Origin: Natronomonas pharaonis DSM 2160
Lineage (GTDB): Archaea > Halobacteriota > Halobacteria > Halobacteriales > Haloarculaceae
Assembly: GCF_000026045.1 (NCBI RefSeq)
Contig: NC_007426.1
Coordinates: 1,488,001 to 1,552,000 of the forward strand
Reading direction: 5' to 3'
Length of the DNA stretch: 64,000 nucleotides
A program made the translations under genes and the position numbers. The notes beneath the pieces were generated by a model, which worked only from the letters and a program-made list of their open reading frames with translations, had not been told where the DNA came from and searched no databases. This document shows positions 1-64,000 of the stretch, in pieces; positions within the stretch are counted from its first letter, which is position 1, and each line of letters begins with the position of its first letter.

Positions 1-704
1 TCCCGCGTGCCCGCTCAAACGGTCATCTTGAGAATGCCCGTGTCGGTGTCATCGGCATCAGTAACAACTACACGTTCCGGTCGTCGCTCAGTCCGAAAGT
101 CAAAGACACGCTGATGGAAAAGGAAATCGCCTTCTCGCCGTACGACGCAGGCGAACTGCAGTCGATTCTCACCGCCCGCGCGGAGAAGGCGCTCGTCGAC
201 GGTGCGTGTGAGGAGTCGGCGATTCGTCTCGCAGCGGCCAAAGCCGCAAAGGATACGGGAAGTGCCCGACAGGCGATTGACCTGCTTCGGGAGGGTGGTG
301 ACGTTGCCGAAGAACACGGCGCAGAGGCCATCACTGATAGCCACATCGAGGTCGCCTCCGAGCGCGTCCAGCGTGGCCGCGTCCAAAACAAGCTTCGGGA
401 CCAGACGATGCACGGACAGCTCATCTTGGAGGCGATAGCCCGCCTCGAAGCGGACGGCGAGGCACCAGTCCGTTCCAAGGAAGTCCAAGACAGCTACGAG
501 CGGGTGGCGGGACGCTGGAGCCGCGACCCACTGACGACGCTGAAAAGCATTCAGAACCACCTCGCTGACCTGACGATGCTCGGCTTTCTCGAACGGACCG
601 AGCAAAACGAGGGTCGAGCCGGCGGTGTGCACTACCAGTACGAATTGACTCTCGACCCCGAAATCGTCCTCGAGACACGAGCGTCCATCGAGACGGACGC
701 TTGA
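1..704 (+). CDS. Orc1/Cdc6-type replication initiator, 3' part only
   Basis: The frame is open from the window edge (first full codon at 3), so the 5' part, including the Walker A and B ATPase motifs, lies outside the window. The visible 233 residues begin in the AAA+ domain: a 'GVIGISNNYTFRSSL' stretch near residues 15-29 is typical of archaeal Orc1/Cdc6 before sensor 2. The last 90 or so residues look like the winged-helix DNA-binding domain. The protein should bind origin recognition boxes and load the replicative helicase. A haloarchaeal origin normally lies beside such a gene, usually on its 5' side, which cannot be seen here; ORB-like repeats do occur downstream at 1515-1590. Confidence 0.9.
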   Translation, partial: PRARSNGHLENARVGVIGISNNYTFRSSLSPKVKDTLMEKEIAFSPYDAGELQSILTARAEKALVDGACEESAIRLAAAKAAKDTGSARQAIDLLREGGDVAEEHGAEAITDSHIEVASERVQRGRVQNKLRDQTMHGQLILEAIARLEADGEAPVRSKEVQDSYERVAGRWSRDPLTTLKSIQNHLADLTMLGFLERTEQNEGRAGGVHYQYELTLDPEIVLETRASIETDA

Positions 705-812
705 GCATTCCATCGGCGTTGCTGCCGAGTTAAAGCGTCCGTGTCTCGCGGGGCCTCGAATTGAATCCGGGAGCCCGCATAGTTCTAATGTTCGGGGAAT
801 ATACCCGTACAC

Positions 813-1283
813 ATGGCCATCATTGCAGCGGTGGACAGCTCTGACCGAGCCATCGCAGTAGTGGAACGAGCGAGTGAACTGAGTCGGGAGTACGGTGTCG
901 CTCTCCACGTCGTTCACGTCGCTGAGCCAACCGTTGATTTCCGGGAAGAACTCATCGACGTCTCCGCCGACGCGCTTAATCCGGAAGGCGGAGAGGTCCC
1001 AAAGCAGCGTCTCGACGACCTCCGGACGGCGGCGGCGGAAACGGCAGCGGCAGCGGCCGCCGATGTAGACGACCTCGAAGCATACGAGGCGGTCGGACTC
1101 GTCGGGAACCCAGCGACGGCCATCAAACAGTATGCTTCAGAGCACGATGCCGAGTACATAGTGGTCAGCGGCCGAAAGCGTCATCCACTCGGACAGGCGC
1201 TGTTCGGGAGCGTGACGCAGGCCCTGTTGCTGAACGCCAACCGGCCGGTAGTCGCAGTGCCCCACGACCGAGCGGATTCGTAG
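813..1283 (+). CDS. UspA-family universal stress protein
   Basis: A 156-residue single-domain UspA protein. It begins with a hydrophobic strand followed by Asp (AAVDSS, residues 4-9) and ends with the family's ATP-binding loop: a G-rich segment at about residues 128-143 ending in Gly-Ser, then a closing strand. Such proteins usually bind ATP as cytoplasmic homodimers, and their physiological role is rarely known. The ATG at 813 starts the conserved first strand. The gene stands alone, co-directional with the upstream Orc1/Cdc6 gene, and is followed by a 393-bp spacer without genes. The family call is secure; the specific role is unknown. Confidence 0.88.
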   Translation: MAIIAAVDSSDRAIAVVERASELSREYGVALHVVHVAEPTVDFREELIDVSADALNPEGGEVPKQRLDDLRTAAAETAAAAAADVDDLEAYEAVGLVGNPATAIKQYASEHDAEYIVVSGRKRHPLGQALFGSVTQALLLNANRPVVAVPHDRADS

Positions 1284-1514
1284 CCGTCCCTACCGACCGT
1301 GGCCAGTCGGACGGAATACATCCTGACGAAACCTGAGGACGCCACCGCTCTTGGCTTCAGGCCGGGGTGACTGCCGTGGCCGCCGTGACGACTTCCGCTT
1401 TACGCTGCTGTCGTCTCCAGCCTACTCGGTCGCTTCGTTCTCTCATCGAGACCGGAAGCTCCACCGCGGAGCCGCTTGGTTGCACCGCACGACTGCCGGG
1501 GGCATCCAACGACA

Positions 1515-1590
1515 AGAACAGACGAAACGAGGGGTGTTCGCTCGTTCGATACCCCCTCCGCACTCGACAGAACAGACGAAATGAGGGGTG
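1515..1590. repeat. Pair of 22-bp ORB-like direct repeats in a gene-free spacer
   Basis: The spacer 1284-1676 holds no convincing gene. Inside it, 1515-1536 and 1569-1590 are the same 22-bp sequence except for one C/T change, and similarity extends a few bases upstream. The core GAAACGAGGGGT resembles the G-string half of archaeal origin recognition boxes (general form GAAACGAAGGGGT). An AT-rich stretch (about 1597-1655) follows. A GAGGGG/CCCCTC inverted pair (1529-1534 and 1553-1558) lies between the copies. An alternative is a decayed insertion-sequence remnant, because 1330-1370 resembles the right end of haloarchaeal IS200/IS605-type elements. Confidence 0.4.
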
Positions 1591-1619
1591 CGGCCCTGTA
1601 TAATGCGTGTTAGTTATCT

Positions 1620-1650
1620 CCAAATGATATTTGGTTTCCGTAAGTTATAG
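1620..1650 (+). promoter_or_regulatory. Promoter and candidate operator of the MAT gene
   Basis: A perfect inverted repeat CCAAAT-GAT-ATTTGG occupies 1620-1634. It lies directly upstream of a TATA-like element (TTATAG, about 1645-1650) that sits about 27 bases before the ATG at 1677, as for a leaderless haloarchaeal transcript. A palindrome just upstream of TATA could bind an activator, or a regulator that blocks TBP/TFB access. No regulator can be named from sequence. Confidence 0.5.
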
Positions 1651-1676
1651 AACCGGTCGAGGGGTATGAAGCCGTA

Positions 1677-2882
1677 ATGAGCGACCGAAACATCCGCGTC
1701 GAGCCCGTTGTCGGCCGCGCGGTAGAAGAGCAGGACGTCGAAATCGTCGAGCGGAAAGGGCTAGGTCACCCCGATTCTCTCTGTGACGGTATCGCCGAGC
1801 ACGTCTCGCAGGCGCTGGCGCGGGCGTACATCGACCGCGTCGGGAAGGTTCTCCACTACAACACCGACGAGACGCAGCTTGTCGCTGGGACCGCAGCGCC
1901 GGCGTTCGGCGGCGGTGAAGTTGTCGACCCCATTTACCTTCTCATCACGGGGCGTGCGACGAAAGAGTACGAGGGCACGAAGATTCCCGCCGAAACCATC
2001 GCGCTCCGCGCTGCTCGGGAGTATATCAACGAAACCCTTCCGTTCCTCGAGTTCGGCACCGACGTTGTCGTCGATGTCAAACTCGGCGAGGGGTCCGGCG
2101 ACCTCCAAGAAGTGTTCGGCGAGGACGGCAAGCAGGTGCCGATGTCGAACGATACGTCCTTCGGCGTCGGCCATGCGCCGCTGACTGAGACCGAGCGCAT
2201 CGTCCTCGAAGCCGAGCGGGCGCTGAACGGCGACTACAGTGACGACAACCCCGCCGTTGGACAGGACATCAAGGTGATGGGCAAGCGTGAGGGCGACGAC
2301 ATCGACGTGACCGTCGCCGTCGCGATGGTCGACCGATATGTCGACGACCTCGACGGCTACGAGGCGGCCGTCGCCGGTGTCCGTGAGTTCGTTGCCGACC
2401 TCGCGACCGACTACACCGACCGGAACGTGTCGGTCCATGTCAACACCGCTGACGATTACGACGAGGGTGCCATCTACCTGACGACGACCGGGACATCCGC
2501 CGAACAGGGCGACGACGGCTCCGTCGGCCGCGGCAACCGCTCGAACGGGCTCATCACCCCGAACCGCTCGATGTCGATGGAAGCGACTTCGGGGAAGAAT
2601 CCGGTCAACCACATCGGGAAGATTTACAACCTCCTGTCGACCGAAATCGCCCGCACCGTCGTCGACGAGGTCGATGGCATCCGGGAGATTCGCATTCGGC
2701 TGCTCTCGCAGATCGGTCAGCCCATCGACAAGCCCCACGTTGCCGACGCGAACCTCGTCACCGAGGATGGCATCGAAATCGCCGACATCGAAGACGAGGT
2801 CGAGGCCATCATCGACGCCGAACTGGAAAACGTCACGTCGATAACCGAGCGGGTAATCGACGGCGAGTTGACGACGTTCTGA
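1677..2882 (+). CDS. mat: Archaeal S-adenosylmethionine synthetase (MAT)
   Basis: A 401-residue protein of the archaeal methionine adenosyltransferase family, which makes S-adenosylmethionine from methionine and ATP. It has the usual archaeal length and is unrelated at simple sequence level to bacterial MetK. Visible family hallmarks are the N-terminal '[19 protein letters not shown]' block (about residues 25-43), '[10 protein letters not shown]' near residue 62, and the glycine-rich '[16 protein letters not shown]' region near residue 281. The ATG at 1677 lies about 27 bases after the TATA element. SAM supplies the many methyltransferases, the methylthiotransferase and Dph2 in this window. 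Confidence 0.97.
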
Positions 2883-2947
2883 CGGGCTGCAAAGCAGAAC
2901 CGTCTGCGCCGTCGCTGCCACCGATATCGACATCGCTCCGAAACCGA

Positions 2948-2953
2948 TTTTTT
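2948..2953 (+). terminator. Oligo-T terminator after mat
   Basis: Six consecutive T residues lie 66 bases after the mat stop codon and before the next gene. This is the usual form of archaeal intrinsic terminators. No strong hairpin is needed or seen. Confidence 0.45.
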
Positions 2954-2975
2954 CCGTCACCCGAAGGTGACGCAC

Positions 2976-3440
2976 ATGGCGCGTGTCTGTCTCGTGGGGG
3001 CCGACGACGTAGAGCTTCGGTACGAACTGCTGAGCCGTGAGACGGCCCGCGAGGCGCTCGCGACCTACAATCTCACTGAGCCGTACGAGAACACTGTCGC
3101 CGCCGAAACAGTCTCGCTCGGCAGCGCAGTCGCTCTATTGAACGACCTCAACTGGTATCTCGTCCGGTTTGCCGAGTCCGCTCTCGTATTGGAGCCGTCG
3201 GTCAGCGACACGGAGTGGCTCTCACGGACCGTAGCAGCAGGCATTCGCGATGACGACATCTCGCCGGCGGAGACGGGACAGTTGCTCAAACTATATGCCG
3301 TCGTCGATGGCACGCTCTATGACCCAATATATGTCACGCGGGACGCGATGGACGGTGACCCACCGACTCACGAACGGGAAGCTGAGGACGCTGGCGGAAC
3401 TGTCGTCGTCCGGGTCGCTGAATCGGAGTTTGAGGGGTGA
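2976..3440 (+). CDS. Conserved haloarchaeal protein (DUF5804-like)
   Basis: A 154-residue soluble acidic protein. ATG at 2976 is preferred to the in-frame GTG at 2967 because GAAGGTGA (2963-2970) is a good ribosome-binding site at proper spacing and the protein then begins MARVCLVG. A beta strand (RVCLVG) starts the protein, followed by helices and a conserved-looking 'SAVALLNDLNWYLVRF' segment. I recognise the pattern as a small haloarchaea-restricted family, probably DUF5804, with no known function. There are no catalytic motifs, membrane segments or Cys pairs. It lies between mat and a convergent small gene. Confidence 0.7.
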   Translation: MARVCLVGADDVELRYELLSRETAREALATYNLTEPYENTVAAETVSLGSAVALLNDLNWYLVRFAESALVLEPSVSDTEWLSRTVAAGIRDDDISPAETGQLLKLYAVVDGTLYDPIYVTRDAMDGDPPTHEREAEDAGGTVVVRVAESEFEG

Positions 3441-3503
3441 ACTGCCCGGCTACTCTCGGCGGCGAGCGGTGCGTTGCCGGCAAGTAGGGCGCAAAAGGGT
3501 CGG

Positions 3504-3956
3504 CTACAGTTCGACGCCGCTCGGAATAAGGCTCTCCTCGCGCAACAGATTCCCGTCAGCATCGTAGACGAGCAGCGTTGATGCCTTGTGGGCATCGAGC
3601 TGTGTGCCGTCTTCGTCCTCAATGACAATGCGGAAGTGGCCGTCCTCGGGGTCGTCGGCGTCGCGGGCGCTCTCGACGAGCTCTGAGACGAGCCCGGCGT
3701 CGGCGTTGACTTCAAGGACGTACTCGCCAGTAACGCGGTCCGCGACGGCGAGGACGCCGCTTGGGTCGTCGATATCGATCGGCTCCTGTAGCCGGTAGGC
3801 GACATCGAGACCGTCCTCTTCGAGCGGCGTTCCGTCGTCGTGGAGCCGCTCGGCCAGTTCTTCGGTCGGTCCCTCGTAGCCCACGACCAGCGTTGGCGTC
3901 GCTGGGTCGTCGGCTTCCGTGCCCTGTTTGCTCAGAGTGAAGTAATCACGCCGCAT
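3504..3956 (-). CDS. Conserved haloarchaeal protein of unknown function
   Basis: A 150-residue acidic protein starting MRRDYFTL, read leftward and convergent with the preceding gene. It is made of short beta-strand-rich segments (TPTLVVGYEG near residue 20; FRIVIEDEDG near 110; STLLVYDADG near 125) with no catalytic motif, signal peptide or membrane helix. I associate this N-terminus with a haloarchaeal DUF family (DUF5793/5796 type) but cannot be sure which. The start ATG at 3956 has no in-frame rival close upstream. A TTTT run lies just beyond the stop on the coding strand. The function is unknown. Confidence 0.65.
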   Translation of the reverse strand: MRRDYFTLSKQGTEADDPATPTLVVGYEGPTEELAERLHDDGTPLEEDGLDVAYRLQEPIDIDDPSGVLAVADRVTGEYVLEVNADAGLVSELVESARDADDPEDGHFRIVIEDEDGTQLDAHKASTLLVYDADGNLLREESLIPSGVEL

Positions 3957-4096
3957 CCTGCTTGTGGCCTACCGTAGGACCGCCGAACGAATGAACTTGA
4001 CGCCGGCGGCGGTCGGCTCATTGGCGGATACCGCAGCCGACATTTATTAGGCCTGTTTTCGTCTATCAACACACCGTCAGAGACCGGGCTTCGAAG

Positions 4097-5737
4097 ATGG
4101 CATCTAATCACACGGACAGTCGGCTCGAGTCGCTCCGTCGGCAGCTACGACGCACAGCGGAGCTACTACAGGGAACGACCGTTCCGGGCGGTGCGTATCG
4201 ACCGAGCGACCACAGCCCGATAGTCGGGGATCACGATGTTGATGGCCGGGTCGTGGACCAGTACTGGCTGAACGCCCCCTTTTCATACGCCGTTATCAGC
4301 TACGACGAGACCGAAAGCCAGCACCGATATCACGCTATCGAGCCCGACCTCGACCGATTCGAGAGCGACCTGCTCGAGACACTGTACGACGACGTTCGCG
4401 CCCCGCTACTGTATGAGAAACGAGACGAACCGCCCGAGGAGGCGCTCCGTCAGGAGCTTCGCCGACGCCTCCAGCAGTACGGAACGAATATCGACACGGC
4501 GACGGTTTATCGCCTCTTCTACTATCTATACCGCCGGTTTCAGGGCTTCGGACGGCTTGACCCACTGATGTACGACCCACACATTGAGGATATCTCCTGT
4601 GACGGCTACGAGCTGCCGCTGTACATCTACCACGATGACTATCAAGATATCGAGTCGAACATCACCTTCGACCGGGACGAGCTCGATAACTACATCATCC
4701 GGATGGCCCAGCAATCCGGTCGGCACATCTCCGTCGGTAATCCCATCGTCGAGACGACGCTGCAGGATGGGTCCCGTGCTGAACTGGCGCTCGGTGAGGA
4801 AGTCACTCCTCGCGGGTCGGCGTTTACCGTCCGGAAATACAGCGACGAGCCGTTCACCCCTATCGACCTGTTGGAGTACGGTACCTACTCGCTCGAGCAG
4901 ATGGCATATCTCTGGATGGCCATCGAGCACAACAAGAACATCGTCTTCGCTGGCGGGACAGCATCCGGCAAGACGACGTCGATGAACGCTATCTCAATGT
5001 TCATCCCGCCGCGGTCGAAGCTGATTACCATCGAGGACACCCGGGAGCTGTCGCTGTACCACGACAACTGGCTCTCGTGTGTCACCCGCGAACGGCTCGA
5101 CGAAGGAGCCGACGTGACGATGTACGACCTGCTCCGGTCTTCGCTCCGCCATCGCCCCGAGTACATCATCGTCGGTGAGGTGCGTGGTGAAGAGGCCATT
5201 ACGCTGTTTCAGGCGATGAACACCGGTCACACAACGCTGTCGACGATGCACGCCGACTCGGTGCAGACAGTCATCAACCGGCTCGAAAACGAGCCCATCA
5301 ACGTGCCGCGACCGATGGTCCAGTCGCTGGACGTGCTCTGTGTCCAGACGCTCGCCCGCTTCGGCGGCGAGCGGGTCCGCCGCGCGAGCACCATCGCCGA
5401 AATCGAGGGTATCGACCAGCGAACCGGCGAACTCGACTACACCAACGCGTATCGGTGGGAATCGGGGTCCGACGAGTTCCGGGAAGGGACCCGAAGCTTG
5501 ATGGATGAAATCCGAGAGGAGCGTGGCTGGTCGCAGTCGGAGCTGCTTCGCGAACTGCAGCGGCGGCGGCTGGTGTTGCAGTTCCTGCAGGAACGGGGTG
5601 TCAACGAGTACCAGCGGTTTACAGCCATGGTCAACCGGTACTACGCCTCGCCGGATACGGTGATGCAACGCATTGAGGAAGCGGAGACGGACCTCGACAC
5701 CGACCTCGATGACAAATCGGACCAACAGCAAGCATAA
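4097..5737 (+). CDS. Type IV pilus/secretion ATPase (PilB/TadA-like)
   Basis: A 546-residue secretion ATPase of the archaeal pilus/archaellum superfamily. It would drive assembly of a surface pilus from the cytoplasmic face of the membrane. The Walker A loop (GGTASGKTT) lies near residue 286. The Asp box (ITIEDTREL) lies near residue 312, and the Walker B/His box region (YIIVGEVRGEEA ... TLSTMHADS) near 356-391. An N-terminal domain of about 150 residues precedes the PilT/VirB11-like core. A TATA-like TTTATTAG at about 4043 precedes the gene. Its stop overlaps the start of the next gene (TAATG), so the two form one operon. No pilin or prepilin peptidase gene is adjacent. Confidence 0.92.
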   Translation: MASNHTDSRLESLRRQLRRTAELLQGTTVPGGAYRPSDHSPIVGDHDVDGRVVDQYWLNAPFSYAVISYDETESQHRYHAIEPDLDRFESDLLETLYDDVRAPLLYEKRDEPPEEALRQELRRRLQQYGTNIDTATVYRLFYYLYRRFQGFGRLDPLMYDPHIEDISCDGYELPLYIYHDDYQDIESNITFDRDELDNYIIRMAQQSGRHISVGNPIVETTLQDGSRAELALGEEVTPRGSAFTVRKYSDEPFTPIDLLEYGTYSLEQMAYLWMAIEHNKNIVFAGGTASGKTTSMNAISMFIPPRSKLITIEDTRELSLYHDNWLSCVTRERLDEGADVTMYDLLRSSLRHRPEYIIVGEVRGEEAITLFQAMNTGHTTLSTMHADSVQTVINRLENEPINVPRPMVQSLDVLCVQTLARFGGERVRRASTIAEIEGIDQRTGELDYTNAYRWESGSDEFREGTRSLMDEIREERGWSQSELLRELQRRRLVLQFLQERGVNEYQRFTAMVNRYYASPDTVMQRIEEAETDLDTDLDDKSDQQQA

Positions 5738-7755
5738 TGTTCCGGTTCCTCCCGCTTGTCGCCGCGGTGGGTGTCACGGCCGTTCTTGTTGCGGCCCCTT
5801 TCATCGGCCGTATCGATACAATGGTCTCGCGGTTGGCGTTTCGGCTCTTCGACGGCCGGTCGATATCGGCTCCGCCTCAGCGAACGAAGCTGCTTCGCGG
5901 GGCGGCAATCGGGACTCCCTACCGCGAGTACGCCACGAAGACCTATTTTTATATCGTCTTCGCGGCCGCAGTGGGTGCCGTTTTCGGGGTTTACGCCGGT
6001 GCTGGGGTGTTCGCACTCGTGGAAACGTACGGCCCCGGCGTCCCGACAGTGCTACCGACCGTCTTCGGGCTGGATGGCACTCGGCTCGCACTGTTGCTCC
6101 TCACCAGCGGGCTCGTCGGCTCACTGGCTGCGGGCGGAGCGTATGCGGCCCGATGGCGGCTGCCATCCATCCGTGCCGACGCCAGACAGCGGCAGATAGA
6201 CGCCAGCCTGCCGCGGATGGTCGCCTTTACGTATGCGCTCACCCGCGGCGGGATGTCGTTTCCCGATGTGCTTCGGACGCTCTCACAGAACGAGGATGTC
6301 TTCGGTGAGGGGGCCGCCGAGATCGGCGTCGTTGTCAGGCGGATGGACCTGTTCAACGTCGACCTCGTAACAGCGGTCCAAGACATCTCACAGCAGACAC
6401 CCTCCGAACAGTTCGCACAGTTCTCCGAGAACCTCGTCAGCGTACTCCAGAGCGGCCAGAACGTTTCGACGTTTCTCCGCGAACAGTACGAGCGGTACCG
6501 CGACGAGGCCGAAGAACAGCAGAAAGAAATTCTTGAGTTACTCGCGACGGCAGCCGAGGTCTACGTTACCGTCATCGTCGCTGGGATGCTGTTTCTGGTC
6601 ACGATACTGCTCATCATCGGGCTGACCGTCGGTGAGACGCTGTTTATTATGCAGGCCATCGCCTATGTCATCATCCCAGCAGCGAACCTGCTGATACTGT
6701 CGTATCTGCTCGAAATTACCCAACCCCTCCGGACGGGAGGCGAGGCCCGACAGCTCCTCGGTGTCGGTGGTGCGGCAACGCCACAAGAAGTCGTCGACAC
6801 CAGCAGTGAGTACCACCACCCGCAGTCGGCTGAAAACCACGAGCGTCTCGACGCCTACCGTCGCATCCAGTCGATTCAGGAGACGCTTGCGAGTCCGGTG
6901 CAGTCGCTGGTTACCCGTCCGACCCTGCTGCTCTACGTAACGGTGCCAATTGCCCTCGTCGTCACCGCCTATCGGCTGCCGGGGGCAATCGCCGGCGGCA
7001 GCATCGACATCGAGGTGCTTGACGACATCCTCATTCAAGCGGCCATCTTCCTGATGGGAACCTTCGCCGTCGTCTACGAGGTAAGCAAATACCGACTCCG
7101 GCGACTGGAGCAGGCCGTTCCGGACTTCCTCGACCGGCTCGCCAGCCTCAACGAGGCCGGCATTTCCGTCGTCTCGTCGCTGGACCGCGTCCGTGACAGC
7201 GATGTCGGCGCACTCGACGACGAAGTAAACCGCATCTGGCGGGACATCGAATGGGGTGCGACCGTCGAACAATCGCTAAACCGGTTTGAAAGCCGGGTCA
7301 AGACCCCATCTGTCACTCGCGTGGTGACGCTGATCACGAATTCGATGCGGGCCTCCAACGAAATCGGCCCGGTTCTCAGAATCGCCGCCGAGCAAGCACG
7401 CTCCGACCTCCGGCTCCGGCGACAGCGTCGCCAGGAGATGCTCACCTACCTCGTGGTCATCTACGTCTCGTTTCTGGTCTTTTTGATCGTCATTCTCGCA
7501 CTCGATTATGTGCTCATCCCGAGCCTGCCGGATGCCGAAGCGCTCGCCGGGCCTGAGGGCGCACCAGCAATGCTCGGAGGCTTTGAGGGGGGCGATGAAG
7601 AGGCCTACCAGCTCATCTTCTTCCACACCGCCGTCATCCAGTCGACGCTCTCTGGGGTTGTCGGCGGCGTCATGGGGGGCGGCTCGATAAAAGACGGTAT
7701 GAAGCATTCGACGGCCATGCTGACAATAACGTATGTGCTGTTGACCCTGCTGTAG
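5737..7755 (+). CDS. Type II/IV secretion membrane platform protein (TadB/TadC, GspF family)
   Basis: A 672-residue multi-pass membrane protein that should form the inner-membrane platform for the ATPase encoded immediately upstream, whose stop codon overlaps its start. Two GspF-type domains are present in tandem. Both share the pattern 'LPRMVAFTYALTRGGMSFPDVLRTL' (about residues 158-182) and its counterpart 'VPDFLDRLASLNEAGISVVSSL' (about 460-481), and each is followed by paired hydrophobic helices. Hydrophobic segments open the protein (residues 3-27), recur near 70-125 and 280-330, and close it. Double-length TadC proteins of this sort are usual in archaeal pilus loci. Confidence 0.9.
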   Translation: MFRFLPLVAAVGVTAVLVAAPFIGRIDTMVSRLAFRLFDGRSISAPPQRTKLLRGAAIGTPYREYATKTYFYIVFAAAVGAVFGVYAGAGVFALVETYGPGVPTVLPTVFGLDGTRLALLLLTSGLVGSLAAGGAYAARWRLPSIRADARQRQIDASLPRMVAFTYALTRGGMSFPDVLRTLSQNEDVFGEGAAEIGVVVRRMDLFNVDLVTAVQDISQQTPSEQFAQFSENLVSVLQSGQNVSTFLREQYERYRDEAEEQQKEILELLATAAEVYVTVIVAGMLFLVTILLIIGLTVGETLFIMQAIAYVIIPAANLLILSYLLEITQPLRTGGEARQLLGVGGAATPQEVVDTSSEYHHPQSAENHERLDAYRRIQSIQETLASPVQSLVTRPTLLLYVTVPIALVVTAYRLPGAIAGGSIDIEVLDDILIQAAIFLMGTFAVVYEVSKYRLRRLEQAVPDFLDRLASLNEAGISVVSSLDRVRDSDVGALDDEVNRIWRDIEWGATVEQSLNRFESRVKTPSVTRVVTLITNSMRASNEIGPVLRIAAEQARSDLRLRRQRRQEMLTYLVVIYVSFLVFLIVILALDYVLIPSLPDAEALAGPEGAPAMLGGFEGGDEEAYQLIFFHTAVIQSTLSGVVGGVMGGGSIKDGMKHSTAMLTITYVLLTLL

Positions 7756-7855
7756 GCGCTGTGGTCGAAGGGGGTCCGGACGGGCGCTGGCAGGCACAAC
7801 GCCAGCGAGTCCGCGGGACCACGGCCTTCATATCCGCCCGGACCGGACGCCGCAT

Positions 7856-8488
7856 ATGGACGACAGGCCGGGCGTGCGGGCGACCTACGAACGTATCGCC
7901 GACCACTTTGCGGAGACGAGGGAATACCCCTGGCCCGAAGTCGAGTCTTTCTGTGCGGACCGCCACGTTGTGACCGCCCTCGACGTTGGGTGTGGAAACG
8001 GGAGGCACACGGAACTGCTCGGCGCACACGCCGACCACGTCATCGGCATCGACGCCAGCGGCCGCCTACTCGCGCTGGCACGTGAGCGCGCACCGAATGC
8101 GGCGTTCCTTGAGGCCGACGCTGCCGCGCTCCCGCTTGCCGACGGTGTCGTCGACCTCGCAGTCTACGTTGCGACGCTGCATCATCTCCCAAGCCGCGAG
8201 CTTCGGCGACAGAGCCTCGATGAACTCGCCCGCGTACTCGATGAGAGCGGAACGGCGCTCGTCAGCGCGTGGAGCACCGCCCACGACCGCTTCGACGCCG
8301 ATGAAGACGCCGAGGACGGCTTTGACACGGATGTCGAGTGGACGCTGCCCGGCGGCGAGACCGTGCCGCGGTTCTACCACATCTATGCGCCCGCCGAGTT
8401 CGATACCGACATCGCCGAAAGCGACCTCACGGCCGTCGACTCGTTTGTCTCCAGCGGCAACTGTTATGCGGTCGTCGAGGCAGCCTGA
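7856..8488 (+). CDS. SAM-dependent methyltransferase, Trm9-like
   Basis: A 210-residue class I methyltransferase. Motif I (LDVGCGNGRHTELL) lies at about residues 43-56, an acidic residue ends strand 2 (VIGIDAS, about 62-68) and motif II/IV (DLAVYVATLHHLPS) is near 101-114. The N-terminal 'YERIADHFAETREYPWPEV' block is characteristic of the Trm9/wobble-uridine methyltransferase-like group, although the true substrate (tRNA or a small molecule) cannot be told from sequence. The ATG at 7856 begins just ahead of this block. The gene lies directly upstream of tRNA-Gly on the same strand. Confidence 0.85.
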   Translation: MDDRPGVRATYERIADHFAETREYPWPEVESFCADRHVVTALDVGCGNGRHTELLGAHADHVIGIDASGRLLALARERAPNAAFLEADAAALPLADGVVDLAVYVATLHHLPSRELRRQSLDELARVLDESGTALVSAWSTAHDRFDADEDAEDGFDTDVEWTLPGGETVPRFYHIYAPAEFDTDIAESDLTAVDSFVSSGNCYAVVEAA

Positions 8489-8509
8489 AGCACCCGAAAC
8501 GAAAAGACC

Positions 8510-8516
8510 CTTATAC
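8510..8516 (+). promoter_or_regulatory. TATA element of tRNA-Gly
   Basis: CTTATAC is centred about 27 bases before the first base of tRNA-Gly, the usual position of an archaeal TATA box. It lies in the 51-bp gap after the methyltransferase stop codon. Confidence 0.55.
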
Positions 8517-8539
8517 GGCGTGCCGCTACGTTGGATTGC

Positions 8540-8610
8540 GCGCCGATGGTCTAGTGGTAGGACCTGAGCCTTCCAAGCTCATGGCCCGGGTTCAAATCCC
8601 GGTCGGCGCA
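8540..8610 (+). tRNA. tRNA-Gly (anticodon UCC)
   Basis: A full cloverleaf can be drawn. The acceptor stem is 8540-8546 with 8603-8609 and discriminator A 8610. The D stem is GGTC/GACC (8548-8551 with 8561-8564). The anticodon stem is TGAGC/GCTCA (8565-8569 with 8577-8581) and the loop carries TCC at 8572-8574. The T stem is CCGGG/CCCGG around TTCAAAT. CCA is not encoded and there is no intron. Its 3' half, from 8567 on, is part of the long direct repeat that borders the downstream island. Confidence 0.97.
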
Positions 8611-8673
8611 CTCCCAGCGGTCGTTTGCCGACCGACTTCTCGTTCGCTTTGCTCACGAGAATCCCGGTCGGCG
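8567..8673 (+). repeat. Left 107-bp direct repeat (attL-like), overlapping tRNA-Gly
   Basis: This 107-bp sequence is identical base for base to 13564-13670. It starts in the anticodon stem of tRNA-Gly, contains the rest of the tRNA, about 50 bp of spacer with two small hairpins (GGTCG/CGACC and TTCTCGT/ACGAGAA), and then a second copy of the tRNA 3' end. The second copy, AATCCCGGTCGGCGCA at 8660-8675, repeats 8595-8610. Such a structure is what one or more site-specific integrations at a tRNA 3' end leave behind. Confidence 0.9.
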
Positions 8674-8963
8674 CATACTCGACTCCGTCGCGTCCTGCAC
8701 TTTTCAGACATCTCTAAGGTGAATACAAGATGCCGAAAAAGCTCAATGCCCGGCTGTACCCAACCCACACCGCCGCCGCATTGCGATTTTCAAAAGTGTC
8801 CGGCCCAAAATAGAAAAACCGACAGACGGCAACGGGGGACCCGTCTAATGGACAAAATCGGAACAGCCCTCATCGTCGGGAACAACGTCAAAGGGTCAAT
8901 GGTAGGAATCAGAAAGATAAGTGATGCGATAATTATAGGCTCCTACCGGACGGATAGTTGTCA

Positions 8964-9146
8964 ATGTCCTCGATGGAACCACCAAAGGCATTGATGGTTG
9001 TTGACCTCCGAGAGCTGGCGCTAATTTACGAGATGAGTAAAGAGGCATCTCAAGATACAGCTCGGCACAGTAGCGACCGGGGAACAGCAGCGGAACTGCA
9101 CGAGAAGTGTACGGAGCTTCTTGGCCGAGACGAGACCTCGAAGTAG
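8964..9146 (+). CDS. Small hypothetical protein of the tRNA-Gly island
   Basis: A 60-residue ORF beginning MSSMEPPKAL, with ATG at 8964 (an in-frame TTG at 8958 is less likely). A TATA-like element (ATAATTATAGG, about 8929-8939) sits about 28 bases upstream, which fits a leaderless transcript and supports a real gene. The protein is hydrophilic and probably helical, without Cys pairs or an obvious helix-turn-helix. It precedes the restriction-modification gene by about 195 bp on the same strand, so a regulator or accessory role is possible, but nothing in the sequence proves it. Confidence 0.4.
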   Translation: MSSMEPPKALMVVDLRELALIYEMSKEASQDTARHSSDRGTAAELHEKCTELLGRDETSK

Positions 9147-9310
9147 TTTCAGCTATGCCGGTTGCGTGGTAAGTAAACGAAACGTGCCTGAATTGCGGGG
9201 GTGACGACGATGTGGGAGTGTCTGTAAAGGAAGAAGACAGCGGTGAGAAAGAGTGCTATACTGTGAGTCGTGTGGATGCGAGTGGTCGTAGATGCGGTAA
9301 CAGGGTACGA

Positions 9311-9319
9311 TTTTTATAA
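9311..9319 (+). promoter_or_regulatory. TATA element of the restriction-modification gene
   Basis: TTTTTATAA is centred about 26 bases before the ATG at 9341, as expected for a leaderless haloarchaeal transcript. It indicates that the large gene has its own promoter, separate from the small upstream ORF. The spacer 9147-9340 holds nothing else that I recognise. Confidence 0.6.
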
Positions 9320-9340
9320 GTCGGACGTAACGGCCTACAT

Positions 9341-12300
9341 ATGTCTTCGAGTGGTGACTTACTCGACGCCCTCCACGGAATTGCTAACCGCGTTGACGAT
9401 GATATGAGTGAACGCGATATCGAGAATCTATTCATTGAGACTGGGTTCTACAGTACGCTCGGCTACGAAGGGACAGGGACGGATATCCGAAGCGAATTTA
9501 CGCTCTCTGACGACCGTCGACCGGACTACATAACTCTCGACACCAACGAGGCAGTTACCGCTGTCTACGAGTTCAAAACCAGCGGGCGAAGTCTTCCACC
9601 ACACGAGTCGCAGCTATTCCACTACATGGAGAATCTGCGAGCGGAGTACGGCGTCCTAACGAACGGAGAGGAGCTGCGGCTCTATCGACGAGACAAAGAA
9701 AGCGCCGTTCTTGCCGTCTCGCTTGAAGCGGTTTCTGAATCTGATGCGAGAGACCTGTTCAGCACCCTCCAGAAGCGTGAGTTCGACCTCACAGACCCGG
9801 ACGATGTGAATCAATTCCTTACCGGACTCGACCCGATACCGCTCGATGAAAAAGCCGAACTGGGTCAGGAACACTTCTTCGATACCTTCCGGCTGGAAGA
9901 AGGCAGTCCATTCGCCGACCTCGTTACTGGTATGATGGATTTGCTGGAGGAGCTGCGTGACGACCGGGAAGCCAAATTCGTCAAAGGAGCCTACGACTTC
10001 TGGGAGGCTACCTACGCCGATGTACCCGATGATGACGAGATTCCAGATTCATGGGAGCCGTTCATCGACGGCGACCAGTCAATCCATGACTTTATGTTCT
10101 GTCTTGAGAGCGGCCACGCGCTCTTGTCTCGGGTGCTGCTGGCGAAGGCGACCGAAGACCACGATTTCTTCGTGGGCACCGGCTACGACGGAATGGGTGA
10201 ATACTTCCACGGCTTGCAGGGGTTCGGCGACAGCATCAACCTCGACGCCTTCCCGGTCGCAGCCGACAACCTCATCGACGATATGCAGGAGCAGTTGGTC
10301 GAAGGGCTGTTCCAAGACGACATTTTCGTTTGGTGGACGGACGGCTACGCGGAAGAAATATCGCGGGGACACGATACTGGTGCGAGCCAGTTTGAGGCCG
10401 TGGCGACTGGTCGCGGTGATGAGGGCGGTGTTACCCGTATCAGCGAAGCCACGCGCAATCGTTTTAGCCGCGCCGTCGCGGAGGTCTTCTTCAACGTTCT
10501 CCGGTTCGACTTCGGAGATATACAGGGCGACCTCCTTGGAGACCTCTATCAGAAATACTTCGACCCGGAGACACGCAAGGCGCTCGGAGAGTTCTACACG
10601 CCGCAGCCGGTCGTAGACTACATTATGGACGGCGTCGGGTATGAGCGTGGGGTCTCGAATGAACGCCTCATTGACCCCGCCTGTGGGTCTGGTACGTTCC
10701 TCGTTGAGGCTGTCGAGCGGTATATCGAAGATGTAGAGCAGTACGAAGACGACCCGGACTGGAAAGAGCATCTTCAAGACCTCTGCACGCGCCCTCGTGT
10801 CGTCGGTCTCGATATTCACCCCTTCGCCGTGTTGATGGCGCAGATTCGTTTTGTCGTGGCTGTCCTCCCTGCGTACCGCGAGGCAAAACAGCAGCATCCC
10901 GGCTATACAATCCGTCGTCTGCCCATCTACCGAACTGACACGCTTCGGAACGAGCGGGAACTGACTGGGGCCGACCTCGGCGACGACGGCACCCGTCAGA
11001 TGACCTTCGACGCGATGACCGAGGACGAACAGGACGTTCGGATTCCCGTCCCCCTCCCGGTTGAAGTTGACGAGTCTGAGGTAGCCGAGACAGAAGACGG
11101 CTTCCTCGTCCGTCGCGTTCGGATGCCGCTATTCGATACCATTCAATTGGAAACCGGCGTGAACAATTTCGGGGAGTATTTCGCGGCGCTTCAGGGTGTG
11201 CTGGATACAGTCAAAGACCACATGGCGCTGGCAGAGGAGTTCGGCGACGACTTCGATTGGTCGTATCAGAGCGGCCTCGAAGAACGAATCAATCACCACA
11301 CCGAACGGGACTATGACGGCGTAGAGGAGTTCTTCGCGCCCTACGTTGACGATATGCTGGAGAACGTTCGTTACCTCAAAGAGGAACACAACGACGGGCG
11401 GCTGTTCAAGATATTCGAGGACACCGTTCTCGCCCTTGTCGTGAAGAACTACATGGAGTACGACTACGTTGTTGGCAATCCGCCGTACGTTCGAAAAGAA
11501 TCAATTCCATCAGAATATAAACAGAATATCCTGAAACCGCTATATCCAGAAGTATACACCGGCAATGCGGATTTATCAGTCTATTTTGCTCAACGAGGTA
11601 TAGAGCTACTCCGGGAAGGGGGAAAAATGAGCTACATCACCTCGATTAAGTTTACAAAATCGACGTACGGTGAGGGTATACGCAACTCAATTTTATCGGA
11701 TACACAAATCAAAGAGTTTTCGAATTTCGAGATGAGTAATTTCTTTGAGGATGCGACAGCGTATCCCTGTGTATTTGTTCTGGAAGAGGGTGCGCCAAAC
11801 AATGATTACGACATTCCTGTAATTTATGCAAAAGACAAGCCAAATGATGTAAGTTCGGCTATCCAAACGATGCGTGACGCGATACGGAATCCAGACACCG
11901 TACGGGCAGATTATTTTGAGCGATATATCACCCGGAAAAGCAACCTCGATGAACGGGAATGGAGATTTGTCCCGAAAGAGGCAAACGATGCATTCGAAAA
12001 AGTAGATAATCTGAAAGAGGCGGTGTTATCGGAGGTAATGGAAGATATTTCTGCGGGAATAAAGACTGGTATGAATAGCGTGTTCATTTTGGAAGACGAT
12101 GAAACAGACAAGGTTGAAGATGAGCTTCTTCATCCCATCCTTCGCGGCAATGAAATCAAAAAGTACGATATTGGAATACCTGATGAACACGTAATCTACA
12201 CAAACGGCGTTCAAATTGACGACTATCCACAGGCTAAATCATATCTATCGGAATATAGGGAGAAGCTTGCAAATCGGAGCGATGGGGCATTCAAAGGCAA

Positions 12301-13117
12301 AGAATGGTTTGAGCTGAATATACCCCTCTCGACTGAGGTTCTTGATAGCAACAAGATACTGTGCCCGGACATCTCTGAAGAAAACAATTTTGCGTATGAT
12401 ACGGAAGCAACGCATATATTGAATACTGCATATCTCCTCCGGGCAACTGACGACTCAGATTATAGTTTGAAGTATCTAACCGGACTTTTGAACTCGAATG
12501 TATTGGAGTTCTACGTGAAAATGATTAGTCCACCGCTCCGTGGTGGCTATCACAGATATATTACCAAATATCTTGAGCCACTACCTGTGAAATCCGACGT
12601 AGACTCAGTAACAAAAGTAGAGCAACAAGTGGATGAAATTCGTGATATCAAACGAAAAGAAGAGAAAGCGAGCAAATTCCCAAAAGCGTACGTAGATGAG
12701 TACGGTGGCGAACTCGATTACATCACCTACGAGTGGCAGACCCGCCGCTACCCGGTTAATGCCGAAGTACAAGGCGACGTAGATGGAGACTTCACGGTGC
12801 AGGCCGGTCGGTCAGACACAATCAGCGACCCCGCAATGTACTCTGACGACCGCGAGGCTCGAAAGCGCCGAGCCGAGTACGTTCACGCTGCCGTAGACGG
12901 TCGCAATGTCAAGAGCGGCGAGGAGACCACAATCCCGATTCCACGAAGCGATGACGGCGTGGCAGCGCTTCTCGAAGAATTAGAGGCGGATAAGAAGGAG
13001 GTTCAGGAAACCTCGATTGAGGAATTGGAAGCAGAGATTGATGAAGCAGTTTACGACCTATTTGAACTGACAGCGGAGGAACGCGAGGTCGTAGAGGAGT
13101 ATCTGGAAGTCTTCTAA
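9341..13117 (+). CDS. Single-chain restriction-modification enzyme (type IIG/Eco57I-like adenine methylase with nuclease domain)
   Basis: A 1258-residue fusion protein. The N-terminal 120 residues carry a PD-(D/E)xK-like nuclease pattern (Asp62, Glu77-x-Lys79). The N6-adenine methyltransferase core has 'FYTPQPVVDYIM' before motif I (DPACGSGTF, residues 445-453) and the catalytic NPPY at 713-716. A long C-terminal part should recognise the DNA target. This order (nuclease, helical linker, methylase, specificity) matches single-polypeptide type IIG enzymes that both cut and methylate. No separate R, S or BREX partner genes are present. DNA from about 11500 to 12700 (roughly residues 720-1120) is markedly AT-richer, suggesting a recently acquired specificity region. 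Confidence 0.88.
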   Translation: MSSSGDLLDALHGIANRVDDDMSERDIENLFIETGFYSTLGYEGTGTDIRSEFTLSDDRRPDYITLDTNEAVTAVYEFKTSGRSLPPHESQLFHYMENLRAEYGVLTNGEELRLYRRDKESAVLAVSLEAVSESDARDLFSTLQKREFDLTDPDDVNQFLTGLDPIPLDEKAELGQEHFFDTFRLEEGSPFADLVTGMMDLLEELRDDREAKFVKGAYDFWEATYADVPDDDEIPDSWEPFIDGDQSIHDFMFCLESGHALLSRVLLAKATEDHDFFVGTGYDGMGEYFHGLQGFGDSINLDAFPVAADNLIDDMQEQLVEGLFQDDIFVWWTDGYAEEISRGHDTGASQFEAVATGRGDEGGVTRISEATRNRFSRAVAEVFFNVLRFDFGDIQGDLLGDLYQKYFDPETRKALGEFYTPQPVVDYIMDGVGYERGVSNERLIDPACGSGTFLVEAVERYIEDVEQYEDDPDWKEHLQDLCTRPRVVGLDIHPFAVLMAQIRFVVAVLPAYREAKQQHPGYTIRRLPIYRTDTLRNERELTGADLGDDGTRQMTFDAMTEDEQDVRIPVPLPVEVDESEVAETEDGFLVRRVRMPLFDTIQLETGVNNFGEYFAALQGVLDTVKDHMALAEEFGDDFDWSYQSGLEERINHHTERDYDGVEEFFAPYVDDMLENVRYLKEEHNDGRLFKIFEDTVLALVVKNYMEYDYVVGNPPYVRKESIPSEYKQNILKPLYPEVYTGNADLSVYFAQRGIELLREGGKMSYITSIKFTKSTYGEGIRNSILSDTQIKEFSNFEMSNFFEDATAYPCVFVLEEGAPNNDYDIPVIYAKDKPNDVSSAIQTMRDAIRNPDTVRADYFERYITRKSNLDEREWRFVPKEANDAFEKVDNLKEAVLSEVMEDISAGIKTGMNSVFILEDDETDKVEDELLHPILRGNEIKKYDIGIPDEHVIYTNGVQIDDYPQAKSYLSEYREKLANRSDGAFKGKEWFELNIPLSTEVLDSNKILCPDISEENNFAYDTEATHILNTAYLLRATDDSDYSLKYLTGLLNSNVLEFYVKMISPPLRGGYHRYITKYLEPLPVKSDVDSVTKVEQQVDEIRDIKRKEEKASKFPKAYVDEYGGELDYITYEWQTRRYPVNAEVQGDVDGDFTVQAGRSDTISDPAMYSDDREARKRRAEYVHAAVDGRNVKSGEETTIPIPRSDDGVAALLEELEADKKEVQETSIEELEAEIDEAVYDLFELTAEEREVVEEYLEVF

Positions 13118-13563
13118 AGATGCATTGATTTGATTGTGGCGACCGCGTCCGGGCGACCTTCCTGACGAGACCGACTCTGACGACGAGCTGTATCACGGCA
13201 GACACGGCGAGGTAGCTGGTTTCCGCTGGCGTGATTTGCGGCCACCATAGACCGGCGGCGTTCCTGTCGTATTCGAGCCCATCTAAGGAATCTACGATTG
13301 GTGTTGGTTGTTCGTTGGCTATGGCCTGCGTGTAGCGAACTCTCTCGGCATCTATTGATGCAGACTAAAGAGTTATGCAAAACTGATTAAGCGGCAGTTA
13401 GAGGCTTTCTATCCCGTGTTTTGGTTTCATGTAATTGTGGGCTAATCGCTTACAGGCTCATGGAGTGGGGTTTATATAGTATTGGTTCGTTTGAGGACGG
13501 TAGAGGGGCCTGAAAAGGGCAATACGGCGCTGTAATCGTGGTCTTGGTCTACGGGTACCTCGT
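13118..13563. other. Non-coding right part of the island
   Basis: No convincing gene is present between the restriction-modification gene and the right repeat. There is a clear TATA-like TTTATATAG at about 13471-13479 with no ORF of note behind it. Just before the right repeat, 13545-13557 resembles the D-arm of tRNA-Gly (TGGTCTA, then GGGTA), as if a decayed longer tRNA copy stood here. Possible short peptides in this stretch have no support. Confidence 0.5.
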
Positions 13564-13670
13564 AGCCTTCCAAGCTCATGGCCCGGGTTCAAATCCCGGT
13601 CGGCGCACTCCCAGCGGTCGTTTGCCGACCGACTTCTCGTTCGCTTTGCTCACGAGAATCCCGGTCGGCG
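13564..13670 (+). repeat. Right 107-bp direct repeat (attR-like), tRNA-Gly 3' part
   Basis: Identical over all 107 bases to 8567-8673. It contains the anticodon arm to the 3' end of tRNA-Gly without the 5' acceptor strand, so it cannot form a functional tRNA. It also contains the same spacer and the second partial tRNA end. It marks the right boundary of the island; past it the chromosome resumes with the thioredoxin-like gene on the opposite strand. Confidence 0.9.
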
Positions 13671-13737
13671 TATTTGATACAATTCCGCTGGCGGCGTTTG
13701 CCGAACAGGAACACGACGACGCGAGAGAAAGCAGCCG

Positions 13738-13771
13738 TTACCGTTCGGAAATACAGCGACGAACCGTTCAC
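13738..13771 (+). pseudogene. 34-bp fragment matching the pilus ATPase gene
   Basis: Bases 13738-13771 match 4824-4857, inside the pilus/secretion ATPase gene, at 32 of 34 positions. They would encode the same TVRKYSDEPFT peptide. The flanking sequence does not match. The fragment ends across the stop codon of the thioredoxin-like gene read from the other strand. It may be a relic of a second secretion ATPase, for instance from a lost mobile element, or a local duplication. Confidence 0.4.
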
Positions 13772-14142
13772 TCGGAGAGCTGTTCGGCCAGATACACCGC
13801 AATCGGCTCCGGCTCCTCCTCGATGAAGCGAGCCAGTTCCGTCCCGCTGTCGGCGTCCTCGACGACCACCGTCGGGATGTACTCGATGTCGTATTCGTCG
13901 ACCTTCGGGCCGTGTTTTGAGCCGTCGTCGGCTTTCTCGACCGGGTAGTGTTCGATGTCGTCAACGCCAGCGGCTTCCAGCGCCGCGCCGAAGTCGGGAA
14001 GCTGTGAGCGGCAGTCCTTACACCAGTCGCCGCCCCAGACCTTCACGACGATGTCGTCGGCAAGCGATTCGAACGTCGCGACCGTTTCGGCGTAGGCGTC
14101 GGCGTCCCACGCGGGGTTGGGTCGCATCGTCTCCAGTTCCAT
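13768..14142 (-). CDS. Thioredoxin-like protein with WCKDC active site
   Basis: A 124-residue protein beginning MELETMRPNP. The ATG at 14142 is chosen because upstream in-frame sequence lacks family character and overlaps the divergent promoter region. The redox motif is WCKDC (about residues 40-44), with the cis-Pro region (YIPTVVV) near residue 90, as in a thioredoxin fold. It should exchange disulfides in the cytoplasm; no signal peptide or membrane segment is seen. It lies divergently beside cysteine synthase, a sensible sulfur/redox neighbourhood. Its last codons overlap the 34-bp ATPase-gene fragment. Confidence 0.85.
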   Translation of the reverse strand: MELETMRPNPAWDADAYAETVATFESLADDIVVKVWGGDWCKDCRSQLPDFGAALEAAGVDDIEHYPVEKADDGSKHGPKVDEYDIEYIPTVVVEDADSGTELARFIEEEPEPIAVYLAEQLSE

Positions 14143-14249
14143 ACCGCCAGTTCGCGCCGCGCAGCATAAATACGCGTCGCGTCGTCGACAGGGGCAGACA
14201 GAGACGGCGTCCACGGAGGTTTTGTACCGGGCAGTCAAACGGCCGGGCA

Positions 14250-15233
14250 ATGAAACGGGGCATTCTGGACACCATCGGGTCGCCGCTGGTGCAGGTTGAA
14301 TCGCCGCCCGGGTCGGTCATCGCCGCGAAAATCGAATCGAAGAACCCCGGCGGGTCGGCAAAGGACCGACCGGCGCTGGCGATGGTCGAGGCTGCCGAAG
14401 CTGCGGGCGAACTCGAACCCGGCGACCGCATCGTTGAACCGACATCCGGGAACACCGGTATCGGGCTAGCGGTCGTGGCCGCGGCGAAGGGCTACGACCT
14501 CACGGTTGTCATGCCCGAATCGAAGTCGCCGGAGCGGCGCGCGCTGATGCGGGCCTACGGTGCCGACCTCGAACTCGTCGAGGGGACAATTTCAGACGCC
14601 AAGGACTGCGCGGACGAACTCGAAGCCGAGGGGATGGTTCAGATTCGGCAGTTCGAGAACCCCGCCAACCCGGAGGCGCATTATCGGACGACCGGCGAGG
14701 AAATCCTCCGACAGGTCGGCGACCGCGATATCGACGCCCTCGTCGCTGGCATCGGAACCGGCGGAACGATTTCGGGCACCGGCCGCCGGCTCAAGGAGGT
14801 CTTCCCGGAGATGGAGGTCATTGGTGTTGAACCCGAGGGAAACGCCGTGCTGAGCGGCGATGAACCGGGAGACGACGACTTTCAGGGAATGGGTCCTGGA
14901 TTCGTTGCGCCGAACCTCGACCGCGAGCTGCTCGACGGTGTCGAGGTCGTCGACATCGAGACCGCCGAGGCGGAGTGCCGTCGTCTCGCCGAGGAAGAAG
15001 GCGTTCTTGTCGGCCAATCCTCCGGCGGGTCGCTGGTTGCGGCCAAGCGCGTCGCTCGCCGGCTGGCGGACGAACGCGGCATCGAGGTGCCCTGCCCGGG
15101 ACCGGTGAACGATATCGGGCTCCTTGACGATGAACCGCCGGAGCGACAGGCGGTTCCCGACGATTGCCCGCTTGTCGTGACGGTGTTTTGGGATTCCGGT
15201 GAGCGATACATGTCAACGGGGATGTTCGACTGA
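14250..15233 (+). CDS. Cysteine synthase (PLP-dependent, CysK/CBS family)
   Basis: A 327-residue fold-type II PLP enzyme that should make cysteine from O-acetylserine (or phosphoserine) and sulfide. 'SKNPGGSAKDRPA' near residues 30-42 holds the PLP-binding lysine, 'PTSGNTGIGLA' near 68-78 the substrate/phosphate loop, and 'GIGTGGTISGTGR' near 167-179 the PLP phosphate loop. The ATG at 14250 begins at the conserved start (ILDTIGSPLV); the frame is open far upstream, but that sequence overlaps the divergent thioredoxin-like gene. An archaeal cystathionine beta-synthase-like specificity cannot be excluded. Confidence 0.92.
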   Translation: MKRGILDTIGSPLVQVESPPGSVIAAKIESKNPGGSAKDRPALAMVEAAEAAGELEPGDRIVEPTSGNTGIGLAVVAAAKGYDLTVVMPESKSPERRALMRAYGADLELVEGTISDAKDCADELEAEGMVQIRQFENPANPEAHYRTTGEEILRQVGDRDIDALVAGIGTGGTISGTGRRLKEVFPEMEVIGVEPEGNAVLSGDEPGDDDFQGMGPGFVAPNLDRELLDGVEVVDIETAEAECRRLAEEEGVLVGQSSGGSLVAAKRVARRLADERGIEVPCPGPVNDIGLLDDEPPERQAVPDDCPLVVTVFWDSGERYMSTGMFD

Positions 15234-15375
15234 TGTCGGGTTTCGGTTGCTGTGTCGACCGGTGGGGTTACTATACGGAGGCCGAACGATACCGTATGGA
15301 CAGCGATGGCACGCCGGAGCCACGGCGGCCAGCGACCGAACGGTCGGCGGCGAACGGACCACGAGGAGTGCGACA

Positions 15376-16545
15376 ATGAGAATTGCGATAAACCAACTCG
15401 AAGAGTACAATTATCTCGCGTCACGAGGGGCAAAGCAGGCCGCGCGGGCGCTGTCGCAGATGACCGGCATCAAGATGCGCCACGAGGTGACAGGTGTTAG
15501 CCTAGTCTCCGACGAGGCGCTCGCCGATATCTTCACCGGCCAGAAGTATGTCGGCGTACAGGTCGGTCTCAGCGGCGGTATCGCCGGCGAAACAGTCCTT
15601 ATTTTCGACCCGAATTCAGCAGGGCGGCTCAGAAAGCGTCTCCAATCTCGGGGCGGCGAAAGCACCCTTGCCGGCGGTGCGTTCGCCGAACTGGGCAACA
15701 TTATGATAGGCGGCTTCATCGACGGCTGGGCGGACCACCTCGGCACGGAGGTCGATATGACGCCGCCGACCTACATTGAGGCCGCAGGAACACGAATCCT
15801 GCCACCGATTACGCGCCGTGACGCCGAAGAGTACGGTGTCTTCCTCTTCGAGAGCCGGCTACAGGCGGTCAACCACGACCTCTCGGTCCCCATCTATCTC
15901 ATTCCGGAGTACAGCGAGTTCGTCAAACTGCTCCGTGCCCAGCCCAGCGGACTGGCAGTTCCGGCAGAGAAACTCACCGTCTTCAACGGCTTTGCCGACC
16001 AGAGCGCCCGACGCGCCTCACAGCAGATATCCCAGCTAACCGGGCTCCGGACCGACGTGACGGTCAGCCAACTGCGATTCATTTCCTTTTCAGATATCTC
16101 CTCCGAGGTCGGCACCAACGAGTATGTCAGCGTTGTCTTCGAGCTAACGGGGCGTCCGAGCGGCTACTTCGTCGTGATGTTCAGCGAAGACTCCGCGAGC
16201 CGGGTCGCATCCGCGATGTTGCCCGGCGGCGTCGACCCCGACAACGGCGGAATGATGCAGGAAGCTATCAAGGAACTCGGTAACATCGTCACCAGCGGCT
16301 TCATCGACGGCTGGGCCAACACCCTCCAGAGCAGTATCGAACACTCCCCGCCGGAGTACATCGAGGATTCGGGGTCGAACATCATCGAAACCGTCCAACG
16401 GCGGCTGTCAGACCAGCAGGAGTATGCGTTCACAATCGATACGACAATCACCATCGACAACCGACAGGCCGAGGTCCAGCTATACGTCCTGCCGGACACC
16501 CGTGAGCTGGCCGAGGCGCTCTCGGCGCTGCCAGTACAGGAGTAA
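15376..16545 (+). CDS. cheC: CheC-family chemotaxis phosphatase, two CheC domains
   Basis: A 389-residue protein with two tandem CheC domains. The paired signature helices are 'FAELGNIMIGGFIDGWADHL' (near residue 100) and 'IKELGNIVTSGFIDGWANTL' (near residue 298). Both keep the Glu and Asn used by CheC/CheX/FliY phosphatases to dephosphorylate CheY-P. It would act in the cytoplasm to shorten the chemotaxis signal. The start at 15376 is placed at the first conserved residues (MRIAINQLEEYN). No cheA, cheY or cheD is adjacent, so it is separated from the core cluster, but three transducer genes lie in the window, one of them immediately downstream. Confidence 0.9.
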   Translation: MRIAINQLEEYNYLASRGAKQAARALSQMTGIKMRHEVTGVSLVSDEALADIFTGQKYVGVQVGLSGGIAGETVLIFDPNSAGRLRKRLQSRGGESTLAGGAFAELGNIMIGGFIDGWADHLGTEVDMTPPTYIEAAGTRILPPITRRDAEEYGVFLFESRLQAVNHDLSVPIYLIPEYSEFVKLLRAQPSGLAVPAEKLTVFNGFADQSARRASQQISQLTGLRTDVTVSQLRFISFSDISSEVGTNEYVSVVFELTGRPSGYFVVMFSEDSASRVASAMLPGGVDPDNGGMMQEAIKELGNIVTSGFIDGWANTLQSSIEHSPPEYIEDSGSNIIETVQRRLSDQQEYAFTIDTTITIDNRQAEVQLYVLPDTRELAEALSALPVQE

Positions 16546-16612
16546 CGGTACCCAACAGTACTGCTGTGCCAAACCACGGCGGTTTTAATCGCCCGCGTCG
16601 GACGTAGCGACA

Positions 16613-16822
16613 ATGACCGACGAAGACCCGCCCGAGATTCCGATACTCTGTTCGGAGTGTGACACGAGAACGAAGATTCCGTTTCCGGAGGTCGAAGCGA
16701 CCGTCGAGCGGCACAATGAACAGCTTCACGACGGCGAGCCGGTCGCACAGGTCGACCCCGCCGTTTTTGACGAACTCGCGGACTTCGTCGCCGAGGACCT
16801 CGGCCTCTACGAAGACGCCTGA
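16613..16822 (+). CDS. Small conserved haloarchaeal protein with one CxxC
   Basis: A 69-residue very acidic protein. A single Cys-x-x-Cys (residues 13-16) follows a Pro/Glu-rich N-terminus, then a helical acidic C-terminal part. A TTTAATC element about 27 bases before the ATG indicates a leaderless transcript. One Cys pair is not enough for a complete zinc ribbon unless the protein dimerises. The function is unknown. It is located between cheC and the convergent transducer gene. Confidence 0.65.
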   Translation: MTDEDPPEIPILCSECDTRTKIPFPEVEATVERHNEQLHDGEPVAQVDPAVFDELADFVAEDLGLYEDA

Positions 16823-16909
16823 GCGGCTGCCGGCAGCGTAGCTCGCGGTGCCAGCCGGGGGTCTACGTCAAGCCGGCCGACGCTGTCGGGCGTCCAACGG
16901 CAATGGTAT

Positions 16910-16915
16910 AAAAAA
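16910..16915 (-). terminator. Oligo-T terminator of the transducer gene
   Basis: On the minus strand this reads as six T residues, 29 bases past the stop codon of the transducer at 16944-18752. It is positioned as its transcription terminator. On the plus strand it looks like a TATA box, but no gene begins behind it. Confidence 0.5.
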
Positions 16916-16943
16916 TCGACACCGCTACAACGACCCAGCTATG

Positions 16944-18752
16944 CTACGTATCGCGCCGTTCCCCGCCGTCCGATGCCGCCTCGGGGGCCGCGGAAGCCTC
17001 AGTATCGGCAGATGCCTCCGGACCCGAAGCGGCTGGTGCGGCGTCTGAATCGGTGGCTGTCCCCGCTTCGGTATCATCTGTTTCCGCAACGCCGACATCG
17101 CGTTCGCCATCGTCTGAGACGGGGGCTCCGGCGGCATCGCCAGTACCCCCCGGCGTCGCTGGCCCGTCATCAGCGGTAGCGTCGTCTGCAGCACCCTGTG
17201 CCGTGCCGGCGCCGCCGTCGGAGTCCCGTGTGGAGAAGGTATCAAGACGAGCCCTGAGGTCGCCGGTCCGGTCTGCAAGCCCCGCCGTTGCCGACTGGAC
17301 GTCTCCCATCGATGCCGCGGTCTCGTCGGCCGCCTCCGCGAGGTCCCGAGAGCGGTCAGCGACGGCGTCAGCCGTCTCCCGGACGCTGTCGATAGTCGCG
17401 GCGACCTCTTCGGTACCGCTTGCTCCTTCATCGGTCGCTTTGGCGATGTCCTGCATTGCTGTGTCGATGTCTTCGACGGTGCCGGTCAAGCTCTGGAACG
17501 TCTCGCCGGCTTCGGTGACCGTCTCGACACTTTGGTCTACCTCTTCGGTCGTAGCCTCCATTTCGGCTGTCACGTCACGAACGTCGGCGTGTGCCGTCTC
17601 GACGATACCGTCGATTTCGCCAACCGCCGACTGCGTCTCTTCAGCCAGTGATTTGACTTCATCGGCGACGACAGCAAAGCCTTCCCCGACATCAGCCCCT
17701 CCACCGCCGCTCCCACCGGCGCGGGCGGCTTCGATGTTGGCGTTGAGCGCAAGGATGTTCGTCTGCTCGGCGATGTCGTCGATGAGTTCCGTCGTTTCCG
17801 AGACATCGTCCATCTGTTGTTCGAGTTGCTCGATGAGCGAACCGAGTTCGGCAACCGACTCGCCGACATTCTCGATGGCCTCGATTGCGTCTTCGGCACG
17901 CTGTTCGCCCTCAGCACCGACCTCTGCGGCGTCGGCCGCCTGCGTGGCGACTTCATCGGTTGTCGAGGCGACCTCCTCGATGGCCGCCGAAAGGTCGTTC
18001 GTCTCGGCGACGGCTGCGTGGAGCTGTTCGGACTGGTCGGCTATCTCGTCGGCCAACTCCCGGATATCCCCGGCGACCTCGCGGTTCATCTCGGCGATGT
18101 CGGCTGCTTCCGCGGCGACATCCTCGCTTGTCTCCTCGACGTCGGCAGCGAAGGCCCGCAGTTCATCGAGCGTTACCGACAGGTCAGCGGCCATCCGGTC
18201 GTAGGCGGCCGCGATGCGGTCGATAGCGTCGATGTCGGTGTCGCTGTCGAGTTCGGTGGTGAAATCGCCCGCAGCGGCGTCTTCCATCGCCGTGCCGATT
18301 TCATCGGCGTGTTCCAACAGTGCCTCGTTGAGCTGTTCGGCCTCCTGCCGAGCGGCTTGGGCATCCTGTTTTGCGGCCTCGGACTCTTCGAGCGCCGTTT
18401 TCAGCGAGAGGCGCATGTCGTCGAACGCCGAAAACAGCGACCCGATTTCGTCGTTGCGGCGTGAGTCGACCGACTCGTCGAGTTCACCCTGCTCGATAGC
18501 CGCGGCGGTGTCGGTGAGCCGCTGGAGTTCGACGGTGACGTTGCCGGCCAACACCAGTCCCAACAGCCCGAGGTTGAGCGTGAAAACGAACGCGGTACCG
18601 GTCAATGCTGGAATCGCCAGTTCCGCGGTGTCGCCTGCAGCAGCATGCCAGCCGAACAGAACGGCGAACGCAAGCGTCACGGCCATCGTCAGCCCCAGCG
18701 CCACCCCGAGCCGCCGGCTGTATCTGCTCGTGACGTACTCCCCTGGATTCAT
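16944..18752 (-). CDS. Htr-type methyl-accepting transducer with two membrane helices
   Basis: A 602-residue signal transducer. Two hydrophobic helices (about residues 14-34 and 46-68) are separated by only about a dozen residues, so there is almost no external sensor domain. A HAMP domain follows ('RLTDTAAAIEQGELDESVDS', near 78-97), then a long coiled-coil and the MCP signalling hairpin ('IAEQTNILALNANIEAARAG'). The C-terminal 100 residues are an acidic Ala/Thr/Asp-rich tail. A transducer with so short an external part normally receives signals from a membrane partner, as HtrII does from sensory rhodopsin. It is close to the transducer at 24687-26300 in its N-terminal membrane module, but no opsin-like gene adjoins it. 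Confidence 0.9.
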   Translation of the reverse strand: MNPGEYVTSRYSRRLGVALGLTMAVTLAFAVLFGWHAAAGDTAELAIPALTGTAFVFTLNLGLLGLVLAGNVTVELQRLTDTAAAIEQGELDESVDSRRNDEIGSLFSAFDDMRLSLKTALEESEAAKQDAQAARQEAEQLNEALLEHADEIGTAMEDAAAGDFTTELDSDTDIDAIDRIAAAYDRMAADLSVTLDELRAFAADVEETSEDVAAEAADIAEMNREVAGDIRELADEIADQSEQLHAAVAETNDLSAAIEEVASTTDEVATQAADAAEVGAEGEQRAEDAIEAIENVGESVAELGSLIEQLEQQMDDVSETTELIDDIAEQTNILALNANIEAARAGGSGGGGADVGEGFAVVADEVKSLAEETQSAVGEIDGIVETAHADVRDVTAEMEATTEEVDQSVETVTEAGETFQSLTGTVEDIDTAMQDIAKATDEGASGTEEVAATIDSVRETADAVADRSRDLAEAADETAASMGDVQSATAGLADRTGDLRARLDTFSTRDSDGGAGTAQGAADDATADDGPATPGGTGDAAGAPVSDDGERDVGVAETDDTEAGTATDSDAAPAASGPEASADTEASAAPEAASDGGERRDT

Positions 18753-18760
18753 TTTAATCT

Positions 18761-18777
18761 GTGGTAGAGTTTACCAC
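18761..18777 (-). promoter_or_regulatory. Inverted repeat just ahead of the transducer start
   Basis: GTGGTA-GAGTT-TACCAC is a perfect 6-bp inverted repeat ending nine bases before the ATG at 18752. Its position fits an operator near the transcription start of the transducer gene. It could also form a short hairpin in a leader. Confidence 0.35.
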
Positions 18778-18825
18778 CCTAGGATAAGAACCCCACACCC
18801 GTTACAGTTCGTGAGCCGATACCCG

Positions 18826-19242
18826 CTACCGTTCTCCGCCGTCGGTTTCGATGCGTATTCGACCGTCTACGGCGGTCACAGAGAGCGTTTCTGCTGGCAG
18901 TTCGATACGGAGCGTCGACGCCGTTATCCGACCGTCCTGTGACTGCAGCACGCGGAGCAGTTGGTCGAACTCGCCGTCGACGGCCGTGACTGTCCCGACT
19001 GTATCGTCTGGCTGTCCGGTCTCGTCGCCGGGGGGTCCGACCGTGTCCACGTCTGCTCCGGTATCGGAAGCACCAGCAGTGTCGCTTGTCGCCTCCGCAG
19101 CGGAACGCTCTTGTGTGGGGTCAGCGAGCCCGAGGACGTTGCCACAGTCGCTGCACTCGATTGTCGTGACGCCGCCGCTCTCTACTGCTTCGCCGACGCC
19201 GCCGCATTGCTGACAGCGCTGGTCGGACAAGTCGTCCGTCAT
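18826..19242 (-). CDS. Zinc-ribbon protein of unknown function
   Basis: A 138-residue protein. The N-terminal zinc ribbon has CxxC at residues 10-13 and a second CxxC at about 30-33, like TFB/TFIIB-type or general rubredoxin-like ribbons. A low-complexity acidic linker (about 45-85) follows, then a compact C-terminal segment of about 50 residues. It lies directly upstream of the Htr-type transducer on the same strand, with 73 bp between them, so co-expression is possible. A TATA element at 19292-19301 serves it. No enzyme motif is present, and I do not know the role. Confidence 0.65.
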   Translation of the reverse strand: MTDDLSDQRCQQCGGVGEAVESGGVTTIECSDCGNVLGLADPTQERSAAEATSDTAGASDTGADVDTVGPPGDETGQPDDTVGTVTAVDGEFDQLLRVLQSQDGRITASTLRIELPAETLSVTAVDGRIRIETDGGER

Positions 19243-19291
19243 TCACCCGGTCGTCTATCCCCGGTGAAGAATAGTTAACGATGTTATTCCT

Positions 19292-19301
19292 GATATAAAA
19301 A
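19292..19301 (-). promoter_or_regulatory. TATA element for the zinc-ribbon gene
   Basis: Read on the minus strand this is TTTTTATATC. It lies about 55 bases before the start at 19242, which leaves a leader of roughly 28 bases. The surrounding 19260-19300 is clearly AT-richer than the genes on either side. Confidence 0.45.
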
Positions 19302-19372
19302 TCCATCCCGGAAATGTACGGCAGCGGCCACTCCGGGAGAGCATTAACCGGGTGCCACGAGTGTATGCAGAC

Positions 19373-19633
19373 ATGTCCGACCACGACGCTGCGGTCGAAC
19401 CGCTTCCCCCGAGCGCTAAGCTCGTCTACAAGACCCTCGAGTACGAGGGCCCGATGTCCCAATCACAGCTTGCGGACGCCTCGCTGCTCCCGCAGCGAAC
19501 CGTCCGTCACGCGCTTCGCAAACTGGATGCAGCCGGCGTTGTTGAGGAATCTGTCTGTCTTATGGACGCCCGGAAATCGACGTACGAACTCCGCGAGCCG
19601 GAGAGCTCCGACCCCGATACTGTTACTGCGTGA
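19373..19633 (+). CDS. Small winged-helix (MarR-like) DNA-binding protein
   Basis: An 86-residue protein made almost entirely of one winged helix. 'SAKLVYKTLEYEGPMSQSQLA' (helices 1-2), 'LPQRTVRHALRKLDAAGVVE' (recognition helix) and a short wing follow in order. It should act as a transcription factor or a DNA-binding adaptor; nothing indicates its ligand or targets. The ATG at 19373 is chosen over an in-frame upstream start because it begins at MSDHD, the typical form of this haloarchaeal family. It is transcribed divergently from the zinc-ribbon gene and lies upstream of the exported protein/RND pair. Confidence 0.8.
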   Translation: MSDHDAAVEPLPPSAKLVYKTLEYEGPMSQSQLADASLLPQRTVRHALRKLDAAGVVEESVCLMDARKSTYELREPESSDPDTVTA

Positions 19634-19813
19634 CTGTGTACAGCCCTCGGACCGACGCGGTCCCGGGCAGCGAAAAAGATTATAAATGAGTGAGCGAATC
19701 AATGGCATAATGCGACAGCGTCCCCGCAGTGACCCCTCGTTTTCCGGTCCGGCTCCGAAGCCCTCCCCAAAAGCCACTGGATGTAGTCACGGCGGGAGCC
19801 GTCCGACGAAGCG

Positions 19814-21403
19814 ATGACCGCAAGCGGCCACAGGCGAGTGCTGACACTAGCCGGGGCCGTCGTACTCGTCGCCGTGACGCTCGGGGCCGTCGGCGTCGCC
19901 GACGCACAGCTCAACCGCGGTGACCCGTCGCTCGATGTCTACCTCCCGGACAACGAGGTCGACCCGGGCACTGAAGCCGAACTCGCCGTCCAGATACAGA
20001 ACGACGCCGATGTGAGTGCCGGCACCGGTACTGAAGGCGTGACGACGGCACGGGCAGTCGAAGTCGAGGTGACAGATGACGGCCCCTTCGAGATACCGAC
20101 CGAGAAGACGCCCATCGGGTCGATAGCCGATGGGACGACCGGGACAGCCAATCTCAATGTCCGTGTTCCAGAAACCATCGACCCCGGAACCTACGAAATC
20201 GACTTGCGCGTTCGGTACTCGGCGACGAGACAAGAAAGCAGCGTCGGCGACCAGCGGGTTCGCCGAAGCACCCGCGAGACCGTCGAGGTTCGTATCGCCG
20301 ACGGCGTCCGGTTCGACATCGACGAAGTCTGGACGGATGTCCAACCCGGGACGACCGGCGATGCGACGGTCGTCTTGGAAAACACCGGCAGCGAAACCGC
20401 GTACGGCGCTCGCGCAACAGTGACTGGCAGCGGCGGCGTCACCATCGACGACGGTGCTGCAGAGGCGTTCCTCGGTGACTTGGAGGCCGGCGACAGTGAG
20501 ATGGTCACCGTCGACGCCGCGGTCGCCGAAGCGGTCGGCGGGGGTCCGAAGCCGGTAGAGGCCACCCTCAACTATCGGGACGAGAACGGCGTCGAACGTG
20601 GAAGCCGGACGGTCGACGGCAGCCTCGACTCGCTTTCGGCGCAGTCGTTCAGCATCGAGGCCCTCGAGGACACGCTCGCGGTCGGCTACGATGGCCGGAT
20701 AACCGGAACGGTCAGGAACGACGGCCCGAAGACGCTGACCGACGGTGTACTGGTCGCTGAGCCGGCCAGTGACTCGCTTTTCATCGAGGAACAGCGCGTC
20801 GCGCTGTCCGAATTGGCTCCCGGGGAGACAGAGTCGTTCGTCTACCCGACCGATGTCAGCGGGCAGGCTGAAGCCGGGCCACGGCAGGTTCGGTTCACGC
20901 TGGAGTACGCTGACGGAGGCCGAACAACCGCATCCGTCGGGCCGGTCTCGGAACGTGTTGTCGTCGACGACCAGCGGGATGCGTTCACCATCACCAGCGA
21001 AGACATCCGCATCCAGCAAGGCAGTACCGAGGTGATTTCGCTGACGTTGACGAACGAACGACCGGAGACGCTCAGCAACCTCAACGCGCGGCTTTACACC
21101 GATAGCCCGCTGTCATCCGGCAGCGACGAGGGATTCATCAACGAACTCGCTCCGGGCGAGTCCGACGATGTTCGGTTCGAGGTAAGCGCCAGCAGCCGCG
21201 GGATGCCGAACACCTACCGGGTCGAAATCGACATCCAGTACGACACGGAGCGTGGCGATACCGTCCTCTCGCGGACCTACCAGCATCCTGTCGAGGTCGA
21301 AGAGCGCACCGACGACGGCGACGACGGTCCCTCACTGCTTCTGATAGCCCTTGTCGTCGCTGCCCTCGTCGGCGCGGGCATCTGGTGGCGACGGCGGGAC
21401 TGA
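19814..21403 (+). CDS. Exported beta-sandwich protein with C-terminal anchor (COG1361-like)
   Basis: A 529-residue surface protein. A signal peptide (hydrophobic residues 9-31, ending in ADAQ) is followed by several immunoglobulin-like/CARDB-type repeats with recurring 'VxNxGxxxxxG' patterns (TVVLENTGSETAYGA near 177; ITGTVRNDGPKTLTDGV near 295; LTLTNERPETLSN near 413). A final membrane helix (about residues 508-525) ends in Arg-Arg. In haloarchaea such proteins are commonly encoded next to RND-type permeases. Here the permease gene starts three bases after the stop, so the two are surely an operon and probably a complex. Confidence 0.82.
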   Translation: MTASGHRRVLTLAGAVVLVAVTLGAVGVADAQLNRGDPSLDVYLPDNEVDPGTEAELAVQIQNDADVSAGTGTEGVTTARAVEVEVTDDGPFEIPTEKTPIGSIADGTTGTANLNVRVPETIDPGTYEIDLRVRYSATRQESSVGDQRVRRSTRETVEVRIADGVRFDIDEVWTDVQPGTTGDATVVLENTGSETAYGARATVTGSGGVTIDDGAAEAFLGDLEAGDSEMVTVDAAVAEAVGGGPKPVEATLNYRDENGVERGSRTVDGSLDSLSAQSFSIEALEDTLAVGYDGRITGTVRNDGPKTLTDGVLVAEPASDSLFIEEQRVALSELAPGETESFVYPTDVSGQAEAGPRQVRFTLEYADGGRTTASVGPVSERVVVDDQRDAFTITSEDIRIQQGSTEVISLTLTNERPETLSNLNARLYTDSPLSSGSDEGFINELAPGESDDVRFEVSASSRGMPNTYRVEIDIQYDTERGDTVLSRTYQHPVEVEERTDDGDDGPSLLLIALVVAALVGAGIWWRRRD

Positions 21404-21406
21404 CGG

Positions 21407-23974
21407 ATGGCCGACGGCGATACCCCGGACGCCGGTGACGATTTCGACCGCGATGACAGCTTGGTTCCGGATGCCGGTGCCGGAAAAGACCCCGACAGAG
21501 ACCAACACCCGTGGCTGCAGCGAATCAACTCGCTCATCACCGCACGTCCGTGGGCCATCGTTGCGGTCTTCCTTGCGGTGACTGTGCTGTTTATTGGGGG
21601 TTTGGGCGCTGGCGGCGACCAGCAGGCCGGTACCGACCAGTTCACGGAGGAACTGGAGGAGGCCGACGCCTTGGAGGACATGGAGGAAAACTTCGAACGG
21701 GGAACCAGGTCAACCGGCGGCAGCAGCGCGACGCTGTTTATCGACGAGGGGAACGTCCTCTCGAAGGACAGCCTCCTGCGGATGTTGGAGGCACAACACC
21801 GGCTGGAGACCCACGACCGGCTGCGAGTCACCTCGACGACCAGTCCCGCATCACTCACCGCCCAACAGCTTGACCCCGACGCCGACAGCGCCGAGGAAAA
21901 ACAGCGGGCGGTCAGGCGGGCCTCGCCGGGGCAGCTCCGGACCGCAGTCAACGACGCCGACGAAGCCGCATCGCTGCCGGTCAGTACTGATTTCAACCGT
22001 GCTGACCCCTCTGCGTCGGTCGCACAGCTCGCGGTCAGCTATGACACGCCGCCGATGGCGGACGACAGCGACCGCGCATCGCTGCAGTTCCGCACCGTCG
22101 ATGTCGTCGCCGGCGTCGACGGCTACGAGCCGGGCGAAAACGTCGTCGTCTTCGCCGATGCCATCATCGACCAGGAAGTAAACCAACTGCTGACCGACAC
22201 CGCAGTGCTCGTGTTCCCGGCTGCCCTCCTGCTCATCATCTTTTTCCTCATCGTCGCCTACCGTGACCCGATTGACCTCGGGTTGGGCATCGCCGCACTC
22301 CTGATGACGCTCGTCTGGACGTTCGGTTTCATGGGGTATGCCAATATCCCGTTCTCCGACTCGCTGGTCACCGTTTTCCCGCTGTTGCTCGCGGTCGGTA
22401 TCGACTTCGGCATCCATATCATCAACAGGTATCGCGAAGAGCGGCTTGCCGGGGCGGAAATCACTGACGCGATGGATATTACAGTCCGACAGCTCTCTGC
22501 GGCGTTTCTCATCGTCACGCTCACGACCGTCATCAGCTTCATGGCGAACCTCACTAGCTCGCTGGACCAGTTGCAGGACTTCGGTATCGTCGCTGCCGTC
22601 GGCATGGTGTTTACCTTCCTCATTTTCGGCGTCTTCCTGCCGGCCGGTAAGGTTGCCTTCGACGGCCTCCGCGAGGGGACTCGGTTCCCGACGTTCGGTA
22701 CCCGGCCGCTCGGTCGCGAGGAATCCATCCTCGGCCGGATACTGCCCGTCGGGGCGACAGCGGCGAAGGTCGCCCCGGCAGTCGTATTGGTGTCGGCGCT
22801 CGTCATCGGCGGCGTCGGGGGTGCATACGGGACCGGCGTCGACACGGAGTTCTCACAGGAGGCGTTCTTCCCCGACGAGGAGCGTATCGAGACGCTACAA
22901 GTGCTCCCCGAGCCGTTCGCACCCTCTCAGTATACGTTCATGTCGGTGCTCAACTATCTTGAGGAAGACTTCGACCAGGGCTTTGTCGGCAGCGTCACCG
23001 TCTATATTGAAGACAGGGCCGTCCGCTCGGATGTCGCACTCGAGGACATCGACCGAGCACTACAGGACCCGCCGGAGGCGTTTGTGTCCGAAGAACGACG
23101 CGCCGACGCGACGAGCATCGTCGGCGTCATGGAGTCGCGTGCGGCCGCCGACCCGGAGTTTGCCGCGACCGTCGAACGATACGATACGACGAACACCGGG
23201 GTCCCGGACCGGAACGTCGACACCGTCTACGAGGAACTGTTCGACTCGCCGGCTGAAGACGAAGCCCTCGGCTCCCTGACGCGGGACCGAAGCGCCACGC
23301 GCATCCAGTATCAACTTGACGCCGATACCGACCAGACCGAGGCGACAGCGGCCGCGGAGACGGTCGCCGATGGGATGCGGATGGACGCTATCCCGACCGG
23401 GCAACTGGTCGTCAATCAGGTCGTTATCGACCGCATTACCGACTCGGCTATTACCAGCCTCATCGTCGCGTTCCTGCTGACAGCGGTGTTTCTCATGGTC
23501 TCCTACCGGTGGCTCGAAGGGCGGGCAATCTACGGGCTCATCAATCTCGTGCCGGTGCTCGTGACTGTCGGCGTACTCGCCGGGTCAATGCGCTACTTCG
23601 GAGTGCCGCTGACGCCGTTCAACGCGCCGATACTCTCGGTGTCTATCGGGCTCGGCGTCGACTATACGGTCCACTTCATGCACCGCTTCGTCGACGAGTA
23701 CGAGGGCGGCCGGGATGTCCACGAGGCGCTCCGGGTGACCGCACAGGGCACTGGCGGTGCGCTGACCGGCAGCATGTTGACGACCGTCTGCGGGCTAGGC
23801 GTTCTCTATATCGCTGTCATCCCGCTCATCGCAGAGTTCGGGCTGCTGTTGGCGCTCGGCGTCCTCTATGCGTATCTGGCATCGATTCTCGTGCTCCCAG
23901 CGACGGTCGTCGTCTGGCACTACCTCGAAACCGACCTGCTGGCCGGCGTTGGTGACTACATTACAAACAGATAA
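21407..23974 (+). CDS. RND/MMPL-family membrane transporter
   Basis: An 855-residue protein with the RND layout of two halves, each with one leading helix, a large external loop and a block of five helices. The first block starts near residue 263 ('DTAVLVFPAALLLIIFFLIV') and the second near 683 ('DSAITSLIVAFLLTAVFLMV'). Conserved-type helix-4 segments 'VGIDFGIHIINRYREE' and 'IGLGVDYTVHFMHRFVDEY' resemble the proton-relay helices of MMPL/HpnN proteins. It should export a lipid or hydrophobic molecule, or act on the membrane, using the proton or sodium gradient. The substrate is unknown. It is translated just after the exported partner. Confidence 0.88.
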   Translation: MADGDTPDAGDDFDRDDSLVPDAGAGKDPDRDQHPWLQRINSLITARPWAIVAVFLAVTVLFIGGLGAGGDQQAGTDQFTEELEEADALEDMEENFERGTRSTGGSSATLFIDEGNVLSKDSLLRMLEAQHRLETHDRLRVTSTTSPASLTAQQLDPDADSAEEKQRAVRRASPGQLRTAVNDADEAASLPVSTDFNRADPSASVAQLAVSYDTPPMADDSDRASLQFRTVDVVAGVDGYEPGENVVVFADAIIDQEVNQLLTDTAVLVFPAALLLIIFFLIVAYRDPIDLGLGIAALLMTLVWTFGFMGYANIPFSDSLVTVFPLLLAVGIDFGIHIINRYREERLAGAEITDAMDITVRQLSAAFLIVTLTTVISFMANLTSSLDQLQDFGIVAAVGMVFTFLIFGVFLPAGKVAFDGLREGTRFPTFGTRPLGREESILGRILPVGATAAKVAPAVVLVSALVIGGVGGAYGTGVDTEFSQEAFFPDEERIETLQVLPEPFAPSQYTFMSVLNYLEEDFDQGFVGSVTVYIEDRAVRSDVALEDIDRALQDPPEAFVSEERRADATSIVGVMESRAAADPEFAATVERYDTTNTGVPDRNVDTVYEELFDSPAEDEALGSLTRDRSATRIQYQLDADTDQTEATAAAETVADGMRMDAIPTGQLVVNQVVIDRITDSAITSLIVAFLLTAVFLMVSYRWLEGRAIYGLINLVPVLVTVGVLAGSMRYFGVPLTPFNAPILSVSIGLGVDYTVHFMHRFVDEYEGGRDVHEALRVTAQGTGGALTGSMLTTVCGLGVLYIAVIPLIAEFGLLLALGVLYAYLASILVLPATVVVWHYLETDLLAGVGDYITNR

Positions 23975-23980
23975 CCGGCG

Positions 23981-24694
23981 TCAGTCGGCGGCTGCAGCCG
24001 ACGTGTCGCCGAGGTCGACCGCTCCACCGGCCGACCGCTCATCGAGGACGTCGAGGTTGTTCAGCACGAAGCCGGCGAAGCCGGCCCGGATGAGGAGGTC
24101 GACGTACTCGACAAGGATGTTGCCGCTAAACCCATCAAGAACACCCAGAATAGGCAGTACCGCGACGATGATGAGCATCCCGAACAGGAACAAGAGCAGG
24201 TTTCGAGTCTTCCAGAACAGGAGGTATCGGGACTCCGAAATCGTACCGCGGCTCTGTCGACCGAGCCAGAGAAGCAGGCTGGTTAGAACCACGAACCCGA
24301 CGACCACCAGCGAGAGCATCGCCAAGCCGAGTGCTCCATCAAGAACTGACCCGAGTTCGAAGAACGTCCGGATGGCAAACATCGACGCCGCAGTGAGCAC
24401 AATAATGCGTCGGCTGGCACCGCCGATATACGCGATAGCGGCGAAGATGCCGAGGTAAGCGACGTAGTCCTCAAGCAGCCGCGGAATCCCGGCCCCGTTG
24501 ACAGCGCCGAACCCCGCCGACCACACGACTGATGTGATTGCTGTAAGACTGAACAGCCCGACAAACGCGTAGCCATACTTCCGGTGCCGGTCTGGTAGCC
24601 GGGTCGTCGCAGCCAACACGACAACAGCAGCGACAGCATACGCTGCCGCGAACAGGCGGTAGACTGTCGCGTCGGTTGCCAGCGCTTCAGTCAT
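23981..24694 (-). CDS. Microbial opsin homologue lacking the retinal lysine
   Basis: A 237-residue seven-helix membrane protein, matching sensory rhodopsin II in length and overall pattern. The helix G segment 'YVDLLIRAGFAGFVL' (residues 197-211) aligns with the rhodopsin 'YLDLVTKVGFGF' block. Asp199 is kept, but the Schiff-base Lys is Arg203 (codon at 24086-24088). The TTP motif of helix C and the aromatic residues of helix F are also missing, so it should not bind retinal covalently. The gene overlaps the end of a transducer gene by 8 bp, the same order as htr-sop operons. It may be a membrane receptor for another stimulus that signals through that transducer. Confidence 0.8.
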   Translation of the reverse strand: MTEALATDATVYRLFAAAYAVAAVVVLAATTRLPDRHRKYGYAFVGLFSLTAITSVVWSAGFGAVNGAGIPRLLEDYVAYLGIFAAIAYIGGASRRIIVLTAASMFAIRTFFELGSVLDGALGLAMLSLVVVGFVVLTSLLLWLGRQSRGTISESRYLLFWKTRNLLLFLFGMLIIVAVLPILGVLDGFSGNILVEYVDLLIRAGFAGFVLNNLDVLDERSAGGAVDLGDTSAAAAD

Positions 24695-26300
24695 CGCCGG
24701 TCACCTCCGTGTTGTCGGCGGTCGTAGCCGCTCCCGGGCCGCCGGCGGGCGTTGCCGTCGGTTCCTCGCTCGCTGTCGACGTTGCGACATCGAACTGGTC
24801 GAGTTTCGCTCTGAGTTCGGCGGTTCTGTCGGCCAGTTCCGAGACCGACTGGGCCGAAACTGTCATCGTCTCGGCGGCCGCCTCCGCCGCGTCGGCAAGG
24901 TTCTTCGAGGTTTCAGCGACATCGAGCGCGTCGTCTTCGACCTGACTGATGGTTGCGGCGACCTCTTCAGCGCTTGCGGCCCCTTCGTCGGTCGCGTTGG
25001 CGACGTCTTTCATCGCCGTGTCGACGTCCTCTACGGTGGCGGTAATCGACTGCAGGGTCTCGTTTGCAGTCGTGACCGTCTCGCTGCTGTCTTCGAGTTC
25101 GCTCATCGTTCGGCCCATCTGCTCGGAGACGTCCAGCGCATCCTGTCGGGCGTCATCTATCGTGCCTTCGATTTCGGTGACCGCTGTCTGTGTCTCGCCG
25201 GCCAGCGACTTGATTTCGTCGGCGACGACGGCGAATCCCTCGGTGGACCCGTCGCCAGCTCCGTCGTTGCCGGCGCGGGCGGCCTCGATGTTGGCGTTGA
25301 GCGCGAGGATGTTCGTCTGCTCGGCGATGTCGTCGATGAGCTCCGTTGTCTCGGCGACGTCGTCCATCTCCGTCTCCAGCGACTCCGTGAGCGACCGAAG
25401 CTCCTGCATCGACGACTGTATCTCACCCATCGCTTCGATGGCTTCCTCGGCCTGCTCGCGGCCTTCGATACCGATATCGGCCGCCGATTCAGCCTGATTG
25501 CTGACCTCGTCGGTCGTTGAGGCGATTTCTTCGACGCTGGCGGCCAACTGGTCGGTCTCACCCTGTGCGTTCTGGAGGCTGTTGGCCTGCTCTGTCATCT
25601 CGTCGGCTAGCTGCCGAATGTCGTCAGCGAGCGACTGGTTCTCGTCGGCGAGGCCTGCGGCTTCCTCCGAAATGTCGACTGTCGAATCCTCGACATCGGC
25701 GGCGAAGGCTCGCAACTCAACGATGACGTCCCCGAGGTCGGTCACCATCTCGTTGTAGGCGGTTGTGATGCGGTTTATCGCCTCGATGTCAGCATCGGCC
25801 GACAGCCGCTGGGAGAGGTCACCGTCTGCAGTTTGCTCCATTGCGTCCCCGATGTCTTCGGCGTGGTCGACGAGCTGCTGGCTGAGCTGTTCGGCCTCCT
25901 GCTTGGCTTGCTGTGCGTCCTGTTTTGCCGCCTCCGATTCCTCAAACGCTGTCTTCAGCGAGAGCCGCATATCATCGAACGCCGAAAACAGCGTCCCGAG
26001 TTCGTCGTTTCGGTCCGACTCGGCGACCCGGTCGAGTTCACCGTCGCCGATGCGTTCGGCGTTGTCGATGAGTCGCGACAGTTCGACGGTCAGGTTCCCC
26101 GAGAGCACGAGGCCGAGCACGCCGAGGTTGAGCACCAGCACGATGGCGGACCCGATGAGCGCGGAGCTGACCGCCGCCGGCTCGCCGACAGCGAGGGCGT
26201 GGGCCCGGAACACCGCCATGAACGCGGCGGTCGCAACGAGCGTTGTCGCGAGCCCAAGGCCAATGCGTCTGCTGTACCGTTTCGTAACGTAATCGAGCAT
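24687..26300 (-). CDS. Htr-type transducer partnered with an opsin homologue
   Basis: A 537-residue transducer. ATG at 26300 is chosen because MLDYVTKRYSRR aligns with the start of the paralogue at 18752; in-frame ATGs at 26339 and beyond are possible. Two membrane helices (about residues 14-34 and 46-69) have a very short external loop, as in HtrII. HAMP ('LIDNAERIGDGELDRVAESD'), a coiled-coil and the signalling hairpin with 'IAEQTNILALNANIEAARAG' follow. It should relay signals to CheA/CheW. The next gene, an opsin homologue lacking the retinal lysine, begins inside its last codons (ATGACTGA overlap). A TATA-like CTATAG lies about 20 bases upstream. Confidence 0.9.
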   Translation of the reverse strand: MLDYVTKRYSRRIGLGLATTLVATAAFMAVFRAHALAVGEPAAVSSALIGSAIVLVLNLGVLGLVLSGNLTVELSRLIDNAERIGDGELDRVAESDRNDELGTLFSAFDDMRLSLKTAFEESEAAKQDAQQAKQEAEQLSQQLVDHAEDIGDAMEQTADGDLSQRLSADADIEAINRITTAYNEMVTDLGDVIVELRAFAADVEDSTVDISEEAAGLADENQSLADDIRQLADEMTEQANSLQNAQGETDQLAASVEEIASTTDEVSNQAESAADIGIEGREQAEEAIEAMGEIQSSMQELRSLTESLETEMDDVAETTELIDDIAEQTNILALNANIEAARAGNDGAGDGSTEGFAVVADEIKSLAGETQTAVTEIEGTIDDARQDALDVSEQMGRTMSELEDSSETVTTANETLQSITATVEDVDTAMKDVANATDEGAASAEEVAATISQVEDDALDVAETSKNLADAAEAAAETMTVSAQSVSELADRTAELRAKLDQFDVATSTASEEPTATPAGGPGAATTADNTEVTGDD

Positions 26301-26458
26301 CTCCTTGCCATATGAACTATAGTTAGCAATGTTAAGCATGTGCTCGCTTTCGAGCAGTGATTCGTGCGGCGTCAGCACACGCATCACACCGGACGAGCAG
26401 ACGGTTACGACGCCCGTACCAAACAGCACAAGTTTACACGAACCCAATCGGAGCGTAT

Positions 26459-27172
26459 ATGACCCAGCCTGACGGTCGCTCCTCGTCCGCCCTCTCCCGC
26501 CGGCAGTATCTCGCCGCGTTCGGTGCCGCAGGCGCTGTCAGCGCCGCCGGCTGTCTCGGCGACGTATTCGGCGGCGGGGACGCCGCTGTCGTTCTCGACG
26601 AACCGAGCGACGAACTCGACAGCGACCACCTCCCGTATCCGACCCACGGTGAGTCGTTCCCGGATTTCGAACTTCCTGACCCGATTGCAGGCGAGACGAT
26701 TTCGACCGACAGCGAGACACTCGCCGACCAGACGCTCATTGTGACCGGATTCTACGCGTTTTGTCCCGCCGAGTGCCTGCTTCTCATCGGGTCGATGGCC
26801 GAAACCCAACGTGTTGTCGTCAACGACGGCTACGCCGACGATGTCACATTCCTTCCGATTACGTTCGACCCGGAGCGTGACACACCTGAAGAACTGGACG
26901 ATTACGCCGACGAGATGAACGTCGACCGCGATGCCGGTAACTGGCGGTTCCTCCGTCCCGAAGACGAAGCGGAGGCTCGGGCAGTGGTCGATGAAAAACT
27001 CGCCATCAACTACGAGCAGGACGACGGTGCCGGCGACACCTACGAGTTCATCCACAACACGCTTACGTACCTCGTCAACCCCGACCGGTACGTCGAGCGA
27101 GTCTACCGCGACGACGACCTCCCGGTCGAGACGCTCGCCGACGAGGCGATGACCGTCGCTGACGCCTACTAA
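26459..27172 (+). CDS. SCO1/SenC-family copper chaperone, Tat lipoprotein
   Basis: A 237-residue thioredoxin-fold protein that delivers copper to cytochrome oxidase or similar enzymes outside the membrane. The twin-arginine signal (SRRQYLAAFG) near residue 14 is followed by a lipobox ending in Cys (AAGC) near residue 33. The copper site is CPAEC (CxxxC) near residues 102-106, with the partner His in 'FIHNTLTYLVNP' near residue 202. ATG at 26459 begins MTQPDGRSS, with a TATA-like GTTTACA about 28 bases upstream. It is the first gene of a copper-related group that also holds a SafE-like protein, a CopA-type ATPase and NosL. Confidence 0.9.
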   Translation: MTQPDGRSSSALSRRQYLAAFGAAGAVSAAGCLGDVFGGGDAAVVLDEPSDELDSDHLPYPTHGESFPDFELPDPIAGETISTDSETLADQTLIVTGFYAFCPAECLLLIGSMAETQRVVVNDGYADDVTFLPITFDPERDTPEELDDYADEMNVDRDAGNWRFLRPEDEAEARAVVDEKLAINYEQDDGAGDTYEFIHNTLTYLVNPDRYVERVYRDDDLPVETLADEAMTVADAY

Positions 27173-27178
27173 ACACGC

Positions 27179-28012
27179 GTGGTCCCCCCCGGGTTACTGT
27201 CTGTGCTGTCGGTTCAGACCTGCAACGACCCGAGCGTCTCCGCAGTGCCGGGAACGGAAACACTTAGCCTCGGTGTCTTTGCGCTTGTCGGGCTGTTGGC
27301 CGGCGCCCACTGCCTCGGGATGTGTGGGCCGCTCGTGACCGTGTACTCGGACCGCCTCGGGAACGACGGACGACGGGATGTACTAACACTCCGGCAGGTG
27401 CGTCAGCATGCACTCTTCAATCTCGGGCGAGCGGTGAGCTACGGTCTCATTGGCGGCATTGCCGGGCTCGCCGGAAGCCTCGTCTTCGTCGAAGCGGGGC
27501 ATTTGACCACTGCGGCAACCGAAATCCACGCCACGATGGGGCTCGTCGTCGGACTCGCCATCGTCGGTATCGGCATCGCCTACATCCGCCACGGCGGCGC
27601 GGGGCTTCCACATCTCACCATTCCCCTGCTGGGCGGGCAGTTTTCCCGGCTCCAACAGGGGATGGTCGCCCGCGTCGACCGCTGGGTTGCGGGACCCCGC
27701 ATCGCTGGGCTCGGTGCGGTCCACGGACTGTTTCCGTGCCCGATTATTTATCCGGCATATCTGTACGCGTTCGTGCAGGCCTCGCCGGCCGGCGGTGCAG
27801 CGGCGCTGGTCGTGCTCGGCCTCGGAACAGTGCCGTCGCTTTTCCTCTACGGGACACTTCTCGGAGGCCTCTCTGCGACGACCCGTCAGCGACTCCACCG
27901 GCTGCTCGGCGTGGCCTTTGTCGTGCTCGGCTACATTCCGCTCCAGCACGGGCTCGCGGCGATGGGGGTTCCGCTCCCGCATCCACCGATTCCGTACTAC
28001 AGCCCGTTCTAG
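27179..28012 (+). CDS. SafE-like integral membrane protein (COG2836 type)
   Basis: A 277-residue protein with about six membrane helices. The opening helix carries 'GLLAGAHCLGMCGPLV' (about residues 38-53), the family's conserved His-Cys-Met-Cys cluster. A second conserved segment 'LGAVHGLFPCPIIYPAYLYA' sits near 180-199, with His and Cys in a membrane helix. These sulfite-exporter/SafE-type proteins are often encoded beside copper ATPases and oxidase assembly factors, which is the case here. The GTG at 27179, seven bases after the SCO1 stop, is the longest start; a shorter start is possible. A role in copper movement is inferred from the Cys/His/Met residues and neighbours. Confidence 0.78.
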   Translation: MVPPGLLSVLSVQTCNDPSVSAVPGTETLSLGVFALVGLLAGAHCLGMCGPLVTVYSDRLGNDGRRDVLTLRQVRQHALFNLGRAVSYGLIGGIAGLAGSLVFVEAGHLTTAATEIHATMGLVVGLAIVGIGIAYIRHGGAGLPHLTIPLLGGQFSRLQQGMVARVDRWVAGPRIAGLGAVHGLFPCPIIYPAYLYAFVQASPAGGAAALVVLGLGTVPSLFLYGTLLGGLSATTRQRLHRLLGVAFVVLGYIPLQHGLAAMGVPLPHPPIPYYSPF

Positions 28013-28048
28013 GTGGGCGGAAAAACAGCCGACAGCTGTCCTGCTGGC

Positions 28049-30397
28049 TCACACGAGAGACCGCCGGGAGTTCGAGACGACGATGAGGCTGCTGGCGGCC
28101 ATCAGCACGGCGGCGATAAGCGGGTTGACAAGGCCGGCGACGGCGAGCGGAATCGCGACGACGTTGTAACCGACCGCCCACACGAGGTTCTGTCTGATGC
28201 GTCGCCGGACACGGTCGGCGATGTCGAAGAACTCCGGCACCGTCGCCAGTTCATCGCCCGTGACGACGGCGTCGGCGGCATCGATTGTTAACTCCGTCCC
28301 GTGGGCCATCGCGACGCCGAGGTCGGCACTCGCAAGCGCTGCGGCGTCGTTGGTGCCGTCGCCGACCATCGTCACCTCACCGTCGGCCTGCAGCCGGGTT
28401 ATCAACTCCCGCTTGGCCTCGGGGCGAACCTCGGCAAACACCTCGTCAACGGCCGGCTCGGCCTCGAACTGTCGGGCGACACGCTCGTCGTCGCCGGTGA
28501 TGACAACGACATCGGTCTCCGCACCGAGGGCCGCGACCGCCTCTTGCCAGTCGTCACGTGGGGTGTCCTGCAACGCGACGACGCCAGTGACAGTCCCGTT
28601 CCAGCCGACGACGGTGGGGTGCTTCCCATCGGCCCGGGTCTCATCAACGGCCGTCCGGAACCGCTCAGGGACCGTCCATCCCTCGGCATCGAAGGTATCA
28701 GGATGGCCGACGAGCACCCGGTCGCCGTCAACGTCGGCGGCGACGCTGCGAGGGTTGCGCTCGAACGCCGTGACCGTCGCCGTGGTTTCGGGAGCGGCCG
28801 CAAGGATTGCCTTCCCGACGGGATGGCTCGACCGTTGTTCGACGGCTGCCGCCCGGCGAAGCACGGCATCAGGGTCGTCGCCAACGACATCGACGACCGC
28901 CATCTCGCCGGTTGTCAACGTCCCCGTCTTGTCGAAAGCGACCGTGTCGGTGTCGGGAATCCGCTCGAAGACCGAGCCGTCGAAGACCAGCATACCGGAC
29001 GACGAGGCCGCATTCGTTCCAGCGGTAAGCGCAAGCGGCGTCGCGATGCCCAGCGAGCACGGACAGGAAACGACGAGCACCGAAACACCGATGAGGATTG
29101 CCTCACCGACCGGTCGTCCGAGCGCGACCCACCCAAGCGTCGTCACGACGGCGATGACGATGACAACAGGGACAAAGACCAAGGCAAAGCGGTTCGCAAG
29201 CCGCTGGATACCGGCATCGCTGCTTTGGACCGACCACAGCAGCTCAACGAGCCGGTCGAGAGTGCTTGTCCCCTCGTCGCCGACTTCGACCACGACGGCG
29301 TTGTCGGTGACGATGGAGCCGCCGATGACCTCCGAGCCGGGGGACTTCGGCACCGGCACCGACTCCCCGGTGATGACCGACTCGTCGACCGCGGCCGTCC
29401 CCTCGACGACGGTTCCGTCGACCGGGACTCGCTCGCCGGGGCGGACGAGCACGCGGTCGCCGGGACCACAGGACTCCAGCGGAACCTCTTGTGTCGCTCC
29501 GTCATCGTCGAGGAGTCTGGCATGGGTGACTCGCGACTCAGCGAGTTCGGAGTAGTAGTCCAGCGCACGCTCTTTGACCCGCGATTCGACGTGGTCGCCG
29601 ACGGTGACAACTGCCAGAATCATCACCGCCACATCGAAGTAGACGGTCCGAGAGCCGAGCAGGAACACCGACACCGTCGAGTAGAGATAGGCGGCGCTGA
29701 CAGCGAGTGCTATCAAAACGTCCATATTGGGTTGTCTGACCCGTAGACTCACGTACGCTCCTCTGAAGTACGGATAGCCGACGCCGGCGACGATTATCGT
29801 ACTCCAGACGAAAAGCGGCACGAACACCATGTAGTAGAGGTTCGACTCGAAGAGAAACGACCGTGGATAGATACCAAGGTAGGTCGGGTAGACGAAAAGC
29901 AAATACGGTGCCATCACTGGCATCATCACGAGCAGCGCAATGACCGACCGGTACTCCTTGAACGAGAGCCGGTCGAGGAAGCTGTCCGGCTCCTCGCCGG
30001 GTTCAGTCGCGTAGTAGCCAAACTGGCTGAGCGCATCGGGCAGCGACGAGGGGTCGCAGGTGTCGGGGTCGTAGTGGACGCGCGCCATGTCCGTCGAGTA
30101 GCTCGCCTCGGCGGCGTAGACCCCGTCGATGTCGTCGGCGACGGACTCGATGAACAGCTCACAGGTCGCACAGTGGAGCCCCTCGACGGAGAGGTAGGCT
30201 GTCTCGGCGCTTTCAGGGACGTCGTCGGCCGGCGTTGTGTCAGTACCCAACGCCTCCTCGTCAACGTCCTCGACATCGACATCGCCGAGCGACCGGTAGA
30301 CCTCCAGACAGCCCCGACAGCAGAACTCGCCGTCGACATCGGCTTCGGTCACCGGTGTGTCCGGCGTTGGCAGTTCACACAGCGTGCACGTACCCAT
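28049..30397 (-). CDS. Copper-type heavy-metal P1B ATPase (CopA-like)
   Basis: A 782-residue P-type ATPase. The start ATG at 30397 follows a GTG in the same frame. The N-terminus has a Cys-rich metal-binding module (CTLC ... CCRGC, within residues 4-35), then an HMA domain with CATC near residue 70. The metal-binding membrane helix holds CPC (SCPCSLGIATPLALTAG), followed by the phosphorylated DKTGTLT and the hinge 'VGDGTNDAAAL'. The CPC motif fits Cu+ (or Ag+). The Cys-rich lead domain followed by HMA is typical of CopA/CcoI-like enzymes in oxidase maturation. It is convergent with the SafE-like gene and divergent from nosL. Confidence 0.92.
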   Translation of the reverse strand: MGTCTLCELPTPDTPVTEADVDGEFCCRGCLEVYRSLGDVDVEDVDEEALGTDTTPADDVPESAETAYLSVEGLHCATCELFIESVADDIDGVYAAEASYSTDMARVHYDPDTCDPSSLPDALSQFGYYATEPGEEPDSFLDRLSFKEYRSVIALLVMMPVMAPYLLFVYPTYLGIYPRSFLFESNLYYMVFVPLFVWSTIIVAGVGYPYFRGAYVSLRVRQPNMDVLIALAVSAAYLYSTVSVFLLGSRTVYFDVAVMILAVVTVGDHVESRVKERALDYYSELAESRVTHARLLDDDGATQEVPLESCGPGDRVLVRPGERVPVDGTVVEGTAAVDESVITGESVPVPKSPGSEVIGGSIVTDNAVVVEVGDEGTSTLDRLVELLWSVQSSDAGIQRLANRFALVFVPVVIVIAVVTTLGWVALGRPVGEAILIGVSVLVVSCPCSLGIATPLALTAGTNAASSSGMLVFDGSVFERIPDTDTVAFDKTGTLTTGEMAVVDVVGDDPDAVLRRAAAVEQRSSHPVGKAILAAAPETTATVTAFERNPRSVAADVDGDRVLVGHPDTFDAEGWTVPERFRTAVDETRADGKHPTVVGWNGTVTGVVALQDTPRDDWQEAVAALGAETDVVVITGDDERVARQFEAEPAVDEVFAEVRPEAKRELITRLQADGEVTMVGDGTNDAAALASADLGVAMAHGTELTIDAADAVVTGDELATVPEFFDIADRVRRRIRQNLVWAVGYNVVAIPLAVAGLVNPLIAAVLMAASSLIVVSNSRRSLV

Positions 30398-30545
30398 CAC
30401 CACCTATTGTGGCTCAACGTACAAGGCCGAACCGGTACGCGACGGGGGTCGCTCAGCCACCAACGACGGCCGGCTGGTGCGGCGCTCGAATCGGTTCGTT
30501 GGCTGCACCAGACGACGTTTACCGCTGGTGGTCTAACGAGCGTAT

Positions 30546-31226
30546 ATGTCGAAGCAGACGCAGGACACCTGGACCCGTCGACGAATGCTCGCCGTTGCCG
30601 GTGCCGGCGCAGTCGTCGGGCTGGCCGGCTGTGCGGACGAATCGTCCGAGGAACCGGAAGAGGAACCGGAAGAAGCTCCTGAAGAGGACCCAGAAGAGGA
30701 CCCCGAGGAAGAACCGGAGGCGCTTGCCCACGACGAGCCGGCAGAGTTCCCCGAAGGCGAGGAGTGTGCCGTCTGTAATATGGTGACCCCGGAGTACCCC
30801 GAGTGGAACGCCCAGGTCGTTCACGAGAACGGCGACCGGGCGTACTTCTGTTCGAGCGGCTGTCTGTCGGCGTATGTCGCTGACCCCGAACACTTCGACG
30901 GCCCCGGAAGCGACATCGAAAACGCGTGGGTCACGTGTTACGAGTCGGGCGAACTCATCGACGGAAAAGAGGCCTACTACGTCCGCGTGACTGATTCCGA
31001 CCACGTCGACGACCCGATGATGCGGAACCCGACCCCGTTCGGGATGCGGGAGGACGCCGAGGCCTTCGCCGATGAGTTCGACGAGTACGACGACAGCGAC
31101 ATCATCACCTACGGCGACTTCGACCAGGACCTCGCCGAGTTCTACCGGGGTAACTTCTTTGCCGACGAGGATATGGACGACCACGACCACGACGACATGG
31201 ACCACGACCACGACGATATGGAGTGA
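30546..31226 (+). CDS. NosL-like copper lipoprotein with His/Asp/Met tail
   Basis: A 226-residue Tat-exported lipoprotein. The twin Arg (TRRRMLAVAGAG) and lipobox Cys (LAGC) lie within residues 11-30. A Glu/Pro-rich linker runs to about residue 60. The NosL core has 'CAVCNM' (near 75) and 'AYFCSSGCLSAY' (near 100), the Cys and Met residues that bind Cu+. The C-terminal 20 residues consist almost only of Asp, His, Met and Glu, an unusual extra metal-binding tail. NosL supplies copper to nitrous oxide reductase, but in a group with SCO1 and CopA it may serve oxidases more widely. No nosZ is in the window. Confidence 0.85.
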   Translation: MSKQTQDTWTRRRMLAVAGAGAVVGLAGCADESSEEPEEEPEEAPEEDPEEDPEEEPEALAHDEPAEFPEGEECAVCNMVTPEYPEWNAQVVHENGDRAYFCSSGCLSAYVADPEHFDGPGSDIENAWVTCYESGELIDGKEAYYVRVTDSDHVDDPMMRNPTPFGMREDAEAFADEFDEYDDSDIITYGDFDQDLAEFYRGNFFADEDMDDHDHDDMDHDHDDME

Positions 31227-31325
31227 GACAGGCGGTCGCAATCCGCCACCGGCAACCACAGGACGCCACGCAATTTTCTGGGAACCGTCGCAAGGCATTA
31301 CACCACGCTCTGTGAACCAACACCT

Positions 31326-31757
31326 ATGTACGACAGAATTCTCGTCCCGACGGACGGCAGCGAAGGCGCAGAACGGGCAATCGAGCACGCACTCTCGCTG
31401 GCAGAGGTCCACGGGGCGACCGTACACGGGCTCTATGCTGTCGAGCCGGTCTATTCGACGGAGACAGGTACCGCAGAGGCAGTAGCGGCTCTCGAAGACG
31501 CTGGCGAGCGGGCGGTCGCCTCGCTCGCAGAGGCAGCCGAGGCACGAAACGTCGCCGCCGTGACGGACGTCCGACGTGGGACTCCCCATCAGATGATTCT
31601 CGATTACGCCGAGGAGGAAGGCATCGATGTCATCGTGATGGGGACCGAGGGACGGACTGGCTTGAGCCGGTACTTAGTCGGTAGCGTCGCCGAGAAGGTC
31701 GTCAGACTGTCCGACGTGCCGGTGCTGACAGTCAGGGCGGAGCCAGCCGAGGAGTAG
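31326..31757 (+). CDS. UspA-family protein, ATP-binding type
   Basis: A 143-residue UspA domain starting MYDRILVPTDGSE. The ATP-binding loop is complete: G-x2-G-x9-G-S in 'GTEGRTGLSRYLVGS' (about residues 106-120), followed by the last strand PVLTV. This form binds ATP and dimerises in the cytoplasm. It stands apart from the copper genes by about 100 bp and is convergent with a second, divergent UspA protein that ends six bases away. Confidence 0.9.
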   Translation: MYDRILVPTDGSEGAERAIEHALSLAEVHGATVHGLYAVEPVYSTETGTAEAVAALEDAGERAVASLAEAAEARNVAAVTDVRRGTPHQMILDYAEEEGIDVIVMGTEGRTGLSRYLVGSVAEKVVRLSDVPVLTVRAEPAEE

Positions 31758-31762
31758 GCGGG

Positions 31763-32269
31763 TCAGTCCTGATAGAAGTCCGATTTTGAGGACCGATGGG
31801 GTGAAGACTGCCGCAGTTTCTCGACCCGCGTGGGTGCGTGATTGCGGACGATGACGACATCGTAATTTTTCTCCGAGGCAACCTTCGCGCCGACGCTACT
31901 GACAGTGCTGACCACTCGGCCGGCGTTCTCGCTGCCGATAAAGAACATCGACGGCGACACCTCCGTCGATAGCTCGCGGATTCGCGTGGCAATTGTCCCT
32001 GGTGGTGCGTACTTGCCGACCGTGGCATGTCTGAAATCCGCTTCCGGAGCTAGGTTAACGACCTGTTCGTGAAGGGTGGTGACTATCTGCTGTCTGTCGA
32101 ACGGTTCCTCCTCGTCTATCCAGCCGCGTTCACGGGCGTACTCGGCGTTGCCGCGGGGGATAGCAGTAACCGCCAACACCTGCTCGTCGAGTACTGTGCT
32201 GAACTCGACGGCACGGACGAGTGCGGTCTCGGCGAGAGAGGTCCCGTCGAAGGGCACAACGAATATCAT
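31763..32269 (-). CDS. UspA-like protein without the ATP loop
   Basis: A 168-residue UspA-fold protein (MIFVVPFDGTSLAETALVRA). The normal glycine-rich ATP loop is altered to 'GSENAGRVVSTVSSVGAKV' (about residues 115-133). The spacing of glycines does not fit G-x2-G-x9-G, so ATP binding is doubtful. The last 20 residues are a basic/polar extension. It lies tail-to-tail with the ATP-type UspA gene at 31326-31757. Its function is unknown. Confidence 0.75.
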   Translation of the reverse strand: MIFVVPFDGTSLAETALVRAVEFSTVLDEQVLAVTAIPRGNAEYARERGWIDEEEPFDRQQIVTTLHEQVVNLAPEADFRHATVGKYAPPGTIATRIRELSTEVSPSMFFIGSENAGRVVSTVSSVGAKVASEKNYDVVIVRNHAPTRVEKLRQSSPHRSSKSDFYQD

Positions 32270-32324
32270 GATTTAATTACGTGATTGTAGACAAAACCGT
32301 TTGGTTGGCGTCAGCGTTCGCGGC

Positions 32325-33194
32325 TCAAAGCGGCGTCGTCAGCCGGCTGCCGACCAACTGCTCTAACAGGGCATCGGTGTCGGCCGACCGCTCCGGCGGA
32401 TTCTCCAGCAGGACCGTCTCGCTGGGGAAAAGCTGTTCACCGACCCGGAGGCCGTGGTCTCTGGCCGTCGAGCCGGTGACGGTCAGATAGACGCCCATTC
32501 CGACGGAGGCGATGGCAGCTTCTTCTTCGCGCTCGCCGGGATACCGGAACGAGACGCCCTCCATGGCGTCTGTACCGAGGACTGCTTCGACGAGCCGTTC
32601 GTACCGCGGCGAGATACACAGCGGCCCCTCGTAGTCCTCGATGAACTCACGAGTCGGCGATTCGGACACGTCAGGCGTTGCGAGCAGCGTGTGGTAGACT
32701 GTGTCGCCGAGACCACCAGCGACACGAACGTCGGTGTCCCGCGGGTCGATGCGGTCGTTAAGCTCCGACAGCGACCCGAGCGGTTCGGGTTCAATACCGA
32801 CAACCTCCTCCAAAACGAGGTCGGCCGCGTCGAACCCGAGGGCAAACTCGTGCTTGCGGAGTGCCCGGAACGGCTCCTCGCGGCCGACGAGGTGCAGTTC
32901 TCCGTCCTCGACCGGCACCCGCCAGCTGTCGAAGACGATTCGACGCGGCATTCCGGGGCGTGCGTCCCGGAAGAGCGTGTACTCAGGGGCGTACGTGTCA
33001 GTGTCGCTGTAGTCGGCGAGCCGGTCGTAGACCGACCGTTCGTCGGTCTGGTTGCCCTTCGTGACGGCCTTCTCGTAGCGGAGCGTCGATGCGATAGCGT
33101 CGGCACGGTCCTCGACGCCAGCCAGCGACGCGACCCGTTCCAGCACGGCCTCAAGCGGTCTCCCCTTCCGCGGAACGGCGACGCGAGTCGTCAT
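32325..33194 (-). CDS. Conserved haloarchaeal protein, weak HisG-like start
   Basis: A 289-residue soluble acidic protein. The N-terminus (RVAVPRKGRPLEAVLERV) recalls the first strand and helix of ATP phosphoribosyltransferase HisG (short chain form), and the alpha/beta alternation with 'VRVAGGLGDTVYHTLL' near 165-180 is compatible with a periplasmic-binding-protein-like fold. The glycine-rich PRPP-binding motif of a true HisG is not evident, so I do not call it HisG. There is no signal peptide and no membrane helix. It is transcribed leftward, between a UspA-like gene and a coiled-coil protein, without clear operon partners. Confidence 0.55.
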   Translation of the reverse strand: MTTRVAVPRKGRPLEAVLERVASLAGVEDRADAIASTLRYEKAVTKGNQTDERSVYDRLADYSDTDTYAPEYTLFRDARPGMPRRIVFDSWRVPVEDGELHLVGREEPFRALRKHEFALGFDAADLVLEEVVGIEPEPLGSLSELNDRIDPRDTDVRVAGGLGDTVYHTLLATPDVSESPTREFIEDYEGPLCISPRYERLVEAVLGTDAMEGVSFRYPGEREEEAAIASVGMGVYLTVTGSTARDHGLRVGEQLFPSETVLLENPPERSADTDALLEQLVGSRLTTPL

Positions 33195-33235
33195 TATCGG
33201 AGCGTGCGGCTCAAAGGGTAAAACACGACTGGTTC

Positions 33236-34672
33236 TCAGGCGGCGTCGGTGGTGTCGGCCTCTGTGTCGTCGCCCGCCGCTGCCCCGTCATCTGTGTCGC
33301 TTGCCTGCGCAGCATCGTCTGTGCCGTCCCCGCTCCCCGACCCGGCTACGTCGTCTGCCGCATCGGCAGCCACCGCGGGTGACGTGTCGTTCTCAGCCTC
33401 GCCCGCCTCCGTGTCCGGCTCGCCGTCCCCGACTGCCGGCACGTTCCCACCCAGGCCGCTGAGTGCCGTCGCCAGCCGGTCCCGCAACTCGGCGACATCC
33501 GAAAGCTCCGCTTCGAGCGACTCGATTTCAGCCTCCAGCTCATCGAGCCGTGTCTCGGTTTCCTCTTGAAGTCCCGTCTCTACCTCGGAAAGCTCTTCGC
33601 GCAGCTCTTCGATACCATCCGTTGCAGCAGCGGCGTCGTCGGCGATACTGTCGACCCGCGATTCAAGCGCCTCAAGCTCCGATTCAACGGCGACTTCGAC
33701 CTCCTCGTCGATGGCCTCAAGGTCGTCTTCGACCTCCGTGACTACATCGTCAAGTCGAGTTTCGACATCGTCGAGCTGCTCTTCGAACGTTTCCTCAACG
33801 TCGTCCAGCCGGGCGTCGATATCGTCAGTCGCCTCGACGGCCTCGTCGGCGACGGACTCGACAGCATCGATGCGGGCCGTCGTCTCCTCGTAGTCGTCCC
33901 GAACGTCTTGGATGAGCTGCTGTGCATCGCCGTTCTCATCGAGAAACGCCTCGAGCGCCGACGTGTAGGCGTCGAGGTCGGCGACCGACGACTGAAGCTG
34001 CTCGATTCGAGCCTCGACGCTGGCGCTTGCGAGGTTGACGCCCAGTGCGTCCCGGAGATACAGCACCGTCTGCCGGTCGACGGCGCCGGCGTTTATCTCC
34101 GTCGCCAGTTGTGCGACCAGCGAGTCCTCGTCGCCGGGCGCGATAGCCGCCTGCTCGCCGTCGTCAGCTTGACCTGCGGACGGTTGTCTGTCGTCCGCGC
34201 CGGCCGTCGTTCGGCCGGCACCGGAGGCCGTCGCGTCGTCGGCTATCGGACCGATTCCCATCTCGATGTCGCCAGCGGCCTGTGCGGCGGCTCGCTCCGG
34301 TCCCGAGAGCGGTGGGTCAACCGATTCGATTTCGGGCTCGGACATGAATTTCCTTGCGACCTCGGCGTCGCCCCCACGGAGTCCGTAGACAGTGGTGAAC
34401 TCTTCTCCGGCGTCGAAATCCCGCTCGAAGACGATTTGACCCTCCTCGACGTCCCAGAACTCCGCCCCGTAATCGGGGTGGAAGCCGATATCTTCCGGGG
34501 CGACGTCCTCCGGGACCGTATCCGTGATGCGGACGGATACCGACTCATCGCGCTCGGATTCGATGGCGAACGCGATAGCAGGAACTGGGAAGTCGTCCGG
34601 CTCGAACGACTTCTCGACGGTGACACCGTCGCTCGATGCCGTCACGACCTCGGTCGGGTCGGCGTTGCTCAT
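33236..34672 (-). CDS. Acidic coiled-coil protein of unknown function
   Basis: A 478-residue protein in three parts. A beta-rich N-terminal domain (about residues 1-115, with 'ESVSVRITDTVPEDVAPEDIGF') is followed by a linker and a small helical part ('SLVAQLATEINAGAVDRQTVLYL', about 187-209). A long coiled-coil then runs from about 220 to 400, and the C-terminus is an Ala/Asp/Thr-rich tail. It contains no membrane segment or enzyme motif. A TATA-like CTTTATTTA lies about 26 bases before the ATG. Similar coiled-coil proteins are common in haloarchaea and are unassigned; a structural or scaffolding role is a guess. Confidence 0.6.
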   Translation of the reverse strand: MSNADPTEVVTASSDGVTVEKSFEPDDFPVPAIAFAIESERDESVSVRITDTVPEDVAPEDIGFHPDYGAEFWDVEEGQIVFERDFDAGEEFTTVYGLRGGDAEVARKFMSEPEIESVDPPLSGPERAAAQAAGDIEMGIGPIADDATASGAGRTTAGADDRQPSAGQADDGEQAAIAPGDEDSLVAQLATEINAGAVDRQTVLYLRDALGVNLASASVEARIEQLQSSVADLDAYTSALEAFLDENGDAQQLIQDVRDDYEETTARIDAVESVADEAVEATDDIDARLDDVEETFEEQLDDVETRLDDVVTEVEDDLEAIDEEVEVAVESELEALESRVDSIADDAAAATDGIEELREELSEVETGLQEETETRLDELEAEIESLEAELSDVAELRDRLATALSGLGGNVPAVGDGEPDTEAGEAENDTSPAVAADAADDVAGSGSGDGTDDAAQASDTDDGAAAGDDTEADTTDAA

Positions 34673-34771
34673 AACCTCTAGTGAAACCAGCCGTAAATAA
34701 AGCTATTCGACGGTGAGAAACTCACGCACAGTTTCCATCGGCCGGTACGGCGGCTCAAACGGCTGATTCGG

Positions 34772-35599
34772 CTACACCGAGGTCCGGTCGCCGATTTCGA
34801 GTATTTCCAGCGTCCGGGGGTGGTCGAAGCTTCGGGTGTGGTCTCTGAGCGCGGTCGGGTCGGCCGTCAGCCCCTTCCACATGTCCCAGTGGGTTGGCAG
34901 CAGCCGGTCGAGCTGGAGCTGTGCGGCCGCCTCGGCGGCCATGTTCTCGTTGGAGTACCACTGCGTGTATTTTGGCTCCCGTGTCTCTTTGTCGGGAATC
35001 ATGCCGGCGGACCCGAAGGCGACAGCACCGAGGTCGATGTCGTAGCTGCCGCCGATTGCCTCGAAGTCCTCACTGGGCCGGGCGTCGCCGCCGTGGAAGA
35101 AGGTCCCCGACTCGTGTTCGACGACGTAGCCGACCGGGTGGTCGGCGTCAGGGTCGTGGGCAGGTTCGACGTGAATCCGGAGCGACCCGACTTCGAGCGT
35201 CTCACCTTCGGTTATTTCGGCGATATCGTTGCCGTCAACCCCATGCTCGTCGGTCCAAGCCTCTGCCGTCGCCACCGATGTCGGCGGCCCATAGAACGTC
35301 GCGTCGGTGCCGGTGAGAATCGGGGCCTGCGAGGGACCGTGCGTGTGGTCGGTGTGGTCGTGGGTCGCCAACACTGCGTCGGCTTCAACGACGTCTGTCG
35401 GCTCGAACGGGACCGGAATCATCCGGACGGTCCGCGGCGGGTCGCCGGTGCCGAGATACGGGTCGATAAAGACGGTCGTCCCGTCTGCGGCCTTCAACGC
35501 GAAGCCGTTGCAGCCGAGATACCAGACAGCTAGTCCGTCGGGTTCGGCGGCCGCGATTGCCGTCGGCAACCAGTCGCCCCAGTCGGAGTGAATCGTCAT
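34772..35599 (-). CDS. Metallo-beta-lactamase-fold hydrolase (UlaG-like)
   Basis: A 275-residue metallo-hydrolase. The metal motif THDHTDHTHG (HxHxDH) lies near residues 84-93. Other metal ligands are suggested by 'VEPAHDPDADHPVGY' near 150, 'FFHGGDARP' near 174 and 'LLPTHWDMWKG' near 240. The overall form resembles the UlaG/L-ascorbate-6-phosphate lactonase-like branch, in which many members act on unknown phosphorylated or nucleotide substrates. The ATG at 35599 begins MTIHSDWGDW; the longer open frame upstream is antisense to dph2 and is rejected. It is divergent from dph2, with 123 bp between them. Confidence 0.82.
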   Translation of the reverse strand: MTIHSDWGDWLPTAIAAAEPDGLAVWYLGCNGFALKAADGTTVFIDPYLGTGDPPRTVRMIPVPFEPTDVVEADAVLATHDHTDHTHGPSQAPILTGTDATFYGPPTSVATAEAWTDEHGVDGNDIAEITEGETLEVGSLRIHVEPAHDPDADHPVGYVVEHESGTFFHGGDARPSEDFEAIGGSYDIDLGAVAFGSAGMIPDKETREPKYTQWYSNENMAAEAAAQLQLDRLLPTHWDMWKGLTADPTALRDHTRSFDHPRTLEILEIGDRTSV

Positions 35600-35722
35600 A
35601 GCGGCGCTTCGCCGTGGCGAGTCAAAAAGCCGGCCGGTTCGTTCTTTCAGCCACTGTATGCAAACGAGCGATGGACTCCAGAAACGTGCAGGTTTTACGC
35701 CCGCGGCCACAATCGCTGTGCA

Positions 35723-36778
35723 ATGAGTCAGCAACCGGAATCGGACCGTACGGAGGGTGATCTCCGAAATACGGGGATGGAACTCAAACACGAGCGGACG
35801 TGGGACTACGAACTCGACCGCATCGTCGACGCCGTCGAAGAACGCGACGCGATGAAGGTCGGCCTCCAGTTCCCCGAAGGGCTCAAACGACGAGCCGGTC
35901 GTGTCGCCGACGACCTCCGGCGGCTGCTCCCCGACGAGACGACGGTGCTCCTCTCCGGCCAGCCCTGCTACGGCGCGTGCGACCTCGATACCTACATGAT
36001 GCGGCGGACGGACGTGTTCGTCCACTTCGGCCACTCGCCGATGAAGGAGTCGGACAAGATAATCTACGTGCCGCTGTTTTCGAACGTCGAAGTCACGCCG
36101 ATTATGGAGGAAGCCCGGGCGGAGCTCGCCGCTCCCGAAGAGGACGACGCCGTCGGCCTCGTGACAACCGCCCAGCACATGAACCGGTTCGATGAAATGC
36201 AGGCGTGGCTCGAAGAGCGCGGCTATACTGTCGAGACCCGTCGTGGCGACGAGCGGCTGACACACGAGGGGCAGGTTCTCGGTTGCAACTACGCCTCCGC
36301 CGATGTCGACGCCGACCAGATTCTCTACGTCGGCGGCGGGAAGTTCCACCCGCTCGGACTGGCGATGGAGCATCCGGACAAGAAGGTCATCATCGCCGAC
36401 CCGGTCAACAACGCCGTCCACGTCGCCGACACCGAGCAGTTCATGAAACAGCGGTACGCCGCCGTTCACAAGGCGATGGACGCCGAGGAGTGGGGTGTCA
36501 TCTTCTGTACCAAAATCGGTCAGGGCCGATGGGACACTGCCGAGGAAATCGTCGAGGCGAACGACAACGCCTACCTGATTACGATGGACGAGGTGACGCC
36601 CGACCGCCTGACGAACTTCGGGTTCGATGCCTACGTCAACACCGGCTGTCCGCGGATTACGACCGACGACGGACCGCAGTTCAAACAGCCGATGCTTACG
36701 CCCGGCGAATACAAAATCGCCATCGGCGAAAAGCCGATGGACAGCCTCTCGTTCGACACGTTCCACGGCACGTGGTAA
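35723..36778 (+). CDS. dph2: Diphthamide biosynthesis protein Dph2 (archaeal)
   Basis: A 351-residue 2-(3-amino-3-carboxypropyl)histidine synthase. It uses a [4Fe-4S] cluster to cut SAM in the non-classical way and transfers the 3-amino-3-carboxypropyl group to a His of elongation factor 2. Conserved blocks visible are 'VGLQFPEGLKRRA' (near 48), 'GQPCYGACD' (near 80, first cluster Cys), 'YVGGGKFHPLGL' (near 203) and 'NTGCPRITTDD' (near 307, another cluster Cys). ATG at 35723 is chosen because it begins with a usual haloarchaeal extension; an ATG 18 codons further on (MELKHERTW) is also possible. The gene is single and divergent from the hydrolase gene. Confidence 0.93.
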   Translation: MSQQPESDRTEGDLRNTGMELKHERTWDYELDRIVDAVEERDAMKVGLQFPEGLKRRAGRVADDLRRLLPDETTVLLSGQPCYGACDLDTYMMRRTDVFVHFGHSPMKESDKIIYVPLFSNVEVTPIMEEARAELAAPEEDDAVGLVTTAQHMNRFDEMQAWLEERGYTVETRRGDERLTHEGQVLGCNYASADVDADQILYVGGGKFHPLGLAMEHPDKKVIIADPVNNAVHVADTEQFMKQRYAAVHKAMDAEEWGVIFCTKIGQGRWDTAEEIVEANDNAYLITMDEVTPDRLTNFGFDAYVNTGCPRITTDDGPQFKQPMLTPGEYKIAIGEKPMDSLSFDTFHGTW

Positions 36779-36855
36779 GGCGACGGTCGCCTGCCTCGGG
36801 ACAGCCTGGGCGGGAAGCCACCAACATATATCCGTGACATAGCCGAATCCCCAGC

Positions 36856-37752
36856 ATGGTCTGCCCTCCCCGCCGATTCCTCCCGCCGGCCGTACCCGTC
36901 GCCGGCACCATCGCTGCCGTTCCGACGGTCGCCGCACAACCATCCAGTGAGGAGGTTGTGGCTGCCACCATCGGTGACGCCCTCGGCTCAATGCTGTGGG
37001 CACTGATTGCGCTTGCCTTTTGGGTTGTCATCGCCCCCGACTACAGCAGAGACGTTACCGACTGGAGCATCAAGCAGCCGGGCAGTGCATTTTTATATGG
37101 TGTCGCTGTCACGCTCGGCGTTGTCGTTGTCACGTTTCTCCTCGTCGTTACCGTCGTCGGCGTTCTCGTGGCGATACCGCTGCTTTTGGCGGTAGCGCTT
37201 GCCGTACCGCTGGGGTTTCTGGCAGTCGGCCGGACGGTCACAGACAGCCTGGGTGCGGCTGCCATTGTCGGCGTTGTCATCGCTGGTGTCACCGGGCTCG
37301 TTCCCGTTCTGGGCGGTATTGTTGGCTTCGTCTGTAGCTGTTTGGCGCTCGGCGGAATCTTCCTCGAGTACACCGAAGGAGACGACGGCCCTCGGGGGCG
37401 GCCAGACCGGCCACCGTCTACAGGTGACGACACGCCGTACGGGCCGTTGAGTGAAGACCCAGACCGGGCATCTGATTCAGGAGGCCACAGTTCTTCTCCC
37501 CCCGGCAGCCGGCAGACCGGGGGGTCGAACGACGGCCGCCCAGAAAAAGGAGCATCAGAGGATTGGGGGGCAGGTTCCAGCCGGAGCCTCCCAGAAGAGA
37601 GTCCAGAGGAGCGCCGCCGAGACAATCCGGACGACGCGCCCGAGGACCCGCCGGAAGACCCGCGTGAAGACCTGCCGGAAGACAGGTGGAACGAAAGCGT
37701 CGAGGACTGGGACTGGGGCCTCGATGAAGACGAAGACGAAGACGACCGGTAG
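36856..37752 (+). CDS. Membrane protein with acidic, repetitive cytoplasmic or external tail
   Basis: A 298-residue protein. A signal-like hydrophobic start (to about residue 28, VAAQP) is followed by about four membrane helices (near 47-60, 82-108, 109-130 and 136-165). From about residue 180 onward it is a low-complexity tail rich in Pro, Asp, Glu, Ser and Gly with repeated 'EDPPEDPREDLPED'-like units. The membrane module resembles the C-terminal part of haloarchaeal proteins that carry a bactofilin-like domain in front, which is missing here. A TATA-like CATATAT lies about 30 bases before the ATG. The function is unknown. Confidence 0.6.
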   Translation: MVCPPRRFLPPAVPVAGTIAAVPTVAAQPSSEEVVAATIGDALGSMLWALIALAFWVVIAPDYSRDVTDWSIKQPGSAFLYGVAVTLGVVVVTFLLVVTVVGVLVAIPLLLAVALAVPLGFLAVGRTVTDSLGAAAIVGVVIAGVTGLVPVLGGIVGFVCSCLALGGIFLEYTEGDDGPRGRPDRPPSTGDDTPYGPLSEDPDRASDSGGHSSSPPGSRQTGGSNDGRPEKGASEDWGAGSSRSLPEESPEERRRDNPDDAPEDPPEDPREDLPEDRWNESVEDWDWGLDEDEDEDDR

Positions 37753-37846
37753 CGCCGACTCACAGACGGCTCGCCTGCCGACACGGCTACTGTGTCGTAC
37801 CTGAGGGTTTTAATAGTACGAGGCGACCCTCCAGTAGAGCGACAGA

Positions 37847-39541
37847 ATGGGAAACCGGCAGCGAATGGCACAGCTCTCCGCCCGGGCGCGCGAAGACCCC
37901 GCCGCGGTTGTCGACTGTCTCCCGGAGCTACGGCAAGAGCTCGCGACGCTTGACCCGCGTCCGAGAGAACACGCCGCGGAGGTCGTCGCGACAATCGCCC
38001 ACCACTACCCCGAAGCCGCCCGGACAGCCGTCGACGACATTCGGCCACTGCTTTCGGATGCGAACCCCGGCGTTCGGGCCGAGGCGGCTCGGGCGCTTGC
38101 TGAAGTCGCCACTACCTTCCCGGATGCCGTCTATCCATCCGTCTGTGACCTTCTCGACCGGCTTACCGACGACCACTACGAGAGCCGTGTCAACGCTGCC
38201 TGGGCGCTCGCCGAGCTTGCGACCGAGCAACCAGCCGGGCTCCGACCAGCGGTTGAGGCTCTCTGTGGTGTCCTTACCGACGACGTTGCGGCCGTCCGGG
38301 CCGGTGGCGTCTGGGCGCTGGCCGAACTCGCCGAGGAGTATCCCGAGCCGGTACGGAACGCAGTACCTGCGCTGCGGCGGTTGCTGGATGACGACGCGAC
38401 GCTGGTCCGGGTCCACGCCGCCCGGGCGCTGGCGGTCCTTGCAGAAACACATCCCGACGCTGTCGAGCCGGCCCGAGTCGACCTCGAAGCGTTCGGTAAC
38501 GGAGAGCCCGAAGACCTCCGAAAAGCGGTAACGTTCGCGCTTGCCCAGCTCGACGAACAGACCACCGAGGCGAAAGCAACCTCCACGGCCGGAGCTACTA
38601 TCGACGACCCGCTCCCAGAGGAGGAGTGGATATTCGGCGGCTCCGACACCGAGACGACCGCGACAAGTTCCGGTCTCTCAGCCGGCGGCATTCCCGAGAC
38701 AGTCCCAGATGTGCCGACACCGGACCTCAGCTACGACGACCTCAAAAAGCAGACCACGGTCGAAAACGGCGACCTGTCCGCCGTCTATCGGGCGGCTGCG
38801 TCGACCGAGAACGGAACTGTTCCGGTCGCGCTGAAGGAGCTTCGACCGTCGGACGGGGCGACACTTGACTCCGACCTCGCACACGAGGCCTACACCGAGG
38901 CGCGACGCTGGGAGGGCCTCGACGACCACGACCACATCGTCACTCTCGTCGACTACGGTCGTGAGCCGACCGTCTGGTTCGCAATGGAGTATATGGACGC
39001 CGGCCATCTCGCTGAGGTCGCCGACTCGCTCGCGTTCGAGCACAGGCTCTGGAGCGCACTGGTACTTACCCGTGCTATCCGGCGAGCCCACCGGGCCGGA
39101 ATACTGCACCTCAATCTCAAGCCGGAAAACGTGCTCTTTCGGACCGTCGACGACGGGTGGGCGGTGCCGAAAATAAGCGATTGGGGTATGGAAATCCAGC
39201 CCCATCAAGACGACCACGACGTAGTGCCACGGTATGCGGCCCCGGAACAGCTCGCTGACGATGGCCGGACAGACGGTGTCACGGATGTCTACCAGCTCGG
39301 TCGGGCGTTCTATCAGCTCTTTACCGGACGGCCGGCTTTCGAGACGACGCCGGAGTGCCCGGCAGACATCGTCGAGGCCGAACCGCCAGCACCGAGCGAC
39401 ATCGCGTCAGTGCCAGCAGCGGTCGGAGACATTATCCGGACGGCGATGGCACCGAGCCAGCCGGACCGGTACGGAGCGGTCGTCTACCTGCAGGAGGAAC
39501 TGGAGACTATCTGTGCCGACCACGGGGTGCCGACGACGTAG
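37847..39541 (+). CDS. HEAT-repeat protein with a Ser/Thr kinase-like domain (catalytic Asp replaced)
   Basis: A 564-residue two-part protein. Residues 1-235 are about six HEAT repeats ('VRAEAARALAEVATTFPDAV' is one unit). Residues 300-560 form a eukaryotic-type protein kinase fold with ATP-anchoring Lys330 (VALKEL), 'EYMDAGHLAEV' hinge region, Asn428 (LKPEN), Asp445 of a DWG version of DFG, and 'YAAPEQ' for APE. The catalytic loop reads HLNLKPEN: the proton-acceptor Asp of HRD is Asn423 (codon 39113-39115). It may therefore bind ATP yet phosphorylate poorly or not at all. A TATA-like TTTAATAG lies about 35 bases upstream. Confidence 0.85.
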   Translation: MGNRQRMAQLSARAREDPAAVVDCLPELRQELATLDPRPREHAAEVVATIAHHYPEAARTAVDDIRPLLSDANPGVRAEAARALAEVATTFPDAVYPSVCDLLDRLTDDHYESRVNAAWALAELATEQPAGLRPAVEALCGVLTDDVAAVRAGGVWALAELAEEYPEPVRNAVPALRRLLDDDATLVRVHAARALAVLAETHPDAVEPARVDLEAFGNGEPEDLRKAVTFALAQLDEQTTEAKATSTAGATIDDPLPEEEWIFGGSDTETTATSSGLSAGGIPETVPDVPTPDLSYDDLKKQTTVENGDLSAVYRAAASTENGTVPVALKELRPSDGATLDSDLAHEAYTEARRWEGLDDHDHIVTLVDYGREPTVWFAMEYMDAGHLAEVADSLAFEHRLWSALVLTRAIRRAHRAGILHLNLKPENVLFRTVDDGWAVPKISDWGMEIQPHQDDHDVVPRYAAPEQLADDGRTDGVTDVYQLGRAFYQLFTGRPAFETTPECPADIVEAEPPAPSDIASVPAAVGDIIRTAMAPSQPDRYGAVVYLQEELETICADHGVPTT

Positions 39542-39583
39542 CGGCACGGGGAGCAGGGACGGAACGTCAGGGGGCGGAGAAGG

Positions 39584-40372
39584 CTACTTGCTGAGCTCGG
39601 CTGCTTCAAGCGCCGCTTCCGCCGAGTAGTCGTCGTGAACCACAAGCGAGACCGCACGGGCAATGTGTTCCGGCGACTCGTGCTGGAAGATGGTCCGGCC
39701 CATCGAGACGCCGGCCGCGCCGGCATCCATCGCCCCGCGGACATCGCGCAGTGATTCGAGGTCGCCGTCCGGGGAGCCGCCAGCAATGAGCACGGGGAGG
39801 CTCGTCGACTCACAGACGTGTTCGAAGCTCTCGGCGTCGCCGCTGTAGCCCGTCTTGATGAGGTCTGCACCGAGTTCTTCGCCGAGCCGGACAGCGTGGC
39901 CGAGAGCCTCGGGGTCGTCGCCCTCGATGTCAGGGCCGCGAGCATATGTCATCGCCAGTACGGGCAGCCCGTACTCAGCAGCCTGGTCGGTCAGCCGACC
40001 GAGTGCCTCTATCTGCTCGCGTTCGTACTTCGAGCCGACGTTGATATGGAACGAGACAGCGTCGGCGCCCGCCCGCAGAGCGGCCTCGACAGAGCCAGTG
40101 GCCCGCTTGTCGTTGGAATCGGGACCGATGGCCGTCGAGCCGTTGAGGTGGACGATATAGCCCGCGCCGTTTTTGTTGCCGTGGACGCGGTCGGCGATTC
40201 CTTTCTGTGTCAGCACCGAGTCGGCACCGCCGCGGGTGACGGCGTCGATGGTGGATTCGATGTCCTTGAGGCCGTTGACGGCCCCGAGTGTGATACCATG
40301 GTCCATCGGAACGACGACGTAGCGGCCGTCGGTTCCGACGCGGTCGAGACGTGCAGCAATCCCTGGTGTCAT
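39584..40372 (-). CDS. ADH synthase / archaeal class I aldolase homologue
   Basis: A 262-residue TIM-barrel Schiff-base aldolase. 'YVVVPMDHGITLGAVNGL' (near residues 18-35) and 'ADLIKTGYSGD' (near 172-182, with the Schiff-base Lys) match the archaeal DhnA/ADH-synthase group. ATG at 40372 is preferred to a TTG at 40402 that would overlap the trpA stop. In archaea lacking DAHP synthase this enzyme makes 2-amino-3,7-dideoxy-D-threo-hept-6-ulosonate, feeding 3-dehydroquinate and so aromatic amino acids. Its place directly after trpC-trpB-trpA supports that reading over fructose-bisphosphate aldolase. Confidence 0.85.
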   Translation of the reverse strand: MTPGIAARLDRVGTDGRYVVVPMDHGITLGAVNGLKDIESTIDAVTRGGADSVLTQKGIADRVHGNKNGAGYIVHLNGSTAIGPDSNDKRATGSVEAALRAGADAVSFHINVGSKYEREQIEALGRLTDQAAEYGLPVLAMTYARGPDIEGDDPEALGHAVRLGEELGADLIKTGYSGDAESFEHVCESTSLPVLIAGGSPDGDLESLRDVRGAMDAGAAGVSMGRTIFQHESPEHIARAVSLVVHDDYSAEAALEAAELSK

Positions 40373-40398
40373 CTTATGTGTGAGTGTGAGAGTGTCCG

Positions 40399-41232
40399 TC
40401 AAGTTCGTTCCGGTCCCGGCTGACGTTGCTTGCCGGCGACCGCCCCCGATTTCAGTTCGCGGGCGAGCGATTCGAGTCGGTCAGCGACGACGTCTGGGGC
40501 GTCACCGTTCTCGTGGCCCTCCGCAACGATGTCGACGAGCGCCGAGCCGACGATAACGCCGTCGGCACCGGCAGCAACGACGGCTTCGGCCTGTTCGCCG
40601 CTGGAGATGCCGAACCCGACGGCCTTCGGCACGTCGTACGCTTCAAGCCGGGCGAGGGTTTCGGCGGTCCGGTCGGAGACATCCTCTCGCGCGCCGGTCA
40701 CGCCAAGGCGGGCCTGTACGTAGACGTAGCCCGAGACCTGCTCCATCATCCGTTCGAGCCGGTCGCCGGCGGTCGTTGGGGCGACGATGAAGACCAAATC
40801 AAGGCCGTACTCGTCACACGCCTCCCGAAGCGGTCCGGCCTCCTCCGCAGGCAGGTCGGGGACGACAAACCCTTTGAGGCCGACCTCGGCAGCCCGCTCG
40901 ACGAACGGCACGACGGGCTGGCTGCCCGCAGGGCCGTACTGGTAAATGAGGTTGTAGTAGGTCATACAGACTAACGGTACATCGACATCGAGCGTCTCGA
41001 CGAACTCGAAGAACCGTTCGGGGGTCATGCCGCCCTCCAGCGAGCGAACGACCGCCTGCTGGATGGTCGGCCCCTCGGCGATGGGTTCCGAGAAGGGTAG
41101 GCCGAGTTCGATAACGTCGGCGCCGCCGCGGGCCAGCGCCTCGACGTAGGCCAGCGACGACTCGAAGTCGGGGTCGCCGGCCGCGAGATACGGAACGAAC
41201 GCTGGCTCGTCGAAGGCGTCTTCGAGGCTCAC
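40399..41232 (-). CDS. trpA: Tryptophan synthase alpha chain
   Basis: A 277-residue TIM barrel that cleaves indole-3-glycerol phosphate to indole and glyceraldehyde-3-phosphate. Catalytic Glu lies in '[21 protein letters not shown]' (about residues 40-60). '[11 protein letters not shown]' near 107, '[12 protein letters not shown]' near 136 and '[11 protein letters not shown]' near 211 are further family blocks. Its ATG overlaps the end of trpB by four bases (ATGA type), so trpB and trpA are translated together and should form the usual alpha-beta complex. Confidence 0.97.
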
Positions 41233-42482
41233 TCCTCGAACACCTCCATCGTCGGTGCGGCATCGAGGCTCCGCTTTTCGGTCTCCTCAATCGCAGCCTC
41301 GAGGTCCTTGTCGCCGCGGCCAGAGACGTTGACGACAACCGGTTCTTCGATGGCTGCCTCGTCAGCACCGTCCGGGCCGAGCGTCTCCTCAAGAAAGCCG
41401 AACGCGTGGGCCGTCTCTAGCGCTGGGATGATGCCCTCTGCTTGCGAGAGCCGGTGGAACGCCTCCAAGGCGGGTTCGTCGCCGACGGTAACCGGAGTGA
41501 CACGGCCTTCGTCGACGAGATGGGAAAGCTCCGGCCCGACACCGGAGTAGTCGAGCCCCGAGGAGACACTGTGGGATTCCATGATCTGCCCGTGGCTATC
41601 TTGGAGTAGCTTCGTACGCGCACCGTGGAGGACACCCTCCTCGCCGGTCGAAAGCGACGCCGAGTGCGGCGCGACGCCTTCCTCCTCGTCGACAGTCAGC
41701 GACGAGCCGCCGGCTTCGACCGCATAGAGGTCAACGTCGTCCGCAACGAACTCGGCAAACGCGCCCATCGTGTTGGAGCCGCCACCGGCACAGGCAACGA
41801 CTGAACCGGGGAGTTCACCGAGTTGGTCGCGCGACTGCTGACGAATCTCTTCGGAGATAACCGAATGGAAATCACGAACCATCGCGGGGAACGGAGCGGG
41901 GCCAACGATGCTGCCGATGACGTAGTGGGTCCGTTCGACCGTTGTCGCCCAGTCGCGCATCGTCTCGCTTATCGCTTCCTTGAGCGTCCCGCGGCCGATA
42001 TCGACCGGGTTGACTGCCGCGCCGTTGATGCGCATCCGGAAGACGTTCGGCCGCTGCCGGTTGATGTCACGGCGGCCCATATATATCTCACAGGGCATAT
42101 CGAGATGGGCCGCGGCCATCGCCGTAGCGGTGCCGTGCTGGCCCGCGCCGGTTTCGGCGATAATGCGCTCTTTGCCCATGTACTTCGCCAAGAGCACCTG
42201 ACCGAGAGCGTTGTTCAGCTTGTGTGCGCCACCGTGGAGCAGGTCCTCCCGCTTGAGATATATTTCGTGGTCGTATCGCTCCGAGAGTTGGTCGGCCCGC
42301 TGCAGCGGTGTCGGCCGTCCGCCGAAGTCCCGAAGCCGCTCGCGGAACTCGTCCATGAATCCGTCCTCGTTTTCCAGCACGTACCGCTCGTAAGCGTCTG
42401 TCAGTTCCTCGATGGCGGGCATCAGCGCCTCGGGGACGTACTGGCCGCCGTAATCGCCGAATTTGGTATCAGGTTCAGACAT
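41229..42482 (-). CDS. trpB: Tryptophan synthase beta chain
   Basis: A 417-residue PLP enzyme joining indole and serine to make tryptophan. '[20 protein letters not shown]' (near 75-94) carries the PLP lysine, '[13 protein letters not shown]' (near 105-117) holds the catalytic Glu loop, and '[14 protein letters not shown]' (near 229-242) binds the PLP phosphate. This is the TrpB1 form that pairs with TrpA. ATG at 42482 starts [18 protein letters not shown], the conserved start. It overlaps the last codons of trpC by eight bases, and its own end overlaps trpA. Confidence 0.97.
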
Positions 42483-43239
42483 CTGTGAGTCGCTCCGTGT
42501 TCTCGCGGACATCGCCGTCCATGATGGCCGAGCCGACGAGCAGGCCGTCGGCACCGGCCGACCGCATCCGTGTCACGTCTTCGCGCGTCTCTATGCCGCT
42601 TTCCGCAATCAGGGTGACGCTCCCGTCGCGTAGCTCCGGAACCGATTCGACGACCGACTCGAACGTCGAGAGGTCGACCGAAAGCTCCGCGAGGTCGCGG
42701 TTGTTCACCCCGATGATATCGGCTCCGGCGTCAAGCGCTGTGCGGGCTTCCCCGGGGGTATGAACCTCCACAAGGACCTGAAAGCCGCGCTCCCGGGCCG
42801 CCGCCAGCAGTCCGTCGAGGTCATCGACGAACCGAGCAATAAGCAGTACGACATCGGACGCGACGGCGTCAAGCTGGGCCTCTCTGAGCAGGAAATCCTT
42901 CCGCAGAACGGGGACCGAAACCGCCTCTCGGACCCGGCGGAGGGTTTCGGTCGACCCGCCGAAATGCTCGGGTTCGGTCAGCACCGACAATGCCGCCGCA
43001 CCGCCGGCGACCATCTCTTCGGCGAGTTCGACCGGGTCATCGGTCCGTTCGCCGTCGGTCGTCGGACTCGTCGGCTTGAGTTCCGCGATGACCGGCGCGC
43101 GGCCGCCGTCGGCAGCGGCATCGAGTGCATCGGGTAATGACCGCGCGTCGACGGTACAGCGCGTCTCGCCGCCGTCCCGCTCCTCGGCTGCCGAGAGGAT
43201 AGAACGGACGGCTGGAGATAGCTCGCCACTAGTGTCCAT
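42475..43239 (-). CDS. trpC: Indole-3-glycerol-phosphate synthase
   Basis: A 254-residue TIM barrel that closes the indole ring from CdRP. '[11 protein letters not shown]' (near residues 49-59) has the catalytic Lys, '[17 protein letters not shown]' (near 108-124) the second Lys, and '[10 protein letters not shown]' (near 175) and '[11 protein letters not shown]' (near 206) the later barrel motifs. It is the first gene of trpC-trpB-trpA-aldolase. The genes for the earlier tryptophan steps (trpE, G, D, F) are not in the window, in line with the split trp loci of haloarchaea. Confidence 0.96.
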
Positions 43240-43242
43240 TAC

Positions 43243-43273
43243 TGTACATTGACGAACTCATCTGCACATAAGG
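43243..43273 (-). promoter_or_regulatory. trpC promoter region with TGTACA element
   Basis: On the coding strand a TATA-like CTTATGTGC (43265-43273) lies about 29 bases before the trpC ATG. A self-complementary TGTACA (43243-43248) sits between it and the start, where a repressor could act. TGTACA is also the TRP-box core known for TrpY in a methanogen, but one hexamer alone is weak evidence. Confidence 0.35.
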
Positions 43274-43335
43274 GTTGCGCATCGGAGCCGTACGCGATGC
43301 TGCTCGGTGAGAAAAAACGGAAAATGTGAGGAACC

Positions 43336-44304
43336 TCAGACGTCGGGGGCTTCGCCGCCGAACTCCTCGATGAGTTCGGGCACGACCTCGAAGAGGTCGT
43401 CGACGATGCCGTAGTCCGCAATGTCGTAAATCGGCGCGTTCGGGTCCGTGTTAATCGCCACGATGGTGTCCGAACCTTTCATGCCGGCGACGTGCTGGAC
43501 CGCACCGGAGATACCGATGGCGATGTAGACATCCGGCGTGACGACCTTCCCGGACTGGCCGACCTGCCGGTTGGCGGGCAGCCATCCGTTGTCCACAATC
43601 GGTCGCGACGACGAAAGCGTCGCGTCCAGTGCATCCGCCAGCTCTTCGACCAGCGGGAGGTTCTCCTCTTCTTCGATGCCACGACCGACGGAGACGAGCA
43701 CGTCAGCCTCGCTGATGTCGACGTCGCCGCCGCCGACCTCTTCGAAGCCGTTGACCGTCGTTCCGAGCGCGTCCTCGTCGATGTCCGCATCGAACGCCTC
43801 GATAGCCGCGTCACCGTCGGCCTCGGCGGTCGGCCATTCGGCCGGCCGTACCGTCAGCGCATACTGGTCGGCGTCGATGTCGTAGGTCGTCTCGACCTTT
43901 CCACCGTACTGCTCGCGGGTCACCTCGACCGTCTCGTCGCCTTCCAGCCCGATAACGTCGGTGACAAGCGGAATGTCGAGGCTCTGGGCCACGGCAGGCG
44001 CGTAGTCGAGGCCGTTGACCGAGTTCGGCATCAAAAGCGCCGTCGGGTCAAGCTCGTCGTGGAGCTGCTCGATGGCCTGCGTGTAGACGCCGTGGTTGAA
44101 CTCCTCGCCCTCGTCGACAGTGTAGATGGTGTCGACGCCGTCTCGGTTCAGCTCGTCGGCGAAGGCATCGACATCGCCGCCGATGACCGCCAGCGCGAGG
44201 TCGCCGCCGAGCTCGTCGGCGAGTTCGCGGCCTGCTGACACGAGCTCAAGGGAGACATCGCGGAGCTCGCCGCGTCGGTGTTCGGTAATCGCGAGAACCG
44301 TCAT
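43336..44304 (-). CDS. etfA: Electron transfer flavoprotein alpha subunit
   Basis: A 322-residue ETF alpha subunit. The N-terminal alpha/beta domain is followed by the FAD-binding C-terminal domain: '[40 protein letters not shown]', within about residues 207-246, then '[25 protein letters not shown]' and '[19 protein letters not shown]'. Conserved Arg, Ser and His residues there hold FAD. With the beta subunit it carries electrons from acyl-CoA dehydrogenases or similar enzymes. Its ATG overlaps the end of etfB by four bases, so the pair is one operon (beta first). Confidence 0.95.
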
Positions 44305-45095
44305 CCTTCAACCACCCCTTTGTCGCGGAGGAAGGCGGCAAGTTCACCGGCGGTTTGGTCTGCGTCGCCCTCCCAGATGGTGGCGTCGCCTTCGGATTCG
44401 GGCTCGTACATTTCAGTGCGCTCAACGGGCGACTCGACGACATCGGCATCGAGGCCGAGTTCGGAGAGGTCCTGTACGTCGAGGGGTTTGCGCTGGGCCT
44501 GCCGGATGCCGCGGAGGCTAGCGTAGCGCGGCTCGTTGATACCGGTCTGGATGGTGAGGACGGCGGGCAGGTCGACATCGGTCAGCTCCTCGATACCGCC
44601 TTCGAGTTCGCGGTGGACGCTGGCGGTTTCGGCGGCGTCGTCGAGGTCGAGGTCGTTGACGACGGCTCCCCATTCGAAGTCGAGGAGCTCGGCGAGTGCG
44701 ACGCCGGTAGCGCCGTTGGAGTCGTCGCCGGCCTGGACGCCGGAGAGGACGAAGTCGGGGTCTTCGGCTTCGGCGACGGCGGCGATGATTTCGGCCTTGG
44801 CGTCGACATCGAGGAACTGGGTGCCTTCGAGAGCGTCGTCCCATACGCGGATGGCGCGGTCGGCTCCCTTCGCGAGGGCCATCCGGATGGTCTCATCGGC
44901 GCGTTCGGGGCCGATGGTGACAGTGACGACTTCGACGTCGTCGCGCTCCTCGCTTATCTGTACGGCTTCCTCAACGGCGTAGTCGTCCCATTCGTTGAGG
45001 TCGTATTCGAGGGAGCCTTCGTCGATGTCGAGTCCGGAGATATCGAACTCGTCGTCGACTTCGGCCACCTCTTTGACGGTGACGAGTATTTTCAT
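44301..45095 (-). CDS. etfB: Electron transfer flavoprotein beta subunit
   Basis: A 264-residue ETF beta subunit starting MKILVTVKEVAEVDDEF. ATG at 45095 is the conserved family start; a GTG four codons upstream is less likely. 'LNEWDDYAVEEAVQI' (near residue 32), 'KGADRAIRVWDD' (near 70) and 'GVQAGDDSNGATGVALAELL' (near 111-130) are typical, the last being the nucleotide-binding region. It pairs with the alpha subunit whose start overlaps its stop. No ETF-quinone oxidoreductase (fixC) gene adjoins the pair. Confidence 0.95.
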   Translation of the reverse strand: MKILVTVKEVAEVDDEFDISGLDIDEGSLEYDLNEWDDYAVEEAVQISEERDDVEVVTVTIGPERADETIRMALAKGADRAIRVWDDALEGTQFLDVDAKAEIIAAVAEAEDPDFVLSGVQAGDDSNGATGVALAELLDFEWGAVVNDLDLDDAAETASVHRELEGGIEELTDVDLPAVLTIQTGINEPRYASLRGIRQAQRKPLDVQDLSELGLDADVVESPVERTEMYEPESEGDATIWEGDADQTAGELAAFLRDKGVVEG

Positions 45096-45278
45096 GCGGC
45101 TAGTCACCAGAAAGGTCGGACTATCCCGGGTTAAACGTTTCCGAATCGTACGCCGTTTGTCGCGGGTTTATACTCCGGTAAACACTGTTTGACGGCGATA
45201 GAAACCGAAAGAAACACAGACCCGGTTTTTATTGCTGCTATCGGGTCGTGAGGGACTGCAGCCGGGAGTGCTCACAGT

Positions 45279-45794
45279 TCAGAGCGGCATCGGTCCTCGG
45301 CCGCTCTCGCCGGCCGACTGTCGGGCCTGCGAGAGCATCTCCGAGACGGGCTGGCCGTACTCGTATCCGGGTACGATGCCTTCCATGTATGTTCCCTCGA
45401 CGTATTCGGCTATCGCTTTCGTCATGTCGGGGACGTGGTCGGCGTTACCCCATTCAAACCCGAAGACGGCGACCGCATCGCCGGCCTCCTCGAACACTCG
45501 CTGTTCGTCGAGTTCGAGGTCCTGTCTAACCGCCATCGGCGCGTCTTCGAGCCGTCGGTCGTAGGTATCGAACCAGCCGTCCTCGACCGCCGGGCCGACG
45601 ACTTCCTCAGTCGCCGACGACAGCATCGGTGCACGGACTTCGACAGTATATGAAAGCGCCCAATCGTCCGTTTCTTCGGCGGTGACACGGCCGTCGAACG
45701 TCGTCGTCGTCACGGTGAACCACTCGCCGTCGCGCTCGAAGGCATCGTGCCGCTCGAAGGCTCGAACCGCCTTCTCGGGGAGTTCGTCGCTCAT
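45279..45794 (-). CDS. Conserved haloarchaeal protein (DUF5813-like)
   Basis: A 171-residue acidic protein starting MSDELPEKAVRAFERHDAF; an ATG two codons upstream is an alternative. A beta-rich first half ('FTVTTTTFDGRVTAEE', 'LSYTVEVRAPML') is followed by a helical part with a conserved-looking 'GFEWGNADHVPDMTKAIAEYVEGTYMEGIVPGYEYG' region near 110-150. I recognise it as a haloarchaea-only family, probably DUF5813, of unknown function. There is no signal or membrane helix. The 183-bp gap to etfB holds no gene. Confidence 0.7.
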   Translation of the reverse strand: MSDELPEKAVRAFERHDAFERDGEWFTVTTTTFDGRVTAEETDDWALSYTVEVRAPMLSSATEEVVGPAVEDGWFDTYDRRLEDAPMAVRQDLELDEQRVFEEAGDAVAVFGFEWGNADHVPDMTKAIAEYVEGTYMEGIVPGYEYGQPVSEMLSQARQSAGESGRGPMPL

Positions 45795-45906
45795 CGGCAT
45801 ATGGTACGCGAGCAACCCTCAAAAGGGCGTCGCGAAGGGCAAGCGGTACCGCGGAGAACATATTCGCACGAGTCTTTATTGATTCTGACCACGGGCGTAG
45901 AACCGA

Positions 45907-46221
45907 ATGATTGGCGCGAAGCGCTTCGGCAAGAAGCTCGCAGCAGGATACGGTACCGACATCGACCTCGGCCCGGAGCCGAGCAAAGCGGAGATACGGG
46001 ACGCTGTCAAACAGCTCAAACGTGAAGAAGGGCTCTGTGGGCGGCGTATCGGCGAACAGCGACTCGGTCCGTACTTTATTTCGGGCGACGACTACGGGCA
46101 GCGAGAACTCGACTTACTGGATGAGGCAATCGAAACCGAGTATGCGGGTTCCGACCTCTGCATCCAAACCCGGCGGTCCGAATGTAGCCGCCTCCGCGGT
46201 GGTTGTAAGGGCAACCAGTAA
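45907..46221 (+). CDS. Small Cys-containing protein of unknown function
   Basis: A 104-residue mildly basic protein, unlike the acidic norm of the window. Four Cys occur: one near residue 44 and three in the C-terminal 'CIQTRRSECSRLRGGC' (about 84-99), which could bind metal. The N-terminal half has a helical 'SKAEIRDAVKQLKREEGL'. A TTTATTG element about 30 bases before the ATG supports a leaderless gene. I do not recognise a family. It ends just upstream of the convergent tRNA-Leu gene. Confidence 0.6.
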   Translation: MIGAKRFGKKLAAGYGTDIDLGPEPSKAEIRDAVKQLKREEGLCGRRIGEQRLGPYFISGDDYGQRELDLLDEAIETEYAGSDLCIQTRRSECSRLRGGCKGNQ

Positions 46222-46258
46222 CGCCTGAGTGAAATCGGATGCCGCTTGCGCACACGCA

Positions 46259-46343
46259 TGCGAGGGGAGGGATTCGAACCCACGGACCTCTACAGGAGCG
46301 GATCTTAAGTCCGCCGCCTTTGTCCAGACTCGGCCACCCTCGC
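46259..46343 (-). tRNA. tRNA-Leu (anticodon UAA)
   Basis: An 85-nt class II tRNA on the minus strand. Acceptor GCGAGGG pairs with CCCTCGC (46337-46343 with 46260-46266), discriminator A at 46259. The anticodon stem is GCGGA/TCCGC, with loop CTTAAGA giving anticodon TAA. A long variable arm and a GGTTCGAATCC T loop are present. No intron and no encoded CCA. A TTAATC element about 28 bases upstream may be its TATA box; a GCGGTT/AACCGC hairpin (46344-46361) lies between. Confidence 0.96.
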
Positions 46344-46405
46344 GCGGTTGAAACTAACCGCGTGGGGGATTAAGAGTCCACGGTTCGGCGCGGAGCGGCC
46401 GAAGC

Positions 46406-46741
46406 TCACCAATCGACGCTCAGCGTGCCGTCGCCCTTCGGGTCGGGGGCGAGTTCCTCGTCGGTCCGTCGGTCGACGACGTGGATGACGCCACGGTCCT
46501 TTTTTGCCGGGCAGGCTTCGGCCGCTTCGATGTTGTGTTCCAGGTCGGACTCGTCGAAAAAGTACACGTCGGGCTTTGCGATGCCGGTGTCGATGTCCAT
46601 CTCCCAGTTGGCCGACACCTCCGCGCACTTGCCGGCCGCGATGCATTTGTTGGCCTCGAAGATGATCTTGTATGGGGCCGCTTCGACTGGCGGCGCGTCC
46701 CCTTCGCCGATGTCGCTTGGGTCGACAGGTTCGTCGGGCAT
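46406..46741 (-). CDS. Small ferredoxin (3Fe-4S/4Fe-4S type)
   Basis: A 111-residue acidic ferredoxin. Cluster Cys residues are in 'NKCIAAGKCAEV' (about residues 32-43) and 'EACPAKK' (near 76). The spacing Cys-x5-Cys ... Cys-Pro resembles single-cluster bacterial-type ferredoxins of the 3Fe-4S/4Fe-4S group, with one Cys position changed. The N-terminal 20 residues are an acidic extension and the end carries a VVDRRTDEEL strand segment. It should serve as a cytoplasmic electron carrier; the redox partner is not evident from neighbours. Confidence 0.85.
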   Translation of the reverse strand: MPDEPVDPSDIGEGDAPPVEAAPYKIIFEANKCIAAGKCAEVSANWEMDIDTGIAKPDVYFFDESDLEHNIEAAEACPAKKDRGVIHVVDRRTDEELAPDPKGDGTLSVDW

Positions 46742-46894
46742 ACCTACACTCGGTCGGCACCGGGTTTGGGTGTAACGGAAGTTCCCGCTGCTTGCCTTGG
46801 TGCGGCCGCTGCGTGCTCGGACCTATTGTCAGCTGAATCAGTCGGACGACCGAACGACGACGTTATATCGCAACGCCTGAAAGCGCAGGTAACG

Positions 46895-48079
46895 ATGACC
46901 GACACAGGGGAGCGCGACGGCAGCCGGGCCGTCCGCAGCGTCCGCTGGCTTGGAAGCAGGCTCCCATTTCTGCTCACCGCTATCGTCGCCGTGCTCTCTG
47001 TCGTTACGGGCATCGTAAATATCGGTGCGACGGGTGTCTCGGGCCCCTTTGCGGCCTACATTCCGGAGGCGATGGCTCGAACGGCTGGCTTTACTGGTGC
47101 ACTGACCGGGTTTTTGATGCTCCTCAGCGCGTACGGGCTCCGCCGGTGCTATCGCATCGCGTGGTACTCGACGCTGGTGTTGCTACCGATAACGGCCCTG
47201 CAGGGGCTGGCTCAGTCGAGCGTCGTCTCCTATCCCCTAGTGGGACTTTCGGCCATCTCGCTTCCGGTCGTTCTACTCAACTACAGCTACTTCGACCGCG
47301 CTGCGAACCTCACAACAACCCAGTTGGCATCGCTCGCGGCCGTAGTTTTTGTACAGGTCTACGGGACCATCGGAGCCTATGCGCTTCAAGACGAGTTCGA
47401 AGGCATCAATACGATACTTGATGCGTTCTACTTTACGCTTGTCACTGCTTCAACGGTCGGCTACGGCGACATCACTGCAACGACACAGTTCGGCCGGCTC
47501 TTTTCGATGTCAGTGCTCTTGACCGGCGTGTCAAGCTTCGGTGTCGCCGTCGGTACACTCCTTGGACCGCTCATCGAAGCCCGTCTTGCAACCGCACTCG
47601 GAAACATGAGCGACAAACAACTCGATTTGCTCGATGACCATTTCATCGTCATCGGCTACGGCGACCTGACAGAACCGATTCTCGAAAGCCTCGGTACCGC
47701 TTCGGCGGTCGTTGTCGTTCCCGACCCAGAGGATGCAAAGCGGCTTCGCGACCGCGACTACGAAGTCATCACGGCCGACCCGAGCGACGAGGACCCGTTA
47801 CAGCGAGTCCACATCGAGCGTGCAAAGGGGCTCATCGCCGCCACAAACGACGATGCGCAGGACGCGATGACTGTCTTGACCGCACGGGAGTTGAACCCCG
47901 AGCTCCGAATCGTCGCGGCCGCGACCGATAGAGAAAACGTCCGTAAGCTCCGGCGGGCAGGAGCAGACACGGTGTTGAGCCCATCTGTCCTCGGCGGCCG
48001 GTTGCTCGTTGAGTCGGCGTTCGGCAACGACGACCCCGAACAGGTGCTCAACGAACTGCTCGGTGTCGGAAAAGACTGA
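46895..48079 (+). CDS. Potassium channel with RCK/TrkA-N domain
   Basis: A 394-residue membrane channel. Four or more hydrophobic segments occupy the first 210 residues, ending in a pore with selectivity filter TVGYGDI (about residues 188-194). A cytoplasmic RCK domain follows: Rossmann-type 'FIVIGYGDLTEPILESL' (about 250-266), an acidic end of strand 2 (VVVPDPED) and 'GLIAATNDDAQDAMTVLTAREL' (about 311-332). ATG at 46895 is preferred to the long upstream open frame, which overlaps the ferredoxin gene; a TATA-like GTTATATC is about 30 bases ahead. It should regulate K+ flux, important in a salt-in organism. Confidence 0.9.
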   Translation: MTDTGERDGSRAVRSVRWLGSRLPFLLTAIVAVLSVVTGIVNIGATGVSGPFAAYIPEAMARTAGFTGALTGFLMLLSAYGLRRCYRIAWYSTLVLLPITALQGLAQSSVVSYPLVGLSAISLPVVLLNYSYFDRAANLTTTQLASLAAVVFVQVYGTIGAYALQDEFEGINTILDAFYFTLVTASTVGYGDITATTQFGRLFSMSVLLTGVSSFGVAVGTLLGPLIEARLATALGNMSDKQLDLLDDHFIVIGYGDLTEPILESLGTASAVVVVPDPEDAKRLRDRDYEVITADPSDEDPLQRVHIERAKGLIAATNDDAQDAMTVLTARELNPELRIVAAATDRENVRKLRRAGADTVLSPSVLGGRLLVESAFGNDDPEQVLNELLGVGKD

Positions 48080-48082
48080 CAG

Positions 48083-48808
48083 CTAGAGCTTGGTCGTCGC
48101 CTCAAGCGCGATGCGGATGGCGCGGCCGACGTTGTCCTTGGCTTTCTCCGGGAGTTCCTCGTCGTCGGTTTCGCCTTTCTGGGTCCCTTCGATGAGGTTC
48201 CCGTCGACAGTACAGATAGCGCCGGCGCTGAGCCCGTTCCGGCGTGCGAGTGTAAACAGCGCGGCGGCCTCCATCTCGACACAGAGCAGTCCTGCCGCCT
48301 CCCACTCAGCGACGTAGGTCTCCGTCTCAGCGTAGAATGCGTCGTCGGTGGCGATAGGGCCGACGTGGACAGGTGCATCGCGCGCCTCGGCCGCGTCGAC
48401 CAGCGAGTCGAGCACTTCGTAGTCAGGAACAGCCGGCACCGCCGTCGACTCGTATCGCTTCGTGGTTCCTTCGTCTTTGGCCGCCCCCGTCGCGACAACC
48501 ATATCCCCGATTTCGATGTCCGACTGGAGCGCGCCCGTCGTTCCGACGCGGATGAACGTCTCGACGCCGACCGCGGCGAGTTCTTCGGCGGCGATTGCGG
48601 CTGACGGCGACCCGATGCCGGTCGAGCAAATAGTCAACTCACGACCCTCGTAGGTGGCGTTTACGACCTTGTACTCTCGGTTCTCCGCGACGACTTCGCT
48701 GTCGTCGCAGTGGTCGGCGATACGGTCGACCCGCCCGGGGTCGCCGGGAACGAGTGCGATGTCTGCGAGTTCGCCCGATTCGACGAGGAGATGCGGCTGC
48801 TTTGCCAT
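48083..48808 (-). CDS. Nucleoside phosphorylase (uridine/purine phosphorylase family)
   Basis: A 241-residue phosphorylase starting MAKQPHLL; nine codons of open frame upstream are rejected. 'IALVPGDPGRVDRIADH' (residues 18-34) is the phosphate-binding start of the Udp/DeoD family. 'STGIGSPSAAIAAEELAAVG' (about 62-81), 'RVGTTGALQ' (about 87-95) and 'CVEMEAAALFTLARRN' (about 175-190) complete the active site. It splits nucleosides into base and (deoxy)ribose-1-phosphate. It is last in a leftward operon with a HAD phosphatase and a PfkB kinase, which suggests ribose-1-phosphate is processed further. Confidence 0.9.
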   Translation of the reverse strand: MAKQPHLLVESGELADIALVPGDPGRVDRIADHCDDSEVVAENREYKVVNATYEGRELTICSTGIGSPSAAIAAEELAAVGVETFIRVGTTGALQSDIEIGDMVVATGAAKDEGTTKRYESTAVPAVPDYEVLDSLVDAAEARDAPVHVGPIATDDAFYAETETYVAEWEAAGLLCVEMEAAALFTLARRNGLSAGAICTVDGNLIEGTQKGETDDEELPEKAKDNVGRAIRIALEATTKL

Positions 48809-48831
48809 ACTGGTACCGACGACCAGCGCCG

Positions 48832-49488
48832 TCAAAAGTCGGTCGGCTCGACGGCATCGAGCCGCCGCGGTAGCGCCGGCAGGTGGGCGGGGCTCGAAAG
48901 GCAGATGTCAGCTTCAGCCGCGTCGCCGTCACCGACGTAGACTGTCCGGTAGCCGCGCTCGGCTGCGGGCCGGATGTCGTACTCAACGCTGTCGCCGACC
49001 ATAACGTAGTCACCGGCCGGCAGCGCTGCAGTGATGGCGTCGAACGGGGCGTTGTCGGGCTTGAACGCCTCCACGTCGTCGGCGCAGACGACCGCGTCGA
49101 CGTGCGGTTCCAGTCCGGTCTCGGCGAGTTTCCGGCGCTGTACGGGACCGTAGCCGTTCGTGACGATGCCAACCGACGACAACGAGGCCAGCAGGTCACC
49201 GACACCGTCGGGAACGGTCGTCGCAGCCAGTTCGGCCTCGATGTGTGCCTCGGCGAGCCGCTCCGGGTCGACATCGAGGCCAGCGTCCCGGGCCGCCCGT
49301 GCGGCGCCGAGGTAGGGGCTCTCATCGAAGGCACAGAACGTCTCAACGTACCCGGTTCTGATGATATCGGCGGCGTCGTCGGGCGGCTCGACACCCACCG
49401 CCTCGCAGGCATTCCGGAAGATGCCCGGGATGTCCGGCTCGTAGGTGACGAGCGTCCGGTCAAAGTCGAAGAGATAGCCGACGGTCAC
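48832..49488 (-). CDS. HAD-superfamily phosphatase
   Basis: A 218-residue HAD hydrolase. Motif I DFDRTLV (about residues 8-14; DxDxT), motif II 'SVGIVTNGYG' (about 105-114), motif III Lys in 'VEAFKPDNAPFDAI' (about 139-152) and motif IV 'VMVGDSVEYDIRPA' (about 160-173) are all present, with a helical cap after motif I. It should remove phosphate from a small metabolite. Placed 23 bp before the nucleoside phosphorylase and 43 bp after the PfkB gene, it may be the ribulose-bisphosphate phosphatase of the haloarchaeal pentose-bisphosphate route; that is inferred from context only. Confidence 0.88.
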   Translation of the reverse strand: MTVGYLFDFDRTLVTYEPDIPGIFRNACEAVGVEPPDDAADIIRTGYVETFCAFDESPYLGAARAARDAGLDVDPERLAEAHIEAELAATTVPDGVGDLLASLSSVGIVTNGYGPVQRRKLAETGLEPHVDAVVCADDVEAFKPDNAPFDAITAALPAGDYVMVGDSVEYDIRPAAERGYRTVYVGDGDAAEADICLSSPAHLPALPRRLDAVEPTDF

Positions 49489-49531
49489 GCTTGCTGCTAG
49501 GAGAGCACGCAGATATACCGTTTATGCCGCG

Positions 49532-50392
49532 CTATCGGGGCTGGTCTTTCCGGAGGTCGTTGATGCGGTCCCACGAGAGGTCGATGTCGACACCGCGAGT
49601 GCCTGCCGCGAGCGCACCGGCGGCGTTGGCGACCGAAAGCGCCCGCTCTGGGTCAGTATCCTCGAACCACGCTGCGAGAAAGCCCGCGGCGAACGCATCG
49701 CCCGCACCGGTCGTATCCCGAACCGTTTCGATGTCGAATCCGGGGTGGGATATCTCCGCACCCTCTGGCCCGGCACAGACGGCTCCGTCGCCGCCGAGTT
49801 TGGTGATTCGCCACGGCACCGCGATATCGACGGCGGCGGCCTCCCGCCGGTTGACAAAGAGCAGGTCAGTCCGACGGAGTGTTGTGCTGTAGTCGCGGCT
49901 ATCGACGCGGCGTCCGGGGTCGAAGCTCACCAGAACGTCGTGGTCGACGGCCCGCTCTGCCAGTTCGGCCGCAGTCTGTGGGTCCTGTCCGGTCAGATGC
50001 AGCATGTCGGCGTCGACAAGTGCTTTGGAGGGGAGGTCGTCGGCCTCGAACGCCTCGTTTGCCCCCCCGCTTTCGAGCATCGCAACCTCGCCGTCGTCGT
50101 CTGTGAACACATACTTCGCTGTCGTTTCGGCATCCTCGACAGTCCGGACGTACTGTCGAACGTCCGCCCGTTCGAGCCGCCCACGAGCGCTATTGCCCCG
50201 GTCGTCGTCGCCGACGCTGCCAAGCATCGCCGGCGCACAGCCGAGCGACGACAGCCCGACGGCGACGTTAGCGGCACTGCCACCGCCCGATTCGGTCCGG
50301 TCTTTGATTCGCCCCTCGCTGTCGGGGGCCGGCAGCCGGTCGACCCGAAGCCGGATGTCCCAGTTGAGATGGCCCGCACAGACGACGCGCAT
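49532..50392 (-). CDS. PfkB-family sugar kinase, possible ribose-1-phosphate kinase
   Basis: A 286-residue ribokinase-like protein. 'GHLNWDIRLRVDRLPAPDSEG' (about residues 7-27) and 'GGGSAANVAVGLSSLG' (about 36-51) are the sugar-binding N-terminal signature. 'DTTGAGDAFAAGFLA' (about 225-239) is the PfkB signature 2 with catalytic Asp and anion hole. It phosphorylates a sugar or sugar phosphate with ATP. Being first in an operon with HAD phosphatase and nucleoside phosphorylase genes, ribose-1-phosphate is a sensible substrate, giving ribose-1,5-bisphosphate. The isomerase for that product lies at 57585-58589. Confidence 0.88.
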   Translation of the reverse strand: MRVVCAGHLNWDIRLRVDRLPAPDSEGRIKDRTESGGGSAANVAVGLSSLGCAPAMLGSVGDDDRGNSARGRLERADVRQYVRTVEDAETTAKYVFTDDDGEVAMLESGGANEAFEADDLPSKALVDADMLHLTGQDPQTAAELAERAVDHDVLVSFDPGRRVDSRDYSTTLRRTDLLFVNRREAAAVDIAVPWRITKLGGDGAVCAGPEGAEISHPGFDIETVRDTTGAGDAFAAGFLAAWFEDTDPERALSVANAAGALAAGTRGVDIDLSWDRINDLRKDQPR

Positions 50393-50540
50393 GCCGTCGG
50401 CTCCGTCGGCGATACATAAGAAACGCTCGTCGGGCAGACAGCAGTAGCTACGAGTCGGTGCTCGGTCGGCTGACCAAGAAAGACGCCAAAAAAACGGCGG
50501 TCGTCAGCGGACGGTGATGGACACGGTAGACGGCGGCAGC

Positions 50541-51428
50541 TTATTCGGCGTCGCCGGTCTCGATGGGGGCACGGATGGTGTTGCCCCACTCGGTCCACGA
50601 GCCGTCGTAGTTCTGGACGTCATCGAAGCCCAGCAGTTCGGCGAGAACGTACCACTCGATGGACGACCGCTCGCCGACACGGCAGTAGGTGATGACCGAC
50701 TGGTCTTCGGTGATGCCGACATCCTCGTAGAGTTCACGGAGTTCGTCCGGGCCTTTGAACGTTCCATCATCGTCGAGCACTGACGTGGTGGGGACGCTCT
50801 TTGCGCCGGGGATATGGCCGCCACGCTGGGCAGTCTCCTGTAGTCCTTCGGGAGCGATGACTTCGCCGGTGAACTCCTCCGGCGAGCGGACATCAACGAG
50901 CGGAATGCCGGAGTCGATGGCCTGCTCAACGTCGCTCTTGTAGGCGCGAATGCTCTCGTAGGGGCCGGAGGCTTCGTATTCTTGGGCGGCGAACGCCTGC
51001 TCGTCGGCAGTTAGTGGATAGTCGTTTTCGACCCAGTAGGGCTTTCCACCGTCGATGATGCGGACGTCATCGTGACCGAAGTACCGGTACTGCCAGTAGG
51101 CAAACAGCGCAAACCAGTTGGGAACGCGGCCGCCACCGTAGAGAACGATAGTCGATTCCTCGGTGATACCAGCCTCGGCGTTTAGCTCCTCGAAGGCGTC
51201 CTTGTCGAGGATGTCGCGGGTCGTCTCGTCGCTGAGGTCGTCGTCCCAGTCGAAGAATATCGCACCCGGGATGTGGCCCTCCTCGTAGGGGGTGTACTCC
51301 GAGTCGGCGGTCACCGTCGGATTGTTCACTTCGAGAAGACGATACTCGGGGTCGTCAGATTGGAAGTCCTCAAGGTGCTCTTCTACCCAGTCGGCCGAAA
51401 CGAGCGTCGGTGAATCGTGTTCCGTCAT
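50541..51428 (-). CDS. Thiosulfate/3-mercaptopyruvate sulfurtransferase, two rhodanese domains
   Basis: A 295-residue tandem rhodanese. The first domain is inactive-type, and the second carries the active Cys in 'SVITYCRVGERSS' (Cys near residue 244). 'GHIPGAIFFDWDDDLSD' (about 49-65) and 'GHIPGAKSVP' (near 203) are the matching loop motifs of each half. It moves sulfane sulfur from thiosulfate or mercaptopyruvate to an acceptor in the cytoplasm. The ATG at 51428 starts MTEHDSPTL and lies 27 bases from the centre of a strong TATA box, as for a leaderless mRNA; the upstream in-frame ATG would lie before the transcription start. Confidence 0.93.
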   Translation of the reverse strand: MTEHDSPTLVSADWVEEHLEDFQSDDPEYRLLEVNNPTVTADSEYTPYEEGHIPGAIFFDWDDDLSDETTRDILDKDAFEELNAEAGITEESTIVLYGGGRVPNWFALFAYWQYRYFGHDDVRIIDGGKPYWVENDYPLTADEQAFAAQEYEASGPYESIRAYKSDVEQAIDSGIPLVDVRSPEEFTGEVIAPEGLQETAQRGGHIPGAKSVPTTSVLDDDGTFKGPDELRELYEDVGITEDQSVITYCRVGERSSIEWYVLAELLGFDDVQNYDGSWTEWGNTIRAPIETGDAE

Positions 51429-51450
51429 GCATCCCATCATATGGTCGGGG

Positions 51451-51460
51451 TATATAAACC
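51451..51460 (-). promoter_or_regulatory. TATA box of the sulfurtransferase gene
   Basis: GGTTTATATA on the minus strand is centred 27 bases from the ATG at 51428. It decides the start of that gene, because transcription would begin at or next to that ATG. Confidence 0.7.
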
Positions 51461-51629
51461 GGTACTCGTAACGGGGAGTTTGGCAGTCGTCGATGACGGG
51501 GCAGAAGGGCCGGCTGCTATCCCGTAAGCGGCCGGCTACACGGCCTGTCCGAACGGAGCTGGGTCTCCTGTTCCGTCCCTGAAAGGAGCATACGTTTCTG
51601 GTATATCTGTCGAAAAAACAGGCGAGCGG

Positions 51630-52445
51630 CTACAGCAGCGCAAAGAGCACCAGATTGTGGAATCCGGGACCGAAGCCGACGGCCGCAACGAGACCCAAGA
51701 CGAGATACCCCTCGGCAGGCGCCTCGCGGACGTAGCTTTCAAACAGCACGACGATGGCGCCCCCAAGCGCTATTTTCACGAGCGCGAACAGCCAGCCGCC
51801 GCCGATGTCGGGGGGGAGCGCCGCACCGGCTTCGAGGATTATCCTGGACAGCGGCGTCTGCTCGCCGAAGCCAAGCAGGTCGTAGCCGACGGCCGTTGAA
51901 ATACCGTCGAGTGTGTGACCGAAGACCGCAAGGACGCCGACAGCGCCGGTTGCGGACACTTCGGCGGTCCGACTGAGGAGCACCCAGGCGACCGCGGTTG
52001 CGGCAATCGAGGCAGCAAGAATCACTGCTGACCCGGCGGCGCTCGTTCCCATCGTGTCCGGAGTCTCCGCCAGCGCGGCCGCGACGAGTGCGGCAGCAAG
52101 CAGCACACTGCCGGAAGCCGCGAGCGGCCCGGCAGCCCCAGTCAACGACCATGTCGACCCATCCCTATCGGCGACGCCAGCCCAGACACCCCCGGCGAGG
52201 ACACCGACCGAGACGTAGACTGCGGGTGCGCTGAAGAGTGGCGCGAGCGGCTCCGGGGCCGCGCCGGCCTGATAGAGTGCATACAGCGTACCCCCGGCAG
52301 CCATCCACGGTGCCAACGCCGCCACCGTTCGCTCTGTGACCGGCGGCCGACGCCGATACAGTAGCACGACCGCCACCACCCCTCCGAGCGCCAATGCGGC
52401 GAGGTACGGCAGCGCCGGCAATGCGAAATCCGATGGGAGTACCAC
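51630..52445 (-). CDS. DUF63-family integral membrane protein
   Basis: A 271-residue membrane protein with about seven to eight hydrophobic helices spread over its length. The C-terminal half has 'VFGHTLDGISTAVGYDLLGFGEQTPLSRIIL' (about 176-206) and 'FALVKIALGGAIVVLFESYV' (about 222-241), the best-preserved regions of the archaeal DUF63 family, whose function is unknown. I place the start at GTG 52445 because upstream sequence is antisense to the map promoter region and gene; no ATG fits. It is divergent from map, with 112 bp between them. Confidence 0.78.
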   Translation of the reverse strand: MVLPSDFALPALPYLAALALGGVVAVVLLYRRRPPVTERTVAALAPWMAAGGTLYALYQAGAAPEPLAPLFSAPAVYVSVGVLAGGVWAGVADRDGSTWSLTGAAGPLAASGSVLLAAALVAAALAETPDTMGTSAAGSAVILAASIAATAVAWVLLSRTAEVSATGAVGVLAVFGHTLDGISTAVGYDLLGFGEQTPLSRIILEAGAALPPDIGGGWLFALVKIALGGAIVVLFESYVREAPAEGYLVLGLVAAVGFGPGFHNLVLFALL

Positions 52446-52557
52446 TACCCGTGTCCGGGTCGTCGTCGTTGGAAAACGTTGCGATTGCGGTTCCGCGGCC
52501 GCCTGTCCGGACGCGCCGAACACAACCCCTTTTGCCGCACCGGTCGAATCCGGACGT

Positions 52558-53451
52558 ATGAGTGTCGACCTCAGCGACGAGAAGTTCGAGAAACACCGTG
52601 AGGCCGGCGAGATTCTCGCACAGGTCCGCGAGGAAGCCGCCGAGCGGGTCGAGGTCGGTGTGAGCCACCTCGACGTCGCCGAATACGCCGAAGAGCGCAT
52701 TCGCGAACTCGGCGGCGAGCCGGCTTTTCCGGTCAACATCAGCATCGACGAGGAGGCCGCCCACGCAACGCCAGCCCCCGACGACGAAAGCGAGTTCGGC
52801 GAGGAGATGGTGAACCTCGACATCGGCGTCCACGTCGACGGCTGGCTTGCCGACACCGCCGTTACCGTCGACCTCTCCGGAAACGCCGAACTGGCGGAGG
52901 CTTCCGCCGAAGCGCTTGAGGCGGCCATCGACGTCGTCGAGCCGGGCGTCCACACGGGCGAAATCGGCGCCGAGATCGAGTCAGTCATCGATGGCTACGG
53001 CTACAACCCGGTTGTCAACCTCTCGGGACACGGCCTCGGCCACTGGGAGCAGCACACCGAACCCAATATTCCGAACCGCGGCGTCCAGCAGGGCGTCGAA
53101 CTGGAGGTCGGCGACGTGGTTGCTATCGAGCCCTTCGCAACCGACGGCGGCGGCAAAGTGAGCGAGGGCGCCACGGAAGAAATCTACGCGCTCGAACGGG
53201 AGGCGAGCGTCCGCGACCGCGGGGCACGACAGGCGCTCGAACAGATTGTCGAGGAGTTCAAGACGCTTCCCTTCGCCCGCCGATGGCTGGAGACGAGCCG
53301 CGCCGAGATGGCGCTTCGGCGACTCAAGCAAAAGAACGTCGTCCACGGCTATCCCGTCCTCAAGGAAGAGGACGGCTGTCTTGTCAGCCAAAAGGAGCAC
53401 ACGGTGCTCGTGACCGAAGACGGCTGTGAAGTGACGACGCGGCCGCGCTAG
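52558..53451 (+). CDS. map: Methionine aminopeptidase, archaeal type II
   Basis: A 297-residue metalloprotease that removes the initiator Met from new proteins. The five metal ligands are in place: Asp in 'NLDIGVHVDGWLADTAVTVDL' (both Asp, about residues 86-106), His in 'NLSGHGLGHWEQHTEP' (about 154), Glu in 'AIEPFATDGG' (about 188) and Glu near the end ('LVSQKEHTVLVTEDG'). The insertion before the last strand and the length mark the archaeal/eukaryotic MetAP2 type. The ATG at 52558 starts MSVDLSDEKFEKH. Confidence 0.96.
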   Translation: MSVDLSDEKFEKHREAGEILAQVREEAAERVEVGVSHLDVAEYAEERIRELGGEPAFPVNISIDEEAAHATPAPDDESEFGEEMVNLDIGVHVDGWLADTAVTVDLSGNAELAEASAEALEAAIDVVEPGVHTGEIGAEIESVIDGYGYNPVVNLSGHGLGHWEQHTEPNIPNRGVQQGVELEVGDVVAIEPFATDGGGKVSEGATEEIYALEREASVRDRGARQALEQIVEEFKTLPFARRWLETSRAEMALRRLKQKNVVHGYPVLKEEDGCLVSQKEHTVLVTEDGCEVTTRPR

Positions 53452-53482
53452 CGACACGGATACGGCGCGTCTGTCGGCTGCC

Positions 53483-53686
53483 TTACTCGTTGTTCATTCG
53501 AATCGACCGCTCCCGGCCGCAGAGCCGACACGATGTAACGCGATACGGCTCCCGGGAGAACTGCGCGTTTTCCGCCCGGTCGCTCTCGGTACGGAGCTCA
53601 ATGCTCACGTCGTGTGGCGTCTCCCGGCCGCAGTCCGCACACGGTTCTGTCATTCCAGCGTCATCGTCGTCGATTCGGGTTGCCAT
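53483..53686 (-). CDS. Small zinc-finger-like protein with two CxxC
   Basis: A 67-residue haloarchaeal protein. Two Cys pairs (CADC near residues 16-19 and CRLC near 53-56) are separated by a beta-rich central segment, forming a probable zinc ribbon. It could bind nucleic acid or protein; nothing more specific shows. It is convergent with map, 31 bp away. Small two-CxxC proteins like this are widespread and unassigned in haloarchaea. Confidence 0.72.
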   Translation of the reverse strand: MATRIDDDDAGMTEPCADCGRETPHDVSIELRTESDRAENAQFSREPYRVTSCRLCGRERSIRMNNE

Positions 53687-53868
53687 GCGTGGTCGACGCT
53701 ATCGACGGGAGGGGGATAAAGCGGGAGTTCGGTTGCAGACCGTTCAACCGTTTACCGAAATCCGGGGGGATTCGCGGCGGCGAGCGAAGATTGTTCCAGA
53801 TAGTTCTAGAGCGTTTAACAAGGCATCTAAGGCACTCTCATTCTAGCCAGCATCTGCTGAACAGCCAA

Positions 53869-53880
53869 AATATTTAAATA
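53869..53880 (+). promoter_or_regulatory. TATA box for the HIT gene, in an AT-rich spacer
   Basis: AATATTTAAATA lies about 72 bases before the HIT ATG, leaving a leader of roughly 40-45 bases, longer than usual here. The spacer 53687-53946 has no gene, and its second half is distinctly AT-rich. Confidence 0.5.
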
Positions 53881-53946
53881 CAACCTTCGGCATCTGGAGG
53901 CGCGAACATCCGTGCGCTTCATCCATCAGGGGGTTCATCATCCACC

Positions 53947-54486
53947 ATGGACCAGGTGTTCGCGCCGTGGCGCATCAAGTGGGTCGAACGCGAGGACAAA
54001 AACGAGGCCATCGATGGGTGCCCGTTCTGTGTGCTTCCGGAGCGTGACGACGCCAGTGAGTCGCTGGTCGTTGCCGAGTCCGAACACGCCTTCGTGCTGC
54101 TGAACAACTATCCCTACAACCCCGGTCACGCGATGGTCATCCCACGACCGCACGTCGGGGAGTATCCCGAACTGGAGCCGGATGTCCTGTTCGACCACGC
54201 GCGGCTCAAGCAGCGCACCATCGAAGCGCTCAATGCGGCCTTCGAACCCGACGGCATCAACGCCGGACTCAACCTCGGCGAGGCGTCAGGGGGGTCCATC
54301 GACGACCACCTCCACACCCATCTCGTCCCGCGGTGGCACGGCGATACGAACTTCATGCCGGTCTGTTCGGACACGAAAGTCATCGTCCAGGCGGTCGAAG
54401 AAACCCACGAGCAACTCATGGAGGCGTTCGCCGCCCAGCCCGATACGGAACCGCTCGACAGCGGTGCCGTCTTTGTCGACATCTAA
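53947..54486 (+). CDS. HIT-family hydrolase (AP4A phosphorylase-like)
   Basis: A 179-residue histidine triad protein. The triad is 'DDHLHTHLVPRW' (His-x-His-x-His type, about residues 119-130), and 'FVLLNNYPYNPGHAMVIPRPH' (about 47-67) is the nucleotide-binding start of the Fhit/AP4A branch. A Cys pair near residues 25-28 (CPFC) may bind zinc. HIT enzymes cleave or transfer nucleotides from substrates such as AppppA or adenylyl phosphoramidates. The start ATG at 53947 gives MDQVFAPWRIKWVE, the usual beginning. Confidence 0.92.
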   Translation: MDQVFAPWRIKWVEREDKNEAIDGCPFCVLPERDDASESLVVAESEHAFVLLNNYPYNPGHAMVIPRPHVGEYPELEPDVLFDHARLKQRTIEALNAAFEPDGINAGLNLGEASGGSIDDHLHTHLVPRWHGDTNFMPVCSDTKVIVQAVEETHEQLMEAFAAQPDTEPLDSGAVFVDI

Positions 54487-54567
54487 TCGCGCGTTTTCGT
54501 CGCCGAAACCACCGGTTCGACCGCTCTAATCCTGTCACTTATCCGGACAGTCCTCCAACAGCAGCCA

Positions 54568-55539
54568 ATGCGAACCACCGCGGCCGAGGAGGCGGGGTTG
54601 GAAACCGAGACCGCGCGTCGGCGGTTCAGCCGCGCCAGCCTCGTCAACGTCGCGGGGAACGCGGTGAAGATTCTTGTGGAGGGTGCTGTCGGCCTCGCGT
54701 TCGGGTCGGTGGCGCTGCTTGCCGACGCTGCTCACTCAGTGGCCGACCTCGTTGCTAGCGCTGTTGTGTTGGTGTGGGGCCGTAGCGTCTACACCGACCC
54801 GGACGAAAACCACCCACACGGCCACCAACGGGTTGAGCCGCTGGCGGCGCTCTTTGTCGGGAGTCTCATCGTGCTCCTTGGGCTCAACCTCTTTTATGAG
54901 TCGGCAACCGGGCTTGTCGCCGGCCCGGAGGTGCAGTTCCACCCGCTCCTCGTCGGGGCGTTGCTCTTTGCGATGGCGGATATGTATCTACTGTACTGGT
55001 ATACGACGCACATCAACGAGTCGGTCGGCTCCTCGGCGCTTGAAGCGCTGGCCATCGACTGTCGAAACGATATCTACACCACTATCGCGGCTCTCTGTGG
55101 CGTCATCGGCGTTTTCTTCGGCTATCCGCTCTTCGACGCCGTCGCCGGCGGGTTGGTGAGCGTTCTGGTCGTCTACCAGGGGTTCGAAATCAGCCGCGAG
55201 AACGTCTCGTATCTCGTCGGTGCGTCACCGTCGGACCAGCAGCGTCAGCGCGTCGTCGAGACGCTTACCGACCATCCGGCCGTCCACGGTGCCCACGATG
55301 TGGCGGTCTTCTACGACGGGACCGACATCGAGGTCGAAGCCCATGTCGAAGTCGACGGCGAGCTAACACTCGTTGAGGCCCACGACATCGAGACGGAGCT
55401 GGTCTCGGCGCTGCGGTCGCTGGAGTCAGTCGGTGACGTGCATCTCCATCTTGACCCGGCCGGCATCGGAGAATGGAAAGACGCGGCGGTGAACGAACAG
55501 CGAGGGCCGGAGACTCAGACCGGCTCGCCGAAGCAGTAG
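54568..55539 (+). CDS. Cation diffusion facilitator (CDF) metal transporter
   Basis: A 323-residue transporter. Six membrane helices lie within residues 25-215. Metal-binding residues appear in 'LLADAAHSVADLVAS' (HSxxD, about 49-63), a His-rich 'HPHGHQRVEPLAA' loop (about 81-93) and 'LEALAIDCRNDIYTT' (about 157-171). The C-terminal cytoplasmic ferredoxin-like domain has 'HDVAVFYDGTDIEVEAHVEVDG'. It should export Zn2+ or a like divalent ion in exchange for H+ or K+. The last 25 bases overlap the 3' end of the convergent tRNA-modifying gene. Confidence 0.92.
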   Translation: MRTTAAEEAGLETETARRRFSRASLVNVAGNAVKILVEGAVGLAFGSVALLADAAHSVADLVASAVVLVWGRSVYTDPDENHPHGHQRVEPLAALFVGSLIVLLGLNLFYESATGLVAGPEVQFHPLLVGALLFAMADMYLLYWYTTHINESVGSSALEALAIDCRNDIYTTIAALCGVIGVFFGYPLFDAVAGGLVSVLVVYQGFEISRENVSYLVGASPSDQQRQRVVETLTDHPAVHGAHDVAVFYDGTDIEVEAHVEVDGELTLVEAHDIETELVSALRSLESVGDVHLHLDPAGIGEWKDAAVNEQRGPETQTGSPKQ

Positions 55540-56759
55540 ACGGTCTCGCTGTCAGTAATTGTAACATCTAGCATGTCGCCCGGGTCGATGTCGTGCTCTG
55601 TGGCATCGGTAACGATAACCTGCCGGTAGGCTTCGTCGCGGCATTTCACCGAATCGCCGGTCCCCTGCTCGACAACCAGCACCTCGCGTGTCTCGCCGAC
55701 CATCGAGCCGTAGACCTCTCGACAGATATCCATCTTCAGGTCGGTCATCGCCTTCGAGCGCTCCTTCTTTATCGTTCCACCGAGCCCCTTCATGTCGGCA
55801 GCGTCCGTACCTGGGCGCTTCGAAAAGCGAGTGACGTTGATTTTCTCGGGACGAACCTCTGCAAGCAGTTCCATCGACAGCTCGTGGTCGGCCTCGTCCT
55901 CTGTCGGGAAGCCGACGATGAAATCCGTCGACAGCGTCCAATGGTCGAGCCGCTCGTCGAAGGCGTCGACGATGTCTTTGAACTTCTCGACGCGGTGCTG
56001 CCGGCGCATGTCTTCGAGGACATCGTCGCTACCGGACTGCACCGGGGCGTGGATGAAGTTGTAGAGCTTCTCGTTTTCGGCGAAGACATCCGCCAGTTCC
56101 TCGTGTATCCCGTGGACGCCGCCGGGGTTTGCCATCCCGAGCCGGACGCGGAACTCGCCGTCGATGTCGCAGATGCGGTCCAACAGCTCGGGGAGTTTCC
56201 GCTCGCCCGTATCCCAGCCGTACACGCCGGTGTCTTGACCAGTGATGCGGAGCTCCTTTGCCCCCGCGTGAACCAGCGCTCGAGCCTTCTCGACGTTTTC
56301 CGCAACTGGCGGGGAGTCGACCCGGCCGGTCGCGAATTTCGTGATGCAGTACGAGCAGTTGCTCATACAGCCGCGAGCGATGGGGAGGATGCCGACAACA
56401 CCGTCGAGCACCGGCTCGGCGTCGGGCGTCGTCGTCGGACATTCGCCGTTTGTGACCGCCGTCGGAACGTCTTCCCAGTGGAGCACCTGTGCGTCGATGT
56501 CGCCGAACTCGTCGCCTTGGGCGAGTGCCATACAGCCGGTGACGATGAGGTCAGCCGTCTCGGCTTCGAGTTCCTCGGCCCGCCGGAGCATGTTTCGCTC
56601 GGTCTTCTCGACGACCGTGCAGGTGTTGAGAATGGCCACATCGGCTTTCTCGGGGGTGTCGACGCGGTAGTGGCCCGCGTCGCGGAGCTTCCGCTCTATC
56701 TGGCGGCTCTCACCCCGGTTCGACGTACAGCCGTACGTCTCGATGTGATAGGTGGCCAT
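55515..56759 (-). CDS. tRNA-t6A methylthiotransferase (e-MtaB/CDKAL1 type)
   Basis: A 414-residue radical-SAM methylthiotransferase that turns t6A37 of tRNA into ms2t6A. The N-terminal UPF0004 domain has three cluster Cys ('YGCTSNRGESRQIE', 'AILNTCTVVEKTERN' and 'VTGCMALAQGDE'). The radical-SAM CxxxCxxC is in 'RGCMSNCSYCITKFATG' (about residues 129-145). A C-terminal TRAM domain ('VLVVEQGTGDSVKCRDEAYRQV') ends it. The archaeal/eukaryotic subgroup is indicated by length and motif forms. It overlaps the CDF gene tail-to-tail by 25 bases. Confidence 0.93.
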   Translation of the reverse strand: MATYHIETYGCTSNRGESRQIERKLRDAGHYRVDTPEKADVAILNTCTVVEKTERNMLRRAEELEAETADLIVTGCMALAQGDEFGDIDAQVLHWEDVPTAVTNGECPTTTPDAEPVLDGVVGILPIARGCMSNCSYCITKFATGRVDSPPVAENVEKARALVHAGAKELRITGQDTGVYGWDTGERKLPELLDRICDIDGEFRVRLGMANPGGVHGIHEELADVFAENEKLYNFIHAPVQSGSDDVLEDMRRQHRVEKFKDIVDAFDERLDHWTLSTDFIVGFPTEDEADHELSMELLAEVRPEKINVTRFSKRPGTDAADMKGLGGTIKKERSKAMTDLKMDICREVYGSMVGETREVLVVEQGTGDSVKCRDEAYRQVIVTDATEHDIDPGDMLDVTITDSETVYCFGEPV

Positions 56760-56817
56760 CGGTTATCCGCGGTAATGGGTCGGCACGCAAAAGGGCGACG
56801 TTTCGGACGGCTCGCCG

Positions 56818-57465
56818 CTACGTCTCGAAGGCCGCCGGGTCGAAGCCGTCGACGATGGCAGCGCCCGCAGAGGCGCCGATGCGGTCGGCGCCGGCATCGA
56901 ACATCTCGACAGCCGCCTCAAAGCTGCCGATGCCACCGCTGGCTTTGACGGGGAGGTACTCGGCCATCGTCTCGACGGCCGCGACAGTCGCATCCCCATT
57001 GAACCCCGTCGCTGTCTTGAGGTACGCCGCATCGGCGTCTGCGGCGAGTTCGCAGGCGGTCCGAAGCTCGGACGCCGACAGCAGTGGCGCCTCAACGATG
57101 ACCTTTACCGGCACGGGGACGGCGGCGACGACCTGTTCTATCTCCGCACGGACGGCATCGGTGTCGCCGCCCCGCAGTCGGCCGACGTTGATGACGACAT
57201 CAATTTCGTCAGCCCCGGCCTGCCAGACCGTTTCGGCTTCCGTGGCTTTCGTCTCCGTGGCGTGCTGGCCGTGCGGGAAGCCACAGACGGAGACGAGTGT
57301 CACGTCCGGGGCGTAGTCGGAAGCGGCCTCAACGTAGCAGGGCGGCACGCAAGCGTTCATCCCGTACTCCGCGGCGGCATCAAGCACCGCCTCGACATCC
57401 CCGGGCGCTGTCTCCGGGCCGAGGACGGTGTGGTCGATGCGGGCGGCAAACGTATCGCGGTCCAT
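56818..57465 (-). CDS. deoC: Deoxyribose-phosphate aldolase
   Basis: A 215-residue TIM-barrel aldolase splitting 2-deoxyribose-5-phosphate into glyceraldehyde-3-phosphate and acetaldehyde. '[18 protein letters not shown]' (about residues 10-27), '[14 protein letters not shown]' (about 87-100) and '[12 protein letters not shown]' (about 143-154) carry the family's catalytic Asp and Schiff-base Lys. '[16 protein letters not shown]' supplies the phosphate loop with the second Lys. It fits with the nucleoside phosphorylase in deoxynucleoside breakdown. It stands alone, divergent from the ribose-1,5-bisphosphate isomerase gene. Confidence 0.95.
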
Positions 57466-57584
57466 ACCGTGTTATCGCAACGCCCTCAATTAAATAATAC
57501 GCAGCCGGCACCGGAGACAGGACGCCCGCCCGGTCACGGAACGACCGCCGCGGGTCTTTTTGTCCCCCCGAGCGAACGGCACCC

Positions 57585-58589
57585 ATGGACGAGACGCCGG
57601 AGCTCCATTCCGATGTCGAGGAGACTGCCCGCCGTATCGCGGAGATGGAGGTCCGTGGAGCGGCTTCGATAGCCGATGCCGCTGCCGCTGCACTAGGAAC
57701 GCAGGCTGCGACAGCCGAAAGCGAGACACCGGAAGCGTTCCGGCGGACAATGCGCGCGGCTGCTCGACGGCTCTACGAGACGCGGCCGACGGCGGTCAGT
57801 CTGCCGAACGCGTTGCGGTATGTCCTGTCCGGAATGGACGGCGACGATGTCGAGACGCTTCAGACCACCGTCCAACAGCGCGTGTCAGCATTCCGGGACG
57901 ACCTCGATGACGCACAGGACCGGCTCGGGCAGATAGGGGCTGGGCGGTTTAGCGACGGCGATGTCGTGATGACCCACTGCCACTCGTCGGACGCCCTATC
58001 GTGTATCGAGGCGGCCGTCGAGTCGGGGGCCGACATCGAGGCTGTCGTCAAGGAGACCCGTCCGCGGAAACAGGGGCACATCACCGCCAGCGAACTCCGC
58101 GAACTCGGCGTGCCGGTGACGCTCATCGTCGACAGCGCCGCCCACAGTTTCCTCGACGACGTTGACCACGTCCTCGTCGGGGCCGACAGCATCGCCGCCG
58201 ACGGCAGTGTCATCAACAAAATCGGGACCGCCGGCCTCGCCGTGTCGGCCCGTGACCGCGGGGTTCCGGTCGTCGTCGCCGCCCAATCCATCAAGCTCCA
58301 CCCGAAGACGTTGACGGGGACGGCCGTGGCAATCGAGCGCCGGGATATCAGGGAGGTCCTCGACGAGGAGACACATGAGGACATTGGCGCTGCTGAGGTC
58401 GCCAACCCGGCCTTCGACGTAACACCGCCGCGGCACGTTGACGCCATCGTCACCGAACACGGCCAGTTCCCGCCGGAGAGCATCGTCACACTGATGCGAG
58501 AGCTGTTCGGCGACAGCGTCTCCGAACCGTGGACGGACCCAGACGGAACCGGGGCGACCGGGGCCAGCGCCGCTTCAGGTGGCGAGTAG
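57585..58589 (+). CDS. Ribose-1,5-bisphosphate isomerase (eIF2B-alpha family)
   Basis: A 334-residue member of the eIF2B/MtnA/R15P isomerase fold. Residues 1-110 are helical. 'VVMTHCHSSDALSC' (about residues 126-139) holds the catalytic Cys, 'SAAHSFLDDVDHVLVGADSI' (about 184-203) the catalytic Asp, and 'NKIGTAGLAVSARDRGVPV' (about 210-228) the phosphate-binding part. The archaeal enzyme converts ribose-1,5-bisphosphate to ribulose-1,5-bisphosphate. In haloarchaea this belongs to a non-carboxylating pentose-bisphosphate pathway rather than to RuBisCO; no RuBisCO gene is in the window. A translation-factor role is less likely. Confidence 0.85.
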   Translation: MDETPELHSDVEETARRIAEMEVRGAASIADAAAAALGTQAATAESETPEAFRRTMRAAARRLYETRPTAVSLPNALRYVLSGMDGDDVETLQTTVQQRVSAFRDDLDDAQDRLGQIGAGRFSDGDVVMTHCHSSDALSCIEAAVESGADIEAVVKETRPRKQGHITASELRELGVPVTLIVDSAAHSFLDDVDHVLVGADSIAADGSVINKIGTAGLAVSARDRGVPVVVAAQSIKLHPKTLTGTAVAIERRDIREVLDEETHEDIGAAEVANPAFDVTPPRHVDAIVTEHGQFPPESIVTLMRELFGDSVSEPWTDPDGTGATGASAASGGE

Positions 58590-58765
58590 AAACGGTTTTG
58601 TGTCCGACCGCTTGAGGTACACCCGGGAACCGCACGACCGCAAATCCGACTCGCCGGCCGCTTGGCCGGCTTGGGATTGCGGTAGTGCTGGCGGCGAGGC
58701 CCGTGTGGCCGTGCCGCCGTCTACGCAACCAGCGGTCCGTGCAGTTCCAATCAGCACAGCAAACT

Positions 58766-59230
58766 ATGGCACGAATGCATTCCCGCCGTCGCGGGTCGTC
58801 CGGTTCGGACCGCCCGACGGCAGACGAACCGCCGGAGTGGAGCGAAGTAGACGAAGACGCAATCGAAGACCGCGTCGTCGAGCTTGCCGAGGAAGGCTAC
58901 GACCCGAGCCAGATCGGCCTCAAGCTCCGCGACGAAGGTGTACAGGGTGTTCCGGTCCCTGACGTGAAGCTGGCGACCGGCAAGAAGGTCACCGAGATTC
59001 TCGAGGAAAACGACGCCGAAAACGAGCTGCCGGAAGACCTCCGCAACCTGATGGAGCGGGCCATCCGGCTCCGCGAGCACATGGACCGGAACCCCGGCGA
59101 CGCCCAGAACAAGCGGGCGCTCCAAAACACCGAATCGAAGATTCGACGCCTCGTCGACTACTACCGCGGCGACAAGCTCGACGAGGAGTTCACGTACAGC
59201 TACGAAGACGCCAAGGACCGACTGGAGTAA
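58766..59230 (+). CDS. rps15: 30S ribosomal protein S15
   Basis: A 154-residue archaeal uS15. 'MARMHSRRRGSSGSDRP' is the archaeal/eukaryotic N-terminus, followed by 'YDPSQIGLKLRDEGVQGVPVPDVK' (about residues 47-70) and the conserved rRNA-binding helices with 'LMERAIRLREHMDRNPGDAQNKRAL' and 'ESKIRRLVDYYR'. ATG at 58766 is the conserved start, although the frame is open upstream. It heads the operon rps15 - recJ-like - pcc1 - rps3ae, a grouping known in many archaea. Confidence 0.97.
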   Translation: MARMHSRRRGSSGSDRPTADEPPEWSEVDEDAIEDRVVELAEEGYDPSQIGLKLRDEGVQGVPVPDVKLATGKKVTEILEENDAENELPEDLRNLMERAIRLREHMDRNPGDAQNKRALQNTESKIRRLVDYYRGDKLDEEFTYSYEDAKDRLE

Positions 59231-59239
59231 CACACGCCG

Positions 59240-60313
59240 ATGTCAGCCGCCGGCCACCCGGAACCAGCCCGCGACCGCGTCGCCGCGACGCTCCGTGACG
59301 CCGAGTTCGTTCGGCTCGTCGCGACCGCCGACGGCGACGCCCTCGCAGCCGCAGGGCTGCTCGCCAGCGGACTGGACGCCGCCGAGGTACCCTATCAGGT
59401 GAGCCTCGCGGCCGTTCCGGACCCACCGGCGACAGACGCGGACTGTACGGTCGCCGTCGGCACCGACGGCGGCGACGTAACCGTCAGCGAGTCGCCGCTT
59501 GCGGTCGCCGCCGCCGAAATCGTCCGCAGTCTCGCCGCGGAAGCCGTCGACGCTACGCTCGCACTCGCCGGCGCGTACTGTGCCGGCTACGAACCCGAAG
59601 GGTGGCTGCTCGAACAGGCCGGCCTCGAACGAGCACCCGGAATCGCTATCCCGACCGACGACAGCATCGAGGGGCTTGCAGGCTCGACACTCCTGCATGC
59701 CGGGTTCTCTGGCGACGGCGAGGCCGCAGCGGCCGCGGTCGCTGACCTCGAAACCGCCGACGGTCGGTCGCTGGCTTCGCTGGCCGCGCTTTCGGCCGTG
59801 GAGGATGCGCCGCCACGAGCCGCCAACGCGGTGCAGCGATTCCTGCATCCTCACTCCGTCGACCGCTTCGAGACACTCGGCGGCTTCGCCGACGTGCTGG
59901 ATGCGGTCGCCAGAGAGCACCCCGGAAGTGGCATCGCGCTGGCGCTGGGCCACGACATCGAGGAGACGGCGCTGGAAGCGTGGCGTAGCCACGGCCAGCG
60001 CGCCCACGAGGCCGTTCGCTCGGCCTCGTCGAGCCGCTATGACGGCGTCTCCGTGGTCCGCGTCGACGGCGCAGCCCCGGACACGCTCGGGACTGTCGCC
60101 CGGCTCTGGTTCCACTATCGGAGCCCGGAGCCGACCGTCGTCGCCGTCACCGACGGCGCTGCAGCGGTCACAGCCGAGGGCGCAGTCGAGTCGCCGCTCC
60201 GGGAGGCCACGACGGCTCTCGGCGGCCGGTCGACCGCACGAAACGGCCACGGAACGGCCACCTTCGACGCGTCGGCAACCGATTTCACCGCCGCGATACG
60301 GGAGGCACTATGA
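59240..60313 (+). CDS. RecJ-like DHH-fold protein
   Basis: A 357-residue protein, nine bases after rps15. Position and pattern match the haloarchaeal RecJ-like exonuclease genes of this operon. 'FVRLVATADGDALAAAGLLASGL' (about residues 22-44) stands where DHH-family proteins have the first Asp motif, and 'LALAGAYCAGYEPEGWLLEQAG' and the later 'GIALALGHDIEETALEAWRS' follow in DHH/DHHA1 order. The usual Asp-His-His triad is not visible, so nuclease activity is doubtful; it may be a structural homologue of Cdc45/GAN-type proteins. The end overlaps pcc1 by four bases. Confidence 0.7.
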   Translation: MSAAGHPEPARDRVAATLRDAEFVRLVATADGDALAAAGLLASGLDAAEVPYQVSLAAVPDPPATDADCTVAVGTDGGDVTVSESPLAVAAAEIVRSLAAEAVDATLALAGAYCAGYEPEGWLLEQAGLERAPGIAIPTDDSIEGLAGSTLLHAGFSGDGEAAAAAVADLETADGRSLASLAALSAVEDAPPRAANAVQRFLHPHSVDRFETLGGFADVLDAVAREHPGSGIALALGHDIEETALEAWRSHGQRAHEAVRSASSSRYDGVSVVRVDGAAPDTLGTVARLWFHYRSPEPTVVAVTDGAAAVTAEGAVESPLREATTALGGRSTARNGHGTATFDASATDFTAAIREAL

Positions 60314-60537
60314 CCCAGCGTCGCCTGACGATACGGACCGACCACGACCGACCCGAAGTCGTCGCGGCCGCAGTCGCCGCTGACAACACAGCCGAGCTAT
60401 CGACGCATGCCGAGGACGGAACGGTCGAGACCACAATCGAGCGCGAGACGACCGGCGGCCTCCGAACGACGGCTGACGACTACGTGTGTAACCTCATCGT
60501 CGCACAGCAGACAACCGACACGACAACCCAATCATGA
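60310..60537 (+). CDS. pcc1: KEOPS complex subunit Pcc1
   Basis: A 75-residue Pcc1 homologue of normal archaeal length. 'AAVAADNTAELSTHAEDGTVETTIER' forms the strand-helix pattern of the family (about residues 19-44), ending in a helix 'LRTTADDYVCNLIVAQQ'. In KEOPS, Pcc1 dimerises and binds Kae1 to make the t6A base at position 37 of ANN-decoding tRNAs, the substrate of the methylthiotransferase at 55515. Its ATG overlaps the previous stop and its end overlaps rps3ae by four bases. Confidence 0.92.
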   Translation: MTQRRLTIRTDHDRPEVVAAAVAADNTAELSTHAEDGTVETTIERETTGGLRTTADDYVCNLIVAQQTTDTTTQS

Positions 60538-61154
60538 GCGAACGTTCAGTATCCAAGCAGAAACAGGAGAAGCGATGGTACACCGTGATGGCCCCCGAGA
60601 TATTCGACCGGGCCGAACTCGGTGAAACACCCGCAGACGAACCCGAGCAGGTCTACGACCGCACGGTTCAGACCACACTCGGCGAACTACAGAACGACCC
60701 GAGCGAGAACAACACGAAGCTGACCTTCCAGATTTCGGACGTCGGCAGCGACACGGCCTACACCGACTTCGTCCAGCACGAGCTCACCCGCGACTACCTG
60801 CGGAGCCTCACGCGCCGCGGAACGTCCAAGGTCGACGCCTTCGTCACCGTGCTGACGACCGACGACTACCGCGTACAGGTCCAGCCGGTCGCCTACACGA
60901 CGAAGTCCGCCGACCGCAGCCAAGAGCAGGCCATCCGCAGTACAATGGTCGACCTTGTCGAGGAAAGCGCCGCCGACAACACCTTCGCCGACCTCATCGA
61001 CAGCATCGTCGAGGGCCGGCTCTCGTCGGCCATCTACAACGAGGCAAAGACCATCTACCCGCTGCGCCGCGTCGAGATTCAGAAGACTCGACTGCAGGCC
61101 AGCCCCGAAGAGGTCGCGGCCGAAGAGGAAGCCAGCGTCGACGTCGACGACTGA
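60534..61154 (+). CDS. rps3ae: 30S ribosomal protein S1e (S3Ae)
   Basis: A 206-residue archaeal eS1. 'KQKQEKRWYTVMAPEIFDRAELGETPA' starts the protein with the conserved Trp-Tyr block (about residues 12-14). 'HELTRDYLRSLTRRGTSKVDAFVTVLT' (about 83-109) and 'IYPLRRVEIQKTRLQ' (about 170-184) are further family hallmarks. The C-terminal Glu/Asp tail is typical of halophiles. It is the last gene of the rps15 operon; a short TTTT run is found about 85 bases after the stop. Confidence 0.97.
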   Translation: MSERSVSKQKQEKRWYTVMAPEIFDRAELGETPADEPEQVYDRTVQTTLGELQNDPSENNTKLTFQISDVGSDTAYTDFVQHELTRDYLRSLTRRGTSKVDAFVTVLTTDDYRVQVQPVAYTTKSADRSQEQAIRSTMVDLVEESAADNTFADLIDSIVEGRLSSAIYNEAKTIYPLRRVEIQKTRLQASPEEVAAEEEASVDVDD

Positions 61155-61314
61155 TACAGGCCGCCGCAACGAACGACCGGCAAGCGCCGGACCGTCCGGC
61201 CCTCGTCGGCACCACGTTTCGGTGCGCTGTCCGAAGGCAACTCCTTAATTTTGCGTCTGCGCTCGGCAACCGTCACGAACTTTCCTTTTATATTAATCTT
61301 TTGGCGCCTATAAC

Positions 61315-61340
61315 CGGCAATATTGCCGAAGGGATTATAT
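61315..61340 (+). promoter_or_regulatory. Palindrome and TATA box ahead of the soluble transducer
   Basis: CGGCAATATTGCCG (61315-61328) is a perfect 14-bp palindrome directly before an ATTATAT element (61334-61340), which lies about 34 bases ahead of the ATG at 61371. A palindrome in this place suggests control by a dimeric regulator. A second TATA-like stretch (TTTTATATTAA, about 61287) lies further upstream. Confidence 0.5.
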
Positions 61341-61370
61341 CGGTAACGAAGAATCGACCTTACAACAGCC

Positions 61371-63458
61371 ATGGTATCCGGTATCTTCGCACAGCTTGCG
61401 GGTGTCGTTGATGGCAGCGACACTGGGGGAGACAGAGCGGAAAACGCCGGCGGAAACAGCGAGTCGCCGGGCGAGCGACTGGAACGAGTGCGGACAGCGG
61501 TCGGCTACGACGACGCCGACGCTGCCAGGTTGGCCGACGAAACAGGGGCTATCGACGGTGGGGAACGAGCGCTATCGGGAGACGATATCCGTTCGGCCTA
61601 CGGCACCGATGTGGGTGATAAGCTGCTTGCACAGCAGGCTCGGGACCTCAACGCTGTCGTCGGCGAGGCTGACGACACTGAGCGAATGCGCCGCATCGCT
61701 TCTTCGGCCAGACAGCAGGCCGCCGAGGGTATCGCCCCGTCGTCGTATGTCGCCTCGCATGCGCCGCTTTTCGAGGACCTGATAGACGACGCCTTTGCGG
61801 CGGTCCAAGACGGTGGCGACCCTGAAGAAGCAAAGCAGGACCTAAAAGCGGCGATGCGGGCGTCGTTGACCGGCATGGCTGCCGGGGCTGACGAGTTCGA
61901 CGGCAGCGATACCGTCGAGCCGCTCGACGAAAGCGACTACATCGAGGAGTTGACCGCGGACGACCTCTTCGAGTCGATTCCATACGGGGTCTTTCTCATC
62001 GACGACGAGAACACGATGCTGGGGTACAACACCGCAATCAACCGGCTTCTGGGGCTTGATGCGGACCACCGGGAGTTCCTCGGACGGGACTGCCGGGAAA
62101 CGCTTGCGGCGGCGACCTACACCGACAACTCCCGTCACCACGCCCTTGCTGACAAGGTCGTCGACGCGCCGCGCAATGCCGACGAGGAATGGGATGTCGA
62201 GCGCCGCGAAGACACCTTCAGCTTCATCGGCAACGATGACATCGTCTACGGCGATACGAGCGTCTCGGTAAACACAGAAGGCGAGGAGACGCACATCGAC
62301 TTCCTCGCAGCACCCATCTTCGACGACGACGGGGAGCTACGGGCGGTTATCGAACTGGTCGAGGACCGCTCCGAGGCGGTCCGTGAACAAAAGGAGCTCA
62401 ACGGACTTGTCACCGAGGTAACCGATACCCTCGACAGCATCGGCACCGGGGAACTCTCTTCGCGGGCCGACTTCGACGGTGACGACGAACTCGTCGAAGA
62501 CGAGTTGCTGGATGTCGTCGAAGCGGTAAACGGGATGGCAGAGAACTTCGAACAGCTTGTTATCAGAGTCGAAGACCAGACGGAGGCGCTGGCCGAATCG
62601 ATAGCACGGGCGACAGACAGCGCACACAGCATCGATAGGCAGGTCGAAGACCAGACTGAATCGCTCGAGGAGGTGAGCAACGAACTCGAATCGTTCTCGG
62701 CGACGATGGAGGAAGTCGCCGCAAGCTCCAACGAGGTCGCGACGGCCGCCGAAAGCGCCCTCGACAACGCCGAACGCGGCGTCGATTCCGGGCAGGATGC
62801 CAAGGCAGTCACCGACGAGGTCAACGAGCTGAGCGAACAGCTCGTCGACTCGGTTGCGGAACTGGACGAGTATATGGCCGAAATCGGGGAGGTCGTCGAC
62901 ATTATTGCCGACGTAGCCGACCAGACGAACATCCTCGCGCTGAACGCCAACATCGAGGCCGCTCGCGTCGACGCCGACGGCGACGGGTTCGGCGTCGTCG
63001 CCGACGAGGTGAAGTCGCTGGCCAACGAGACCCAACAGTACACCGACGAAATCCGCGACCGCATCGAGACGGTGCAAGGACAGACCGACACGACCGTCGA
63101 GGAAGTCGAACGGACCAACGACCACATCCGCGAGGTTCGCGAGGAGATCGACGAGTCGCTGTCGGCGCTCGATGAACTCTCAGAGAGCATCGAAGACGCG
63201 GCCGAAGGCATCCAGGAAGTCGCGGAGGCCAACGACGAGCAGGCCGCAACTGTCGAGGAGGTGACCGCCACCGTCGATGAGGTCCGCGAGCAAGCCCACG
63301 AGGTCAAACAGGAGACAAACGACATCGTCGAGGAAGCAGAAACACAGGAGGCGGCCGTCGGAACGCTCTCCGAGCGGGTCGAACGGCTCTCGACGGACGC
63401 CACAGAAAACGACGGCGACGGCTTCGACGAAACCACCGCCGAGGACAGCGACGACTGA
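61371..63458 (+). CDS. Cytoplasmic methyl-accepting transducer with PAS domain
   Basis: A 695-residue transducer without membrane helices. Residues 1-180 are a helical region that I cannot assign. A PAS domain follows at about 190-320 ('LFESIPYGVFLIDDENTMLGYNTAINRLLGL' marks its start), then a coiled-coil and the signalling hairpin ('VADQTNILALNANIEAARVD', near residue 521). It would sense an internal signal, perhaps redox, oxygen or a metabolite, and control CheA. A histidine-containing globin domain as in HemAT is not clearly present. It is a single gene with a palindrome in its promoter. Confidence 0.88.
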   Translation: MVSGIFAQLAGVVDGSDTGGDRAENAGGNSESPGERLERVRTAVGYDDADAARLADETGAIDGGERALSGDDIRSAYGTDVGDKLLAQQARDLNAVVGEADDTERMRRIASSARQQAAEGIAPSSYVASHAPLFEDLIDDAFAAVQDGGDPEEAKQDLKAAMRASLTGMAAGADEFDGSDTVEPLDESDYIEELTADDLFESIPYGVFLIDDENTMLGYNTAINRLLGLDADHREFLGRDCRETLAAATYTDNSRHHALADKVVDAPRNADEEWDVERREDTFSFIGNDDIVYGDTSVSVNTEGEETHIDFLAAPIFDDDGELRAVIELVEDRSEAVREQKELNGLVTEVTDTLDSIGTGELSSRADFDGDDELVEDELLDVVEAVNGMAENFEQLVIRVEDQTEALAESIARATDSAHSIDRQVEDQTESLEEVSNELESFSATMEEVAASSNEVATAAESALDNAERGVDSGQDAKAVTDEVNELSEQLVDSVAELDEYMAEIGEVVDIIADVADQTNILALNANIEAARVDADGDGFGVVADEVKSLANETQQYTDEIRDRIETVQGQTDTTVEEVERTNDHIREVREEIDESLSALDELSESIEDAAEGIQEVAEANDEQAATVEEVTATVDEVREQAHEVKQETNDIVEEAETQEAAVGTLSERVERLSTDATENDGDGFDETTAEDSDD

Positions 63459-63499
63459 CTGCGCGGACGGCTTTTATTCGTTGGGCTCGTAGTTCGCGT

Positions 63500-63841
63500 A
63501 TGCTTCAGGTTCGCGGCTCGGCCCACGGGACTGCGCTGACCGGAACACTCTACGAGCCGGACGACGAGCCGCCGACGTTCAGCGGCGCGCCCGACGACAA
63601 CGCACCCTACGTGTGGGTCTGTGACGCCTTCTATGAGGTCGAAAGCGGCGGCCGAACCCAGACGCTCGGCGACCGAACGCTGCAGGTAGCCTTTGAGTCG
63701 CCGATGCCACGGGGTTTCGACGACCGCGAGGCAGCGTTGGATGCCGCTGCCGACCATGTTCGGACACAGTTTGCCCGTCTCGGCGTCGACCGGTCGACGG
63801 TCGATATCGAAGTCATCGAAGCGGAGCCGCAACCGGAGTGA
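63500..63841 (+). CDS. Conserved haloarchaeal protein of unknown function (DUF7113-like)
   Basis: A 113-residue acidic protein. It is beta-rich at the start ('LQVRGSAHGTALTGTLYEPD'), has 'YVWVCDAFYEVESGG' near residue 37 and a helix 'DDREAALDAAADHVRTQFARLGV' in the last third. I recognise it as a small haloarchaea-only family (probably DUF7113) but no activity is known. There is no signal peptide or metal motif. It lies 41 bp after the transducer and 30 bp before a glycosyltransferase start, on the same strand. Confidence 0.65.
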   Translation: MLQVRGSAHGTALTGTLYEPDDEPPTFSGAPDDNAPYVWVCDAFYEVESGGRTQTLGDRTLQVAFESPMPRGFDDREAALDAAADHVRTQFARLGVDRSTVDIEVIEAEPQPE

Positions 63842-63871
63842 TTTAGCAGCCGGCAGCCGAAGCGGCTCGCC

Positions 63872-64000
63872 GTGCGTGTCCTGAACTACCTCGAACTCGA
63901 AGCCAGGCTCCAGCGAAGCGGCATCGGGACCGCCACCCGCCAGCAGCGCCGGGCGCTCTCGCCGACCGATGTCGAGGTCGTAAAAACGCCGTGGAACGGT
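63872..64000 (+). CDS. Glycosyltransferase family 1/4-like protein, 5' end only
   Basis: The frame from GTG 63872 is open to the window edge (43 codons). The peptide begins VRVLNYLELEARLQRSGIG and continues 'TATRQQRRAL' and 'DVEVVKTPW'. This is the typical start of haloarchaeal GT-B glycosyltransferases, in which a first strand and a GIGT-like loop are followed by an 'xQxxAL' helix. The catalytic parts lie beyond the window, so the call rests on this short stretch. Confidence 0.6.
   Translation, partial: MRVLNYLELEARLQRSGIGTATRQQRRALSPTDVEVVKTPWNG

Follow-up and report, generated by a model that had tools for sequence, protein, structure and literature searches.

How did a single restriction-modification (RM) gene come to lie, without an integrase, between two long perfect repeats at a tRNA gene? 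The question is raised by a locus of the archaeon Natronomonas pharaonis DSM 2160, which we analyzed within a 64-kb stretch of DNA (64,000 nucleotides; hereafter the window). This stretch is part of a 2,595,221-bp chromosome, in a genome of 2,749,696 bp on three contigs. The initial annotation had described an integrase-less island bounded by 107-bp perfect repeats in tRNA-Gly, the trace of an integration event, and had proposed a minimal defence cassette moved in trans. The repeats and their target are as it described:

8540..8611, + strand: tRNA-Gly(UCC), the target gene, intact (ARAGORN; gene order tadC, methyltransferase, tRNA-Gly(UCC) kept in the genus)
8567..8673, + strand: left 107-bp repeat, attL-like (exact repeat; module 77–91% identical beside tRNA-Gly in relatives lacking the RM gene)
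13564..13670, + strand: right 107-bp repeat, attR-like (exact repeat)

The direct repeat starts in the anticodon loop of tRNA-Gly(UCC) and ends 62 bp beyond the gene, i.e., it consists of the 45-nt tRNA 3′ half followed, in the left copy, by a 62-bp locus-native module that ends in a second copy of the tRNA tail (AATCCCGGTCGGCG). Integration at the tRNA gene is borne out by this coverage of the 3′ half, which leaves the target intact. No other exact repeat of ≥40 bp occurs in the window, and genome-wide the 107-bp unit was found at these two places only, a third match being the tRNA part of another tRNA-Gly at 85% identity. A dispersed repeat, which would have spoken against site-specific integration, is thereby ruled out. 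The island between the repeats has a GC content of 51.7%, compared to a mean of 62.6% (SD 2.9) for 4952-bp window stretches.

A home-made integrase HMM found no PF00589-like ORF or fragment in window positions 1–24000, in agreement with the description of the island as integrase-less. Among the traits of tRNA-integrated elements, tRNA 3′ repeats at both ends and an intact target are therefore accompanied by the absence of an own integrase. The island is also similar to a cis-mobilizable element (CIME) in that att sites are kept and recombination genes are absent, the loss of the latter being suggested by integrase-bearing relatives. One further feature was evaluated next to the right repeat:

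13545..13563, + strand: possible decayed tRNA 5′ half, weak (TGGTCTAcgGGTA; alignment reaches tRNA position 8, shuffle p ~0.04)

Because this p value is only ~0.04 and the feature is missing from several sister islands, it was left out of the argument.

The content of the island had been summarized as a single-chain RM gene, a small ORF, and non-coding DNA. The first two items stand, while the third is incomplete, as two pseudogene remnants lie in the supposedly non-coding part:

8964..9146, + strand: 60-codon ORF (60 aa), gene status doubtful (ORF list; searches for relatives)
9155..9297, + strand: zinc-ribbon gene remnant, frameshifted and with a stop (tblastx to L097, L079, and L085, E 2e-10 to 7e-5; translations)
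9341..13117, + strand: Type IIG restriction-modification gene, 1258 aa (Pfam domains, PADLOC, conserved motifs, identity dip in the target-recognition domain)
13155..13247, + strand: SH3-like small gene remnant with an internal deletion (tblastx to L079, L097, L085, and L104; translations)

The product of the long gene carries Eco57I, N6_Mtase, and TaqI_C domains (PF07669, PF12950) and a weak HSDR_N N-terminus, and is recognized by the PADLOC models for Type II methyltransferase and Type IIG. It displays an N-terminal nuclease motif (PD-x19-EFK) and the N6-adenine methylase motifs DPACGSGTF and NPPY. Across 25 aligned sequences, the nuclease motif is conserved in 25/25, DP[AS]CGSGT in 25/25, and NPPY in each of the 24 that extend to its position. 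With nuclease, methylase, and specificity domain in one polypeptide, the island enzyme qualifies as Type IIG (Type IIC), like other Eco57I/PglX-like enzymes that combine PD-(D/E)xK, N6-adenine methylase, and target-recognition domain (TRD) in one chain (PMC10609329, PMC4176335). An identity as BREX PglX was rejected, since the best model score was 125 bits against a cutoff of 400 and the nuclease motif is present. Mean identity of the relatives to the window protein, in 60-residue steps, is 0.64–0.89 up to residue 720, falls to 0.21–0.45 over residues 721–1140, a stretch that covers the variable TaqI_C TRD (about residues 721–1110), and then returns to 0.82. Such a dip between conserved parts is the pattern of an exchanged TRD: the window TRD is only ~29% alike to the other TRDs of the family, and L079 and L104 are more similar in their TRD (77%) than in their body (68%). 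Judged from these alignments, this is a family in which the nuclease and methylase parts are kept and the TRD is exchanged, and the strongly conserved body combined with an exchanged TRD sets this haloarchaeal subfamily apart from other Type IIG enzymes. The island enzyme probably still methylates and restricts a specific sequence today, an activity predicted from its motifs.

Intact relatives of the zinc-ribbon and SH3-like genes lie close together in RM islands L079, L085, and L097, the first two of which carry an integrase. In L097 and L079 the two genes are adjacent, and in the window the RM gene separates their remnants, suggesting that the RM gene may have entered the element separately. 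No relative of the 60-aa ORF at 8964–9146 was found in 146 family genomes, PLSDB, or Pfam.

Next, we evaluated where the RM family resides elsewhere. Searches of family genomes and GTDB contigs yielded ~25 distinct loci with the RM enzyme, in haloarchaea. Counting repeats of ≥21 bp (that of L099 is only 91% identical over 23 bp), 12 loci including the window are spanned by tRNA 3′ repeats, at seven different tRNA genes:

Gly(UCC): the window
Ala(CGC): L080, L085, L092, and L095
Thr(GGT): L079 and L081/L102
Thr(CGT): L088
Val(CAC): L090
Leu(UAG): L082 and L099
Glu: L104

Several further loci of the family end at contig edges beside a tRNA. Within 20 kb, the probability that a tRNA end is matched exactly over ≥20 bp by chance is negligible. 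Beyond the RM gene, and the integrases within each integrase group, little is common to most islands. A tree of the conserved part of the RM protein was preferred because the TRD distorts the full-length tree, in which tRNA-site changes were as frequent as with shuffled labels. In the conserved-part tree, tRNA sites were somewhat clustered, with 10 changes compared to a shuffled mean of 12.1. A pattern scan of IMG/VR detected no RM relative that would point to viral carriage, and the plasmid search returned only Halorussus megaplasmids, ~70% identical at the DNA level, along with one partial Halobaculum match. The RM gene and the tRNA are arranged identically over 23.9 kb on two Halorubrum salinum scaffolds (L088 and L089), reflecting a large duplication of recent date or else an effect of the assembly.

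Tyrosine integrases (PF00589) were found in or beside the RM island at 12 loci, and fall into two groups without BLAST similarity to each other: group A in L079, L099, L100, L103, and L104, and group B in L080, L085, L088, L090, L092, L095, and L096. The four Ala(CGC) integrases share 72–95% identity, and the integrase reading frame of L081/L102 contains two in-frame stops. RM bodies 93–94% identical to each other are found in L079 (Thr, group A), L080 and L085 (Ala, group B), and L102 (Thr, decayed integrase), which form one well-supported group in the tree (100/98), so that unrelated integrases accompany what is almost one and the same RM gene. In Halobium salinum L104, two integrases 54% identical to each other (7101–8222 and 20919–22028) lie one inside the tRNA-Glu RM island and the other just past its far repeat, like two tandem-integrated elements. 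In Halarchaeum acidiphilum (L103, 2042–5855) a break near residue 774 interrupts the RM reading frame, and in L094 (7802–11991) the C-terminal part of the frame is disturbed, indicating that the RM gene, too, is subject to decay.

Given this family context, we consider it probable that the island is a decayed tRNA-integrated element, CIME-like and stranded in tRNA-Gly(UCC), and not a purpose-built minimal cassette. The repeat running from the anticodon loop across the tRNA 3′ end and the low GC of the island both favor this reading. Sequence comparisons point the same way, through the remnants matching integrase-bearing RM islands, the recurrence of the family at tRNA 3′ repeats, the L081/L102 integrase with its stops, the tRNA-Leu islands holding the RM gene alone (see below), and the intact RM motifs. 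As no integrase remnant survives in the window island, a former integrase there is inferred from the relatives. Specifically, a tRNA-targeting haloarchaeal element carrying the single-chain Type IIG gene and small genes would have entered the tRNA 3′ half without disrupting the tRNA gene, so that another copy of this half now marks the far end. Thereafter it would have lost its integrase and most of its other genes, with two neighbors persisting as pseudogenes while the RM gene stayed open. Survival of the RM gene amid this decay could be explained, by analogy, by post-segregational killing, an established effect of some Type II systems (see PMC3031569 for discussion). The island may still be subject to excision or mobilization: its repeats should permit rare loss by homologous recombination, and should likewise let a later element at this site capture it, i.e., accretion. 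Several observations count against the decayed-element reading: the two remnants on either side of the RM gene come from genes that are neighbors in other islands, a 43-bp stretch just right of the left repeat resembles sequence of G001 (see below), and the right flank is placed elsewhere in relatives, leaving the right junction without a clean empty counterpart.

CIMEs and microCIMEs were defined for streptococcal elements (PMC7563491). The window island resembles a CIME in retaining att-like repeats and cargo after its recombination genes have gone, and differs from streptococcal CIMEs in its archaeal host, its cargo of one RM gene, and the fact that accretion was not observed. Unlike CIMEs derived from ICEs or IMEs, no parent conjugative or mobilizable element was identified for it. 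Archaeal tRNA-targeting integrative elements use tyrosine recombinases, and att sites of 102 and 243 bp have been reported for them (PMC8371274). They share with the window island and its relatives an att site in the tRNA 3′ half, a preserved target, PF00589 integrases (in the sister islands), and an att length above 100 bp, but the window island is without an integrase or replication gene. The repeat, whose length the initial annotation had stressed, is longer than the tRNA part, yet this is not special on its own given the known archaeal att lengths and a 62-bp portion that is native to the locus.

The strongest competitor takes up the reading of the initial annotation: a true minimal defence cassette of att sites and one RM gene would be satellite-like and moved in trans by an integrase of another element recognizing the same tRNA end. 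Islands with the RM gene alone do recur. Besides the window, which is the third case and has the longest repeat of the three, L082 holds the RM gene alone between tRNA-Leu(UAG) tails over 4.3 kb, and in L087 (Halorussus marinus) the RM gene parts tRNA-Leu(UAG) from a chromosomal gene. Only these latter two have clean empty sites: in congeners G098 and G101 of L082, the tRNA, module, second tail, and right flank are contiguous without the RM gene, and in 7 of 11 congeneric loci checked for L087 the tRNA lies 0.4–1.3 kb from the chromosomal gene, again without it. A suitable integrase also exists, given the integrase-bearing RM island at tRNA-Gly(UCC) of Halarchaeum (L103). However, a similarity search, run with no positive control, found no relative of the L103 integrase in the window genome, and the islands with the RM gene alone differ from each other, with no common ends beyond the tRNA sequence and no near-identical copies at different sites among the islands found. 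The window island moreover contains pseudogene remnants of genes common to integrase-bearing RM islands, and a sister integrase carries two stops. Overall, a cassette moved in trans seems unlikely, and is not the best reading of the locus.

The tRNA-Gly locus of the genus bears on a second alternative. The order tadC, methyltransferase, tRNA-Gly(UCC) is conserved, and the RM gene is absent from this site in every congener examined. The left side is thus kept in the genus without the RM gene, whereas the right flank (thioredoxin-like gene and cysK) lies elsewhere in relatives, the thioredoxin-like gene in every congener where it was found, so that no clean empty site is available for the right junction. 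The 62-bp module is native to the locus, which is why the repeat extends past the tRNA: it occurs beside tRNA-Gly, 77–91% identical to that of the window, in relatives without the RM gene, in some as a single copy, and tandem tRNA-tail modules downstream of tRNA-Gly are common in the genus. A 34-bp piece of the upstream tadA-like gene (4824–4857) recurs with 94% identity at 13738–13771, where the thioredoxin-like gene has its 3′ end, just past the right repeat. A second tadA-like gene lies downstream of tRNA-Gly in seven relatives, and is not at that place in the window genome.

The native module and the frequent tandem modules would fit a duplication of the tRNA-Gly 3′ half with its module, followed by entry of foreign DNA between the copies through homologous recombination. 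So would the 43 bp at 8683–8725, just inside the left repeat, which are 86% identical to the sequence adjoining tRNA-Gly(UCC) in the genome G001, where no RM gene accompanies this tRNA. We regard this scenario as very unlikely, as the zinc-ribbon and SH3-like remnants are common to integrase-bearing islands and the same architecture recurs at six other tRNA genes. For the decayed element, the native module would mean that the attachment segment included it, hence the long repeat, and would point to an element that either had earlier resided at the tRNA-Gly site of a close relative or was inserted as a circle by homologous recombination.

Finally, insertion of the RM gene alone with a long target duplication, the tRNA being incidental, appears the least plausible origin: an RM gene flanked by long direct repeats that hold hardly anything more, and the position of this gene between remnants of two genes adjacent elsewhere, do recall the bacterial insertions described in the passages of PMC3031569 citing Nobusato 2000 and Furuta 2010, but the window repeats correspond to the 3′ end of a tRNA and hold further, decayed genes of the element, and such repeats at seven tRNA genes together with the many integrases of sister islands indicate site-specific recombination.

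Taken by itself, the window island is a remnant of an ordinary kind, and the added interest is in the recurrence of the family across tRNA sites and integrase lineages and in its end states with the RM gene alone. RM genes in Halobacteria are patchy and horizontally spread (Fullmer et al., PMC6471742), Type IIG genes are abundant in this class (Anton and Roberts, PMC10609329), and the main texts of both open-access papers make no mention of tRNA or integrase. Oliveira et al. (PMC4176335) asked how RM turnover can be fast when RM genes are rarely on recognizable mobile elements, and one RM family found repeatedly at tRNA sites within one archaeal class, with two unrelated integrase lineages, fits this question. 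Because such an island is sometimes left without an integrase, an integrase-based search for mobile elements would score it as an ordinary chromosomal gene. Searching RM genes for flanking tRNA-end repeats makes the question countable, and within the haloarchaeal set the vehicle, the target tRNA, and the DNA specificity each change on their own. A broader and rather doubtful extension is that the Type IIG gene is a semi-autonomous haloarchaeal mobile unit, which would switch between unrelated tRNA-targeting elements, exchange its TRD, and recurrently persist or travel as an RM-only tRNA-end cassette movable by resident or incoming integrases.

Gene-free modules of ~60–135 bp, each ending in a copy of a tRNA 3′ tail, also follow tRNA genes, sometimes in tandem, beside tRNA-Gly (window 8612–8673, L062, L065, L070, and L074) and tRNA-Leu (L082 8271–8389, L087, L098, and L101), some of them holding an inverted T-arm piece (GATTTGAACCC). 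As short tandem units these tRNA-tail modules resemble microCIMEs, and they may form a haloarchaeal class of their own.
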